Shown here: positions 1 to 64,000 of the stretch, one piece after another
How positions within the stretch are numbered: the first letter of the stretch is position 1
How the letters are laid out: each line of letters begins with the position of its first letter
Origin: Natronospirillum sp.
GTDB taxonomy: Bacteria; Pseudomonadota; Gammaproteobacteria; Pseudomonadales; Natronospirillaceae
Direction of reading: 5' to 3'
NCBI RefSeq assembly: GCF_022565775.1
Contig: NZ_JAIUMC010000001.1
Location: 124,001 to 188,000 of the forward strand
DNA length: 64,000 nucleotides
Program-made: the position numbers and the translations under genes
Notes under the pieces: model-generated
Databases searched by the model: none
What the model was told of the DNA's origin: nothing
The model's input: the letters and a program-made list of their open reading frames with translations, nothing else

Positions 1-732
1 CGCCAGCATAAAATAATCCATAGCGCCCCGGCTGCGCGGGGCATAGTCTCGTATCGGCTGGCCAGCACCAAAGGCTTCCGCAAGACGCACGTCTGGCCTT
101 ATGCCGCGTAAAATGCGCTGGCTGCCAAATGTCTGGGCGAGCTCTGCCAGCACCTTGGCCTGTGACGGCACACTGCGATCGCACATGATCGGCAGCAACC
201 CCACCAGCCTGAGATCAGACCGCCCCCGGGTAGCCACCTGATAAAACAGCTGGCTCAACTGGCGCACCCCGGCACTGCCCAGCACCTGAGGAACGACCGG
301 AATCAAAACGCCATGCGCCGCCTGCAGCGCATTGAGCAATACCAGATCGACTGACGGCGGTGTATCCAATACCATCAAATCATAGCCGGCAAGCCGAGAC
401 AGTGCCTGTCTTAACAGGGTTTCATCATCGTAAAGCCCGCGTCCGTCAAAGCGTGTGTCGGCTGGAATCAGATCCAGTCCGGCACATCGGGTTTGAACGA
501 TCAGATCCTTTATGTCGATCTGGCCGCCGGTGAACAGCCGATGCAAGCCCCGACTGCCAACAGTCGGTGCAACACCCAGGCCCAAGGCACAGTGACCCTG
601 GGTATCAGCATCCACCAACAGGATACGCTGGCCTCGAGCCGCCAGTTCAGCTGCCAGGTTGACCGCAGTGGTGGTCTTGCCGGACCCGCCTTTTCGGTTG
701 GTAACGGCCAGTACCGGACAGCCTTCACTCAT
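1..732 (-). CDS. ParA/Soj-family ATPase, 3' end beyond window
   Basis: The reading frame begins with an ATG at 732 and is open for 244 codons to the window edge, so the C-terminus is missing. The N-terminus has the deviant Walker A motif KGGSGKTT preceded by VTNR (residues 10-21), then VDADTQGH (Walker A') and LDTPPS (Walker B-like), the ParA/MinD signature. ParA proteins dimerise on ATP, bind DNA or membrane and position cargo. Encoded as the last visible gene of a chemosensory operon and overlapping the upstream STAS-like gene by 8 bp, it most likely positions or segregates the chemosensory array, as ParC does for polar arrays in vibrios. That role is inference from context; a general partition role is less likely because no parB is visible. 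Confidence 0.88.
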   Translation of the reverse strand, partial: MSEGCPVLAVTNRKGGSGKTTTAVNLAAELAARGQRILLVDADTQGHCALGLGVAPTVGSRGLHRLFTGGQIDIKDLIVQTRCAGLDLIPADTRFDGRGLYDDETLLRQALSRLAGYDLMVLDTPPSVDLVLLNALQAAHGVLIPVVPQVLGSAGVRQLSQLFYQVATRGRSDLRLVGLLPIMCDRSVPSQAKVLAELAQTFGSQRILRGIRPDVRLAEAFGAGQPIRDYAPRSRGAMDYFMLA

Positions 733-1000
733 GTTCACCCGCGCTGGCCTGGGCTGTTTCCCAGGCTATCTGCAGCCGGGGAACCACCACTTCACGAAGA
801 AACACATCTTCCGGTACACCCTTGATCGCCCTGGGTTGCTGCAGCATCACCTGCAGCACAGCACTGTGCAGATGCACGCACTGACTCAGGTCCAGTTTTA
901 CGTCGGGCTTGTGCAGCAACTTTTCGTGCAGTGTCTCCGCTTCTTCCACCGGACAGGTGTCCAGAAGCTTCACCAGTTTACCCCTCTCCTGTATGGTCAT
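725..1000 (-). CDS. Small STAS-like protein of chemosensory operon
   Basis: This 91-residue soluble protein starts at an ATG (1000) preceded by a strong GGAGGTGG ribosome-binding sequence that lies inside the end of cheA. It overlaps cheA by 23 bp and the ParA gene by 8 bp, so the three are probably translationally coupled. The pattern is that of a short STAS-type domain: an acidic strand KLDLSQCVHLHSAVLQ resembles the anti-sigma-factor-antagonist core, but the usual phosphorylatable serine is not obvious. Such proteins occur in alternative chemosensory operons, where their biochemical role is unclear. It may link the array to ParA or act as an adaptor; both ideas are inference. A longer upstream start would run into unrelated low-complexity sequence and lacks a ribosome-binding site. 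Confidence 0.72.
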   Translation of the reverse strand: MTIQERGKLVKLLDTCPVEEAETLHEKLLHKPDVKLDLSQCVHLHSAVLQVMLQQPRAIKGVPEDVFLREVVVPRLQIAWETAQASAGEHE

Positions 1001-3821
1001 GAGCCACCTCCTCCAATTTGACCGTGGACAGCAGCACGCCGATGTTGAGGACCAGCAGCACGCTGCCGTCACCCAGCAGCGCAGTACCCTGATAGACGCC
1101 CAGATGTTCCAGGGCCCCTTCCATAGGCTTCAGAATCACTTCAACACCTTCACTGAAGTCATCCACCATCAGCGCCACCGGCTCGCCGCGAAAACGCACC
1201 ACCAGCAGGGCCACTGTCGCGCCGTCGTCCTGACGTTCAAGGCCCAGTTGCTCACGGCCGCGACAAACCGGCAGCACCCGGTCACGCAACATCACGGTTT
1301 CGCGGTCCTTGAACTGATGCAATCGCTCACGCGGCAGGCGCACGGTCTCGGCTACCTGATCCATCGGAATGCCATAGCGCTGCCCATCGATCCAGATCTG
1401 CATGACCTGGCTGATCGACATGGACAGCGGCAGCCAGAGCCGGAAGCGCGAACCTTCGCCGAGACGGCTTTCGACTTCCAGCCGACCACCTGATTTCTCT
1501 ATCGTGGTCTGCACCACATCCATACCCACGCCGCGGCCGGACAGGTCAGAGGCCACCTCCATGGTCGAAAACCCGGCCATGAAGATCAGTTCGATGGCTT
1601 CCTGATCGGTCATTTCCTTCAGTCGCCGCTCGTCGACAAGACCCTTTTCGTAGGCGCGTCTTCGGGTTTTCTCCGGGTCTATGCCACCACCGTCATCGGC
1701 GACTTCGATCACCGCCCATTCGTTTTCCTGCCAGGCACTCAGGCTGATCTTGCCGGTCTCGGACTTGCCCGCCGCCTTGCGCACGGAGCGCGGCTCGATA
1801 CCATGATCAATGGCGTTGCGCATCAGATGGACCAGCGGGTCGGCCAGACTTTCGATAACGTGTTTCTCCGCCTCGGTATCCTGTCCGTCAATCTCCAGAT
1901 CAATGGGCTTGTCGAGCTTGCGGGACAGGTCCCGCACCAGTCGGGGGAAGCGGTCGAAGACATGGGCAACGGGCAGCATCTGCACCTGCATCATGGCATC
2001 CTGCAGGGCTCGGGTAATACGGTTGATCACATTGAACTGCTCGCGGATTTCGCGACCCAGTTGGCGCTGACCGAACTCCTGCTCGGCGCGTTGGGCCAGA
2101 AACGGCAGGGCGTTCTTGGCCACGACCATCTCGCCCACCAGATCGCCCAACTCTTCAACCTGCTCCTGATCCACCTTGAAGGTACGAATAACCGGAGAGG
2201 GCGATTCGCGTCCTGACGGCTTTGCGCTGTCATTGACACTATCGCGGCGCTCCTTGCTGGGTTCAGCCGGTTGCCGGGCCTTGGTTTCAGGTTGAGGCGG
2301 TGCCGACGCTGGCGGTGGCGCCTGAGCCTCGGTAGCCGCCTGATTAAGCCAGCCCTTGAGGGCCTGCTCCAGGGCCTGTTGGTCTTCCGCACTCTGCAGA
2401 GCAGCGGGCAGGCGGGCATGATTGGCGCGCGCCGCATTGTTCAGCACCCGACGTACAGAGGCAACTGCACCGGCTCGCAACTCGGCGTCCCGGCATTGCG
2501 TCAGCAGGCGCAGCTGATCACGGAAAAGTGCTTGCAGGACAGCGTCACCGGCTTCCAGCTCCCTCTGTGCAGAAGGCTCTGCTGAACTATCATCGTCAGA
2601 AACCACAGTCTCGGGCGCTGGCTGAACCTCCTGTGCATCTGCGCCGGATGTTGGTGCCGCCGGCAGCAGGGCCTGCCAGTCTATCTGACCAGCGACGTTC
2701 AGGGTCTCGTCAGGCGCCTGCAGCGCACCCAGCAACGTATCGAAAACCACGCTGTCGTCAGGCGTCTCCGTGACCACCAGCTGCAGCCAGCGCAGCAGAC
2801 TGGCCTCACGGGTGTGTGCATTGAGCAGCTCCAGTTGAACCTGCAGCGCCTTGCCGATGGCCTCCGGGTTGCGATTCTCCCAATGGTGCTGCAGGTCCTG
2901 CAGCAGGGCCTCATCAAGGGGCTGCCCCAGGGGCGAACCGACTGGCTGGATCAGACCTTCCGGCTGCAGCGGTTCAATGTCTACCGTGTCCTGTTCGTAC
3001 TGAAAATGTTCTTCCAGGACAATCTTGCCCTGCTTTGCCAGAACTCCGAACCAGAGCCGACACTGGAAAACATCCAGCTCGGCCAGCTCTTCTTCCGGTT
3101 GCGAATCCAGTCCTATATACACAGCCTGCAGTCCGGGAGTCTGGCGTACCATGAACAGGGGGTCATCGCCGCGAAAATAGCACTCCTGCTCTGGCCTGAA
3201 CGTCACGCACCACAGCGGGGTTCCGCTGACTGCAGCCTGCCATGCCGTCTGACGCTGGGTTTCGGTCAGGGCGCTCAGCCACTCGGGCATGGCACCGTCA
3301 CTGGCCACAGCGACTGGCTCATCATCAAACAGCCCCCAACTGACGCCTTCCCCGGCGTCTGCCGTGGCGGGCTCGGCTCTCTCGTCGGCACTGTCAGTCT
3401 GCGCCGCGCCTTCAGTGCTCTGTTCAGTACCCAGGTGTTGGGCTTTCAGAGCACTCAGCCGCTCGGCCATGGCCTTGCCGTCTGCGCCTGCTTCTTCGGG
3501 CAGCGAGCCGTTGTCTTCCAGATGATCCAGCCAACCATTCAGCAGATCCATGGCATCCAGCATGACGTCGATGGTGTCTGCATCCAGCTCTGTGGCGCCG
3601 CTCTTGGCTTTCTCCATGAGCTCTTCCGCCACATGGACCACATTGACCATAGGGGTCAGCTCGAGCACACCAGCGGACCCTTTGAGGGTATGGACTTCGC
3701 GGAACAGCGCATCAAGCAGTGTCGAGTCGTTTGGCGCCCTCTCCAGTTTCAGCAGCCCCTGAGCCGCCTGAGTGATCAGTTCACGGCCTTCTTCGATGAA
3801 TTGCGCGGTCAGCTTGTCCAT
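978..3821 (-). CDS. cheA: Chemosensory histidine kinase CheA
   Basis: CheA takes signals from receptor arrays and phosphorylates CheY and CheB. The 947-residue protein has an N-terminal Hpt domain with phospho-acceptor His44 in HTLKGSAG, and a P2-like regulator-docking module at about 200-285 with the FRGDDPL pattern. A long acidic, proline-rich linker follows, then a P3 dimerisation helix pair (about 550-620). The ATPase domain has an N box at 665-676 (HLMRNAIDHGIE), a G1 box DDGGGID (709-715) and a G2 box GRGVGMD (762-768). A CheW-like P5 domain occupies about 798-935. It is longer than E. coli CheA (654 residues) because of the linker regions. cheY lies 3 bp upstream, and the STAS-like gene begins inside its 3' end. 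Confidence 0.96.
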   Translation of the reverse strand: MDKLTAQFIEEGRELITQAAQGLLKLERAPNDSTLLDALFREVHTLKGSAGVLELTPMVNVVHVAEELMEKAKSGATELDADTIDVMLDAMDLLNGWLDHLEDNGSLPEEAGADGKAMAERLSALKAQHLGTEQSTEGAAQTDSADERAEPATADAGEGVSWGLFDDEPVAVASDGAMPEWLSALTETQRQTAWQAAVSGTPLWCVTFRPEQECYFRGDDPLFMVRQTPGLQAVYIGLDSQPEEELAELDVFQCRLWFGVLAKQGKIVLEEHFQYEQDTVDIEPLQPEGLIQPVGSPLGQPLDEALLQDLQHHWENRNPEAIGKALQVQLELLNAHTREASLLRWLQLVVTETPDDSVVFDTLLGALQAPDETLNVAGQIDWQALLPAAPTSGADAQEVQPAPETVVSDDDSSAEPSAQRELEAGDAVLQALFRDQLRLLTQCRDAELRAGAVASVRRVLNNAARANHARLPAALQSAEDQQALEQALKGWLNQAATEAQAPPPASAPPQPETKARQPAEPSKERRDSVNDSAKPSGRESPSPVIRTFKVDQEQVEELGDLVGEMVVAKNALPFLAQRAEQEFGQRQLGREIREQFNVINRITRALQDAMMQVQMLPVAHVFDRFPRLVRDLSRKLDKPIDLEIDGQDTEAEKHVIESLADPLVHLMRNAIDHGIEPRSVRKAAGKSETGKISLSAWQENEWAVIEVADDGGGIDPEKTRRRAYEKGLVDERRLKEMTDQEAIELIFMAGFSTMEVASDLSGRGVGMDVVQTTIEKSGGRLEVESRLGEGSRFRLWLPLSMSISQVMQIWIDGQRYGIPMDQVAETVRLPRERLHQFKDRETVMLRDRVLPVCRGREQLGLERQDDGATVALLVVRFRGEPVALMVDDFSEGVEVILKPMEGALEHLGVYQGTALLGDGSVLLVLNIGVLLSTVKLEEVAHDHTGEG

Positions 3822-3824
3822 GGT

Positions 3825-4214
3825 TCAGCTCTCCTCACCGTCCAGCGATTTACCAGTAAACAGGCTCAGGTAATCCACCAGAGTCTGTGGCTTGGCCGGC
3901 TTGACCAGGTAGCCATTGGCCCCTGCCTGGAAGGCCAGGTCCTGATCGTGCATTTCTGCCTCGGTAGAGATCATGACCACCGGACGATCCATCAGGTCGG
4001 GGTCCTGGCGCAGTTCACGCACCAGGCTGTAACCATCCATCTGGGGCATGTTGATGTCCACCAGCAGCGCAGACACGTCATCCCCCTCGCGGCGCATGTA
4101 TTCCAGCGCCTCCAGCCCATTGGCTGCCTCGGCGGCAGTGAATCCGGCCTGCTCGATGATGTCGCGATGATAACTGCGCACTGTCTGCGCATCGTCCACC
4201 ACCAGTATGGTCAT
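3825..4214 (-). CDS. cheY: CheY-type single-domain response regulator
   Basis: This 129-residue stand-alone receiver domain has the acidic pair Asp7/Asp8, phospho-acceptor Asp53 in LLVDINMPQMDG, a switch Ser/Thr in MIST and the conserved Lys in LVKPAK. It lies directly before cheA and after cheR in one transcription unit, so it is the expected phosphorylation target of this CheA. There is no output domain, so it must act by protein contact. Whether it targets flagellar FliM or another effector cannot be decided, because no flagellar genes are in the window. Confidence 0.93.
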   Translation of the reverse strand: MTILVVDDAQTVRSYHRDIIEQAGFTAAEAANGLEALEYMRREGDDVSALLVDINMPQMDGYSLVRELRQDPDLMDRPVVMISTEAEMHDQDLAFQAGANGYLVKPAKPQTLVDYLSLFTGKSLDGEES

Positions 4215-4275
4215 TGGTCTGTCCCCACTTGTTGCTGAGTCGTCGTCTGCTCTGTGTCAATCACCCAGACGTTCA

Positions 4276-5148
4276 TCATTTCTGATACACCATGGCATCC
4301 GGGAAGCGGCGCGCCCGGAACAGCGGCGATATCCGGCTCATCGATTCCGAATGCCCCAGGCAGATAAAACCGCCCGGAACCAGGGCATCAAACAGTTTTT
4401 CTGCCGCCTGCCGACGTGACATCTCGTCGAAATAGATCAGCAGGTTGCGACAGAACACGACATCCAGCGGGCCCAGAGCCCGGACATCGGCGGTCGAGTG
4501 CAGATTGACCCGCGAAAACCCGACGCTTTCCTTTATATCGTCCTTGAGCTGATATTGTTTACGTCCATTGTTCATGATGGGTCGAAAATAGCGTTGCAGG
4601 TAATGGGCCGGGACGCTGTGCACGGCCCGCTGTTCATACAGGGCGGTGCGGGCCCGATCCAGCGCGGCGGTATCAATATCCGACGCCAGTATCTCGACAT
4701 CCCAATCCTGCAGGGCTGGCCACTCCTCGAGCAGCATCATGGCGATCGAGTAAGGCTCTTCGCCGGTCGAGCAGGGCATTGACCAGATACGAACCCGATC
4801 ACCGCGCCGTTTGTGCTGTACCAGCTCATCCAGCATGCTGTTGACCAGGCACTTGAGTTGATACACCTCACGGAAGAAATAGGTCTCATTGACCGTCATC
4901 AGGTTGATCAGCGCTTGCAGTTCCTGTTGCCGGTCAAAGCGCAGGTGGTTGAAGTAGTCCCGAAAATGCTCATAGCCAAGGCTCTGCATTCTGTCGCTGA
5001 GGCGTTTGTCCACGAAGTAGCGTTTGTTCGATTCGAAGTGAATACCGGTCTTGCGATAAAAGTGATCGCGAAAGCGCTCGAAATCGGCCTCGGATATCAC
5101 CGCAACCGGGCGGCCCGGGGGTTGCTTCATCGCCATATCCCTCGGCAT
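4276..5148 (-). CDS. cheR: Chemoreceptor methyltransferase CheR
   Basis: CheR methylates glutamates on chemoreceptors with S-adenosylmethionine, for adaptation. The 290-residue protein has the N-terminal helical CheR domain with the MTVNETYFFRE motif, then a SAM-binding fold containing WSMPCSTGEEPYS and the CRNLLIYFD signature. The stop codon of the preceding HEAT-like gene touches the first ATG (TGAATG). A GAGGG sequence sits 8 nt before the third in-frame ATG (5130), so translation may start there, six residues later. It pairs with cheB in the same operon, which implies that the receptor encoded here is subject to methylation. Confidence 0.95.
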   Translation of the reverse strand: MPRDMAMKQPPGRPVAVISEADFERFRDHFYRKTGIHFESNKRYFVDKRLSDRMQSLGYEHFRDYFNHLRFDRQQELQALINLMTVNETYFFREVYQLKCLVNSMLDELVQHKRRGDRVRIWSMPCSTGEEPYSIAMMLLEEWPALQDWDVEILASDIDTAALDRARTALYEQRAVHSVPAHYLQRYFRPIMNNGRKQYQLKDDIKESVGFSRVNLHSTADVRALGPLDVVFCRNLLIYFDEMSRRQAAEKLFDALVPGGFICLGHSESMSRISPLFRARRFPDAMVYQK

Positions 5149-5784
5149 TCAGTCAGTACCCAGCAACTGGTGACGAGCCCGACGAACGGAAAACTCGACA
5201 AAGGGCTCATCCGGGAAGCGCACCAACAGATTCTCAATGGCGGGCCAGCATTCCTCATTGCCCAGCATCAGAACCGTATCCAGTGCCGTCATGCACACGT
5301 TTAGGACGTCATCTTCATAGAGAATCACTTCAACGTCGGACGCCAGGCCGGGCAGTTCCAGCGCAGCAATCAGATTCAGTGTCAGAATACGCAGATCCGG
5401 GTCGGGACTGTGCAGGCGACTGCGAATAGCGCCTTCCAGAGTCTCTGCTGTGGCACCACTGCGCAACTGGCCCAGGGCGTCGATAACCTGATTGCGCAGG
5501 CCGGCAGAATCACTGCCCAGCAAGTCATACAGCGGCTCGACTTCCTCGGGACGCAGATCGGGAATCAGGTGGTTGAGAATGATCTGTTGCAGTCGGGCAT
5601 CCTGCTCGGTTGCCAGCCTCTCCAAAGCGGCCCCCCGGGCGCTGTCGGGTATGCCTTTCCACCGGCCGAGCAGGCGCATGCAGGCGTCTGCATTGTGCTC
5701 TGCCAGGGCCTGACACAGCATGGTCTCATCAGCATCATCAGTGTCCTGCGGGCGACCTTTCGGGTCGGGATTTCGGATCAGCAT
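5149..5784 (-). CDS. HEAT-repeat-like protein in chemosensory operon
   Basis: This 211-residue soluble protein, lying between cheB and cheR, is almost entirely helical. It has repeated helix pairs of the HEAT/armadillo type, for example EPLYDLLGSDSAGLRNQVID, the DPDLRILTLNLIAAL helix and VLNVCMTALDTVLML. HEAT scaffolds bind other proteins. Its fixed place among adaptation genes suggests that it modulates CheR, CheB or the scaffold, but no biochemical role can be read from the sequence. The first 20 residues are polar and probably disordered. Confidence 0.75.
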   Translation of the reverse strand: MLIRNPDPKGRPQDTDDADETMLCQALAEHNADACMRLLGRWKGIPDSARGAALERLATEQDARLQQIILNHLIPDLRPEEVEPLYDLLGSDSAGLRNQVIDALGQLRSGATAETLEGAIRSRLHSPDPDLRILTLNLIAALELPGLASDVEVILYEDDVLNVCMTALDTVLMLGNEECWPAIENLLVRFPDEPFVEFSVRRARHQLLGTD

Positions 5785-5803
5785 TGCAGTCCACCTCCAG
5801 CAA

Positions 5804-6862
5804 TCAGATACTGTGCAGCCAGCGTTTCAGTCGACCGGCAATCTGCTCCAGCGGCAGGACTTCACTGGCACCGGAGCGCTCCACAAGGGCTCGCGGCATG
5901 CCATACACCACGGTCGTTTCTTCGCTTTCGGCTATGGTCTTGCCGCCCTGATCATGCAGCCGGGCCATAGTCTCGGCGCCGTCATCACCCATCCCGGTCA
6001 AAAGCACACCGATCAACGAGCGCGAACCCAGCACCTCGAGCGCAGAGGCCACCATGCGATCGGCACTGGGGTGCCAGGCGAAGTCATCGCTCGCGGGCAC
6101 GGGCACTGCGGTCAGCTTGCCGCCGCGCATGCGAATCTCCAGGTCCCGGTCACCGCGCGCCAGATAGACGTGTCCGCGCTGCAGGGGCGTCGGACGGCCA
6201 ACTTCAACGACGTGCAGGTCGCACAGACCATCCAGCCGCTCGGCCAGCACCGAGGTAAAGGTGGCCGGCATATGCTGAGTCACCACCAGGGGCCATTTAA
6301 GGTCCGCCGGAAGGTCGCCCAGAAGAGTCTCCAGAGCGCTGGGCCCGCCGGTCGAGACGCCGACCAGCACCAGGCCTTCGGCTGCGGGTTGTGCGGACAT
6401 GTCTCTGGAGACAGGTGCTCTCGCTGCGACCGTGCCGCGCCGATTTGCCGAACGATCGGCTTGCCGTGGACGAGACGACACAGCAGCCTGCACCTTGCTC
6501 AGCAACTCGTCTTTCACCTGTGCAATATTGTGCGACACCGTGCCACCCGGCTTCGTCAGGTAGTCCACCGCACCCAGTTCCAGTGCTTCCAGAGTGGCCA
6601 GCGCTCCTTTTTCAGTCAGGGAGGACACCATGATGACCGGGCAGGGATGCCGAACCATGATGTGGCTCAGGCAGGTCAGGCCGTCCATCTCTGGCATGTT
6701 GATATCCAGCGTCACAACATCCGGCATGCACTGGCTCATCTGCGCCAGCGCCGCTTCGCCATTGCGCGCTGTGCGCAGGGTGTAGCCGCCGGCCTCTTCA
6801 AAGATCTGGGTGAGGAAGCGGCGCATCAGCGCCGAGTCATCCACAATCAGTACATCAATCAT
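5804..6862 (-). CDS. cheB: Protein-glutamate methylesterase CheB
   Basis: CheB removes methyl groups from, and deamidates, chemoreceptors. The 352-residue protein carries an N-terminal receiver domain with an IVDDSALMRR start and phospho-Asp in TLDINMPEMDG. After a basic linker, the C-terminal methylesterase has catalytic Ser in VGVSTGGPSALE, His in VVTQHMPATFT and Asp in LTGMGDDGAET. Its start overlaps the end of the triple-CheW gene by 4 bp (ATGA type). Together with CheR it gives a complete methylation-based adaptation system for the soluble receptor. Confidence 0.96.
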   Translation of the reverse strand: MIDVLIVDDSALMRRFLTQIFEEAGGYTLRTARNGEAALAQMSQCMPDVVTLDINMPEMDGLTCLSHIMVRHPCPVIMVSSLTEKGALATLEALELGAVDYLTKPGGTVSHNIAQVKDELLSKVQAAVSSRPRQADRSANRRGTVAARAPVSRDMSAQPAAEGLVLVGVSTGGPSALETLLGDLPADLKWPLVVTQHMPATFTSVLAERLDGLCDLHVVEVGRPTPLQRGHVYLARGDRDLEIRMRGGKLTAVPVPASDDFAWHPSADRMVASALEVLGSRSLIGVLLTGMGDDGAETMARLHDQGGKTIAESEETTVVYGMPRALVERSGASEVLPLEQIAGRLKRWLHSI

Positions 6863-8508
6863 GCTTTGCTGTCCGCTGCTTTTTCTGCTTTCTGCGGTGT
6901 CTGTTCGGCCGTCACCTGCTGCAATGTTCTGGACTCCTGTTCGCTGACCAGACGACCTGTATCCAGCAGCAGGATCATGCGTTCATCAGCTGACAGATTG
7001 GCCATCTCGGTAATCAGAGTGCTCTGCTCCGGTGACAGGGGCGGGGCGGCCTGAATGGTGTCTGCCGGAATGCGCAGCACTTCCTGCACCGCGTCGACGA
7101 TAAACCCGGTACGCTGGCCATTGAGGTTCAACACCACAATTCGCTGTCGTACATTGCGCTCCTGACTCGGCAGTTCGAAGCGCCGGCGCAGGTCTATCAC
7201 CGGCAACACCACGCCGCGCAGATTGATCACACCTTCTATGAAGTAGTCCGCCTTGGGTACCCGAGTCAGCGTCGCTGGCACGCGCAGAATTTCCTTGGTG
7301 GCTTCAATGGCCACGCCATACTCCTCATCGGCCAGCTTGAAGACAACGATTTGCTTGTCCTCTTCAACACCCGCGTGTTCCTGCATGCTCATCTCTGTTG
7401 TCTCCAACGCTTCAGTTGCCGCTTGAAAAGCCTGCCGGGTCAACAGCCGGCGCACATCCAGTAGAGCCGCCAACTGATCACCCTGATCATCAATGCGCAA
7501 CATCCCCTGGATATCAGCAAAGCCAGGCGAACTGGCGAGCGTTTCCGGAACTGCCTGCACATGATGGTCAAAGCGACTCACCACGGTTGTAATGCGATCT
7601 ACCACCAGCCCGAGAAAAGCATCGCCATCCCGCGCGCCAACCGGCACCACCACCACACGGGCCTCTCTGCCGTCTTCCTTGTCCCCCAACTCGAACAGTC
7701 GGGCCATCTGGATCAGGGGAATCATCAAATCACGCAGCGACATCAGGCCGGTTACATGCTCCGGCATGCCGGACACGGGCTCTTTCTGCGCGGGCACACG
7801 TACCACTTCCTTCACCTGACCGATGTCGAGCGCAAACTGCTGGGTGCCCAGTTCAAAGCAGATGAACTGGCGCGATACCGTGACCTCCTCATCCACCTTC
7901 TGGCTGTGGGCGCTAGTGCCCGTGCGCGCCTCACTGACCTCTGTCGGCTGCGCCAGGCTGGCATCATGCAGTGCCTTGATATCGAGCAGTCGCCGCAACC
8001 GGGTTTCTCCGGCACTGGCTTCAGGATTCGGGCGAACAAACCCGGCCAATAAATTGTGCGTGGCTTTCCGGCGCACCAGATCCGAGGTGTCGATGCGCGA
8101 CTGCGGCACCTGATCCACCTTTTCCACCCAGTCCACCCAGAGCCCCAGAGGCTGCTCGCCGCGCAGTACCACAATACGGCTGTGCGAACTTTCTCCGCTG
8201 CCGTCCAGACCGACCAGACGGCGCAAAGACACCACGGGCAATACCTGTCCGCGCAGGTTGGTCACCCCCAGCAGGTGCTGTCCGCCCAAAGGCACGCGGT
8301 TGATCACCGGAGGCCGGATGATCTCCCGCACACCTGCCATCGGCAGGGCATAGCCCTCATCCCGCTGCTTGTCGGGTTTCTCGCCCGTGCGCTCGGCAGC
8401 ACTGAGATAGACATAGAGCACTTCCGCATTTTCAACTTCGGCTTCCGGCTCCGCCCCGACACGTTCTTCAGGTGGCAGTGCCTGCCCGTAGTCCTGGACC
8501 GTTGTCAT
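6859..8508 (-). CDS. Triple-domain CheW scaffold protein
   Basis: CheW couples receptors to CheA in chemosensory arrays. This 549-residue protein contains three CheW domains in a row, at roughly 25-170, 210-360 and 385-530. Each has the RVP...G..NLRG-type core: VTNLRGQVLPVVSL in the first, TGLMSLRDLMIPLIQM in the second and VINLRGVVLPVIDLRR in the third. The middle copy has lost the canonical NLRG, so the three are probably not equivalent. A single E. coli CheW is 167 residues. It lies between the receptor gene (11 bp upstream) and cheB (4 bp overlap). A covalent triple scaffold could set the ring stoichiometry of the array; that is inference. Confidence 0.93.
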   Translation of the reverse strand: MTTVQDYGQALPPEERVGAEPEAEVENAEVLYVYLSAAERTGEKPDKQRDEGYALPMAGVREIIRPPVINRVPLGGQHLLGVTNLRGQVLPVVSLRRLVGLDGSGESSHSRIVVLRGEQPLGLWVDWVEKVDQVPQSRIDTSDLVRRKATHNLLAGFVRPNPEASAGETRLRRLLDIKALHDASLAQPTEVSEARTGTSAHSQKVDEEVTVSRQFICFELGTQQFALDIGQVKEVVRVPAQKEPVSGMPEHVTGLMSLRDLMIPLIQMARLFELGDKEDGREARVVVVPVGARDGDAFLGLVVDRITTVVSRFDHHVQAVPETLASSPGFADIQGMLRIDDQGDQLAALLDVRRLLTRQAFQAATEALETTEMSMQEHAGVEEDKQIVVFKLADEEYGVAIEATKEILRVPATLTRVPKADYFIEGVINLRGVVLPVIDLRRRFELPSQERNVRQRIVVLNLNGQRTGFIVDAVQEVLRIPADTIQAAPPLSPEQSTLITEMANLSADERMILLLDTGRLVSEQESRTLQQVTAEQTPQKAEKAADSKA

Positions 8509-8519
8509 GATGGTCTGCC

Positions 8520-10439
8520 TTATTCCAGCGTCTGCAGTTCATCAGCGAATGATGCGATCTCTTCGGTAGCCCGCGCCAGTTGATCAGTACTCTGACCCTG
8601 CTGCCGCGCTGCTGCCGCGGCTTCACTGGTGGCCTGTGAGGCTTCTTCAGCGGCACCGGCAATCTCTTCTATGCCTTTGGTCGCCTCTTCAACGGATGTA
8701 TTGATCTGGTCAGAGGCTTCGATGACTTCCCTGTTGCTGCTGATCACCTCGTCCATGGCACTTTCCACATCGCGCAGGTCACGCACTGTGTGCGCATGCT
8801 TGTCGGCATCCTGAGCAGCCGCATCGCTGATATCATCCATGATATGGCGCACGCGGGAGATGTCGTCTTCTGCAGATTCGATCACGCTCAGAATGCGCTC
8901 GGCGTTTTCGTTGGCATCGTAGGACAGATTGCGGATATCGGTGGCAACAACAACAAAGCCCTTGCCATGCTCACCGGCGCGAGCCGCTTCGATGCCACCA
9001 TTGACGGCCAGCATGCTGGTCTGGATATTGACCTTGTCGATGGTGTTCATCACCTTGTTGATACGACGAATCAACCCTTCCAGTTCGGTAATCTGCTCAC
9101 GCGCCATGCGCACTTCTTTCACCCCGGCCTGAATGTTCTCGGCCAGAGTCTCCACCTGTTCCCGGTTGGCCTTGATCAAGTCACCGGCTTCATCGCCTGC
9201 CTTGATCATGCCTTTCACCAATTCGGAGGCCTGACGGGCGCCGGCTTCCAGTTGCCGCACTGCGGATGACCCACTGCCAGCCGCTTCGGCCTGCTGCTTG
9301 GCGCCGCGACTGATCTGCTCGATCGCCGTGGCGACCTCAGCCGAGGACCGGTTGATCTCCTCGATGGCTGCCGCCAGATCTTCCGTGGCCGCCGCGACTT
9401 CCTCGCCGCTCTTTTCCGATTCACTGCTGATTTTCAGATCTTCGGTGAGGACAGCCAGGTTCTGGGCACTGTCGCGCCCCTGACGCAGGGCCTGATTCTG
9501 CTGCTCGACCATGCGAATGGCTTCTTCACAGGCCGAGGCCTGCTCTTCCGCAGCAGCGGCTATGGTTTCCGACTCGTTGCTCAGCAAACGCACACCCTTG
9601 AGTGATTCGGACACCGCTCTGGCCACACCTTCGCCTTCGGTGACCATGCGGTCCATGGCGGCGCGAACCTGATTGAGCTGTTCGACCACATTGTCGGCTG
9701 TTTCCATATCCTTCTTGCTCGACTCGGCAGACCGGTTGGTTTCATCCACCAGGGTCTTGACCTTGGTTTGCACCTCTTCCACCACCGTCTGAATGGTGTT
9801 GGCCGAGTTCTGCGAAGTTTCCGCCAGGGCACGAACTTCATCCGCCACCACCGCAAACCCACGACCGTGCTGACCGGCACTGGCCGCCTCGATGGCTGCA
9901 TTGAGGGCCAGAAGATTGGTCTGGTCGGCGATATGAATGACCGCTTCAACAATCTCCCCGATTTCATCCGAACGCTTGGACAAGAGTTCTGCAGCCTCGA
10001 CGGCACGCCCCTGGCGTCGAATCGACACCCGAATGGACTCGATCATGCCCTCGACCATCTCACTGGCCGTTTTGACCCGCTGCTGCATGCGCTGCAACCG
10101 GCGGGCAGCCTCCTCGGAAGCTTCATTCTGGCTTTCGATCGCTTCGCCAACCTGGCGAACGACCTGATTGGTTTCCTGGACCGCACCTGACGCCTGCTCG
10201 GCGCCAGCGGAAATCTGTGTCATGGAGGCCTGTAGCTGCTCCGCCGCAGCGGAAATCTCACTGGTCCCCGTGTTCAACTGGGTCACCGCAGCGGCAATGC
10301 GCTCGGCCAATTGCTGCTTGCGCGCCAGCGTACGCGCTCGGCGCCTCGCCTTCAGAGCTTCATCCTGCTGCCCGGCTGGACGAGCAGTCTCTGGTGAGCT
10401 GGAGGCAGTCCCGCCGGACTGATTACGAACAAGAGCCAT
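8520..10439 (-). CDS. Soluble chemoreceptor with two signalling tips (DosM-like)
   Basis: The protein (639 residues from the ATG at 10439) has no membrane-spanning segment and no recognisable ligand-binding domain. It is built of coiled coil. Two complete receptor hairpin tips are present: one at about 170-206 containing [20 protein letters not shown], the other at about 469-506 containing [19 protein letters not shown], about 300 residues apart. Alanine/glutamate-rich flanks offer methylation sites. Receptors with two signalling domains are known from DosM of Vibrio cholerae cluster I, which bridges two CheA/CheW baseplates in a cytoplasmic sandwich array. It is the first gene of the operon. 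An upstream in-frame start would add 25 residues of unlikely sequence. Confidence 0.93.
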
Positions 10440-10476
10440 AGCAGGGTCTCCGTAATGACATTTAAACTGACAATTG

Positions 10477-10496
10477 CTGGACCCTCGCTGGTCCAG
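10477..10496 (-). other. Inverted repeat in leader of chemosensory operon
   Basis: CTGGACC and GGTCCAG form a 7-bp perfect stem around a 6-nt loop, about 40 nt before the receptor start codon. If transcription begins at the promoter candidate upstream, this hairpin lies in the mRNA leader. It has no T-run and is therefore not an intrinsic terminator. An operator or mRNA-stability element is possible. Confidence 0.4.
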
Positions 10497-10523
10497 AGAA
10501 CACAGCAAGGGCAAGTCAAGACT

Positions 10524-10550
10524 GTATCGCCCAATAGGGCGATTAGTTTA
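10524..10550 (-). promoter_or_regulatory. Candidate sigma-28 (FliA-type) promoter for chemosensory operon
   Basis: On the minus strand, TAAA is followed after 15 nt by GGCGATAC, matching 6 of 8 positions of the FliA -10 consensus GCCGATAA with the correct spacing. It lies about 85 nt before the receptor start codon. The -10 half also belongs to a 7-bp inverted repeat (10526-10543, ATCGCCC/GGGCGAT), so part of the match may be due to that palindrome. If real, it ties this operon to flagellar or motility control. Confidence 0.45.
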
Positions 10551-10660
10551 GGTGATGCTTGCGCGAAAGCATGCAAGTCTCGCTTTGGAGTGCACGCCAG
10601 TCCCGCTTTTTAGAAGTACTGACCAGACAGGCAAATGGATCAGTCGTGCCGAGCAAACAT

Positions 10661-11482
10661 TTAACGGTGGTCGATTTTTTGCTCTATCCGAGTCAGTTGC
10701 TCGGTCAGTAGGGACACATCTCGGCGCAAGGCAGCAATCTCGGCCGCTTCACCTTCACCGGACTCGAACGCAGCCTGAGCGCTCTCCTTCTGCATGACCT
10801 CGAGCACGATACCGATCATCATGTTCAGGAACACAAAGGCGTTGAGGAAGATAAAGGTCAGGAAATATATCCAGGCCCATGGGAAATACTCCATGGTCGG
10901 ATACAACACCGCCGTGGCCCAGCTTTCAAAAGTCGCCACCTGAAACAGGGTCAGCATCGCAATGGAGACATTACCCCATAGCTTCTCGTCGACCTCGTGA
11001 AACAGAAAACTACCGACAGCACCATAGATATAGAAGATGATGAACATGAGCAGTACCACATAGCCCATGCGCGGAATCGCCTTGAGCAGTGCGGCGACCA
11101 ACACACGCAATTCGGGAATCAGGGATACCAGGCGCAACACGCGGAATACCCGCAGCAGGCGGGCCAGCAACACCATCTCCGAATCATCAATGGGGATCAG
11201 GCTGGCCACCACAATAATGAAATCGAAGACGTTCCAGCCGCCCTTGAAGAAGTTTCGCAAACGGCGTTCGGCGGCCATCCTGATCAGGATTTCAATCAAA
11301 AAGAACAGGGTTATCCCGGTATCCATCCAGTTCAGGATAATGGTATAGCGCGTCGTCTCCTCGTAGGTTTTGGCACCGATCAACAGCGCCGACACCACGA
11401 TGACAAAGATGACAAAGGCTTCGAACCACTTATTGGAACGCAAGCGCTCAAAGCGCTTGCGCCAGACAACCATGCGCCGCAT
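10661..11482 (-). CDS. Bacterial voltage-gated sodium channel (NavBac/NaChBac family)
   Basis: This 273-residue inner-membrane protein has the six-segment architecture of single-domain bacterial sodium channels. S4 carries arginines at every third position (Arg108, 111, 114, 117). The pore loop has the filter T184-F-E-S-W-A-T190, close to the TLESWAS filter of NaChBac with the selectivity glutamate kept and Leu replaced by Phe. S6 ends in NMMIGIVLEVMQ and is followed by a C-terminal coiled coil (LRRDVSLLTEQLTRIEQK) expected to hold the tetramer. In alkaliphilic Bacillus such a channel supports Na+ re-entry, pH homeostasis, motility and chemotaxis. It precedes the chemosensory operon in the same direction, separated by about 220 bp. 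Confidence 0.92.
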   Translation of the reverse strand: MRRMVVWRKRFERLRSNKWFEAFVIFVIVVSALLIGAKTYEETTRYTIILNWMDTGITLFFLIEILIRMAAERRLRNFFKGGWNVFDFIIVVASLIPIDDSEMVLLARLLRVFRVLRLVSLIPELRVLVAALLKAIPRMGYVVLLMFIIFYIYGAVGSFLFHEVDEKLWGNVSIAMLTLFQVATFESWATAVLYPTMEYFPWAWIYFLTFIFLNAFVFLNMMIGIVLEVMQKESAQAAFESGEGEAAEIAALRRDVSLLTEQLTRIEQKIDHR

Positions 11483-11532
11483 CGAACTGCTACTCGTTGA
11501 GTTTCAGGCGCGCATTATACGGAATAGTGCGC

Positions 11533-12411
11533 TCATTTGTCCTTACGAACCGAGAGAATCAAGGCTGAGGTATCGCTGCGCCCATGGCCGGCTTGCTGCA
11601 ATTGGCCATAGGCTGCCTGCACTCGCTGTGTCAGCGGCAGATCCAATCCATGACGAGAGGCCTCAGCCAGCGCGATATCCAGATCCTTGCGCATCCAGTC
11701 GATGGCAAAACCGAAATCAAAGCGGCCCTCTGTCATGGTGCCTGCCCTGCTCTGCATCTGCCAGGAACCCGCGGCACCGCCCTTCAGAGCAAGTACCAGT
11801 TGCTCGATGTCCAGGCCGGCCTGCTCGGCCAGCACCAGCCCCTCACTCAGGCCTTGCAGAATGCCGGCAATGCAGACCTGATTGACCATTTTGCAGCGCT
11901 GGCCCTGACCCACAGGGCCCATCAGTTCAGCATGCTGCCCGTAACAGTCCAACACAGGTCGCACCCGATTGAACACGGCTTCATCAGCACCACACATGAT
12001 GGTCAGCCGACCGTTTTCAGCACCCGCCTGGCCGCCCGACACCGGCGCATCCATGAACTGGATGCCCTGGTCCGAACAGGCAGCTTCCAATTCCTCTGCC
12101 AGCACCGCTGAAGTCGTCGTATGATCAATCAGCACGCCGCCGGCCTTGAGGCCGCCCAGCACACCGTCGGCACCATAAATAACACTACGCACATCGTCGT
12201 CATTGCCCACACAGACACAGACCACCTCTGCCTGCGCCGCTGCTGATGCAGGCGTCGCCGCATGCGTACCGCCATACTCGGCAACCCAGCGTTCCGCCTT
12301 GTCAGAGGAGCGATTGTAGACCGTGACCTGATGCCCGGCGCGCTGCAGATGCCCGGCCATGGGGAAGCCCATAACGCCCAGGCCGATAAATGCTATGTTC
12401 AAAGCTGACAT
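11533..12411 (-). CDS. NAD(P)-dependent beta-hydroxyacid dehydrogenase (GarR/MmsB family)
   Basis: This 292-residue cytosolic enzyme begins with the dinucleotide-binding motif IAFIGLGVMGFPMAGHL, contains the family substrate motif FMDAPVSGGQAGAENG, and has the catalytic lysine region GQRCKMVNQVCIAG. These mark the 3-hydroxyisobutyrate / tartronate semialdehyde reductase family. The substrate cannot be assigned, because neither valine-degradation nor glycerate genes are adjacent. The ATG at 12411 has an AGGAGA ribosome-binding sequence 10 nt upstream. A longer in-frame start (12483) would run through the terminator hairpin of the upstream gene and is rejected. Confidence 0.9.
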   Translation of the reverse strand: MSALNIAFIGLGVMGFPMAGHLQRAGHQVTVYNRSSDKAERWVAEYGGTHAATPASAAAQAEVVCVCVGNDDDVRSVIYGADGVLGGLKAGGVLIDHTTTSAVLAEELEAACSDQGIQFMDAPVSGGQAGAENGRLTIMCGADEAVFNRVRPVLDCYGQHAELMGPVGQGQRCKMVNQVCIAGILQGLSEGLVLAEQAGLDIEQLVLALKGGAAGSWQMQSRAGTMTEGRFDFGFAIDWMRKDLDIALAEASRHGLDLPLTQRVQAAYGQLQQAGHGRSDTSALILSVRKDK

Positions 12412-12447
12412 GGTTCGCTGTCTCCTGAAGGGATCACTGAAACGGAA

Positions 12448-12480
12448 AAAGCCCGGCGGATGCCACATCCGCCGGGCTTT
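12448..12480 (-). terminator. Intrinsic terminator of the BCCT gene
   Basis: A perfect 15-bp stem (AAAGCCCGGCGGATG paired with its complement) around a 3-nt loop is followed on the minus strand by a T-run. It lies 20 bp after the BCCT transporter stop codon and separates it from the reductase gene. Confidence 0.92.
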
Positions 12481-12500
12481 CATTTCACCACAAAGCGGCT

Positions 12501-14114
12501 TCAGTTACCCGCTTTGACAGCCTTTTCCGCGGCCAGCAGTTTGTTCTCATGCATCAGTCCCTTGACGATGCTGACACACATCAGTATCAGGATCACGGCA
12601 AACGGGAAGCCGGTTGCAATCGAGGCGTTTTGCAGCGCCGTAAGACCGTCGCCGCCGCCGCCGAACAACAGGGCTGCTGCGATCATACCTTCAACCACCA
12701 CCCAGAAGACACGCTGGGCCTGCGGCGCGTCGATCTTGCCGCCCGCAGTGATGCTGTCGATCACCAGGGACCCGGAATCCGACGAGGTCACGAAGAACAC
12801 CAGTACCAGAATGATGGCGATAAAGGCCGTTATATTGGCCAACGGCAGATTGTCCAGCATATGGAACAGTGACAGGTCAGCGTTGGTGATGCCGTCGGTA
12901 CCCAGAATGCCGATACCTTCAGCAGCCTGATGCAGCCCGTTGCCGCCCAAAGCACTCATCCAGACGATGGTGACTGCCGTCGGCACAATCAGCACCGCGG
13001 TCAGGAACTCACGAACCGTGCGGCCCTTGGATACGCGGGCAATGAACATGCCGACGAAGGGTGACCAGGAAATCCACCAGGCCCAGTAGAACACGGTCCA
13101 CCCGTAGTAGAAGGTCTCGTCTTCCCGCCCGAAGGGATTACTGAGCGGGAGGATATACTCGACATAGGAGGTGGTGGTCGTGAACAGGTAGCTGAAGAAG
13201 GTCGCCAGACCGCCCACCAGTATCACGAACAACATCAGTGCACCGGCCATGGCGACGTTGATGTTACTGAGGATCTTGACCCCGCCATCAATGCCGCGCA
13301 TGACAGAAATAAGTGCCAGGAAGGTCACGCCGATGATGATGCCAATCTGGGTTCCCAGATCCGCTGCAATGGCATCGTTGGTCAGGTATGCGATACCACC
13401 GGCAGCCTGCTGCGCACCGAACCCGAGCGACGTGGCCAGACCGAACAGCGTGGCCAGTACAGCGAGAATGTCGATGACGTGGCCGATCGGACCCCAGACA
13501 CGCTCACCCAGCAACGGGTAGAAGGTGGAACGGATGGTCAGTGGCAGGCCCTTGTTGTAAGTGAAGAACGCCAGCGCCAGCGCCACTACGCCATAGATGG
13601 CCCAGGGGTGCAGACCCCAGTGATACATGGTGGCCCCCATGGCCGCCCGTGCATCGCCCGCCTCGGCATTCAGCGGAGTACCGAACCATTCAGTAAAATA
13701 CCCGACAGGCTCGGCAACTGCCCAGAACATCAGGCCGATACCCATACCGGCAGCGAACAGCATGGCAAGCCATGATGGGGTCGAGAAATCCGGTTTGGCA
13801 TCCTCACCACCCAGGCGTATTTTGCCCACTGGCATAAAGATCAGCGCCAGACAAAACAGGACGAACAGGTTGCCGGCCATCAGAAAGGCAAAATCGAAGT
13901 TGTTTTCGAAGAACTCTCGCAAGCCGCCCATTACTCCGCCCATTGGGCCCGGCGCAATGATGGTTGCAACCACGAATACCAAAATCAGTAACGCCGCGGT
14001 TATGAACACCGGATTGTGAATATCCAGCCCCATTGGGTTTATGTTGTCCTGACCGGCTTGATAGTCTGTATCGTATTCTTCTTTTAGTTGTTCCAGATCT
14101 TGTTGTTCACTCAC
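12501..14114 (-). CDS. BCCT-family betaine/choline/carnitine transporter
   Basis: This 537-residue inner-membrane secondary carrier has about twelve hydrophobic segments after a 35-residue polar N-terminus. It carries the BCCT glycine motif AAGMGIGLMFWAVAEPVG and the tryptophan-rich signature WAWWISWSPFVGMFIARVSKG. Such carriers take up quaternary ammonium compatible solutes, usually with Na+, in response to osmotic stress. The GMGIG form suggests a Na+-coupled betaine or proline-betaine type, but the substrate is not certain. The gene is monocistronic, with its own promoter candidate (14179-14207) and terminator (12448-12480). Confidence 0.93.
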   Translation of the reverse strand: MSEQQDLEQLKEEYDTDYQAGQDNINPMGLDIHNPVFITAALLILVFVVATIIAPGPMGGVMGGLREFFENNFDFAFLMAGNLFVLFCLALIFMPVGKIRLGGEDAKPDFSTPSWLAMLFAAGMGIGLMFWAVAEPVGYFTEWFGTPLNAEAGDARAAMGATMYHWGLHPWAIYGVVALALAFFTYNKGLPLTIRSTFYPLLGERVWGPIGHVIDILAVLATLFGLATSLGFGAQQAAGGIAYLTNDAIAADLGTQIGIIIGVTFLALISVMRGIDGGVKILSNINVAMAGALMLFVILVGGLATFFSYLFTTTTSYVEYILPLSNPFGREDETFYYGWTVFYWAWWISWSPFVGMFIARVSKGRTVREFLTAVLIVPTAVTIVWMSALGGNGLHQAAEGIGILGTDGITNADLSLFHMLDNLPLANITAFIAIILVLVFFVTSSDSGSLVIDSITAGGKIDAPQAQRVFWVVVEGMIAAALLFGGGGDGLTALQNASIATGFPFAVILILMCVSIVKGLMHENKLLAAEKAVKAGN

Positions 14115-14178
14115 TGCCTGTCCCCCACATGCATTGATTGTTTAGGGCAAAGAGACTGTAAATTCCTTCCCTTCTCCC

Positions 14179-14207
14179 ATACTAGTCACCAACAACAAAA
14201 ACTACAA
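14179..14207 (-). promoter_or_regulatory. Candidate sigma-70 promoter of BCCT gene
   Basis: On the minus strand, TTGTAG and TAGTAT are separated by exactly 17 nt, about 65 nt before the BCCT start codon. The match is moderate (4 of 6 in each box). It is the best-spaced pair in the region. Confidence 0.45.
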
Positions 14208-14209
14208 AG

Positions 14210-14223
14210 TACGATTTGTCGTA
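14210..14223. promoter_or_regulatory. Palindrome next to the BCCT promoter
   Basis: TACGA-TTTG-TCGTA is a 5-bp inverted repeat with a 4-nt centre, placed just upstream of the -35 candidate. It could be an operator for a dimeric regulator of osmoprotectant uptake. No regulator is encoded nearby, so this is a weak suggestion. Confidence 0.35.
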
Positions 14224-14425
14224 TTGCGACACTAACAGGCCCGAAACTAACATGCCCTGCTGGGAGAATTAAAGTGGGACGACTGGATACAGGATGGGAA
14301 AGCTCAACTCGGGCCTGCTTCCAGACCCTTCATTCAGCCACTGTCTGGCGGGCGAGAGCAGCAGGCCCTGGCCCGCTTGTGTTATCCTGACCAACAAGTT
14401 CATTCTTTGCACACATGGAGTTTTC

Positions 14426-15034
14426 ATGAATCGTTTTAACCGGCGCATCGTCGCCGGCCTGCTGACACTCGGGTTGATCATACCTGCTGCGACGGCCTCT
14501 GAAGCCTCGGACGACCAGATCAAGGGACGGGTTGAAGCCGCACTGATGCTGTCACCCGTGCTCAGCGGTCGTAACATTACGGTCGAGATTTCGGAGGGCA
14601 TGGTGACGCTGTCAGGCGTCATTGGTAACTCGACGGAGCGCGACCTGGCACAGCAGGTAGCGGCAAGCATGCCAGGCGTCGAGGGCGTCGAAGAAGATCT
14701 GGAACTGCAACAGGGCAATGACGCTTCTCCTGATGCCACCCAGAGTGCGCAGCTTCGTGAATCAGCCTTTTTCGACTGGCAGCAGGCACATATAGCCACC
14801 AAGTTGCGTCAGGAATTTGCCGACAGCCCAGCCATTGAGGGTGAAGACATCACCTTCATGCTGGACGGAGAAACATTGGTTCTTGAAGGTGAGGTCGACA
14901 CAGAATTGGAGCGCATGGTCGCAACGCAACTGTCTCAGCGCCTGGATGAAGTCTCGGTGGTGGACAACCGCCTGAATGTCCGTGAAGAAGCAGCGGCGGC
15001 AGAGCCGGTTGAAATGCCCGGTGAAGAAGACTGA
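14426..15034 (+). CDS. Periplasmic protein with two BON domains
   Basis: This 202-residue protein has a Sec signal peptide (positively charged MNRFNRR, hydrophobic core, cleavage near ATASEA). Two BON modules follow, at about 30-95 and 115-185, each ending in the typical VxG.V.....R pattern (VTLSGVIGNSTERD and LVLEGEVDTELER). BON domains associate with phospholipid in the envelope, as in OsmY and DolP. It may contribute to envelope stress or osmotic tolerance, which fits the divergent BCCT neighbour, but that link is inference. The ATG at 14426 follows GGAG; the frame is open further upstream but lacks signal-peptide logic there. Confidence 0.85.
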   Translation: MNRFNRRIVAGLLTLGLIIPAATASEASDDQIKGRVEAALMLSPVLSGRNITVEISEGMVTLSGVIGNSTERDLAQQVAASMPGVEGVEEDLELQQGNDASPDATQSAQLRESAFFDWQQAHIATKLRQEFADSPAIEGEDITFMLDGETLVLEGEVDTELERMVATQLSQRLDEVSVVDNRLNVREEAAAAEPVEMPGEED

Positions 15035-15052
15035 GCGGGCGCCCGCTCAGTC
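15029..15052. terminator. Palindrome between convergent BON and mak genes
   Basis: GACTGAGCGGGC followed directly by its reverse complement makes a perfect 24-bp palindrome. It overlaps the BON stop codon and the mak stop codon, which are convergent. It could fold into a strong hairpin in either transcript and act as a bidirectional terminator, although neither side has a good T-run. Confidence 0.5.
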
Positions 15053-15958
15053 AATCGGGTTTAGCCATGCGGCTCCACGGACCCCACTGGAGTCGCCATG
15101 CAATGCCTTCACCACCGGTGTGTCGCACTCGCCACCAAATACGTAATCAGGCAGTAGTTTGGGCACGGTAGTGTAGATGGCATCGACATTGGAAACACCC
15201 CCACCAACGACAATGACGTCGGGATCCAGCACGTTGACAACATTGGACAGGCCGCGTGCCAACTGGTTCATATAGTCGTCCAGTACCCGCTGGGCGACGA
15301 TTTGACCGGCTTCGGCGCGCTGTGCGATTTCATGCGACTTCAGTGACTCGCCGGTCGCCAGTTCGAAACTCCGCGCCAGGCCGGTTCCCGACAGAAAGGT
15401 TTCATTGCACCCCATTCGCCCACAGTGGCAGGGACGGCGGCGCAACTCATGCTCGGACGTCCAGGGCAGAGGGTTGTGCCCCCATTCTCCAGCCACGCCG
15501 TTCGGCCCGACGAGCGGCTGGCGCTGGACACTTATCCCCGCCCCGCAGCCAGTACCGATAATGATGGCAAAAACCGTTTCGTAGTCCTTGCCGGCACCGT
15601 CCGTTGCCTCTGACAAGGCCAGACAGTTGGCATCATTGGTGACCTTGACGTCACGCTGAAGGCGCTTGGACAGGTCTTTCTGCATCGGCTGGCCATTCAG
15701 CCACACTGCGTTGGCATTTTTCACCTTGCCGGTCCGCCGCGAAACCGTGCCGGGGATTCCCACACCGACAGGAATATCTTTCAGGCCGGCTGCCTTTTCG
15801 GCCTGCCCGACCAGGTCCACCAGCACGTCGAGGGTACCGTCATAGTCGCCTTTGGGTGTTGGCAACCGAGTGCGGAAATGCTCCTCACTGTCACCACTGA
15901 GCAGAATCACTTCTGCCTTGGTGCCACCAAGATCGATACCGATACGAAACTGAGTCAT
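15047..15958 (-). CDS. mak: Fructokinase Mak (ROK family)
   Basis: Mak phosphorylates fructose (and mannose) with ATP in the cytosol. The 303-residue protein starts with the ROK phosphate-binding motif RIGIDLGGTKAEV, has catalytic Asp109 in VTNDANCLAL, and carries the Zn-binding set His161 and Cys177, 179, 184 (CHCGRMGC). From memory it is collinear with E. coli Mak, sharing KNAN.WLNGQP, IIGTGCGAG, GEWGHNPLPW and HGDSSGVRGAAWL. It is convergent with the BON gene and probably monocistronic. With malEFG further on, it points to sugar use. Confidence 0.92.
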   Translation of the reverse strand: MTQFRIGIDLGGTKAEVILLSGDSEEHFRTRLPTPKGDYDGTLDVLVDLVGQAEKAAGLKDIPVGVGIPGTVSRRTGKVKNANAVWLNGQPMQKDLSKRLQRDVKVTNDANCLALSEATDGAGKDYETVFAIIIGTGCGAGISVQRQPLVGPNGVAGEWGHNPLPWTSEHELRRRPCHCGRMGCNETFLSGTGLARSFELATGESLKSHEIAQRAEAGQIVAQRVLDDYMNQLARGLSNVVNVLDPDVIVVGGGVSNVDAIYTTVPKLLPDYVFGGECDTPVVKALHGDSSGVRGAAWLNPID

Positions 15959-16084
15959 GCTGAAGCCCCTGCTGGCGGTTCTTGTTGTCGGAAGTGCTTG
16001 TACACAGCCACTCCAGCGCTGCAGTTTACCTCATGCAGCAGTGGCGACCAAGCCGAAGCACCGCCACAGACAAGCGCCGTCCGT

Positions 16085-21963
<5,879 letters not shown>

Positions 21964-22101
21964 GAGGATACGGCGCCCGGCTGGTCAAATATTGGTCACA
22001 CTGTGTCAACATGTTAATCACGCGGCCAGATGCTCACAATCGAACCCAGCGTAATTCCGGCTTTCAGAGGGTGGAAAACTGAATTTTAACGGTATAAAGA
22101 C

Positions 22102-23571
22102 TTAGGGCAGGGCGCCCTGCAGAGAACCCAGGGTGCGCGGCCAGGGTGACAGAGCCTGCTGGGCTTCAGGCAGTTGCTCGATGGCAGCCCTGGCTTCATC
22201 ACGGTCACTGTAGTTGCCGGTGACCAGCACATACCAGGGACTGTCGTCCATCTGGGTGCGCACATAGCCGGCCTGGTCCGGAGACAGCCCCTGCTGTTCG
22301 GCAAAAGCCAGGATATTGTCCTGGTCACGAGCACCCAGCAACTGAATGGTAAACCGCCCGCTGTCCGCTTCACGCAGCCAATTCGGCGCTTCCAGTGGAT
22401 GATCTCCCGACGGAGCGGCAGGCGTCGACGGCTCCGGCGCGGGCTCCGGAGCCTCGGACTCAGCCAGATCGGCAAGCAGGTCCGGGTCGATCTCGGCACC
22501 GGCATCCGGAGCAGCATCAGCAGGGGCCGGATCGTCTGTCGATTGCTCCGCCCGCTCGCCCAGAGCTTCTTCCAGCCGGGAGCGCACTTCTTCGGCAGTA
22601 TGATCGGCAAGGTCCGGATCAATGCCATCGGCGTCAGGCACGGGCGTCTCAGCTTCTGGCAGGGGTTCGGTCTGGAGGTCCAGTTCGGACAGGCTTTCGA
22701 TGGCTGGCCCTTCTTCCGGTTCAGTGCCGGACTGGTACAGAGCCGCCAGGGCAATTACCGCGATCACGGCAGCGCCCGCGACCATGTGTGGCCAGGGCAC
22801 AACGGTTGATCGTTTGCTCTTCTGCGCCGCCACAATCAGCGCATCCCGCACACCATCAAGGAAGGCACCGGGTCGGCCCTGACTCTGGCGATACAGACGC
22901 TTGAGCTGGTTGGCGTCAAGTGGAATGCCATTGTCGGCACCCGCTCGAATGAAATAGGACTGCAGCAGGTTGAGACTGTCATCGAGGCTCAGTGACGGCA
23001 GCTCGATCATCTGCGCCGAGGCAAAGCCCAGAGCCGACAGCTCCCGCTTTATATCGGCAGGGTCCGAGGCCAAACCCACCAGGCGCAGACCGGTTGTATT
23101 ATCGATACCGCCATGCAGCACCGGACTCAGGCCCGCCAGCACATCGATCGGCAATTCATCAATATCGTCGATGACCAGCGTCGGTATCTTGCCCTGTTCA
23201 TAGAGACTCTGGGTATGTGCCTGCAGCATCAATTGCAGGCGCTGAGTACTGTGCGACCGATCGGGATAAAGGTGAAACTGGGTGGCCAGGTCCCACAACA
23301 GCTCTTTGTCACTGCCGACAGAACTGACGTCCACCAGCACCAGGTCCAGTGTCTCGTCAAGCTGGCGAATGAATTGCTCAAGCAGGGTGCTTTTGCCGCT
23401 GCCGACGGGGCCGACCACAAAGAGGATGTCTTCTGAATAACTGAGCAGGTGCAGCAGGGTGTCAACGGCCTGTTGACGGCCGCCAACTGGCACGAAAGGC
23501 GGTTCGGCCAGATCGCCGAATGGGTCGCTTTTCAGACCGTAGTAGGCTACATAGGACGGCTGCTCTGGCAT
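22102..23571 (-). CDS. damX: DamX-type AAA/SPOR cell-division protein
   Basis: This 489-residue protein has an N-terminal ExeA-like AAA ATPase domain with Walker A GPVGSGKST (54-62) and Walker B LVIDDIDELP. One transmembrane helix lies near 262-282. An acidic Pro/Ala/Glu-rich periplasmic linker follows, then a C-terminal SPOR domain (about 405-480) that binds denuded septal peptidoglycan. Gene order aroK-aroB-damX is typical of gammaproteobacteria; an N-terminal ATPase domain is seen in DamX of pseudomonads and relatives but not in the short E. coli form. It follows aroB by 4 bp. Confidence 0.92.
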   Translation of the reverse strand: MPEQPSYVAYYGLKSDPFGDLAEPPFVPVGGRQQAVDTLLHLLSYSEDILFVVGPVGSGKSTLLEQFIRQLDETLDLVLVDVSSVGSDKELLWDLATQFHLYPDRSHSTQRLQLMLQAHTQSLYEQGKIPTLVIDDIDELPIDVLAGLSPVLHGGIDNTTGLRLVGLASDPADIKRELSALGFASAQMIELPSLSLDDSLNLLQSYFIRAGADNGIPLDANQLKRLYRQSQGRPGAFLDGVRDALIVAAQKSKRSTVVPWPHMVAGAAVIAVIALAALYQSGTEPEEGPAIESLSELDLQTEPLPEAETPVPDADGIDPDLADHTAEEVRSRLEEALGERAEQSTDDPAPADAAPDAGAEIDPDLLADLAESEAPEPAPEPSTPAAPSGDHPLEAPNWLREADSGRFTIQLLGARDQDNILAFAEQQGLSPDQAGYVRTQMDDSPWYVLVTGNYSDRDEARAAIEQLPEAQQALSPWPRTLGSLQGALP

Positions 23572-23575
23572 GCAC

Positions 23576-24664
23576 TCAGCTCTGAAAATGGTCGATCGTC
23601 AGATACAGGTCTTCAACCCTGAAGTCGCTGGTCACTATCGCATGGCCAAGCGATTTTAACAACACCAGGCGCAGCACGCCGGATTCCACCTTTTTGTCTC
23701 TGGCCATCAATTGCAGGTAGTCATCGCGGGACATACCGTCAGGCGAGCGAACCGGGAGCTTCGCCTGCTCAAGCAGCGTGTGCACACGGTCGATCACGGA
23801 AGACTCCAGGTGCCCCATTCGACTGGACAGGTCGGCTGCCATCAGCAGGCCGGTGGCTACCGCTTCGCCGTGCAACCAGGCGCCATAGCCGGTCCAGGTT
23901 TCGATGGCATGCCCAAAGGTGTGACCCAGATTGAGGATGGCTCTGCGACCCTGTTCGGTTTCATCGTCGGCGACCACTTCGGCTTTCAGTGCACAGGAAC
24001 GATAGATGGCTTCCGCCACCGCGCCTGGCTCGCGTTCGAGCAACTTGCGCCAGTTCTGTTCCAGCCAGACAAAAAACTCGGCATCGGCAATCAGGCCATA
24101 TTTGAGCACTTCGGCCAGTCCGGCAGCGTACTCCCGATCCGGCAATGTCTGCAGCGTCAGGGTATCGATCAGGACCAGTTCCGGCTGCTTGAAGGCGCCG
24201 ATCATGTTCTTGCCCAGCCGATGATTCACACCTGTCTTGCCGCCCACGGAGGAGTCGACCTGCGACAGCAATGTGGTCGGTATCTGAATATAGTTGACGC
24301 CCCGCTGATAGGCCGCGGCCGCAAATCCGGTCATGTCGCCGATCACACCGCCACCCAGGGCAAGCAGGGTGCAGCGCCGCGAGTACCCCAGCTCGAGCAG
24401 CCTGGTGAAAATCTCGTCCAGCGTTCCCATATGCTTGTGTTGCTCACCGTCCGGCAGGCTGACGTGCTTCACCCGCTGCACCACAGGTTGTTGCCGGAGC
24501 AACTCCAGCAGGTTCTGCAGATAGATGGGCCCCACGGTCTCGTTGGTGACCACCAGAATTTCGGGCGACAGATGCGGGGTCAGCAGTTCAGGTTGGCTGA
24601 GCAGGCCGGGCCCGATATGGATGTCATACTGGTGTGCAGGCAGATCAAGGCGCAGTGTTTTCAT
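23576..24664 (-). CDS. aroB: 3-dehydroquinate synthase
   Basis: AroB catalyses the second step of the shikimate pathway, from DAHP to 3-dehydroquinate, using NAD+ and Zn2+. The 362-residue protein has the NAD-binding [16 protein letters not shown], the signature [20 protein letters not shown] and [10 protein letters not shown], and metal-ligand histidines in [12 protein letters not shown] and WLHGEAVA. It overlaps aroK by 4 bp, and damX follows after 4 bp, so the three form one unit behind the pilus genes. Confidence 0.97.
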
Positions 24665-25200
24665 GAGGCTTTGTGGTTGGACCCGTGGCGGTAGATGTCG
24701 ATAATGTGCTCGGCGAGCGCACGCGGATGATAGTGGTCTGTGTCCACCACAATATCGGCGATCGCAAGATAATGAGGCTCACGCTGCTGGAGCAGGTCGG
24801 TCAGGACTTTTTCCGGATCAGGCTTCTGCAGCAGAGGACGGCTGCGGTCTTTGCTGGTGCGGCGCAATTGAGCAGCGATGCTGGTGCGCAGATAGACCAC
24901 AGTGCCGCGCTCACTGAGTACGGCCCTGTTCTCCGGCCGAATGACCGCACCGCCCCCGGTGGCCAGCACCTGGCCGGGCACCTGGGTCAGTTCTTCCAGC
25001 ACCTGGGTTTCGCGCTGGCGGAAGCCGCCTTCACCTTCGAGATCGAAAATCCAGGGGATGTCGGCGCCTGCCCGCTCTTCAATGACCCGATCGGCATCGA
25101 CAAAGGTCCAGTTCAGGCAGTCCGCCAGCAGGCGACCCAGGGTGCTCTTGCCGGCACCCATGGGCCCTACCAGAAACAAACTGCCTGCCGACAAGACCAC
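24661..25200 (-). CDS. aroK: Shikimate kinase
   Basis: AroK phosphorylates shikimate at the 3-position with ATP. The 179-residue protein has Walker [10 protein letters not shown] near residues 12-20, the shikimate-binding Asp in [10 protein letters not shown], the ATGGGAV motif and the lid region [12 protein letters not shown]. It uses a GTG start placed directly after the pilQ stop codon, and its 3' end overlaps aroB. The pilQ-aroK-aroB arrangement is widespread in gammaproteobacteria. Confidence 0.96.
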
Positions 25201-27279
25201 TCAGTTGCCTGCTACCCGGTCCTCAATCAGCCGCGGAGTGATGAAGATGAGCAACTCATTCTTCAGCTCAAGCTGCGACGTACTGCGGAAGAAACGACCC
25301 AGCACCGGCAGATCACCGAGCACGGGGATCTTGTTGACCTCTTCTACATCTTCTACCCGATAGACGCCGCCCAGTACCAGGGTTTCACCGTCATCCACCA
25401 GCACCTGCGTGCGCAGTGTATTGGTATTGATGTTACCGGAGCCGCCACCGGCTGGAGAGTCCTGAACCACTTCAAGGTTCAGCATCACCCGATTGTCCGG
25501 CGTTATGCGCGGTGTAGCAGTCATGGACAGCACCGCATCCACGAACTCGGTGCCACCGTCAGGACCGGGGAACGGGATGGTGGTACCGGACGCGATCTCC
25601 GCCTCGTTACCGTCGGAAGTGATCAGCTTGGGTTGCGAGACAATTTCCGCCTGCCCGCGGCTTTCCAGCGCTGACAACTCGAGATCCAGGGCATAATCCA
25701 ATGCCGCGAAACCTACGGTGAAGGCCGCCGCTCCCGGGTTGACCGGCTGCGGGATCGGGTTGACGCTGGTGTTGGTGGGCACGGCCACACTGTTGAAATC
25801 AGGCAGCGGGCCGCCGTCGTAGTAGTTGCTCCACTGGGCACCGATCTGGCGGAAATCGCCGGCCCCACCGATACCACCCGTGGTGATATAGCTGGTTGTC
25901 GTACCGCCGCGATTGACTGCACCGCCGCCCCAGCGAATACCCATGTCATTGGTGAATGACGACTGGGCAACCACAATGCGGCTCTCCAGCATCACTTGGC
26001 GGACCGGGCGATCGATAAAATCGATGGCCTCACGTATACGGATCAGGTTGGGTGCGGTGTCGCGCAGCAACAGGCTGTTGGTGCGCTGATCTACCGTGGC
26101 TGCACCGCGTGACGAGAGCAGATTCTCATCATCGCGAATGAAGCTCAGTACATCGCTGACCGTGGTGTAGTTGATCTGCACGAACTCGGTTTCGAGCGGT
26201 GCGAGTTCTTCCATGGCCTGCTGATTGGCCATGCGCTGTTGCTCCTGGTCGGCAATTTCCTGAGCCGGTGCAATCAACAGAACGTCGCCCTGGGCACGCT
26301 GGTCAAGGTTGCGCGCCGTCAGAATGATATCCAGCGCCTGATCCCAGGGCACATTGTCGAGCAGAATGGTGATGTTGCCGCCAACGTTGTCGGCAACTAC
26401 CAGGCTCTTGCCGGCCGTATCGGCGATAATTTGCAGTACACGACGCAGCTCTACATCCTGGAAGTTGAAAGAGATACGCTCACCGGTGAAGGGGAAGTCG
26501 TCTTCTGCGGCCAACTGCTCTTCAGGCGTCAGACTCTTGACGTTGATCGCCAGGGTGTTGCCGGTCTGGAAGGCCGCGTAATCGAAATTTTCTTCCGGTT
26601 CGATTTCAATGCGGGTACCGGTGCCGACCTGGCGTGCCGTGATGTATTGAACCGCAGTGGAGAAGTCGAGAACGTCCAGTCTGCGAGCCAGGTTGTCCGG
26701 CAGAACATAGTCGGGAATGTCGACCAGAATACGGCCTCTGGAGCGGCTGATGTCCACATTCGCGCGGTTGTCCGACATCTGGATGCGAACCTGTGCCTCA
26801 CCCTCTTCATTGCGCCGGAAGTCCAGGTCACGCACTTCGCCACTGGCTCTGCCCTCGCGCGCCACATCGGCCGTCGCACGGGCACCACCCACGGTGATCA
26901 CCAGCTCATTGTCGCCCCGACGCACCACATCGTGGGGCTCGAGGCGGTTCAGGTTGAGCACCACTCGGGTGCGCTCACCGGACGTCAGAACCGTGGCTGC
27001 CCGCGTGTTGCCAAGACCGATATTGTAGTATCGGTCGGGCAGCGCACTGACCGTATCCGGCAGATCAATGGAGATTCGTGCCGGCTGCTGAATTTCATAA
27101 GACGTTGGCTCCGGTGCCGGGCCATCGAACTGCAGCGTGATTTCGGCGCGTCCGCCATCCAGACCGACGTAGCTGATGTCGGTCAGGTCGACAGACCAGG
27201 TCAGCGGCGCCAGAAACAGTCCGGCCAGCATGACGAGGCCACGACGCCAGGATTTTGTGCAGGCTCTGTAAGTCTTCAT
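25201..27279 (-). CDS. pilQ: Type IV pilus outer-membrane secretin PilQ
   Basis: PilQ forms the outer-membrane ring through which the type IV pilus passes. The 692-residue precursor has a signal peptide ending near LTWSVDL and two AMIN peptidoglycan-binding domains (about 30-240). An STN/N0 domain follows, with FNFQDVELRRVLQIIADTAG (about 280-330), then N1 with VQINYTTVSDVLSFI and the C-terminal secretin domain with PVRQVMLESRIVVAQSSF and VLGGVYRVEDVEEVNKIPVLGDLPVLG. It is the last of the pilMNOPQ genes, 17 bp after pilP. Confidence 0.97.
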   Translation of the reverse strand: MKTYRACTKSWRRGLVMLAGLFLAPLTWSVDLTDISYVGLDGGRAEITLQFDGPAPEPTSYEIQQPARISIDLPDTVSALPDRYYNIGLGNTRAATVLTSGERTRVVLNLNRLEPHDVVRRGDNELVITVGGARATADVAREGRASGEVRDLDFRRNEEGEAQVRIQMSDNRANVDISRSRGRILVDIPDYVLPDNLARRLDVLDFSTAVQYITARQVGTGTRIEIEPEENFDYAAFQTGNTLAINVKSLTPEEQLAAEDDFPFTGERISFNFQDVELRRVLQIIADTAGKSLVVADNVGGNITILLDNVPWDQALDIILTARNLDQRAQGDVLLIAPAQEIADQEQQRMANQQAMEELAPLETEFVQINYTTVSDVLSFIRDDENLLSSRGAATVDQRTNSLLLRDTAPNLIRIREAIDFIDRPVRQVMLESRIVVAQSSFTNDMGIRWGGGAVNRGGTTTSYITTGGIGGAGDFRQIGAQWSNYYDGGPLPDFNSVAVPTNTSVNPIPQPVNPGAAAFTVGFAALDYALDLELSALESRGQAEIVSQPKLITSDGNEAEIASGTTIPFPGPDGGTEFVDAVLSMTATPRITPDNRVMLNLEVVQDSPAGGGSGNINTNTLRTQVLVDDGETLVLGGVYRVEDVEEVNKIPVLGDLPVLGRFFRSTSQLELKNELLIFITPRLIEDRVAGN

Positions 27280-27296
27280 AATCGTTATCCCATGCC

Positions 27297-27842
27297 CTAT
27301 TCGGCCAGACTGATCGTTTGCGGCCGCTCGAGCCAGCCGCCCCGCCCACTAGGGACGGTCTCTGTGAGTTGAATGCGACGGGGCGTAATGGACACGACCC
27401 GCCCGAAATTGGTACCCATATAATCGCCACCGCGCACCTGATGCAGCGTACCGCCGGGTGCGATCACCAGCGCCCGGATCGACTCGCCTTCACGCTGTAC
27501 ATGACCCACCATGCGCAGATCGTCGATGCTGTAGGCTTCCAGTGGCTGTGGGTCGCGGTCCTGATCCGGTGGTTCAACACCGGTATCTTCCGGTTCTTCT
27601 TCCTCTTCTTCCTGCTCCACGATAAAGGAGCGGAAGGGGCTGCGCAGATCTGCCGCAGCGTAGAAGAACAGTTCCTGCGATTCGTAGACCGGCACGTCCG
27701 GCACCTGCCCGCTGGGGCGATCATCCAGTTCGGCCATGCGCTGTCTGATATCACCGAAATCACGACTGGTATCGCAGGCTGCCAGCACCAGGGTGGCCGG
27801 CAGCAGCAGGATTGACCAGCGTCTGAACACCTTCAGGTTCAT
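27297..27842 (-). CDS. pilP: Type IV pilus lipoprotein PilP
   Basis: This 181-residue lipoprotein has a signal ending in LVLAAC (lipobox LAAC). A disordered acidic stretch (EEEEEEPED) precedes the C-terminal beta domain with AYSIDDLRMVGHVQ and VRGGDYMGTNFGRVVSITPRRI, which is the PilP signature. PilP links the PilNO inner-membrane complex to PilQ. Its start overlaps the pilO stop by 1 bp. Confidence 0.96.
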   Translation of the reverse strand: MNLKVFRRWSILLLPATLVLAACDTSRDFGDIRQRMAELDDRPSGQVPDVPVYESQELFFYAAADLRSPFRSFIVEQEEEEEEPEDTGVEPPDQDRDPQPLEAYSIDDLRMVGHVQREGESIRALVIAPGGTLHQVRGGDYMGTNFGRVVSITPRRIQLTETVPSGRGGWLERPQTISLAE

Positions 27843-28467
27843 CAGTTGCCTCCTGCTGCTTCGTGGTACTGGTATGTCTTGACATCAATGCGCAGGCGCA
27901 GCCTTGGGCCGGCTGACCCCTGGTCGCCCGTGGGCTCCAGGGAGAAGTTGTGCAAAGTGACAATGCGCGGCAGCGCCGACATCCCAGAGACAAAGGCACC
28001 AATCTCGTGATAGCCCCCCACGGCTTCAAGGTCGAGCGGTTGCTCGATGAACAATTCGCGCTCCTGGGGGCTTCTGATGCTCAATTCATTGACGCTCAGG
28101 CCACTGAACTCTGCCGTGTCATTGATGTCCACCAGCAGATCGGGGATCTCGGTGTCATCCGGCAGTTGCCGCAGCACTTCTTCAAAGGTGCGCCGCATTT
28201 CTTCCAACTGGGACCGGTACTCTTCAAGGTTGGCCACCTGAAACGCCTTGCTCTCATAATCGTTCAGCAAGCGCTGCTCTTCGTTCTGCGACCGTTGCAG
28301 CGTGTCCTGCACGGGTTGCAGCAACATGAAATAGCCGATGGCGAGAATGCCACCCATGATAAGGATAACGAACAGCGCCTTGACCGGCACCGGCCAGACG
28401 CCCATGCGATCCCATTCGATATTGTTGAAATCGAATTCCTGCAACTGCTGCAGTGAGTCTTTCATGC

Positions 28468-28471
<4 letters not shown>
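27842..28471 (-). CDS. pilO: Type IV pilus alignment protein PilO
   Basis: PilO pairs with PilN in the inner-membrane alignment complex. The 209-residue protein has a short cytosolic start, one transmembrane helix (VKALFVILIMGGILAIGYFML, about 30-50), a periplasmic coiled coil and a ferredoxin-like C-terminal domain with EIGAFVSGMSALPRIVTLHNF. It overlaps pilN by 4 bp. Confidence 0.96.
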
Positions 28472-30113
<1,642 letters not shown>

Positions 30114-30178
30114 TTAGTCCTTATTAAGTCCGAACAAATCCAGAGTGCGACAAGTATGGCATCATTACTCTGAAGTAC

Positions 30179-30207
30179 ATTAGAAAGCACCGGAAGTGAT
30201 TTGACAA
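30179..30207 (-). promoter_or_regulatory. Candidate sigma-70 promoter of pilMNOPQ
   Basis: On the minus strand, TTGTCA and TCTAAT (each 5 of 6 to consensus) are separated by exactly 17 nt, about 70 nt before the pilM start codon. It lies inside the 171-bp pilM/mrcA divergent region. Confidence 0.55.
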
Positions 30208-30281
30208 CTATCTGACGTACAATCTTGGCATACAATGGCTTTTTTTGCGAAACGGTTAGCAAACTGCAGGTATTTTGAACG

Positions 30282-32714
30282 ATGATTTTGCTCAAACGGG
30301 GATGGCATATCCTTTTATGGATCGGCCTGGTTGCTTTTACCGGGTTCGTAACCGTGTGTGCCGCGATATACCTGCATCTGGCGCCCACCATACCGCCTGT
30401 CGAGGTACTCAAGGACGTGGAATTGCAAACGCCGCTGCGGATATATTCCAATGATGGCCAGTTGATGGCCGAAATCGGGGAACAGCGACGTACACCTTTA
30501 CAATTCGAGGAAATACCCGAGTTATATGTAAAGGCGTTACTGGCCATAGAAGATCATCGATTCGAAGACCATATCGGTGTGGATCCGATGCGTTTCGGGA
30601 GTGCCGCACTCGAATTTCTGACCACCGGCCGACCAGGCTCAGGAGGCAGTACCCTGACCCAACAGGTCGCCCGATCTTTCTTTCTCAATCCCGACAAGAC
30701 ATTTACCCGCAAATTCACCGAGATAATTCTCGCCTTCCGCATGGAACAGGTCCTGAACAAGGCGGAAATTTTGGAGTTGTATTCCAACCAGATGTATCTC
30801 GGCCACCGGGCCTACGGTATACAGGCGGCCGCGCAGGTCTACTACGGGCGGGACATCGCCGAACTGGAGCTGCCGGAGCTGGCCATGTTGGCCGGTCTGC
30901 ACCAGCGCCCGTCAGCGGCCAATCCGATTTCCTTCCCCGAGCGCGCCATGATCCGTCGCGATACCGTGCTCAATAGGATGCACGCACTGGGCTTTATCAC
31001 TGAAACAGAGCATGCCAACGCCATTACTGCTGCCAATACGGCAGAGCGCAATACCGCTCGCATGGCGGTCAACGCCCACTATGTGGCGGAGCAGGCGCGC
31101 CTGGAAATGGTCGAGATGTTTGGCGAAGAAGCCATCACCGCGGGCTACAAGGTCTATACGACGATTGATGCCCGACAACAGGATGCCGCCAATCGGGCGG
31201 TGCGCCAGCACCTGGTGAATTATTCCGAGCGCCACGGCTATGTAGGCCCGGAGGCCAACCATGAACTGGAGGAAGGCCATGATGGCCAGGACACCGAAAC
31301 CTATCAGCGCCTGGTCAGTCAGCACGGTTTCTTCGGCGGCCTGGAGCCGGCGCTCGTAGTGCGGGTTGTTGATGCAGACGCGCTGGACGAGGCGGCTAAC
31401 AGCGAGCAGTCACAGACCCTGCCGCATGTGCTGGCCTGGGGTCGCTACAGCGGCTGGATCCAGATCCCCCTGGAAGGCATGACCTGGGCCCGCGAGCGCC
31501 GCAGCATCGACAACTATGGCCCGGCCATCCGGCAACCCGGTGATGTCCTTGCCGAGGGCGACATCATCCGTGTTCGTCGCGGCAACAATGATCAGTGGCG
31601 CCTGACCCAGATTCCAGAAGCCCAGAGCGGCTTTATTGCCATGAACCCAGAAGACGGTGGCATTACTGCACTGGTTGGCGGCTTCGACTTCTTCCTCAGC
31701 CGTTTCAACCGGGTGACACAGGCCAACCGGCAACCCGGGTCCACCTTCAAGCCCTTTGTCTACGCTGCGGCGCTGGATCGTGGTCACTCGCCGTCCAGCC
31801 TGGTCAACGACGCGCCCATTTCAATGCGGGACACAACGCTCGAAGGCGTCTGGCGGCCGCGCAATGCCGGGGACCTCTATCGAGGCTATATCCCCATGCG
31901 CGAAGCACTGTACCGGTCGATCAACGTGGCCAGTGTGCGCCTGCTCGACGAGATAGGCGTGAACTACGCGGTCGACTATGTCAGCCGGTTCGGCTTCGAC
32001 CGTCAACGCCTGGATCGCAATCTGGGCATGGTGCTCGGCAACTCCACCTTCACGCCCCTGGAAGTCAATCGCGGTTACGCTGCGTTTGCCAATGGGGGCT
32101 ATCGCGTCAATCCCTATCTCATTGATCGGGTCGAAGACCCGTTTGGCAACATTGTCTATGAATCACCGCGCGTGCATGCGTGTCGGGACTGCCCGGAAGA
32201 CACGCCCGACCAGGCGGAACAGATTTTCAGCCCGCAAACCCATTATCTGATGGCCGGCATGCTGCGTGACGGTATTACCCGAGGCACGGCTGCCGCCGCG
32301 CAGAGCATCGGGCGAAGCGACATTGCAGGCAAGACCGGTACGACCAACAACGGCGCCGACGCCTGGTTTGCCGGCTTCAGTCCACATGTCGTGGCCACCG
32401 CCTGGGTAGGCCGCGACGATAACACCGGCCTTGGCTTCAATGAATTCGGGGGTCGGGCCGCCCTGCCGATCTGGATCGACTTCATGGCGGAAGCCCTGAA
32501 CGGCAAACCGGACGAACCCTGGTCTCGACCGTCAGGCATTGCTCAGGTCAGGATTGACCCGCAGTCGGGGAAACTGGCGCCGCCGGGATACAACGGCGCC
32601 GTTTTTGAAGTTTTCAAATCGGATCAGGTGCCGACAGAAACCGTCACTGGCTCCGGCAACGGAGCCCGCAGCGGCGGTAGCAGCTCAGGAGGCTCCGGCG
32701 GCGGTCTTTTCTAG
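30282..32714 (+). CDS. mrcA: Class A penicillin-binding protein PBP1a
   Basis: PBP1a polymerises and cross-links peptidoglycan at the inner membrane. The 810-residue protein has an N-terminal membrane anchor (about 8-30). Its glycosyltransferase domain has EDHRFEDHIGVDP, the GGSTLTQQVARS motif and RKFTEIILAFRMEQ. An OB-like insertion follows, then a transpeptidase domain with SxxK in RQPGSTFKPFVYAA, SxN in RSINVASVR and KTG in AGKTGTTNNGADAW. The C-terminus is a Ser/Gly-rich tail. It is divergent from pilM and convergent with maeB. Confidence 0.96.
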   Translation: MILLKRGWHILLWIGLVAFTGFVTVCAAIYLHLAPTIPPVEVLKDVELQTPLRIYSNDGQLMAEIGEQRRTPLQFEEIPELYVKALLAIEDHRFEDHIGVDPMRFGSAALEFLTTGRPGSGGSTLTQQVARSFFLNPDKTFTRKFTEIILAFRMEQVLNKAEILELYSNQMYLGHRAYGIQAAAQVYYGRDIAELELPELAMLAGLHQRPSAANPISFPERAMIRRDTVLNRMHALGFITETEHANAITAANTAERNTARMAVNAHYVAEQARLEMVEMFGEEAITAGYKVYTTIDARQQDAANRAVRQHLVNYSERHGYVGPEANHELEEGHDGQDTETYQRLVSQHGFFGGLEPALVVRVVDADALDEAANSEQSQTLPHVLAWGRYSGWIQIPLEGMTWARERRSIDNYGPAIRQPGDVLAEGDIIRVRRGNNDQWRLTQIPEAQSGFIAMNPEDGGITALVGGFDFFLSRFNRVTQANRQPGSTFKPFVYAAALDRGHSPSSLVNDAPISMRDTTLEGVWRPRNAGDLYRGYIPMREALYRSINVASVRLLDEIGVNYAVDYVSRFGFDRQRLDRNLGMVLGNSTFTPLEVNRGYAAFANGGYRVNPYLIDRVEDPFGNIVYESPRVHACRDCPEDTPDQAEQIFSPQTHYLMAGMLRDGITRGTAAAAQSIGRSDIAGKTGTTNNGADAWFAGFSPHVVATAWVGRDDNTGLGFNEFGGRAALPIWIDFMAEALNGKPDEPWSRPSGIAQVRIDPQSGKLAPPGYNGAVFEVFKSDQVPTETVTGSGNGARSGGSSSGGSGGGLF

Positions 32715-32745
32715 TGTCCCGAGTGGTTAAATTCGGGGCAATAGT

Positions 32746-33999
32746 TCAGAGTGTGGCCTTGTACTCGTCCGGCAGCGGTGCGTTGGCCACGCCGCTGTCT
32801 ACCGCTGCACGAGCAACAGCCCCGGCAACTGCGTTGAGCAGGCGTCCGTCGATCGGTTTGGGAATAATGTAATCCGGGCCAAATGACATCTCCTCGACTT
32901 CATAAGCCTCGAGTATCTCTTTTGGCACCGGCAGGCGCGCCAGTTCACCGATGGCCTTGGCGGCCGCCAACTTCATCTCTTCATTGATGGCCGATGCACG
33001 CACATCCAGCGCACCCCGGAAAATGAACGGAAACCCGAGTACATTATTGACCTGGTTCGGGTAATCCGAACGACCCGTCGCCATGATCACATCCGGGCGG
33101 GCCTCCCGCGCCAGTTCCGGCTTGATTTCCGGGTCCGGGTTGGAGCAGGCGAACACGATGGGCTGAGCGCCCATGGTTTTCAGCAGATCCGGTGACAGCA
33201 AGTCAGGACCGGAGAGTCCGAGGAAAATATCAGCACCTTGGAGCGCATCAGCCAGAGTGCGGCGATCCGTGTGCACAGCAAATTCCTGCTTGTATTGGTT
33301 CAGGTCATCTCGGCCATTGTGAATAACACCCTTGCGGTCCAGCATCAGGATGTTTTCCGGCTTCATGCCGGCCGACTTGAGCAGACGGCAACAGGAGATG
33401 GCTGCCGCGCCGGCACCCAGACACACCAGGCGGGCCTCGGCGATCGGCTTGTTGGCAATTTCCAGTGCATTGAGCATACCGGCGACCGTCACAATGGCGG
33501 TGCCGTGCTGATCATCATGGAAAACGGGTATATTGCAGTGCTCGATCAACCGCCGCTCGATTTCGAAACACTCGGGCGCCTTGATGTCTTCGAGGTTGAT
33601 GCCGCCAAAGGTGAGCGCGATACGCTCGACCGTCTGCACGAATTCGTCAACGTCCTGCGTATCGACTTCAATATCAATGGAATCAATGTTGGCGAACCGC
33701 TTGAACAGCAGGGCCTTGCCTTCCATCACCGGTTTGCTGGCCAGTGCACCCAGATTACCCAGCCCCAAAATGGCGGAGCCATTGGAAATGACGCCGACCA
33801 GATTGCCCTTCATGGTGTACTTGTAGGCGGCTTCAGGATCTTCGGCGATGGCCCGAACCGGTTCAGCAACCCCCGGACTGTAGGCCAGCGACAGGTCGCG
33901 CTGCGACTCCGCCGTTGTGGAAATTTCAATGCTGAGTTTGCCAGGGCGTGGCTCTGCGTGATAGCGGAGAGCTTCTTTTTTAAAATCTGATGCTGTCAT
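32746..33999 (-). CDS. maeB: Malic enzyme, short form without phosphotransacetylase domain
   Basis: This enzyme oxidatively decarboxylates malate to pyruvate with NAD(P)+. The 417-residue protein has the malic-enzyme signature FHDDQHGTAIVTVAG and the Rossmann region VCLGAGAAAISCCRLL, with LAYSPGVAEP near the N-terminus. E. coli MaeB is about 759 residues because of a C-terminal phosphotransacetylase-like domain that is absent here, as in the pseudomonad enzyme next to ponA. The coenzyme cannot be fixed from sequence. The ATG at 33999 is preferred over an upstream TTG (34062) because conserved sequence starts there, although no strong ribosome-binding site is seen. Confidence 0.93.
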   Translation of the reverse strand: MTASDFKKEALRYHAEPRPGKLSIEISTTAESQRDLSLAYSPGVAEPVRAIAEDPEAAYKYTMKGNLVGVISNGSAILGLGNLGALASKPVMEGKALLFKRFANIDSIDIEVDTQDVDEFVQTVERIALTFGGINLEDIKAPECFEIERRLIEHCNIPVFHDDQHGTAIVTVAGMLNALEIANKPIAEARLVCLGAGAAAISCCRLLKSAGMKPENILMLDRKGVIHNGRDDLNQYKQEFAVHTDRRTLADALQGADIFLGLSGPDLLSPDLLKTMGAQPIVFACSNPDPEIKPELAREARPDVIMATGRSDYPNQVNNVLGFPFIFRGALDVRASAINEEMKLAAAKAIGELARLPVPKEILEAYEVEEMSFGPDYIIPKPIDGRLLNAVAGAVARAAVDSGVANAPLPDEYKATL

Positions 34000-34110
34000 G
34001 GTGCGCTTCAAATCCTGCAAGGGTTCGGGTTTCGAAACGGGAACTGACAAGCCTGCAGACAATTCCCGCCGGGCTTCTTAACATAACGCAGTGGAACGTA
34101 AAGCGGAACC

Positions 34111-34140
34111 AAAAAGCGCCCCGGAGGGCGCTCTTTGTTT
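34111..34140 (-). terminator. Intrinsic terminator of rpmE
   Basis: AGCGCC and GGCGCT form a 6-bp GC-rich stem with a 6-nt loop, followed on the minus strand by TTTTTGG. It lies directly after the rpmE stop codon. The plus strand also ends in a T-rich run, so the element may work both ways. Confidence 0.85.
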
Positions 34141-34141
34141 T

Positions 34142-34363
34142 TCACTTGCTGCCAATCGAGCCGCGGTTGCCGAAGCGCTTCTTGAAGCGGTCAACTCGGC
34201 CGCCGGCGTCGATCATCTTCTGCTTGCCGGTGTAGAACGGGTGGCAAGCGGAACAGACGTCGAGCTGCATGGTGCCGCCGCGCGTCGAGCGGGTCGTGAT
34301 CACGTTGCCACAGGAGCACTTGGCCACCAGCTCTTCGTACTTGGGATGAATGCCTTCTTTCAT
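34142..34363 (-). CDS. rpmE: 50S ribosomal protein L31, zinc-binding form
   Basis: This 73-residue protein matches L31: it starts [11 protein letters not shown] and contains [21 protein letters not shown]. The zinc ligands are kept (CSC near 16-18 and CSAC near 37-40), so it is the Cys-containing primary L31 rather than the zinc-independent paralogue. The ATG at 34363 follows GAGG. An in-frame extension of about 41 residues upstream is spurious. It is divergent from priA, as in pseudomonads. Confidence 0.96.
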
Positions 34364-34517
34364 GAAAAACCTCTGCATACGTGCCGCTACCCGTCGCCGG
34401 ACATGCCTTGACCCGGGCACCGCACGGTTTGTTTTGAACTCATCTTGCGCCTGAGGCACAATCGGTCCACCGTTATGGGGCGGCAAATCTTACCAGAACC
34501 AGAGCAAAGCACAACCA

Positions 34518-36695
34518 ATGGATGTACCCGATTCCGCCCTCTATTCCGTCGCGGTGTTCTGCCCGCTGCATCAGACGTTCACCTACTCTGGACCTTCCGG
34601 GTTGCAGCGGGGGCAGCGCGTGCGTGTACCCTTTGGCAGCCGCCAACTGGGGGGTGTCATCACCGACACCCTTGCCTTGGCCCCGGAAGGTATTCGCCTG
34701 CGCGCCCTGACCGATGTGCCGGATGAACACCCGATGCTGCCTGCAGACAATTGCGCGCTCGCAGAGTGGCTGGCCCGTTATTACCACGCCCCGATCGGCG
34801 AAGCCTATGAACTGTGTTTGCCGGCAGCAGCCCGCCCCGGGTTGGCCCTGCCCGCCGCGCGCACTATCCGCCACCTCAGCCTGACACCACGAGGGCGCGC
34901 CCTCGACCCGACCCAATTACGCGGCAGCAAGCAGCAAACTCTGGTGCGTCTGTTACAGCAACACAGCCAACTGACCCGGGAAGAATTGAAACAGGAAGGC
35001 ATCGGCAAGCCAACCGCCGACACCCTGTGTCGGGAAGAGCTGGCCCAATGGACAGAGCAGCAGGCATCGCGCCCAGAGCCCGCGCGAGCCTCGGCCCTGA
35101 CCCTGAGCCCTGCCCAGAACCAGTTGCTGATTGAGTTTCTGAATGCCGAAAGCAACAGCACACCTCAATTGCTGCTGGGCGCCACCGGCAGCGGCAAGAC
35201 CGAACTGTATATAGAATGGGCTCGCACCATTCTGCTACAGGGTCGGCAATGCCTGATTCTGCTGCCCGAGATCGGCCTCACACCACAGATGGTAAGCCGC
35301 TTTTCCCAGCGCCTGGGCATGACCACGGCACAATTGCACAGCGGCATGACCGACACGGCCCGTCTGCGCGTCTGGCAGGATCTGGCGCACAACCGCATTC
35401 CGCTGGTGCTGGGTACGCGCTCTGCCGTGCTGGCCCCGTTTGCTGATCTCGGCCTGATCATTGTCGACGAGGAGCACGATGGTTCCTACAAGCAGCAGGA
35501 CGGTGTGCGCTATCACGCCCGCGATGTTGCCCTCTGGCGGGCCCGTCAGGCGGGATGTCCTATTCTGCTCGGCAGTGCCACACCCGCACTCGAGTCGCTG
35601 CAGAACGCCCGGGAGCGCCGCTATCAGCGTCATGACCTGCCACGCCGGGAAGACCAGGGTGACGTGGCCCGCAGCCTGATTGATTTGAACCGGCACGCGG
35701 TGGCCCATGGCCTCAGCACCCCGCTGGTGACACGGATGGATGAGCATCTGCAGCAGGGCCGACAGGTGATGCTGTTTCTGAACCGTCGCGGCATTGCGCC
35801 CAGCATGATCTGCGATGCCTGTGGCACCATCCAGCATTGTCCCAACTGTTCGGCCTATGTGACCTATCACGAGAACCCGGCCCGACTGCTCTGCCACCAT
35901 TGCGGCTGGTCGCACCGTCCGCCTTACCCCTGTGAGCACTGTGCTGAAACCCGCCTGGTCCCGCTCGGACTGGGCACCGCCGGGCTGGAGCAGTATCTGC
36001 GCCAGCGCTGGCCCGACACGGCCATCTGGCGGATTGACCGGGACAGCATCCGCAATCCGGAGGACTGGGCGCGGGTCAACAGTGACATTCAGGCAGGCCA
36101 GTCCGGCATTCTGCTCGGCACCCAGATGCTGGCCAAGGGTCACGACTACCCGAATGTCACCCTGACCGGCATTCTCGATGCCGACAGCGGCCTGTTCAGC
36201 GCCGACTTTCGCGCCTTCGAACGTACTGCGCAGCTGCTCACTCAGGTCTCCGGCCGGGCGGGCAGGCGGCGCGCCCGTGCCGAAATTCTGCTGCAGACCC
36301 GACTGCCGGAGCACCCGCTGCTCAACCGCTTTCTGACCAGCGACTATGCCAACCTGGCGTCTCATCTGCTTGAGGAGCGCCAGCAAGCCGACATGCCGCC
36401 CTTCAGCCACCTGGCCCTGCTGCGCGCCGATCATCCGGACGAAACCACAGCACTGGCGTTTCTGTCCGATCTGAGCCGCATTCTCCCGTTGCCACCCGAG
36501 GTCACGGCAGTCGGCCCCGTGCCCGCGCTGATGAGCCGCCGCGCCGGTCACTATCGCATGCTGTGGCTGCTCAAGAGCACCCGCCGCGCCCCGCTGCACC
36601 AGGTGCTGGACAGTGCCGTGCTGACCGTATCGAACGGCATGAAGATACCCGGCAAGCTGAGTTGGGGCATCGATGTGGATCCAATCGAGTTCTGA
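34518..36695 (+). CDS. priA: Primosomal replication helicase PriA
   Basis: PriA restarts stalled replication forks by loading the primosome. The 725-residue protein has an N-terminal DNA-binding domain, then a helicase core with Walker A GATGSGKTELY and the DEEH box IIVDEEHDGSYKQQDG. A zinc-binding insertion has paired cysteines (CDACGTIQHCPNC and LLCHHCGWSHRPPYPCEHC), and motif V/VI regions include GTQMLAKGHDYPNVTL and QVSGRAGRR. Length and motifs are standard. argS follows 71 bp later. Confidence 0.97.
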   Translation: MDVPDSALYSVAVFCPLHQTFTYSGPSGLQRGQRVRVPFGSRQLGGVITDTLALAPEGIRLRALTDVPDEHPMLPADNCALAEWLARYYHAPIGEAYELCLPAAARPGLALPAARTIRHLSLTPRGRALDPTQLRGSKQQTLVRLLQQHSQLTREELKQEGIGKPTADTLCREELAQWTEQQASRPEPARASALTLSPAQNQLLIEFLNAESNSTPQLLLGATGSGKTELYIEWARTILLQGRQCLILLPEIGLTPQMVSRFSQRLGMTTAQLHSGMTDTARLRVWQDLAHNRIPLVLGTRSAVLAPFADLGLIIVDEEHDGSYKQQDGVRYHARDVALWRARQAGCPILLGSATPALESLQNARERRYQRHDLPRREDQGDVARSLIDLNRHAVAHGLSTPLVTRMDEHLQQGRQVMLFLNRRGIAPSMICDACGTIQHCPNCSAYVTYHENPARLLCHHCGWSHRPPYPCEHCAETRLVPLGLGTAGLEQYLRQRWPDTAIWRIDRDSIRNPEDWARVNSDIQAGQSGILLGTQMLAKGHDYPNVTLTGILDADSGLFSADFRAFERTAQLLTQVSGRAGRRRARAEILLQTRLPEHPLLNRFLTSDYANLASHLLEERQQADMPPFSHLALLRADHPDETTALAFLSDLSRILPLPPEVTAVGPVPALMSRRAGHYRMLWLLKSTRRAPLHQVLDSAVLTVSNGMKIPGKLSWGIDVDPIEF

Positions 36696-36766
36696 AGCCC
36701 TTACATCCCCCGCCCAAAATCAGGATAATACCCGCCCTTGTACAGATCTCAGGAGCCGGTTACCCC

Positions 36767-38530
36767 ATGAAAAGCGCTGTCAGCGAGTTGCTCGAACAGG
36801 CCATCCAACAGCTGAAAGCGGACGCCTTCATTCCCGCCGATATCCAGCCCACCATCATGCTGGAAAACACCCGGGACAAGGCGCATGGCGACCTGGCCAC
36901 CAATCTGGCGATGACGCTGGCCAAGCCCTGCCGTCAGCCGCCGCGCAAGATTGCCGAGCGCATCGTGGCCGCCCTGCCGGAGAGTCCGCTGGTGACGCAG
37001 GTCGAGATTGCCGGCCCCGGCTTCATCAATTTCTTTCTGTCCGAAGAGACCAGCCGCATGCTGCTGGATACGCTGTTCCAGCAGGGTGACCGGTTCGGTC
37101 GGCAGGACATCGGCCAGGGCGAGAAAATCCAGGTGGAATTCGTATCCGCCAACCCGACGGGGCCCCTGCATGTCGGTCATGGCCGAGGCGCGGCCTATGG
37201 CGCTACAGTGTCCGATCTACTGCAGGCCGTCGGCTTTGAGGTCCACCGAGAGTACTACGTCAACGACGCAGGGCGCCAAATGGACATTCTGGCCACGTCG
37301 GTCTATCTGCGCTATCTCGAACTGTGCGGAGAAACACTGACCTTCCCCAGCAATGGCTACAAGGGTGACTATATCCTGGACATCGCCCAGGACATTCGCC
37401 AGGCCGATGGCGATCAGTTCAAACTTGCAGCAAAAGATCTGTTTGCCGACGTCAGACCGGACGAGCCCGCCGGCGGTGACCGTGAGCAGCATATCGACGA
37501 CCTGATTGCCGCCGCCCGCAAGCAACTGGGCGACAAGCGCTATGAGCGCTTTTTCAGTGAGGCGCTGGAAGGCATCCGCTCGGACATCGAGCAGGATCTG
37601 CATGAATTCGGCGTCGACTACCAGCTCTGGTTCTCCGAGCGCAGCCTGACCGAGGGCAACTCGCAGGTCGAGAAAGCCATTGAAGACCTGTCGGCTCGCG
37701 GCCATGTCTATGAGAAAGACGGCGCCCTCTGGTTCCGCAGCACCGATTTCGGCGACGACAAGGACCGGGTACTGAAGCGCGACAATGGCCAGACCACCTA
37801 CTTTGCGTCGGACGTTGCCTACCACGAGAACAAGTTTGCCCGCGGTTTCAGCAAAGTCATCAATATCTGGGGCGCCGACCACCACGGCTATATCGCCCGG
37901 GTCAAGGCGGCCATGCAGGCGCTGGGGCACAACCCGGATGGCCTGATCATTCCCATGGTGCAGTTTGCCAACCTGTATCGCGGCAGCGAAAAACTGGCCA
38001 TGTCGACCCGCAGTGGCAGCTTTGTCACCCTGCGCGAATTGCGCGAGGAGGTCGGCAATGATGCCGCCCGCTTTATTTACGTCACGCGCAAGGTCGACCA
38101 GCAGATGGATTTCGATCTTGAACTGGCCAAGTCGCAAAGCAAGGACAACCCGGTTTACTATGTGCAGTACGCTCACGCCCGGGTGAGCAGTGTGCTGCGC
38201 AAGTTGGAAGAAGACGGCCAGCCACTGGACAAATCACTGGGGCTGGACAACATGGAGTTGCTTACAGAAGATGCCGAGAAGGATATGCTGAAGCGTCTGA
38301 GTCAGTATCCGGAATTTGTGCGTAACGCGGCCCTGAACTATGAGCCTCATTTGCTGGCCACTTACCTGCGCGATCTGGCCGGCGCCTTCCACAGCTGGTA
38401 CAACGGTACCCGGGTGCTGGTCGATGACGACGCTTTGCGCAATGCCCGCCTGACGCTGGCGTTGGCCGTGCGCCAAGTGCTGGCCAACGGGCTCGGGCTG
38501 CTGGGTGTCAGTGCACCGGACAGCATGTGA
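36767..38530 (+). CDS. argS: Arginyl-tRNA synthetase
   Basis: ArgS charges tRNA-Arg. The 587-residue protein has the N-terminal Add-1 domain, the class I HIGH-like motif in ANPTGPLHVGHGRGAA, the KMSKS-replacing loop LAMSTRSGSFVTL and a C-terminal anticodon-binding DALR domain with YVQYAHARVSSVLRKL. The ATG at 36767 has AGGAG about 11 nt upstream. An open frame reaching back into priA is not coding. The downstream SPOR gene probably shares the transcript. Confidence 0.97.
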   Translation: MKSAVSELLEQAIQQLKADAFIPADIQPTIMLENTRDKAHGDLATNLAMTLAKPCRQPPRKIAERIVAALPESPLVTQVEIAGPGFINFFLSEETSRMLLDTLFQQGDRFGRQDIGQGEKIQVEFVSANPTGPLHVGHGRGAAYGATVSDLLQAVGFEVHREYYVNDAGRQMDILATSVYLRYLELCGETLTFPSNGYKGDYILDIAQDIRQADGDQFKLAAKDLFADVRPDEPAGGDREQHIDDLIAAARKQLGDKRYERFFSEALEGIRSDIEQDLHEFGVDYQLWFSERSLTEGNSQVEKAIEDLSARGHVYEKDGALWFRSTDFGDDKDRVLKRDNGQTTYFASDVAYHENKFARGFSKVINIWGADHHGYIARVKAAMQALGHNPDGLIIPMVQFANLYRGSEKLAMSTRSGSFVTLRELREEVGNDAARFIYVTRKVDQQMDFDLELAKSQSKDNPVYYVQYAHARVSSVLRKLEEDGQPLDKSLGLDNMELLTEDAEKDMLKRLSQYPEFVRNAALNYEPHLLATYLRDLAGAFHSWYNGTRVLVDDDALRNARLTLALAVRQVLANGLGLLGVSAPDSM

Positions 38531-38554
38531 TGACAAGCCTCGGAGGGTACACCT

Positions 38555-39229
38555 GTGCCACGTGATTACGCTCAGAAACCACAGCCGGTGCGCGTCCAGC
38601 AATCGCGTGTGCCCCGCTGGGTATGGCTGTTCACCACCAGTGTCGTCGTTTTGTTCGTGGGTGGTCTGTTTTTTCTCAGCCAACTCCCGGAAGACGGCGA
38701 GCCAATGCAGTTCGAGCTGCCCAGCCTGAGTGATCTGCTGCCGGCAGCACCGCAGCAGCAACCTTCCACCGCGTCTGCACCGCCAAGCACAGCGCCGGAG
38801 TCGGAGCCCACCCAGCCCAGCCGGCAGGCGCAGTTGGAATTCTATACTCTGCTGCAGCAAACCGATGTGTTCGTGCCTGATGAAATAGTGGCCTTGCGCC
38901 AACGTGAAATCATCGAAGACACTTCTCCCGAAGACCTGATTCCTGACCGACTGCCCGATTCATCGGCCCCGGACAGCGCCGGCTCGCCGGGTCAGTTCAT
39001 TATCCAGGTGGCCTCTTTTTCCAGTGAAAGTGACGCCGACAGTCTGCGTGCCCAGCTGATTCTGGAGGGCATGACCAGTGCCCATGTCACGCCGGCCGAT
39101 CTGGGAGACCGGGGCGTTTTTTACCGAGTCATGATCGGGCCGGTTAGCAGCACCAGTGATACCCAGCGTATTGGTGAACAGCTGGAAAATATGGGAATGC
39201 AGGGCCTGGTCCGCGCCCACACTCCCTGA
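38555..39229 (+). CDS. FtsN-like SPOR-domain membrane protein
   Basis: This 224-residue single-pass inner-membrane protein has a basic cytosolic N-terminus, a transmembrane helix (about 22-42), a Pro/Ser/Ala-rich periplasmic linker and a C-terminal SPOR domain (about 145-222) beginning GQFIIQVASFSSESDADSL. SPOR domains bind septal glycan strands. The place between argS and hslVU matches the FtsN-like gene of pseudomonads (PA5052 from memory), so it may be the functional FtsN, though the DedD-type role cannot be excluded. It uses a GTG start after a CGGAGGG ribosome-binding sequence. Confidence 0.9.
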   Translation: MPRDYAQKPQPVRVQQSRVPRWVWLFTTSVVVLFVGGLFFLSQLPEDGEPMQFELPSLSDLLPAAPQQQPSTASAPPSTAPESEPTQPSRQAQLEFYTLLQQTDVFVPDEIVALRQREIIEDTSPEDLIPDRLPDSSAPDSAGSPGQFIIQVASFSSESDADSLRAQLILEGMTSAHVTPADLGDRGVFYRVMIGPVSSTSDTQRIGEQLENMGMQGLVRAHTP

Positions 39230-39259
39230 GCAGGTTGGCGCAGACCCTCTTGCCGGTCA

Positions 39260-40510
39260 TCAGTCTTGCAGGGTGACCGAGGTGCTGTCAAAGCGCACAT
39301 CAAACTGCTGTTCGCCGGGCGGTACGGTAATCGTCACCCGGTCTGACAGCGGGGATCCCTGCCGATCTGGCTGATGCGTTACCCCCAGATTCACCGTGAC
39401 CGGCTGCTCAAGATGATTGCGCACCAGCAGCACAGCACTGGCTGCGGACTCCGGCTCGACAGACAGAGTCACCTGGTCATTTCTTCCCAAAGACAATGCG
39501 GTGACCCGGTCCTGCTGGCGTTGGTAACGGCTGTCCAGAGCCGACAGGCGCTCATCAAACCAGCTGACTTCAATAAGGCCGGCCAGTCTCGGCAGGGAAT
39601 CCTCGGCGCTCAGGTGCAGGCGCCATTCGGCACTGCGACTCTGCAGTTCCCCCTGGCGGGTATCCCAGTTCAGCTCATAGCGGTGCTCGGCGGTCACCGG
39701 CTGGGCGGACACCGGCATCCAGGTTTCGGAGCGCGCGGGCAGACGAGCTGACTGGCGCAACTCCAGGGCGGCAACCGGACCGTCGGCTGTTTCGGTGACG
39801 CCATCGGCCATAGCCTCCATCATCATGGCGCGCGGCGAGCCGGTATCACCACTACCCGGAAACCAGCTCAACCCCGCAGCCTGTAAAGCCTGCGTACCGG
39901 TGTTGACGACGCGAAGGTATTGCTGCAAATCAGCCGGCTCGTCTTCGTTCAGGGTCAATCGATAGCGCACATCCCCTCTGAGCTCCTCTGAGTACCAGGC
40001 AAAGCGCCGCGTCTCGGGCGCGGGACGGTCGGCGTCCAGTCGAACCCGATCCAGACCGACTGGAGTGACATTGAACGACAGGGTGCTGAAGGTGTCCGCG
40101 CCCAGAACAACCGCCTTGTCATCAGCCGACACCACCACCTGGTTGCCAATGAACTGACGGATGGTCAGCCGGTCACCCGCGACCATGGGGCCAATGCCCG
40201 GCAGGCGGACTGAAGAAGCCAGTTCCACTTCCGTACCGGGCTCCAGAACCGTTATTTCACTGCGACGCTCACGAACCATATCCCGGTCACCTTCCTCAGG
40301 CGCCCACCAGATTCTGGTGGCATGTCCGGGCAGCTCCAGCGAGTAGGGATAATTGTCTACCTGAATATCCTCTTGCACCCAGCCACCTGCAGGAGACAGA
40401 TACAGCCAGTCAGCGGCTGTCGCTGACAGACTCAGGCAGAGGCTGCCTGCAATGGCGATCGCCGTGTGTCGCAGGCGACCGGAAAAAAGATTCAGCATAT
40501 TATTATTCAT
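39260..40510 (-). CDS. Secreted beta-rich protein of unknown function
   Basis: This 416-residue protein has a Sec signal peptide (cleavage near SLSATAADW, about residue 33) and no membrane segment after it. The body is beta-rich and contains a VLEPGTEVELASS strand pair, a GDRLTIRQFIGNQVVVS stretch and a C-terminal strand pair ending VTITVPPGEQQFDVRFD. That pattern is weakly like the DUF4139 (mucoidy inhibitor A-like) family, but the resemblance is too faint to assign. It is inserted between the SPOR gene and hslV, where pseudomonads have no gene, is convergent with the SPOR gene and divergent from hslV. Confidence 0.7.
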   Translation of the reverse strand: MNNNMLNLFSGRLRHTAIAIAGSLCLSLSATAADWLYLSPAGGWVQEDIQVDNYPYSLELPGHATRIWWAPEEGDRDMVRERRSEITVLEPGTEVELASSVRLPGIGPMVAGDRLTIRQFIGNQVVVSADDKAVVLGADTFSTLSFNVTPVGLDRVRLDADRPAPETRRFAWYSEELRGDVRYRLTLNEDEPADLQQYLRVVNTGTQALQAAGLSWFPGSGDTGSPRAMMMEAMADGVTETADGPVAALELRQSARLPARSETWMPVSAQPVTAEHRYELNWDTRQGELQSRSAEWRLHLSAEDSLPRLAGLIEVSWFDERLSALDSRYQRQQDRVTALSLGRNDQVTLSVEPESAASAVLLVRNHLEQPVTVNLGVTHQPDRQGSPLSDRVTITVPPGEQQFDVRFDSTSVTLQD

Positions 40511-40574
40511 TGCACACCCTCCGCTGGATGACGTGCAGACAATGTAGCGGATTACCGCCTGCTGGTGAATGCCT

Positions 40575-40603
40575 CTTGAAATATGTTGTTGTCATCGCCA
40601 TCT
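40575..40603 (+). promoter_or_regulatory. Sigma-32 heat-shock promoter of hslVU
   Basis: CTTGAAA is followed after 14 nt by CGCCATCT, matching the sigma-32 consensus CTTGAAA-N13..15-CCCCATNT at all but one informative position. It ends about 33 nt before the hslV start codon, as expected for this heat-shock protease operon. Confidence 0.8.
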
Positions 40604-40636
40604 CGGATGATCTGACCATCAGCTCTGGAGTAGCGC

Positions 40637-41164
40637 ATGACCACCATCGTATCGGTCCGCAAGGACAACGAAGTCGTGGTAGGCGGGGACGGCCAGGTGA
40701 GCCTCGGCAACACCGTCATGAAAGGCAACGCGCGCAAGGTAAGGCGGCTGTTTCACGACAAGGTGATTGCCGGCTTCGCAGGCGGCACCGCCGATGCCTT
40801 TACCCTTTTCGAAAAATTTGAAGGCCACCTGCAACAGCATTCCGGCCATCTGACCCGGGCCGCCGTCGAACTGGCAAAAGAGTGGCGCAGCGACCGGGCA
40901 TTGCGCCGCCTGGAAGCCATGCTGATCGTGGCCGACAAGGACACCTCTCTGATCATCAGCGGCACCGGTGACGTGGTGGAACCCGAACACGGTATCGTGG
41001 CCATTGGCTCCGGTGGCAACTATGCACTGGCAGCGGCGCGGGCGCTGCACGAACACACGGACAAGGGCGCCTATGACATTGCCGAGCAGGCGCTCAATAT
41101 TGCCGCCGACATCTGCGTCTATACCAATCACTCGCTGGTGATTGAACGCATCACCAAGGAATAA
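40637..41164 (+). CDS. hslV: ATP-dependent protease proteolytic subunit HslV
   Basis: HslV is the threonine-protease core of the HslVU (ClpYQ) heat-shock protease. The 175-residue protein begins [10 protein letters not shown], so the catalytic Thr becomes N-terminal when Met is removed. The family blocks [26 protein letters not shown] and [21 protein letters not shown] are intact (each is partly quoted here). The ATG follows GGAG. hslU starts 6 bp after its stop. Confidence 0.97.
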
Positions 41165-41170
41165 GCTGTT

Positions 41171-42502
41171 ATGAGTCAAATGACCCCCCGTGAGATCGTG
41201 TCCGAACTGGACAAGCACATCATCGGCCAGCACGAAGCCAAACGCGCGGTGGCGATAGCCTTGCGCAATCGGTGGCGGCGCATGCAGCTTGAAGAAACCA
41301 TGCGCGACGAAATCTCACCCAAGAACATCCTGATGATCGGGCCAACTGGTGTGGGCAAGACCGAGATCGCACGCCGCCTGGCCAAACTGGCCAGGGCTCC
41401 GTTTGTAAAGGTGGAGGCCACCAAGTTCACCGAAGTCGGCTATGTGGGGCGCGATGTGGAGTCCATCGTGCGCGATCTGGTGGAAATGGGCATCAAGATG
41501 GTGCGCGAAGAGGCGATGAAGAAGGTGCGCCACCGCGCCGAAGATGCGGCCGAGGATCGCATTCTGGATGCCCTGCTGCCGCCGGCACGCGGCCAACAGC
41601 AGGAACAGTCCACAGGCGAGTCTTCAACACGCCAGTCTTTCCGCAAGAAACTGCGCGAAGGTGAGCTGGACGACAAGGAAATCGATATCGAAGTATCTCA
41701 GGCGGGCATGGGTGTCGAAATCATGGCGCCCCCCGGCATGGAAGAGATGACCAGTCAACTGCAGAACATGTTCAGCAACCTGTCGCAGCAGAAAAAGCAG
41801 ACCCGTCGTCTGAAAATCCGCGATGCCTGGAAGCAACTGGTCGACGAGGAAGCGGCGCGGCTGATCAATGACGAAGAGATCAAGGCCGAGGCCCTGTATC
41901 AGGTGGAGCACAATGGCATCGTCTTCCTGGACGAGATAGACAAGATCGCCAAGAACGACCAGCGCGGCGGCGGCGATGTGTCCCGCGAGGGCGTGCAGCG
42001 TGACCTGCTGCCGCTGATCGAGGGCAGCACGGTCAGCACCAAGTACGGCATGGTCAAGACCGATCATATCCTGTTCATTGCCAGCGGTGCTTTCCACTTT
42101 TCCAAGCCTTCAGACCTGATCCCCGAACTGCAGGGTCGCCTTCCCATCCGGGTGGAACTGGAAGCCCTGAAGCAGGCCGACTTCGAACAGATTCTGACCG
42201 GGCCCGACTACAGCCTGACCGAACAGTACATAGCGCTGCTGGGCGCCGAGGGGCTGGAACTGAAGTTCACCGAAGACGGCATTGCCCGCATTGCGGAAGT
42301 GGCGTTCCAGGTGAACGAACGCACCGAGAATATCGGCGCGCGACGTCTGCACACCCTGCTGGAGCGGCTGCTCGAGGAAACCTCCTATCAGGCCACCGAA
42401 CTGGCTTATGAGAAAAAGCCGGTGGTGGTGGATGCCGAATTTGTCAGTGCCGCACTGGATTCACTGGTGGATGATGAAGACCTGAGTCGGTTTATTCTTT
42501 GA
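41171..42502 (+). CDS. hslU: ATP-dependent protease ATPase subunit HslU
   Basis: HslU unfolds substrates and feeds them to HslV. The 443-residue AAA+ protein has Walker A GPTGVGKT (57-64), the pore motif GYVGRD, Walker [10 protein letters not shown], an I-domain insertion and the C-terminal tail ending in DLSRFIL, which docks into HslV. The gene uses the ribosome-binding sequence AAGGAA at the end of hslV. Confidence 0.98.
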
Positions 42503-42505
42503 TTA

Positions 42506-42566
42506 GTAGACGGTAGACGGTAGACGGTAGACGGTAGACGGTAGACGGTAGACGGTAGACGGTAGA
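42506..42566. repeat. Tandem heptamer repeat (GTAGACG)x8.7
   Basis: Eight exact copies of the 7-bp unit GTAGACG and a 5-bp partial copy run from 42506 to 42566, starting 4 bp after the hslU stop codon. Copies are identical, indicating recent expansion or conversion. It is probably transcribed as part of the hslU 3' region. Confidence 0.98.
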
Positions 42567-42601
42567 ATCTTTAAATGACCCTCAAGGGCTGTCAAACCCT
42601 C

Positions 42602-42660
42602 ACTGTCGACTGTGTACTGTCAACCGTCTACTAGATTCCACTGTCATCTGTCGACTAAAC
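42602..42660. repeat. Degenerate heptamer array in opposite orientation
   Basis: A run of ACTGTCN-like 7-mers (ACTGTCG, ACTGTGT, ACTGTCA, ACCGTCT, ACTAGAT, a 3-bp slip, ACTGTCA, TCTGTCG) keeps a 7-bp period. The unit ACCGTCT at 42623-42629 is the reverse complement of the perfect array 35 bp upstream, so the two arrays can pair as a large imperfect hairpin. Confidence 0.75.
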
Positions 42661-42677
42661 ACCAGAGCCCAATATTC

Positions 42678-43064
42678 ATGAATCCCACCGAGATAAACCT
42701 GCACAAAAAAAGCAACACCCTGGAAGTGACCTTCAAGGATGGCACCTCGGGCACGCTGAGCGCGGAGTTTCTGCGCGTCAACTCCCCCTCGGCGGAGGTG
42801 CAGGGGCACGGCAATCCCATCCTGCAGACCGGCAAGCGCCATGTGCGGCTGACCGGGCTGGAGCCGATCGGCAACTATGCCGTTCGGCTCATCTTTGATG
42901 ACGGTCATGACAGCGGCCTCTTTCACTGGGAGACCCTGTACACCTTTATCCGCGACCACGACGCCCTGTGGCAAGACTATCTGGATCGCCTGCAGGCCGC
43001 CGGCGCCAGCCGGGACCCGGTGACCGGCGGCGGCGCTGTCGGGTTTGACCCCGGCAGCGCCTGA
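42678..43064 (+). CDS. DUF971 (gamma-butyrobetaine hydroxylase-like N-terminal domain) protein
   Basis: This 128-residue cytosolic protein consists of one DUF971 domain. Signature stretches are LEVTFKDGTSGTLSAEFLR, the VRLTGLEPIGNYAVRLIFDD block and DSGLFHWETLY. The domain is found alone next to hslU in pseudomonads and also at the N-terminus of gamma-butyrobetaine hydroxylases; it is linked to Fe-S or metal handling in some reports, and its function here is unknown. The ATG at 42678 begins the conserved part; the upstream frame lies in repeat sequence. Confidence 0.88.
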   Translation: MNPTEINLHKKSNTLEVTFKDGTSGTLSAEFLRVNSPSAEVQGHGNPILQTGKRHVRLTGLEPIGNYAVRLIFDDGHDSGLFHWETLYTFIRDHDALWQDYLDRLQAAGASRDPVTGGGAVGFDPGSA

Positions 43065-43081
43065 GCGCTCACCACGCCCCA

Positions 43082-45055
43082 TCAGTCACGGCTTACCGTC
43101 AGCTCGAAAGGGTGGCGCTGGTAGGACTGAAAGCTGCCCAGGTTGCTGGTGCGACCAAACAGATTCCGCACCTGAACCCGATAGAGCCGACTGTTGACCA
43201 GGTCATATTCCTTGACCGTGCGACTCGTGGTCTTGACCTTGGTGACTGCGCCCGACACGGGGGCATAGCCAAACTGACCCAGTTCCTCTACCACGATATC
43301 CATATCCTGTGAACTGAGGCCAAAGTCGACTTCGAACTGATACTTGCCGGATGGCCCCGTGTTATTGAAGAAGAAATAGGATCGATAGGTCGACCTTTCC
43401 TGATTGGCCGTGGTGTGCTGATAGCCGCCCGACACCCCCGGTTGCATTTGATTCGGAGACAGGAAATAGACTCCTCGGGAATTGACATTGTCAGTCCCCG
43501 TCGACACGCGCCGGAAATTGAGCGTTGCCTGGGTGGCGTCACATTCATCGGACAGCTTGCGGAAACGAAGGAGATACAGTCTCGGTATCATTCTTTGGGT
43601 ACCCAGCAGTCGGTGATTGGTCCGGCTGGTGAATTGCACGCCACCCATCTCGGTGCCTGATACGGTCTCGGTGGGGTAGCTGGTCCATCTGACGGAACAG
43701 GCTTCATCCATCGACACTTCCAGGGCCCACATGCCAGCGGCTTCAGGGTAAAGATAGACGTCCCAAACGTTGTCCGAGCCGGGCGCGCCGGTTGAACCCC
43801 CGGGGTTGGCCACCTTAAATTGAATTTCTTGTTGCGCCAGCTCTTCACCCAGACAAAGGATGGTGCGCGAGGTAAAGGCCTGCGCCGAGCGGCAACCGGT
43901 CAGCCAGCGCGCGAGGTTGACCCAGTAATCGGGTTGATCGTCTCTCGGGAAGTTGCTCCCCAGGCGCGACAGGCCGCGGCTCAGATAGAAGGCGCTATTG
44001 TCTCCGAGCCGCGTCTTGATCAGAGCCAGTTCCTCGTCCTCCGATTCAAAGCGGTCCTTGGCATAGGCTGCAGTAATGCTCTCTAACTGCTCAGTCTTCT
44101 CGATTCGCTGAGCCAGGGCCGTGGAGAGCATGATCAGTGTCGACACGGCATCGCGGTGACCCTCCGGAAGGTCCGGGCCATAAAAAAGATGCAACTGGCT
44201 CGGCAGAACACTCAGGCCGAAGTCTGCCATCACATCGGCTTCCGCCTTGCTGTATGCGTCTACCAGACTGCCGCTCTGACTGGTGTGCAGGTAATGCAGC
44301 GCCCGCGCCTTCAGCCAATGTGTCAGCACCTGAATATTGCGTCCCTGCCGGGCATCCTGCAGATCCAGAAAGGCCGACAGGACAATCTCAGGGTCATCCA
44401 CATAGCCATCGGCAGTATACAGATCGAGATACTCGCCGCTGACTTCGGCCTCCACCCAGCGGACCGCCAGAGCGGGCACCTCGAAGACGCCTGCCTCGTC
44501 GACAGTGGCCGTTGCCAGAGCACTGCCCAGACGCTGGCCAGTACTGTCATCCAGCGCGAAGAACCTGACTTCGGACCCTTCTTTGTAGGGCCCCATAGCG
44601 GCATAAGGGCCCTGCCGCAAGATCTGGCCGGTGACGGCATCGGCGACCAGGGTCACGCTCATCACGGGAGACAACTGGCTGCCCGCCGAACTGCTGACTG
44701 CTTCAACCTGGAACCAGTAGGTTGACCCAAAGTCGAGGTCGGAGACGGTCAGCGGTGAACTGACATCAGTCAGATACTGTGCACCCTGATAGCTGGTGCA
44801 ATTGTCGAATCCGGCCTCCAGCGACTCTTGCGCCAGACACAGGTTGAACGTCACCCCGGAGAAATCCTCCGCGTTCCAGCTTGCCGTTATCTGATTGTCT
44901 TCCGGCTCCAGCACCAACTGTACGTCAGCGCCGTCCCGTGCTTGCGTACTCGAGCTCGAACTGCTGCTGTTGCAGCCTGTGACCATCAAACCGGCACAGA
45001 CAACCAGCATCGTACGGAGAGCATTTGCTCCCCGAAAATGTGTTGAAGGTATCAT
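43082..45055 (-). CDS. Serine-rich-linker lipoprotein with FN3-like domain
   Basis: This 657-residue lipoprotein starts at the ATG at 45055, with a signal ending LMVTGC (lipid anchor on Cys near 22), followed by Asn and seven serines. A fibronectin type III-like domain follows (NQITASWNAEDFSGVTFNLCL ... STYWFQVEAVSSSAG). The middle is helical with repeated acidic segments, and the C-terminal half is beta-rich. It is probably anchored in the outer membrane. No enzyme motif was seen. It is the last of three consecutive lipoproteins built on the same N-terminal plan. An upstream in-frame start (45154) would bury the signal peptide. Confidence 0.8.
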   Translation of the reverse strand: MIPSTHFRGANALRTMLVVCAGLMVTGCNSSSSSSSTQARDGADVQLVLEPEDNQITASWNAEDFSGVTFNLCLAQESLEAGFDNCTSYQGAQYLTDVSSPLTVSDLDFGSTYWFQVEAVSSSAGSQLSPVMSVTLVADAVTGQILRQGPYAAMGPYKEGSEVRFFALDDSTGQRLGSALATATVDEAGVFEVPALAVRWVEAEVSGEYLDLYTADGYVDDPEIVLSAFLDLQDARQGRNIQVLTHWLKARALHYLHTSQSGSLVDAYSKAEADVMADFGLSVLPSQLHLFYGPDLPEGHRDAVSTLIMLSTALAQRIEKTEQLESITAAYAKDRFESEDEELALIKTRLGDNSAFYLSRGLSRLGSNFPRDDQPDYWVNLARWLTGCRSAQAFTSRTILCLGEELAQQEIQFKVANPGGSTGAPGSDNVWDVYLYPEAAGMWALEVSMDEACSVRWTSYPTETVSGTEMGGVQFTSRTNHRLLGTQRMIPRLYLLRFRKLSDECDATQATLNFRRVSTGTDNVNSRGVYFLSPNQMQPGVSGGYQHTTANQERSTYRSYFFFNNTGPSGKYQFEVDFGLSSQDMDIVVEELGQFGYAPVSGAVTKVKTTSRTVKEYDLVNSRLYRVQVRNLFGRTSNLGSFQSYQRHPFELTVSRD

Positions 45056-45202
45056 CGATTGCGTCCTCTCGCCCTGCTCGGCCCACGCCGACAAAGCCAT
45101 CAAATGTGGTATCAGCCCCCCAACTTCCCGGGGCGTTTCATCCTGAATCAACAACCAGCGGGGTGGCCTTGCGCCGCTCCGCTGTGCTCAGTCATCGAGA
45201 TT

Positions 45203-47113
45203 TCAGGGCAGCGACACCTTCAGAAGGTGATTGCCTGCTCCAAGGATGTAGAGGTCTTCGCCCTTCCTCGCCAAACCTCTCACCGGGTGTCTCATTTCTT
45301 TTGCTTCCCAGCTGCTGCCATCGTCGCTGATCCAGAGTCGACTGCGCGTATCATCCTTGATGTAGAAGCGATTCCCGTCATTGAATGCGGCGGCAGCCGT
45401 CACCGATTCGTCTTCCGGAAACTCAGCTGCGCTCCAGGTTTTGCCACCATCAGTGCTGTAGGCAGTGTGCAGATGCGAATTGCTGGGTGAGGAAACCACC
45501 ACGGTATTGCCCATTGCAGACAACCTGACAAAACCCATGTTTGTGGTCGACAAGGCGCGCTCTGTGGTCGTCCACTCATCCCCATCAGCACTGGTACGCG
45601 CCCAGCCGCTGAAAGAAACGACAACATAGCCGTCTTCGGTGGCCACCAGGCTTCGTGAGGCATCCGGGGCTTCTCCCATCGAACAGCCGGATGGCGTGCA
45701 CAAGGCGACCTGATCATTGGCTAGATTATTCCCGACGAGAGCCACCCAGGAATTGTCAAGCCCGCCGACGTGCGACAGGAAGAGGTTGCTAGCCGTATTA
45801 GTGCGCGGGTCCACCACCGTCCAGCTCTCACCATCGGTACTGTGAGCGACCGTATTGGTCCCGCTCACCACAAAGCGTGTGCCGGTCCAGGCGATATCGG
45901 TCAGAAAGGGGGTGCCGGTCAAGGCCACTTCAGACCAGTCGTCGCCATCATCACTGTAGACTGCATAGCCGTTTTCGCTGATGGCCACCATACGTCCTGA
46001 ATCATTGGTCGCCATGCCGGCCCAGTTGTTCGCGGTCAAAAAAGTTTCCCGGTCATTGCTCCAGCTGGAGCCGTCGTCAGACGACACAATCGCCCCATTG
46101 TTACCCACCGCAATAAAACCCTGTGAAGAGTGAATGATGGCGTTCAACTCCTGATTCTGAGGGTTGGCTACCTCCTCCCAGGTAGGTTCATCGGCCGCTC
46201 GTTTGTGGATGCGGCCATTGGTGTCGGTAAACCAGTACTGGTCCTCCGCAAACACCAGTGCCTTGAGCCTGCCAGGCAGGCCAAAGGAATAGTCAAAATC
46301 ATCGTCCTCACTGCTCCAGCTCTTGCCATTGGTGCTGGATCTGAACCCCCATTGATTGAAGCCGCCAGCTACCGCAAACTCGTCGCCATTGAAATGAACA
46401 TCGGTGATATTGGAGTTGGCACCCGAAGTCACACTGGCTTCTCGAGTCCAGACGCCACCGCCGTCTTCGCTCAGATAGATGTGATGGCGACTGCCGGCGA
46501 CCAAGCGTCCACCATTCGCAGCGATTGCGGCGGTAGGCAGGGTTGGCCCGCTCTCGACCTTGGTCCAGTTCTTACCATCAGTGCTGCTCAGGTGGGCCTC
46601 GGCTTGTACACCGAGCGCAATGAAGTGATTGCCGGTCCAGGTCACTGTATTGAGCCCGCCAATGGCCTCATCGATATCCGCAGATGACCAGGTTGCCCCG
46701 TCATCTTCGCTATAGAAGGCTCGGCCTCCACTGGACGCGCCGGTGCTGCCACCAACAGCCACCAGTGTTTGGCCATTCGTTGCCAAACCGCGCAGGCTGG
46801 TCGGCGCCGTTTCAACAATCGACCACTCCTGGCCGTCCGTGGACACCATTACTGTTCCCCGATCACCGGCGGCAATCAGACGACTGTTATGCTCTACCAG
46901 CGCATTCAGGCTGTATCCCTGTGGTTTGGGATGAGCCCAGATAACCGCAGACTGCGGTGGCGTTCCCGTTGTACCTCCACCACTGCCACTCCCACTGCCG
47001 TCAGCGGACCCGTTCTCGTCGGAACTGCTGCTACTGCTGCTGTTACAGCCATAGAGGGCCAATGAAGCCAGCAGCAGTGCCGCCGGCCACGAGTGCGATT
47101 TAAAACCATTCAT
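45203..47113 (-). CDS. Serine-rich-linker lipoprotein with Asp-box beta-propeller repeats
   Basis: This 636-residue lipoprotein has a signal ending LALYGC, then Asn, seven serines and a Gly/Ser-rich linker. From about residue 60 to the end there are roughly twelve Asp-box-like motifs of the form S-x-D-G-x-x-W (STDGQEW, SSTDGKNW, SEDGGGVW, SDDGDDW, STDGESW, SADGDEW, SDDGSSW and others). These mark beta-propeller blades of the sialidase/YCF48 type, enough for two propellers. No sialidase catalytic set was recognised, so a binding or scaffold role is more likely. Confidence 0.83.
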   Translation of the reverse strand: MNGFKSHSWPAALLLASLALYGCNSSSSSSSDENGSADGSGSGSGGGTTGTPPQSAVIWAHPKPQGYSLNALVEHNSRLIAAGDRGTVMVSTDGQEWSIVETAPTSLRGLATNGQTLVAVGGSTGASSGGRAFYSEDDGATWSSADIDEAIGGLNTVTWTGNHFIALGVQAEAHLSSTDGKNWTKVESGPTLPTAAIAANGGRLVAGSRHHIYLSEDGGGVWTREASVTSGANSNITDVHFNGDEFAVAGGFNQWGFRSSTNGKSWSSEDDDFDYSFGLPGRLKALVFAEDQYWFTDTNGRIHKRAADEPTWEEVANPQNQELNAIIHSSQGFIAVGNNGAIVSSDDGSSWSNDRETFLTANNWAGMATNDSGRMVAISENGYAVYSDDGDDWSEVALTGTPFLTDIAWTGTRFVVSGTNTVAHSTDGESWTVVDPRTNTASNLFLSHVGGLDNSWVALVGNNLANDQVALCTPSGCSMGEAPDASRSLVATEDGYVVVSFSGWARTSADGDEWTTTERALSTTNMGFVRLSAMGNTVVVSSPSNSHLHTAYSTDGGKTWSAAEFPEDESVTAAAAFNDGNRFYIKDDTRSRLWISDDGSSWEAKEMRHPVRGLARKGEDLYILGAGNHLLKVSLP

Positions 47114-47155
47114 GCCAGTTTACTCCGTTGGATTGTGCGCAGAGCGCACTACTGC

Positions 47156-47180
47156 GCCGGGCCATCCCATATGGCCCGGC
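47156..47180. other. Strong stem-loop between two lipoprotein genes
   Basis: GCCGGGCCAT and ATGGCCCGGC form a perfect 10-bp stem with a 5-nt loop, between the stop of the YCF48-like gene and the start of the next lipoprotein gene. No T-run follows on either strand, so it may be an mRNA-processing or partial-termination element rather than a classical terminator. Confidence 0.65.
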
Positions 47181-47210
47181 CACAAAAGTCGGATATTGCG
47201 TTACAGGATT

Positions 47211-48368
47211 TCAGGGGTCGCGGCGCATCAGGGTTAGGTTTAGACCCACGGCCCAGGCTCGGCCGCCTTCAAGAGCATGTACGGCCAGCAACTGGGTGTT
47301 TTCATTGAAACCGGTCGGCAGGTCCGTTACGGACTCCTCCACCCAGTCAGCGCCGCCGTTGGCGGTAAAGAACACCCGGGCCTCGGTCTGCTGTGCGCCA
47401 CCGCTGAGACCACCCCCCACCAGCCAGGCCGTGTCGGCATCCAGCCGATACATGTCATAGACAACCCCACTGGAACTGTTGCGAACCACAGCCCAGTCGT
47501 CGCCGCCATTGGTCGTACCCATGATGATGCCTGGGCTCATCAGCCAGCCGTTGTTTTCATCAACAAACTGCACGCGCTGAAAGCGTTTGCTGAGCAGATT
47601 GGATACGTCACCAATACCGGTACGGCCGCTTTGCCAGTTCAGGCCGCCATCGGTGGTATACCAGTAAGAGTCTTCACCGTCGTTTTCACTGTCATTGCCG
47701 ACCGCCCAGCCTCTGTTGGCATCGACGAACGACAGGCTGGTAAACGGTTGAGCATCGGAGACGCTGTAAACCTCGTGCCAGGTATCACCACCGTCCGTGG
47801 TGCGCAACAAGAAACGGTTGACGCCTGTGATTGATCCGCCAACGGCCCAGCCGAGCTCCGCATCCATGAACTGAATATCAAAGATGGTGCCATCAGTCGT
47901 AACTGGCTGAGCCTGTTCAACCCAGGTGGTACCGCCATTTTGGGTATGCAGCAACAGCGGGGGCTGATTCAAGGAACGGCCACCCGCCACCCAGCCAGTA
48001 TCGCTGTCCAAAAAAAACACAGTTTGCAGGTTGCGATCGAATTCGCCATTACCTTGCTCTTCCCAAGTATCACCACCATCTTCGGTTTTCAGAAGCAGGG
48101 TCTGTCGTTCGCCCATAATGCCAATGGGTTGAGTATCACCCACAGCCCAGCCGAGATTCTCATCGACAAAGAAGACATCATTCAGCCGATTCAAAATCAG
48201 GTCCGGCTTGTCCAACAAAGCCCAGTTTATTGCTTCCGAATCCGACCCATTGGACCCGTTTGATGAACTCTCATTGCTGCTTGAACTGCCGGAGTCGTTG
48301 CAGCCAGCCAAGAGCAAACAGGCGGCTGTCAGTGTTGCTGGCACGCTGATGTTCACGATTTTTTTCAT
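47211..48368 (-). CDS. YCF48-like seven-bladed propeller lipoprotein
   Basis: This 385-residue lipoprotein has a signal ending LLLAGC and then a Ser/Asn/Gly-rich linker. The body has about seven repeats, each centred on a D-x-x-x-G-W-A-V-G motif (NLGWAVGD, TGWVAGG, LGWAVGG, RGWAVGN, NGWLMS, TAWLVGG, RAWAVGL) and followed by a TTDGG..W Asp box. This is the YCF48 / PSII assembly HCF136-like propeller fold, which in non-photosynthetic bacteria is of unknown function and often exported. It is the first of the three lipoprotein genes and probably carries their promoter. Confidence 0.87.
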   Translation of the reverse strand: MKKIVNISVPATLTAACLLLAGCNDSGSSSSNESSSNGSNGSDSEAINWALLDKPDLILNRLNDVFFVDENLGWAVGDTQPIGIMGERQTLLLKTEDGGDTWEEQGNGEFDRNLQTVFFLDSDTGWVAGGRSLNQPPLLLHTQNGGTTWVEQAQPVTTDGTIFDIQFMDAELGWAVGGSITGVNRFLLRTTDGGDTWHEVYSVSDAQPFTSLSFVDANRGWAVGNDSENDGEDSYWYTTDGGLNWQSGRTGIGDVSNLLSKRFQRVQFVDENNGWLMSPGIIMGTTNGGDDWAVVRNSSSGVVYDMYRLDADTAWLVGGGLSGGAQQTEARVFFTANGGADWVEESVTDLPTGFNENTQLLAVHALEGGRAWAVGLNLTLMRRDP

Positions 48369-48657
48369 TGTGGTGCGATCTCCATTTTGCCCTTTAGGCA
48401 GCGCTTCAGTGTTATGCGAGGCAGGCTTCGCACGATAAGGCGAAGGTCAAGAAAAGATTATTACCCAACCATCTTACAAATGACTTACAAAATGTTGGTT
48501 TAAGTGATTTTTTTAATAAATATTTCTGCATTGGAGTCATTTATCTGACTGCTGTCCCGAAATTGCATGGTTCTTGCTGCTGGCAGGGCCGCGCGGCGGT
48601 AGCCGTCACGCCACGCCATGAGTACAATGCCCCGAGCCTAATGACACGAGATCACGC
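48369..48657. other. AT-rich divergent intergenic region, lipoproteins / ubiE
   Basis: These 289 bp contain no gene. The stretch 48455-48545 is clearly more AT-rich than the surroundings, with a run of seven T and TAATAAATATTT. It includes a near-direct repeat TTACAAATGAC / TTACAAAATG, and probably carries promoters for both directions. Confidence 0.6.
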
Positions 48658-49410
48658 ATGCCGCGAGAAGATGACACCACCGATTTCGGTTACCAGAGCG
48701 TTCCCAAGGGTGAAAAAGCACGTCGCGTTGCCGATGTGTTTCATTCCGTGGCGGCCCGCTATGATCTGATGAACGACCTGATGTCTTTCGGTGTCCACCG
48801 GGCTTGGAAGCTGTTTACCAGCGAGCTGTCCGGTGTACGTCAGGGCTCGAAAGTGCTGGATATCGCCGGCGGCACCGGCGACCTGGCAGCGCGCTTCGCC
48901 AGGCGTGTGGGGCCGGAAGGAGAGGTCGTGCTGGCGGATATCAATTCTTCAATGCTGCAGGTGGGGCGTGATCGTCTGGTGGACCGCGGACTCGGGCATC
49001 GGGTGCACTTTGTGCAAGCCAATGCCGAATGCCTGCCCTTCCCGGATGAACACTTCGACGTGGTCACCATCGCGTTCGGGCTGCGCAATGTAACCGACAA
49101 GGACAAGGCTTTGGCCTCCATGCATCGGGTGCTGAAGCCGGGTGGCCGGCTGCTGGTGCTGGAATTCTCCAAGCCCCAGACCGACTGGCTGACCCGCGCC
49201 TATGACTTCTACTCCTTTCGCGCCCTGCCGCTGATGGGCCGTCTGGTGGCCAATGATGCCGACAGCTATCGGTATCTGGCCGAATCCATAAGGATGCACC
49301 CTGATCAAGACACTTTGCGCGACATGATGCTGGCTGCCGGTTTTTCCCGCGCCCGCTACCACAACCTGACCGGTGGCATTGTGGCGCTGCATGTGGGCTC
49401 CCGAGGATAG
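48658..49410 (+). CDS. ubiE: Ubiquinone/menaquinone C-methyltransferase UbiE
   Basis: UbiE is the SAM-dependent C-methyltransferase of ubiquinone (and menaquinone) synthesis. The 250-residue protein has the family start [23 protein letters not shown] motif [19 protein letters not shown], and the UbiE signature [12 protein letters not shown] with [14 protein letters not shown]. It is the first gene of ubiE-ubiJ-ubiB; ubiJ begins 3 bp after its stop. Confidence 0.97.
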
Positions 49411-49413
49411 GCC

Positions 49414-50052
49414 ATGGACACTGCGGACAGGATGCCCATGCCCCCGGCGACGTTGCTGGAACTCGCCACCCCGGCCATTAACCGCGCCCTGGGCTATGCT
49501 CCGGCCGCGCACTCGCGACTGCGCACTCTGGGGCCTCAGGTCTGGCGTCTGCACATCGAAGACCTGGGGTGGTCAATCGACATCCGCTCCGACGGTGAGC
49601 ACCTGCAACTGGATCATCCGGACGACGCTGTGCCGGATGCCGAAGTTCGGGGGCGCAGTCGCGATTTCATTACCCTGGTACAGAGTGAAGACCGCACCGC
49701 CACGCTCGCCGGCCTACCGATTCGGGTTGAGGGCAGCACGCGCAGCTTCATGCAATTGCAGAGTCTGGCCAATGAGCTGGATATCGACTGGGAAGCCTGG
49801 CTGGGCGACACGGTCGGTGATCTGCCGGCTCATCACATGGCCCGGTTGGGTCGCGAAGCCGGTGCGGCAATCAGCGGTGGCCTCAAGGGCCTGCAACACT
49901 CTACCGAGCGCTACCTGATTCGCGAGCGAGCAATGCTCGTGACGCGCAGCGAGGCGGCTGACCTGATGCAGCAGACCCAGGCATTGCGCCGTCGGCTGGA
50001 CCGGTTGGAAGTGCGCATGAAGCAACTCGCACCTGCGCCACGGAGGGGTTGA
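49414..50052 (+). CDS. ubiJ: Ubiquinone biosynthesis accessory protein UbiJ
   Basis: This 212-residue protein has an N-terminal SCP2 lipid-binding domain ([20 protein letters not shown]) and a C-terminal helical coiled coil ([24 protein letters not shown], partly quoted). It is the scaffold or lipid carrier of the soluble Ubi complex together with UbiK. Gene order ubiE-ubiJ-ubiB confirms the call. Confidence 0.93.
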
Positions 50053-50056
50053 ACAC

Positions 50057-51658
50057 ATGTACTGGTTAAGGCTGTGGCGCATCGGCTGGATAATTCTCTG
50101 GTATCGTCTGGATACCTTGGTGCCCTGGTCCTCTCTGCCCTGGTGGGTGCGCTGGCTCTCGGTCGGCCGTTTCTTTCTGCCCACACCCAAAACACCCGGC
50201 CCGGTGCGCCTGCGCCGCTTCTTTGAAGCCCTGGGCCCGGTGTTCGTCAAATTCGGACAGATTCTCTCCACGCGCCGCGATCTGTACCCGGGCGAATACG
50301 CGGATGAACTGGTGGAGCTGCAGGACAGGGTGCCACCCTTTCCCGGCAACCGGGCCGCCGCCGTGGTAGAAGCCGGTCTGGGTCGGCCCGTCGACGAGGC
50401 CTTTGCCGCCTTCGACCGCACCCCGCTGGCGTCAGCGTCCATTGCCCAGGTGCATGCCGCCACCCTGCATGACGGCAGTGATGTGGTGGTCAAGATCATC
50501 CGCCCGGATATTGAAAAAACCATCCGCAAGGACCTGGCCTGGATGAGCGCCTTTGCCCGCCTGCTGGCCAATGTGCCCGAGGCCCGTCGCCTGCGCCCGG
50601 TCGAGGTGGTGGAAGACTTCGAGCGCACCATCATCGACGAGCTTGACCTGATGCGCGAAGCCGCCAATACCACCCATCTGCGGCGCAATTTCGACAAGTC
50701 CGAGTTGCTCTATGTACCGAATGTGCACTGGGACTACTGCAGCCGGCAGGTCATGGTGATGGAGCGTATTCACGGGCTGCCAATCGACGAGGTAGAGCAG
50801 TTGCGCGCCGCCGGTGTCGATATGAAAGTACTGGCAGAACGCGGTGTGGAGATATTCTTCACCCAGGTCTTCCGCGACAGCTTCTTTCATGCCGACATGC
50901 ATGCCGGCAATGTATTTGTCAGCACTGACAAACCGGCAGAGCCCCGTTATATCGCCATCGACTGCGGCATAGTGGGTACACTGGCCGACGAAGATCAGCA
51001 CTACCTCGCCATGAATTTGCTGGCCTTCTTCAACCGTGATTACCACAAGGTGGCCCGCCTGCATGTGGAGTCCGGCTGGGTGCCCAAGGACACGCCGGTG
51101 CACCATTTCGAGCAGGCCATACGAGCCGTTTGCGAGCCGATTTTTGCCCGCCCGCTGAAGGACATCTCGTTCGGGCTGCTGCTGGTGCGCCTGTTTCAGG
51201 TCGCCCGTCGCTTCAATATGGAAGTTCAGCCGCAACTGGTGCTGTTGCAGAAAACCCTGCTCAATATCGAGGGTCTGGGACGCCAGCTCTACCCGGATCT
51301 GGACCTCTGGGCGACTGCCAAGCCCTTTATGGAGAAATGGCTGCGCGAACGCATCAGCCTGAAGCGCACCGCACTCAGCCTGAAAGATCAGTTACCGTTC
51401 CTGCTGGAAAGGGCTCCTGATTGGCCGTATCATCTGGAACGCATGGTGATGGCTCTGGGCGATCCGCGCCAGTCGCCACAGATTCGTGTCACTGCGCCCA
51501 AGCGCAACGGTGCGCCTGGAGTTCTGCTGACCGCGATCGGCGGCCTGCTGGCCGCCTGGGGCGATCATGTGGACAATGACTGGCTGCTTTATGGCGGGCT
51601 TGGTCTTGCCGGCGTTGCCGCCCTGCTGACGCTCAGCCACCTGTTGCGCTCATCCTGA
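50057..51658 (+). CDS. ubiB: Ubiquinone biosynthesis atypical kinase UbiB
   Basis: This 533-residue ABC1/ADCK/UbiB protein has the KxGQ motif in [19 protein letters not shown], the invariant Ala-rich loop [12 protein letters not shown], the lysine strand VVVKIIRP and the metal-binding [13 protein letters not shown]. Two C-terminal hydrophobic segments (about 478-530) anchor it in the inner membrane. UbiB acts as an atypical kinase/ATPase needed for ubiquinone synthesis. It starts 4 bp after ubiJ. Confidence 0.97.
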
Positions 51659-51677
51659 ACTCATTGACGGACCTGCT

Positions 51678-52031
51678 ATGACAACTATTCTGCATCAACT
51701 GGAAGCCGTGTTGCAGGCACGCAAACAGGCTGACCCGGACAGCTCCTATGTAGCATCGCTGTATGCCCGGGGCCTGAACAAGATTCTCGAGAAGGTCGGC
51801 GAGGAAAGTACCGAGGTCATTCTAGCTGCCAAGGACGCAACACCAGATAATCAGGACGATCTGGTATCTGAAACCGCCGATCTGTGGTTTCATACACTGG
51901 TGATGCTGGCGCATCATGATATACCGGTGGATGCGGTGACCGACGAACTGGCCCGACGGTTCGGGCTTTCCGGGCTGGAAGAAAAGGCCAGCCGCGGCTC
52001 CGCACAGAACGCTCAAGAGGGCAATAAATGA
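51678..52031 (+). CDS. hisE: Phosphoribosyl-ATP pyrophosphatase HisE
   Basis: HisE hydrolyses phosphoribosyl-ATP to phosphoribosyl-AMP, the second step of histidine synthesis. The 117-residue MazG-like helical protein has the core [19 protein letters not shown] and [17 protein letters not shown], which carry the acidic metal ligands. In pseudomonads hisI precedes hisE here; hisI is absent from this position, so the cyclohydrolase must be encoded elsewhere. It overlaps the HIT gene by 4 bp. Confidence 0.95.
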
Positions 52032-52372
52032 CCGACTGTCTGTTCTGCAAAATAGTCGCTGGCGACATTCCGGCTGATATCGTCTATCGCGACGACATCA
52101 TGACGGTGTTCAAGGACATCAGCCCGAAGGCTCCGGTGCACCTGTTGGCGGTGCCCAACCATCATGTCGAGAGCCTGAATGACCTGACCGAAGAGGATGC
52201 ACACTGGGTGGCACACATCACCTGCATGCTGCCGGTCATCGCACGGGACAATGGCCTGACCGAAGGCTTCCGTACTGTGGTTAATACGGGTGCCGGCGGC
52301 GGCCAGGAAGTCTATCATCTGCATTATCACATTCTGGGTGATGTCCGCGACGCCAACTGGCGTGGCTTCTGA
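52028..52372 (+). CDS. HIT-family nucleotide hydrolase (HinT-like)
   Basis: This 114-residue protein has the N-terminal [20 protein letters not shown] typical of HinT and the histidine triad in [11 protein letters not shown]. HinT proteins hydrolyse purine phosphoramidates. It lies between hisE and tatA and overlaps hisE by 4 bp; the nearest family members are bacterial HinT/YcfF. Confidence 0.95.
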
Positions 52373-52406
52373 ACCCAAACAACAATAAAGCGCTGAGGAG
52401 AACACC

Positions 52407-52658
52407 ATGCTTGGGGGTATCAGTCCAATTCAACTGGTCATCGTTCTGGTGATCGTGATTCTGATTTTTGGCACGAAGAAGCTGCGCGGAATGGGCAAGG
52501 ACGTGGGCAGCGCCATCAAGGACTTCAAGGAAGGCATGAAGGGCGAAGACGGCAAGGAGAAGAGTGAAGAAGAGAAGCAACTGCTGCAGAAGAAAGAGCA
52601 GGCAGATGCCGACTTCACCGAGTCCAAGCAGAAAGACAAGTCCTCCGGAGACAGCTGA
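52407..52658 (+). CDS. tatA: Twin-arginine translocase subunit TatA
   Basis: This 83-residue protein has one N-terminal transmembrane helix ([18 protein letters not shown]), the [14 protein letters not shown] hinge and amphipathic helix, and an acidic/lysine-rich tail. TatA multimers form the translocation element for folded proteins. It begins the tatABC operon; GAGGAG lies before the ATG. Confidence 0.96.
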
Positions 52659-52665
52659 GCCCGCC

Positions 52666-53067
52666 ATGTTTGATATGGGGTTTCTTGAGCTGGCGTTGAT
52701 CGCCGGCATCGGTCTGGTTGTACTGGGCCCTGAGCGCCTGCCTGAGGCAGCGCGCACCGTGGGTCGTTATGTCGGCCAGATGCGCCGCTTTGTGGGCAAT
52801 TTCCAGCGCCAGATCGAGCAGGAAGTGCGTCTCGAAGAACTGAACCGCAAGATCATGGAAGAAACCGAGGATCAGTCGTTCACCAACAATGACGGCAGCA
52901 CGACGCCACCGCGCCGGCAGCCGGTGGAGAACGACCCCGGTTTCTATGCGGAATACCCGGAGCGCAAGCCCAAACCCGAAGCGTCCGAGTCGCCAACCGA
53001 AACGCCAGCCTCGGCCGAGAACAACGACAATCCGGCAACTGAAAAACCGCCGGAGGACCGCCCATGA
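52666..53067 (+). CDS. tatB: Twin-arginine translocase subunit TatB
   Basis: This 133-residue protein starts MFDMGFLELALIAGIGLVVLGPERLP, partly the hallmark TatB N-terminus with the conserved Glu and GPERLP hinge. An amphipathic helix and a disordered Pro/Glu-rich tail follow. TatB with TatC forms the twin-arginine signal receptor. The start at 52666 lies 8 bp after tatA. The end overlaps tatC by 4 bp. Confidence 0.95.
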   Translation: MFDMGFLELALIAGIGLVVLGPERLPEAARTVGRYVGQMRRFVGNFQRQIEQEVRLEELNRKIMEETEDQSFTNNDGSTTPPRRQPVENDPGFYAEYPERKPKPEASESPTETPASAENNDNPATEKPPEDRP

Positions 53068-53831
53068 GCCAGTCTCATGATGTGCCTCAGTCCATCATCG
53101 ATCACCTGAAGGAACTGCGCACACGCTTGCTGCGCAGCGTCATTGTGGTGCTGGTTCTGTTCGGCATTCTGTACGTCTTTTCCAATGAACTCTACGGCAT
53201 TCTCTCGGCGCCGTTGCGCATTCTGGTCGAAGAGCAGGCCGGGCAAATTATCGCCACTGGTGTGGCGTCCCCCTTCCTGGTGCCGTTCAAGCTGAGTTTT
53301 GTTGCCGCGGTCATGCTCGGCATGCCATTCATTCTGTATCAGCTCTGGGCTTTCATCGCACCGGCTCTGTATCTGCATGAACGCCGGATGATGATGCCCT
53401 TGTTCATTTCCAGCGTCATCCTGTTCTACTGTGGTGTGCTGTTTACCTACTTTGTGGTCATGCCGCTGGTATTCGGTTTCTTCACCAGCGTCGGCCCGGA
53501 CATGGTGAACATCATGCCGGACATTGCGGCGATTCTGGATTTCAGTTTGAAGATGTTCTTTGCCTTCGGCCTGGCGTTCGAGATCCCCATCGCCACCGTG
53601 CTACTGATCTACAGTGGCATAACCACCGTTGAATCGCTGCGCCGCAAGCGCCCTTATATCTTTATCGGCTGCTTTGCCATCGGCATGCTGGTCACACCCC
53701 CCGATGTGTTCTCGCAGACCATACTGGCCGTGCCCATGTGGCTGCTGTTTGAACTGGGGCTGGTGTTCGCCAAGTGGGTCAAACCGCTGGATCGCGAAGA
53801 GGAAGCAGAGAAGGCAGAGGATAGAGAGTAG
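53064..53831 (+). CDS. tatC: Twin-arginine translocase subunit TatC
   Basis: This 255-residue six-helix inner-membrane protein has the TatC N-terminal IIDHLKELRTRLLRSV, the first periplasmic loop with SPFLVPFKLS, and MLVTPPDVFSQ near the fifth helix. TatC binds the twin-arginine signal peptide. It ends the operon. A weak GC hairpin with no T-run follows near 53843. Confidence 0.97.
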   Translation: MSQSHDVPQSIIDHLKELRTRLLRSVIVVLVLFGILYVFSNELYGILSAPLRILVEEQAGQIIATGVASPFLVPFKLSFVAAVMLGMPFILYQLWAFIAPALYLHERRMMMPLFISSVILFYCGVLFTYFVVMPLVFGFFTSVGPDMVNIMPDIAAILDFSLKMFFAFGLAFEIPIATVLLIYSGITTVESLRRKRPYIFIGCFAIGMLVTPPDVFSQTILAVPMWLLFELGLVFAKWVKPLDREEEAEKAEDRE

Positions 53832-53975
53832 ACTTTTGATTGGGGACCTGACGGCCCCATGCAGGTCTTACGCCCCCGGCCTACATGGAATCACTGTCCG
53901 ATCTGCAGGCCAGCAGCGTCAACCGAGCCATGCGCTGCAGGATCCCTTGTGCCCAATATCTTCGCGGCAGGTGAC

Positions 53976-54611
53976 TCAATACTGCATCGCCCATGTCGCA
54001 ATATCCTGTATGCTCAAGTCCGCAACGGAGCCGGAGCTGTCCAACTGGTAAAGTGGCTCGTCATCTAGGCCGACGATCATGGCCGCGCCTGTCCACTCCT
54101 CTTTGAAACGATAGACCGGCATATGGCGGATTCCCACGTAAGGGTCAGCCACTACCACGCGTCCGTTTTCGATACCCCGCCATACCACGAAATGCTCCGT
54201 TACCTGATTGGTAATCTGGACAATGGCCGGCGTATTGAATCTGATCAGATCTTCGAGCGAGGCCTGAATTCCAACCCCACGATATCCCTGCCATGCCAGA
54301 GCACCCTGCAGATCCAGAAACGTGAATCCTTCTGCTAGTACCACGTCGCGCGCGTCGGAATCCAGGCGATCCAGCATGTGATCGAGCACCTCCTGCTCCC
54401 GCAGGGATTCACCGTAATGATAGTTCAGGACAGTGGCTATCGTCGCGGCACCACAGGAGTAGTCGTGCTCCTGCATCACCACTGTTTCTTCACGGGCTGA
54501 CTGCCAGTCGTCAGAAGGTTCGGGCCATGGCGTAGCAGCACCAGGCCACGCAGTGGGAATGAGCAGTGCGGCCGGTACCAGCCAGGTTGTGAAAGCTTTC
54601 TTCAAGGTCAT
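53976..54611 (-). CDS. Periplasmic C39-like cysteine peptidase
   Basis: This 211-residue protein has a Sec signal peptide (hydrophobic core LVPAALLIPTAWPGAA). A single C39-like domain follows with Gln47 (oxyanion), Cys53 in QEHDYSCGAATIATVL, His140 in TEHFVVWRG and Asp156 in VADPYVG, a complete catalytic set. C39 peptidases usually sit on bacteriocin ABC exporters and cut after double-glycine leaders. A stand-alone exported form is known in the functional-amyloid protein FapD. It starts 4 bp after the beta-barrel gene, so both are cotranscribed, and it is next to a small exported protein with a leader-like motif, its likely substrate (inference). Confidence 0.85.
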   Translation of the reverse strand: MTLKKAFTTWLVPAALLIPTAWPGAATPWPEPSDDWQSAREETVVMQEHDYSCGAATIATVLNYHYGESLREQEVLDHMLDRLDSDARDVVLAEGFTFLDLQGALAWQGYRGVGIQASLEDLIRFNTPAIVQITNQVTEHFVVWRGIENGRVVVADPYVGIRHMPVYRFKEEWTGAAMIVGLDDEPLYQLDSSGSVADLSIQDIATWAMQY

Positions 54612-54615
54612 CGGC

Positions 54616-55524
54616 TCAGTCTCCAGTGAAGTCTATGCGAACCATGATCCCTGCAGCATGAGGGGCGGTCATGTCGAAACTGGCCATGGTGGTAATACTG
54701 GTATCCCGATTCCAAGATCGGGTCGTGCCCAGCGCCAGATTGTAGGACTCCGAGTCCGTTCCATCGACATCGTCCCCGTCCACGGCCTGCTCTGCCTGAT
54801 AGGTACCGGAAATGCGCGCATTCAGGCTCAGACGGTCACTGACCGAAAAGCTGGTACCGGAAGACACCTCATATCGTGTACCGGAAATAGTTCGGTCCGA
54901 CGCTGCTGTGGAGCGATGCGGCACCTCCACATCCAGGCGTACAAACTGATTGATGTAGTCATAGGTCCGCAGTGCACTGGCACCGGCACTATAGCGCCAG
55001 TAATCGAATCCGATACCGGCCTCTGCCTCACGGCGGGTTCCGGTAGGAGGCATCACTTCGCCGTGCAGAGTCACTGCCGGTCGTCTCGAGCCCTCGTCGA
55101 ATATCTGATAGGAGAGACCGGCAGCCAGGTCTGACAAACCGTTGTTGTAGTCTGTATCTCCAACCTGGCTTTCCCCCGATTCATCCGCAGCCAGTGTTGT
55201 CGTCTGACTGACAGAAGCACCAGCTCGCCCCTCCAGAGTCAGATTGTCGACCAGCCCGTAAGCCACATCGACGGTCGATCCAAGCAAACGAGTGCGCTCA
55301 GCACTCCGTTCCACAAACCCGTAGTCAAGGGCAACGCCGATACGCCATTCGCCGGGTCGATTGACCATTCCGGCAACGGACTCGCTGATCATGCCACCTT
55401 CATTTTCGGGGGCTTCTCCGACCGTAACCGGCGATTCATCGGCATGAACGATCGCAGCGGCCATAAGCACCAATACCAGTAGCAAAACGGACTGGGTAAA
55501 CATGCGACAAGACGGTTCTTTCAT
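54616..55524 (-). CDS. Outer-membrane beta-barrel protein
   Basis: This 302-residue protein has a signal peptide (VLLLVLVLMAAAIVHA) and a body of alternating amphipathic strands: GEWRIGVALDYGFVER, RLLGSTVDVAYGLVDNLTL, TLHGEVMPPTG, IGFDYWRYSAGAS and SITTMASFDMTAPHAAGIMV, ending in a strand with terminal FTGD. This is the pattern of a monomeric 12-strand-like barrel of the transporter/DUF (MetA-like) type. No substrate is indicated. The ATG at 55524 follows AAGGAGGAG. With the C39-like peptidase downstream and the small exported protein upstream, a role in secretion of that peptide is plausible, like FapF, but not shown. Confidence 0.78.
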   Translation of the reverse strand: MKEPSCRMFTQSVLLLVLVLMAAAIVHADESPVTVGEAPENEGGMISESVAGMVNRPGEWRIGVALDYGFVERSAERTRLLGSTVDVAYGLVDNLTLEGRAGASVSQTTTLAADESGESQVGDTDYNNGLSDLAAGLSYQIFDEGSRRPAVTLHGEVMPPTGTRREAEAGIGFDYWRYSAGASALRTYDYINQFVRLDVEVPHRSTAASDRTISGTRYEVSSGTSFSVSDRLSLNARISGTYQAEQAVDGDDVDGTDSESYNLALGTTRSWNRDTSITTMASFDMTAPHAAGIMVRIDFTGD

Positions 55525-55845
55525 GGGATTAAAACACTCCTCCTTCACACCCCGAGCCAACTGTCAGATGAACTTCGAGGCCAAACACAAAGGCCAACAC
55601 TTTGGCTACGCCCCAGCGTCCCCTGCAACAGGAACCGGGAATGATTCCTGTAACAGAGTGTAATGGCGTGAACCAGGTACCATTATCGCTGAATGGAATG
55701 GGACGGCTGGCTCTTAATTCCAATACAAGGCCGGCCTTTCGGTTGAGATAGTGCGAAGGAGATTGTTACGGTCTTCATGGCACCTGTCTTAATCGATTAA
55801 GAGAGGCAGTGTGCTATTCGACAAGTGATAAGAGGACAACAAGAA
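55525..55845. other. Divergent control region of the C39/barrel/small-protein locus
   Basis: These 321 bp separate the barrel gene and the small exported-protein gene and contain no further credible gene. They hold the perfect palindrome at 55787-55802. A loose promoter-like pair, TTGTTA (55763) and CTTAAT (55788), faces the small gene. Confidence 0.6.
55787..55802. promoter_or_regulatory. Perfect 16-bp palindrome, candidate operator
   Basis: TCTTAATCGATTAAGA is fully self-complementary. It lies 44 bp before the start codon of the small exported protein and overlaps the best -10 candidate, a position suited to a repressor or an activator binding as a dimer. Confidence 0.55.
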
Positions 55846-56142
55846 ATGAAGAAATTGACCCAAGCAATGATGATCGCTCTTATTTTGAGCATTATGTCTG
55901 CACCAGTAGTCGCGCAAACTGCCAGCGTCACATTGAACGACGTTGAAACGCAAATGGACGTCATGACCCAAGAGGAACTGGATGAAGTCCGTGCAGCAGG
56001 CCCACTGGGCATCGGCCTGGTGATCCTCGGTGTGGCTTCTGCTGTCAGCGTCGCTACGGGTGGCGGCATGATTGGACCCGGGCTGACTGACCCCGTGAAC
56101 CCCGTTGCGCCTCCGGGTCCGAACATTCACACGCCGTTCTGA
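55846..56142 (+). CDS. Small exported protein with double-glycine-leader-like segment
   Basis: This 98-residue protein has a Sec-type signal peptide (MKKLTQ, hydrophobic 7-22, cleavage near VVAQT). Residues 40-51, MTQEELDEVRAA, match the class II bacteriocin leader consensus position by position (Met -12, Thr -11, Glu -8, Leu -7, Val -4), with Ala-Ala in place of Gly-Gly. The remaining 47 residues begin with a Gly-rich hydrophobic run (GPLGIGLVILGVASAVS), then GGGMIGPG, and end Pro-rich (PVAPPGPNIHTPF). No cysteine is present. The neighbouring exported C39-like peptidase could cut after residue 51. The family is not recognised; a secreted peptide, a fibre subunit or a bacteriocin are all possible. 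Confidence 0.75.
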   Translation: MKKLTQAMMIALILSIMSAPVVAQTASVTLNDVETQMDVMTQEELDEVRAAGPLGIGLVILGVASAVSVATGGGMIGPGLTDPVNPVAPPGPNIHTPF

Positions 56143-56196
56143 TCCATGACTACGCGTCGGGCTGCACGGAAGCAGGTGGTCCCGGCGCCAGCCATT

Positions 56197-57426
56197 TCAT
56201 CCCTTGACCCCACCGGCGGTAAGGCCACTCACCAGGAAGCGCTGCATGAACAGGAATACCACGGTAATGGGTATCCCCGACAACACCGCCGCCGCCGCAT
56301 AGTTGCCCCACAGGGTGTTCTGCGGGTGAAAATAGTTGGTGGAGCCGACGGCCAGTGTCAGCTTGTCGGTACTTCGCAGCAGCGCCGATGCCAGAGCAAA
56401 TTCATTCACCACATTGATGAACGAGATGATGAACACCACGGCCAGTATCGGCACGCTCAGCGGCAGCAGAATCCGGTAGAAGGTCTGCCAGGGCGTGGCG
56501 CCGTCCATTGCTGCGGCTTCTTCGAGCGACACATCGATGGTGCTGAAATAGCCGATGATCATCCAGATCATCAGAGATATACCGCCCACCATGGCCAGTA
56601 TGTAGGCGCCGTGCGTATCAATGCCCAACCAGGGCACATAGTCCCCCAGACGGTCGAACAGGTTGTACAGGGCCACCAGCGCCAGGAACGGCGGGAACAT
56701 CTGCAGAATCAGCATGCCGCGCAGGATGGTGGTCTTGTGATTGAAGCGCATGCGGGCAAACGCATAGGCACTGGCAGTAGCCAGAAACAGAATCAGAAAT
56801 GCCGATGACAGCGCCACCTTGACCGAGTTCCAGAGCCAGGTCAGTACCGGGAAGGGCGGCGGGGTATGGAACGCCACCCCATAGTTGAGACGCAGGCCAC
56901 CGATGCTGGCAAAGCCGTCGGGCAGTTCTATCTGTCCCTCCACCTGATCTCCGACACGCACTACTTTCTTGTGGTCCGGTGCGGCAGCTGCCTGTTCGTC
57001 ATCGGCCACCAGCCGGAAGTCGACGCGATCCGAACGCGCCAACTCCGTGCCGGCCTGGAAGTTGGTCAGTTGGATATAGCTGTCGAGCGGGAAATGACGG
57101 GGGTTGACCGAGGACTGCACATCCAGCGACCAGGTGCCGTCACGCTCCACGGTGACCCGGCCCAGGCCCAGGCTGGCCCGCACGGATTCCTGATCCGGGC
57201 TGTAGACCGTCGCATTGTTGCGCGTGCCCACATAGGTCTGGCCCATGGCCAGAGTCCAGTGTTCCAGCGTGAAGTTCTGCGGTATCAGGCTGCCACGGGC
57301 AAAGTTCCCTTCACGAAACGAGATCGAAATGATCATCGCCAGCGGAAACAGGATCAACGCACAGAACGAGATCAAGAAAATATGGGTAGCCCAGACTCGG
57401 GCCCTGACCGACGGTGTCTTAATCAT
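56197..57426 (-). CDS. malG: Maltose ABC transporter permease MalG, with periplasmic insertion
   Basis: MalG pairs with MalF in the inner-membrane maltose/maltodextrin importer. The 409-residue protein has six predicted helices and the EAA loop [23 protein letters not shown] that contacts the ATPase. It is about 110 residues longer than E. coli MalG (296). The extra sequence lies between helices 1 and 2 (about residues 70-190) in the periplasm and is polar and beta-like, resembling the periplasmic loop of MalF. The C-terminus ends GLTAGGVKG as in MalG. It starts 14 bp after malF. No malK is visible. Confidence 0.92.
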
Positions 57427-57440
57427 TGCAATCGTCCTCT

Positions 57441-59018
57441 TCAGCGGGCCATTTCTACTTTGGCGTAGCGGATGTAGAACATCGACAGCCCCGCCACCAG
57501 CAGAAAGATCAATGTGGTAATGGCCGCCGCAAGACCGAACTCCTGCGTGCCATCCTGAAACGCCAGTCGGAAGGCATAGTTGACCAGCAGGTCGGTATGC
57601 CCGGCACTGGGATTGGACCCCACGATATTGGGCCCGCCTTCCGTCAGCAGTTGAATAATGACCAGATTGTTGAAGTTGAACGCAAAGGCAGCAATCAACA
57701 ACGGAATCAGCGGCTTGGTAATCAGCGGCAGCGTAATGCGGAAGAAGTTGTTCAGTACGCCCGAGCCTTCAATATGCGCTGCCTCGTACAGGTCATCGGA
57801 AACGGACTGCAGCATGCCGAGGGCCAGAATCATCATGTAGGGATAGCCCAGCCAGATATTGGTCATCAGCACCATGGTGCGCGCCAGGCCCGGCTCGGTG
57901 AACCAGGCGGGTCGCAGGCCGAACAGCGCTTCCAGAATCAGATTGATCTCACCAAAGTTCTGGTTGAACAGCCCACGGAAAATCTGGATGGAAATGAACG
58001 CCGGTACGGCGTAGGGCAGAATCATCATGATCCGGTAGATCACCGAGCCGCGAATCAGTTTCCAGTTGAGCAGGCAGGCCAGAGTGACCCCTAGACCATA
58101 AGCAAAGAACACCGTCGCCGCACCAAAGAACATGGTCCAGATGAAGATCTCGAAAAACGGCGCCAGCATGCCGCGATCGGTGAATATGCGGGTGTAGTTG
58201 GCAAACCCGATCTGGGTGGTGAAGCCGGGCCTGACCCGGTTGCCCTCATTATCCACATAGTAGCCGCGCTCAAAGTCTGCCTGGATGTAGCCACCCGTCT
58301 GCAGGTCATGCAGTCGGTGCGGGTCATCGGCATCCGGCTCATAGCGCTCGCGCAGCGCCCCAAAGGCGCGCGGGCCGCTGTAGCGCAGTTCGGTGCCATG
58401 CGGCAGTTCGATCACCACCCGCTGCAGCCCGGAGCGATTGGCCAGCACGTCCCGCAGTGCCAGCGGGTCTGCGCCCATGGCGCCCGCTTCGGTCAGACTG
58501 GTTTCATGAACCGGGCGCTGGCCTTCACGAATGGCCCCCAGATTGATGGGCTCGGAGACAAACTTGTCATTGTCACGGCGGAATACCAGACGGAATTCCG
58601 AGTCATCTTCCGTCGGGTAGAGCTCGAAATCGTAGACCCCATCCTCATCGAGATAGGTGCGCGACAGATGATACTGCGTCGCCCGATCGTAGGTGAGCAT
58701 GTGGCCATCACCATAATTGGTGAAACTGATATAGACGCTGTAGAGCAGTGGGAAGAGGGTGAAAATGCCGATGGCTGCCAGCCCGGGAAACACATAACGG
58801 CCGACATAGATGCGCGGGTTCAGATAGACATACAGCACCACACCGGCAAGGAACGTCATGCCGACGGCGAAAATCAGGTCGCCGTTGATGAACATCAGCG
58901 TGGCAACCCAGAACATGCCGGCACCCAGCAGGCCAATGCCCAACCAGTGCGCAATGCGTCTTGCGGGCGTCGCCTGAGCAGATTGCGGCGCAATGGGGAT
59001 GGCGTTGGATTCAGCCAT
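57441..59018 (-). CDS. malF: Maltose ABC transporter permease MalF
   Basis: This 525-residue inner-membrane protein has eight helices and a large periplasmic P2 loop between helices 3 and 4 (about 100-275). The EAA loop is [24 protein letters not shown], with [19 protein letters not shown] close behind. It is similar in length to E. coli MalF (514). Its gene lies after an attenuator hairpin downstream of malE. Confidence 0.95.
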
Positions 59019-59090
59019 GGTCCTTACTCCTCACCACAGGAAAGCAGTGGATACCGTCAGGGGTGAACGACTGTATCCGGTAAACCGAAG

Positions 59091-59120
59091 AAAAGGGCCC
59101 CGATCGGGGGCCCCTGTTTT
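59091..59120 (-). terminator. Attenuator hairpin between malE and malF
   Basis: A GC-rich inverted repeat centred on CGATCG, with one bulged base, is followed on the minus strand by TTTT. It sits about 30 bp after the malE stop codon. Such partial terminators lower permease expression relative to the binding protein. Confidence 0.75.
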
Positions 59121-59147
59121 CGTGTGTCTTACCAGAAAGGGTAAGCC

Positions 59148-60338
59148 TTACTTCATGCGCTCGGCAGCCTCACGCATGGCTTCTTCAACGCCCTGGCGAC
59201 CCGCTGTGATGTTACCCAGCGCCACTTCAGCATTGGACCAGAACAGGTCCATGGCTGGGATGTTGGGCATGGGGTGACCCATTTCAGCATTGTCGAAGGT
59301 TGCCTGCAGACGATCTGCGTCATCGGCATTGTCGACCAGTTCCTGCAGGTAGCCTTCATGTGCCGGCACGCCCAGCGTCTGGCTCGGATCCGTGGTGTCC
59401 ATGGTGCGCAGACCGTCAACGGTCAGCAGGAATTCTTCCATGAAGATTTCCACCAGGTCCATGTTGGGCGAGGCAGCGTTGACGACAGCGCCCGGGATAC
59501 CGACAAACGGCTTGCCCAGTTCGTCCTCAACGGCAGGAATCGGCGCGACACCGAAGTCGATACCGGCAGACTCGTAACCAGCCCAGCCCCAGGGGCCGTT
59601 GATGACCATGGCCACATCACCGGATACAAAGGCGTTTTCCATGTCGCCATAATCTGCACCGGAAGGCATCACACCCTCGTCGATCAGGCGCTTCAGTACG
59701 TTCGCACCCTTGATCGCGCCTTCACTGTCAAAGCCGATGTCTGAAGCGTCGTAGGTTCCGTCTTCATTCTGACCAAAAGAATAGCCACCGGCAGACGACA
59801 GCAGACCATAAGTAAAGTAGGTGTTGTTGTAGTCCCACAGAATGGCATTGGCACCATTCAGGGAATCGTTCAGGGCAAATACTTCGTCCCATGTGGTCGG
59901 CGGTTCGCTGACCAGCTCACGGTTGTAGATCAGGCCAACGGCCTCGACCATAACCGGCCAGCCGTACTGGGTGCCTTCATAGCTGGTGGCGTTCCAGAAG
60001 CTTTCATCGATCTGGCCGCGCACATCATCACCAACAGAAATGGACTGGATGAAGCCGGAGTCCGCCCAGCTACCGAAACGGTCGTGGGCCCAGATGACGA
60101 TATCGGGACCGCGGCCTGCTGCAGCTTCCTGCTGGAAACGCTCTTCCAGGTTGTCTGGTGCTTCAACAGTGACCGGGATACCCAGTTCTTCTTCGAACTG
60201 ATCGCCGACGGCCTGCAAGCCGTTGTAGGCCTTGTCAGCGCCGATCCAGATCAGCAGTTCGCCCTCGGTTACAGCGTGGGCATTCATGGCCACGGCAGCG
60301 CCGGTGGCCGCGATTGCGGTTGCGAGCAATTTTTTCAT
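59148..60338 (-). CDS. malE: Maltose/maltodextrin-binding protein MalE
   Basis: This 396-residue periplasmic binding protein has a signal peptide ([22 protein letters not shown]). The mature start [16 protein letters not shown] and the block [18 protein letters not shown] correspond to E. coli MalE (LVIWINGDKGYNGL and PDIIFWAHDRFGGYAQSG from memory), including the sugar-contacting Trp/Asp residues. The C-terminal lobe has [16 protein letters not shown]. The ATG at 60338 follows AGGAA. It is the first gene of malEFG. Confidence 0.95.
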
Positions 60339-60380
60339 GAGATTGGTTCCTGTCGCGTTTATTGTTGTAGGTGGATTCTC

Positions 60381-60411
60381 GGCCGCCAGCGAGGCCGCCA
60401 GCGAGGCCGCC
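60381..60411. repeat. 12-bp direct repeat in the malE leader
   Basis: GGCCGCCAGCGA occurs twice in exact tandem (60381-60404) with a partial third copy (to 60411), 43 bp upstream of the malE start codon. It probably lies in the untranslated leader. Confidence 0.85.
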
Positions 60412-60538
60412 GCACACCCGAGCCCTGTTAAAATTACGCGCGCCGGGGTCTCACGAGCAAACAATTCCGCTACAAGCCGCTTTATTTCCACCCGGCCGTC
60501 TGCACCCCCCTCTTGGCAACCCACCTGCACCCGATGGA

Positions 60539-60595
60539 GGGGAGGAGTTTTCGCCTGGTTGGAGTTGGACTCCACCCCAACCCCGCGGTGGAGTC
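60539..60595. promoter_or_regulatory. Candidate MalT boxes and inverted repeat upstream of malE
   Basis: GGGGAGGAGT at 60539-60548 matches 9 of 10 positions of the E. coli MalT box GGGGA(T/G)GAGG. GGGGTGGAGT on the other strand (60569-60578) matches 8, and GCGGTGGAGT (60585-60594) is a poorer third. GACTCCACC (60568-60576) and GGTGGAGTC (60587-60595) also form a 9-bp inverted repeat with a 10-nt centre. That repeat could instead be a terminator hairpin for the lipoprotein operon that ends at 60658, although no T-run follows. Confidence 0.4.
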
Positions 60596-60657
60596 AAGGT
60601 CATGTCACTGAAGTGGAGGTCAGGTACAGAAATCGGTGCAGGACAGTATCGCTACCC

Positions 60658-61677
60658 TCAGGGCTGCAGGCTGGCAACCCAGGCTTGTGCGGCAGCCTCT
60701 GCGGCGCGCTCCAGCGCCTGGCGTCTGGCTCGATCAACAGAGCCGGCAAGCCCGCGTTGCTGGCTGCTGTGCTGCCAGCGCACCTGATCCTGCTCGTCGA
60801 TAAGAGTGGCGTCCAGTGTCACGATAACCTGCTGTGCATTGTCAACCGCCTGCACCGCTTCGCGAGTCGCCATGCGCAGGGTCCACTGGGCGGCAGAAGG
60901 GTCATCGACCAGCGTCAGGCCCCGCTCTGTCCAAGGCCCGGTGAGCAGGGTGCTGTTGCTGCGTCCGGTGTCATCCCACATGTCCGGGTAGAGGCGGATA
61001 TCATCCAGCAGGGCCTGCCAGTTCCCCTGCAGGGCCTGATATCTAGACGCCCAGTCAGTATCGATGGTTCGGCCGGCAAACATCTGATGCAGTTCATCGC
61101 GCGCTGCCTGCCGGCCGGCCACCGTCATGACCCGCTGCCAGGCAACAAATTCAGGCCAAAGCGGCCCGGTGCCAGCATCCGGTTCGGACAGCAGGGGGAG
61201 GTCATCGGTGTAGGCCTGGCGCAGGCGGGCTGCGGCCTGAGCAGTATCCAATGACACCAGCACATAAAGAAAACCGGCCTGGCTTTCCCAGGTGTCTTCC
61301 AGGCGCACATCGTCCAGCTCGATGTCATCCACCCGACTGGTTACCGACTGCGCGTACAGACGGCTGACGTCGCCATTGGCTTCGGTCACTTCGCTTCGCG
61401 TTTCGGCCATGATGCGCACCCGCAGGCCGGTCATGAGATCCGCTGTGGCGGCCTGTCGGGCCCGCGATTGTGTGGCCGCCTGATTGTCACCCAGCGGGCT
61501 GCCACCGCTGCCGTAGATGACGCTGCCGGTGCGCGGCGGCTGCGTTACCCAGGAAGGCTGGCCGCCAGCCTCCGGCTCCGTGGACTCTTCGGGCACAGTG
61601 GTGCAGGCGGCCAACAGCAGGGCCAGCAAAGACAATAGCAGTGGCCTGTACAGCATTCCCGGAGCAGCAGACGACAT
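60658..61677 (-). CDS. LPP20-type lipoprotein
   Basis: This 339-residue lipoprotein has a signal ending LLLAAC (lipobox LAAC). A Pro/Glu-rich linker leads to an LPP20-like domain with PSWVTQPP, an IYGSGGSPLG block and ARQAATADLMTGLRVRI, then a longer beta/alpha region. It is presumably outer-membrane anchored. LPP20, LpoB and COG3014 proteins are often encoded together in marine gammaproteobacteria; the function is unknown. The ATG at 61677 follows GAGGG and lies 11 bp after the lpoB stop. Confidence 0.82.
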   Translation of the reverse strand: MSSAAPGMLYRPLLLSLLALLLAACTTVPEESTEPEAGGQPSWVTQPPRTGSVIYGSGGSPLGDNQAATQSRARQAATADLMTGLRVRIMAETRSEVTEANGDVSRLYAQSVTSRVDDIELDDVRLEDTWESQAGFLYVLVSLDTAQAAARLRQAYTDDLPLLSEPDAGTGPLWPEFVAWQRVMTVAGRQAARDELHQMFAGRTIDTDWASRYQALQGNWQALLDDIRLYPDMWDDTGRSNSTLLTGPWTERGLTLVDDPSAAQWTLRMATREAVQAVDNAQQVIVTLDATLIDEQDQVRWQHSSQQRGLAGSVDRARRQALERAAEAAAQAWVASLQP

Positions 61678-61688
61678 GGTAATACCCT

Positions 61689-62288
61689 CTAGCGGCGCTG
61701 CTGGAACTTCTGAATACGTTCGGTGCCCAGCCACACATCCCGGGTATCCAGAATGCTGATCAGGCGCATGTCCACCTGGTAGTTGGTGACCCGGTTGCCA
61801 TCCAGCGTATCCACAAACGAATTGATTTCACCGGTCAGGGCAAAATCGGCCCCAAGTTCCTGGCCCATGGCCTGGATGGTGTCTTCCCGGGCATGCGTTT
61901 CCTGCTGCAGTCGCTCTTCGCGGATTTCGTCCCGCTCTTCGCCGCTGGCCACAAAGTCCAGCTTGCCGGTCTGCAGCATTGCGCGCCGGATATCATTGAT
62001 GAACGTATTGACCGGAATATGTTCATGCGAACGGTTGCGGATGCTGTGCACAATCACCACCGGTTCGCGACCATGTTCCGCTACAAACCGGTTATACCAG
62101 GGGAAGCTCACCATATCCTCGATCATCGTCTGCGAGACCAGCCGGGAGTCGGTGGCATTCCAGCGGTCCGTCAGGGCTATTTCTTCATCCGGGTCTTCCC
62201 GGGTAACGGTGACGGAAGGCCCCGAGCAGCCTGCAATCGCGACCAGCAGCACCAGGCTCCCCAGCAGGCGAATCGTGTCGGTTTTCAT
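61689..62288 (-). CDS. lpoB: Penicillin-binding protein activator LpoB
   Basis: This 199-residue lipoprotein has a signal ending AIAGC. Its LpoB-type domain has DRWNATDSRLVSQTMIEDM, the NRSHEHIPVNTFINDIRRAML block and GADFALTGEINSF. In E. coli, LpoB is an outer-membrane lipoprotein that reaches through the peptidoglycan to activate PBP1b. Here the short N-terminal linker suggests a close relative rather than a strict functional equivalent. The ATG at 62288 starts the signal peptide; an upstream in-frame start is not supported. Confidence 0.9.
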   Translation of the reverse strand: MKTDTIRLLGSLVLLVAIAGCSGPSVTVTREDPDEEIALTDRWNATDSRLVSQTMIEDMVSFPWYNRFVAEHGREPVVIVHSIRNRSHEHIPVNTFINDIRRAMLQTGKLDFVASGEERDEIREERLQQETHAREDTIQAMGQELGADFALTGEINSFVDTLDGNRVTNYQVDMRLISILDTRDVWLGTERIQKFQQRR

Positions 62289-62385
62289 GATGTGAGTCCT
62301 CTTTTGCCCCAGGGGCGTGTTGTTCAATCATCTGTTGTCGGTCAGGACACTGGCCCGACCCCGAAACCCAGCGCGTCTCTCAAGC

Positions 62386-64000
62386 TTAGCGCTGGGCGAA
62401 GGTGCGCACCAGATACAGGTTAACCTGCCGTGGGCGCGGGCTGACTTCTTCTTCCCACTGTACCCGACCGCGCTGCTCAAGGCGCACGGTTTGCGTTTCT
62501 GCCGGCACCCGGACCATGGCCATGCGGGCCCGACGGGGCATGGTGGCCCAGTGGCGGGTCTCCGCACGGGCAGTGGCCGTGGTGGCCGCCCGGCCAAGCA
62601 GCCCCAATATCAGCCCCAGATCCTGGTTCCCATGCTCGGAAACGGCGCCACTCACTGCCGCGCTGGTGGTGTTGCGAACCGTCTCGCGCAGCAACGCCGC
62701 GGTCATTTCATCCTGGGCCAGACGCAGGCGCTCCTGACGCTTGATCTGTTCCGGGTCGGCCATGGTCAACAGAGGCCTACTGGCTTCAGACGCGGTGACC
62801 AGACGGCTCTCCGGTGGCGGCGGACCGGCGGGCGGATACCAGGGCACCGATACCCGCACCCCGACCGGCCCGATGCCCTCCAGCAAGCCGGACTCCTGCG
62901 CCAAATCCCACAGGGGTCCAATGTAGACCTGCTTGGAGCGTAGCGGATTGTCCAGTACCTGCAACGCCCCGCCTGCCTGATAGCGCAACAGCAGGTCACC
63001 TATCCCATGGTCGGCATAGTTCAGGGTAAACCAGACCAGCTGCTCTTGCCCTGCCCGACCTTCGCGGCTGATCAATGGTCGCAGCATCAGCGATTGCGCT
63101 TCAGGCTGACGGTGCAGCAGCAGATTGAGCTCACCGATGGGTGGCACTCGCCCGGCATGCTCCACAACCAGCAGTAACGATTCATCTGCTGCCAACGGCC
63201 GGGTCTCTTCTTCATCCAGTTGCTTGCGATCCACCAGCCGCGGCCATTCGTCGGCCCAGCCGCCGCCGGTGCGCATCATGCGCACGACCGCCGTCCAGGC
63301 CTGGCGTGCGGGCTCACCCCCGAGATCATACTGTTCCGCATAGCCCTGTTCATAGGCCAGTGCCGACTGCTGATAGGCTATTCGCGCACTGTCCCATTCA
63401 CCCAGGTTCTCGTAGGTAATGCCGGTCAGAAACCGCCCCCAGGCGTCATCGCGATAGATCAGTTGGTCGCGGTCCAGGTAGTCACCACGCAACTGGCGCA
63501 ATATGCGCAGAAAGGCGCCTGCGCTGTCCTCTTCCTGAGTCGCGAGTTCGAGGTAGTCACCCTCATCGGCGGCAAACTCGTTGAGTATGATCTCCAGACG
63601 CCGGGCTTCCACCCGGGCCGCATCCAGCCACTGGGGGTCACCGGTTTCCCGGGCCAGGGCCAGATAATTCAGTGCCTTGAAGTAATTGACGTAGGCATAC
63701 TCATAGCCTGCACCGCGATACGGACCACTGGCCGGGCTGGTCATCAGTTCGGCAAAGCGGGCGCCGCCGGAACGGAAGGTGAGGGTGTCGCGCAGCTGAT
63801 CGGCCTGCTCGAGGAGGGCATTGCTGCCCTCATAGTCTCCTGCCAGATGGCGCACCATGCCGACCTCCAGCAGATACAGCAGATAATCCCGCTCACTGTC
63901 TTTCAGGGATTCATCGAAGCGGCTCTCGGCCAGTTCATAGTCACCCCGCTCGACCGCCCGCACAGCCGCCTCCTGACGCTCGCCATAGGTCGAACAGCCG
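62386..64000 (-). CDS. COG3014-type lipoprotein, 5' end outside window
   Basis: The frame is open from the window edge and ends at 62386, giving 538 residues. The first readable residues, GCSTYGERQEAAV, are a lipobox Gly-Cys and mature N-terminus, so only the signal peptide is missing. The N-terminal half is made of tetratricopeptide-like helix pairs (AVERGDYELAESRFDESL, YVNYFKALNYLALA). The C-terminal part is mixed alpha/beta with VEHAGRVPPIGELNL. It matches the COG3014 family, which is commonly encoded with LpoB and LPP20 lipoproteins. The function is unknown; a peptidoglycan-synthesis role is inferred from the neighbour LpoB. Confidence 0.85.
   Translation of the reverse strand, partial: GCSTYGERQEAAVRAVERGDYELAESRFDESLKDSERDYLLYLLEVGMVRHLAGDYEGSNALLEQADQLRDTLTFRSGGARFAELMTSPASGPYRGAGYEYAYVNYFKALNYLALARETGDPQWLDAARVEARRLEIILNEFAADEGDYLELATQEEDSAGAFLRILRQLRGDYLDRDQLIYRDDAWGRFLTGITYENLGEWDSARIAYQQSALAYEQGYAEQYDLGGEPARQAWTAVVRMMRTGGGWADEWPRLVDRKQLDEEETRPLAADESLLLVVEHAGRVPPIGELNLLLHRQPEAQSLMLRPLISREGRAGQEQLVWFTLNYADHGIGDLLLRYQAGGALQVLDNPLRSKQVYIGPLWDLAQESGLLEGIGPVGVRVSVPWYPPAGPPPPESRLVTASEASRPLLTMADPEQIKRQERLRLAQDEMTAALLRETVRNTTSAAVSGAVSEHGNQDLGLILGLLGRAATTATARAETRHWATMPRRARMAMVRVPAETQTVRLEQRGRVQWEEEVSPRPRQVNLYLVRTFAQR

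Follow-up and report, generated by a model that had tools for sequence, protein, structure and literature searches.

Organization of the locus

The window analysed here, a stretch of 64,000 nucleotides from Natronospirillum sp., contains three genes arranged around one intergenic region of 321 bp (55525-55845). The gene of a C39 peptidase (53976-54611, minus strand, 211 aa) and that of an outer-membrane barrel (54616-55524, minus strand, 302 aa counted from its ATG) form a pair which diverges from the gene of a small precursor peptide (55846-56142, plus strand, 98 aa from its ATG), and the ORF layout makes the intergenic region common to the pair and the precursor gene. The gene positions and the divergent layout around a single shared region, described in a first-pass annotation of this DNA, were found as stated. 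A Shine-Dalgarno-like AGAGGA (55831-55836, plus strand) is located 9 nt 5' of the precursor ATG. A simple promoter and terminator scan gave nothing beyond chance, and no σ70-like promoter was found by it within 55525-55845.

In a genome of the same genus (L238), tatC and malG are kept in the same arrangement, with 91% protein identity each. The DNA similarity between the window and L238 is lost after position 53823 and is back from 56197, and the tatC-malG interval of L238 (4528-6908) contains a gene of the sulfate permease family and a gene of the universal stress protein family in place of the trio. The break in similarity, together with the two unrelated genes found there in L238, defines the trio and its intergenic region as an accessory segment (53824-56196) without any other gene. 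Since the contents of the tatC-malG interval differ between genomes of one genus, the interval seems to be a site of gene exchange. The three genes form a unit and fill one accessory segment exactly.

The peptidase and the barrel

The peptidase matches Pfam PF03412 (E 1.9e-20, 73.5 bits, cut-off 22), and Gln47, Cys53 (codon 54453-54455, minus strand), His140 and Asp156, the residues proposed in the first-pass annotation, are invariant in two alignments of C39 proteins comprising 27 and 39 sequences. The structure model (mean pLDDT 82.5, with 135 of the 211 residues at pLDDT of at least 90) has its best solved matches in the ComA peptidase (3k8u), PCAT1 and a leader-bound double-glycine protease (6mpz). 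By Pfam cut-off, by the Gln, Cys, His and Asp residues and by fold, the protein is thus a member of peptidase family C39. Its best NCBIfam matches are FilB (91.6 bits, cut-off 475) and the FapD equivalog (78.7 bits, cut-off 330), both under the cut-off. Export of the peptidase, which had been claimed as well, agrees with a signal peptide predicted by eye at about residues 1-26; all signal peptide scores given below come from a home-made heuristic and not from SignalP.

The barrel protein matches PF13557 (29.8 bits, cut-off 22) and has a signal peptide predicted by eye at about residues 1-28. The top solved match of its structure model (mean pLDDT 86) is FapF (5o65, E 4.5e-15, TM 0.69), which assigns the FapF barrel fold to it, and the COG4313 channel 4rl8 also matches, ranked below FapF. 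The score with the NCBIfam FapF equivalog was 14.9 bits (cut-off 700). The long periplasmic coiled coil is missing: according to the model, approximately 30 mostly low-confidence residues without a long helix separate the signal peptide from the barrel. A tblastn search with the barrel against plasmids gave no match. The fold supports the claim that an outer-membrane barrel adjoins the peptidase; FapD and FapF, originally cited as the nearest precedent, are likewise supported as relatives of the pair.

A second C39 domain is present in the genome of the window on another contig (G000:C25:22996-23382), in a frame of 728 aa as in ABC-type exporters. C39 matches at E 0.001 or better were found in 4/22 genomes of the family; in the three besides that of the window, the frames containing them measure 690-704 aa, as in ABC-type exporters. 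With a limit of E 1e-12, C39 matches occur in 54/293 genomes of the order and in 45 of the 369 sampled genomes of the class.

The precursor and its composite leader

Class II microcins and bacteriocins carry a double-glycine leader whose consensus is read by C39 domains. In the 98-aa precursor, a predicted Sec signal peptide (residues 1-23, VVA|QT, 55846-55914, plus strand, heuristic score 4.6) is followed by a spacer and a double-glycine-type leader (residues 24-51, 55915-55998, plus strand). The core of this leader, MTQEELDEVRAA, occupies residues 40-51 and has Met at -12, Thr at -11, Glu at -8, Leu at -7, Val at -4 and Ala-Ala at -2/-1; 47 residues are left after it. These letters are as claimed in the first-pass annotation, and the leader scores lie beyond chance. 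With a profile built from named loci the leader reached 18.7 bits and surpassed all 4,040 shuffles; with a profile trained outside the clade of the window's C39 protein it scored 15.8 bits and ranked third of 83, the highest of the 112 controls being 14.6 bits. The segment can thus be classified as a double-glycine-type leader, although Ala-Ala at the cut site is atypical in comparison with Gly-Gly or Gly-Ala. The predicted cut position is uncertain by about one residue and could fall one residue further on.

The leader register predicts a mature peptide of 47 aa (55999-56139, plus strand) with a hydrophobic Gly-rich N-terminal half, a Pro-rich tail and a net charge of -1. The precursor had no match above cut-off in Pfam or NCBIfam. 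The NCBIfam models WGxxGxxG and JUQZ-1/BLB8 were considered for its identity and dropped (E 0.014-0.14, below cut-off). No homologue was detected in any of the other 292 genomes of the order (E up to 0.01), nor by a pattern scan of IMG/VR. Because the 98-aa protein has no detectable homologue in the 292 genomes, its analogues at other C39 loci were compared instead.

Stand-alone C39 loci and their leader-bearing neighbours

A wide C39 scan was built from five sequences; its pattern matched 382 stretches, 369 of which were confirmed and the best 80 kept. The hosts among these best 80 of 369 loci include Gamma-, Beta- and Alphaproteobacteria, Planctomycetes, Nitrospirae, Omnitrophota and Desulfobacterales. 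All collections together comprise 180 loci, including duplicates between collections (e.g. L037 and L188). Barrels were detected with an iterated barrel profile and counted within the fetched stretch. Among 140 non-redundant stand-alone C39 proteins, 126 are accompanied by a FapF-type barrel or barrel fragment; the C39 protein of the window falls into a clade of 41 members (tree support 0.98 among the 140 proteins), and the barrel is present in 37/41 cases within this clade and in 89/99 outside it. Some of the misses are near contig ends (e.g. L071 and L205). A heuristic signal score of 2.0 was reached by 118/140 C39 proteins, so export is predicted for these and not for each of the 140.

Leaders were searched for among Sec-type ORFs at most 4 kb from C39 genes. 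The controls were Sec-type ORFs in distant regions, drawn from some of the genomes which contain the C39 genes (at first 20 regions of 20 kb and a part of the window, later 40 regions). A motif of seven features, which had been widened after the sequences were inspected, was present with at least six features in 60/202 near ORFs versus 1/56 controls. A stricter consensus was present with at least five features in 51/202 versus 2/56. Sites for training the profiles were picked with the widened seven-feature motif. At 8 bits, 31 sites of named loci gave a profile which, when applied to the remaining loci, detected 59/202 near ORFs and none of the 56 controls. A profile from 61 sites outside the clade, tested inside it at the same threshold, detected 19/83 near ORFs versus 1/112 controls (p 3.1e-7). 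The idea that C39 loci contain analogues of the small protein holds in that the composite leader recurs in this held-out test, but not for about half of the clade: the outside-trained profile found a leader match at 21/42 clade loci, and the remaining 21 showed no substrate at the 8-bit threshold. Small-ORF calling, contig ends or a rule which is not general are possible causes. For all 180 loci, with training loci and duplicates counted, 106 had a match versus a single one among approximately 97 control stretches, each of 8.7 kb. With the named-loci profile at 6.5 bits or more, which is not a held-out test, 32/41 clade members had a predicted substrate, and in 23/41 the predicted mature part was at most 110 aa, some of these matches being doubtful. 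The leader scan has false positives, since an ORF scored as a substrate (L199, 3600-3929, no Pfam match) and the only scoring ORF of a gonococcal locus (L245) both resemble a barrel N-terminus.

A comparable leader was also found in known systems. In a true fap locus (L132), where FapC, FapD, FapE and FapF all exceed the NCBIfam cut-offs, FapE, encoded between fapD and fapF, has the leader IELKDSEMAELRGR/YVMP (17.3 bits), and FapC of this locus gave no score. The main amyloid subunits are without it: FapC of L132, L134 and L074 and FapB of L074 have 4, 4, 5 and 4 of the 7 features, respectively. A FilA-like protein (L073; FilA 127.9 bits, cut-off 220; DUF6160 over cut-off) has a leader ending in TGQ, and many Fil-type loci are without a leader-bearing neighbour in reach.

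Conserved leaders and variable cargo

In related precursors, conservation ends at or near the predicted cut. The mean identity of four precursors on two Acinetobacter plasmids was 0.82 over the 28 residues before the cut and 0.20 after it, and that of a Marinospirillum/Oceanospirillum pair was 0.86 and 0.21. In both groups, the switch falls directly at the predicted cut. For seven paralogues within a single genome (0.40 before and 0.09 after), the change is gradual apart from an invariant Gly at -2.

The plasmid precursors (L268, 429-755, 2322-2789 and 3236-3619; L267, 404-970) have a common leader and different cargo. One of the plasmids, of 6.3 kb, is typed as mobilizable and has a barrel fragment alone at the record edge. 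A 155-aa plasmid precursor is followed by a 117-aa ORF which might be its immunity gene. The gammaproteobacterial genome G346 contains seven stand-alone C39 cassettes (L095, L100, L104, L121, L124 and L127) whose Sec and leader regions are related and whose cargo differs, with lengths of 27-288 residues; by inspection, multi-membrane-span proteins near some of them could be immunity proteins. At seven loci (L064, L099, L101, L102, L107, L111 and L211), an ILWDE-type motif is common to small proteins which have a leader and a mature part of approximately 50 aa. Five other C39/barrel loci (L041, L043, L044, L045 and L055) include Asn/Ser/Asp-rich repeat proteins, of the NSDNS type in most, together with small leader-bearing neighbours, and look like a fibre-type system.

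Cargo in the clade of the window is often short and in some cases hydrophobic. The precursor of Pseudoteredinibacter isoporae (L198), a clade member, approached the lactobin A/cerein 7B class IIb model TIGR03949 (E 0.0011, 18.7 bits, cut-off 21.5). Of the ten clade-type small precursors, the remaining nine had no convincing match to an NCBIfam bacteriocin model, and nothing exceeded the cut-off when the longer cargo proteins were scanned with Pfam.

Discussion

We consider it probable that the trio is a self-contained export cassette. The 98-aa precursor would cross the inner membrane by the Sec pathway with the removal of residues 1-23. In the periplasm, the C39 peptidase would then recognise the second leader, situated within residues 24-51, in the way in which double-glycine leaders are recognised by cytosolic C39 domains, and would cut near Ala51/Gly52; the comparison of loci strongly supports this step. 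By analogy with FapF, the hydrophobic Gly-rich peptide of approximately 47 aa would finally leave the cell through the barrel. This mechanism, put forward in the first-pass annotation, is well supported, and the interpretation as a whole is partly supported. The function of the 47-aa peptide is its weakest step. At roughly even odds, the cargo is a membrane-acting peptide, bacteriocin-like or of the autolysis type, which is the most likely assignment; the alternative is a surface subunit or a signal. Several points count against the cassette: Ala-Ala at the cut site, the 21/42 clade loci without a substrate, the lack of an immunity gene in the cassette and of a homologue in the 292 genomes, the barrel without a coiled coil, the negative nap scan, the nine of ten precursors without a bacteriocin match and the widening of the motif after inspection.

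The same peptidase and barrel functions could serve a reduced Fap/Fil-like system, with the small protein as a fibre or adhesin subunit at the cell surface. The best NCBIfam matches of the peptidase, FilB and FapD, although below cut-off, point in this direction, as do the resemblance of the barrel to FapF and the comparable leaders of FapE and the FilA-like protein. However, the cassette has neither Asn/Gln-rich repeats nor any further gene, and the clade of the window often has short and partly hydrophobic cargo, so that we regard this explanation as unlikely. It is very improbable that the small secreted protein is unrelated to the peptidase and resembles a leader in this stretch only by chance, the peptidase cutting something else, e.g. 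the barrel N-terminus. The Ala-Ala at the cut site would fit such a chance match, there are no homologues for a direct check of conservation, and PMC5557850 contains the suggestion that FapD cleaves FapF. On the other hand, the leader scored above all shuffles and, in the held-out test, above the control maximum; moreover, the same arrangement occurs at many loci and the leader/cargo boundary falls at the predicted cut. Least credible of all is the reading of the barrel as a channel of the COG4313/MetA type which takes up hydrophobic molecules and adjoins the peptidase only by chance. PF13557 over cut-off and 4rl8 among the structural matches would agree with such a channel, but FapF outranks 4rl8, barrels and C39 proteins are co-located in 126/140 cases and the trio fills one accessory segment.

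Returning to the export cassette, we lean slightly towards a more general reading in which it exemplifies an unrecognised export route present in many phyla: a tandem of a Sec signal and a double-glycine-type leader, a periplasmic C39 cut and release through a FapF-type barrel. This route would serve both amyloid-type systems, with FapE as the FapD substrate, and a clade of mobile mini-cassettes for variable bacteriocin-like peptides. If this is true, microcins would have an export path without an ABC exporter, and stand-alone exported C39 peptidases would have a proposed rule for their targets. The rule would also provide a search key for secreted bacteriocin-like peptides which screens based on ABC exporters would miss.

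The nearest described systems show which parts of the arrangement are known. The original designation as an undescribed secretion system was too strong, since Fap (PMC5557850), the co-location of fapD and fapF (PMC6173800) and the nap island (PMC11798529) are in print. According to Rouse et al. (PMC5557850), FapD is required in the periplasm with its Cys; its target is called unclear there, and FapE is suspected. PMC6173800 describes the FapD substrate as yet to be determined and reports that homologues of fapD and fapF are co-located in five additional phyla. The sequence IELKDSEMAELRGR in FapE is a candidate FapD site, which makes the substrate question directly testable at one position. Like Fap, the trio combines a predicted periplasmic C39 peptidase of the type with a required Cys, the FapF barrel fold and a cargo with a predicted Sec signal. 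In contrast to Fap, with its amyloid subunits FapB/C, FapA and FapE and the FapF coiled coil, it encodes a single short peptide and lacks all of them, and no gene of an Asn/Gln-repeat amyloid subunit was found among the ORFs of the segment 53824-56196. The Fil "putative pilus system" (NCBIfam FilA/FilB/FilC) similarly unites a C39 protein with a FapF-type barrel, whereas the segment of the window is without large Fil-like neighbours and its peptidase does not reach the FilB cut-off.

The nap island of Neisseria gonorrhoeae (NapABC/NapP/NapF) is described in PMC11798529 as comprising a C39 peptidase, a channel related to FapF and small peptides which contain GG and resemble class II microcins; periplasmic cleavage is proposed, the peptides are described as cationic and napH, napR and napI are present. 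The terms Sec, signal peptide and SignalP are absent from the main text of that paper. The trio also combines a C39 peptidase, a FapF-like channel and a small peptide, but the peptide has a net charge of -1 and the segment has no counterparts of napR, napH and napI. One gonococcal C39 locus (L237) was set aside because it does not look like the nap island. Another (L245) resembles it in having a C39 gene, a barrel fragment and a low-GC core, and the same scan found no Sec and leader precursor ORF in this presumed nap island of one gonococcal record, so the composite leader is not universal.

With the class II microcins and bacteriocins exported by C39-ABC transporters, the trio shares the leader pattern, the predicted recognition by a C39 domain and a cargo with hydrophobic Gly-rich stretches. 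It differs from them in that the leader follows a Sec signal and the cassette is without an ABC exporter and an immunity gene: the segment 53824-56196 contains no C39-ABC exporter next to the precursor and no gene left over for immunity. In the open-access literature, we recognised no description of an exported C39 peptidase which cuts a double-glycine leader placed behind a Sec signal. As far as this literature goes, the composite Sec and double-glycine leader, the clade of mini-cassettes with putative bacteriocin-like cargo and the candidate FapD site predicted in FapE are new.
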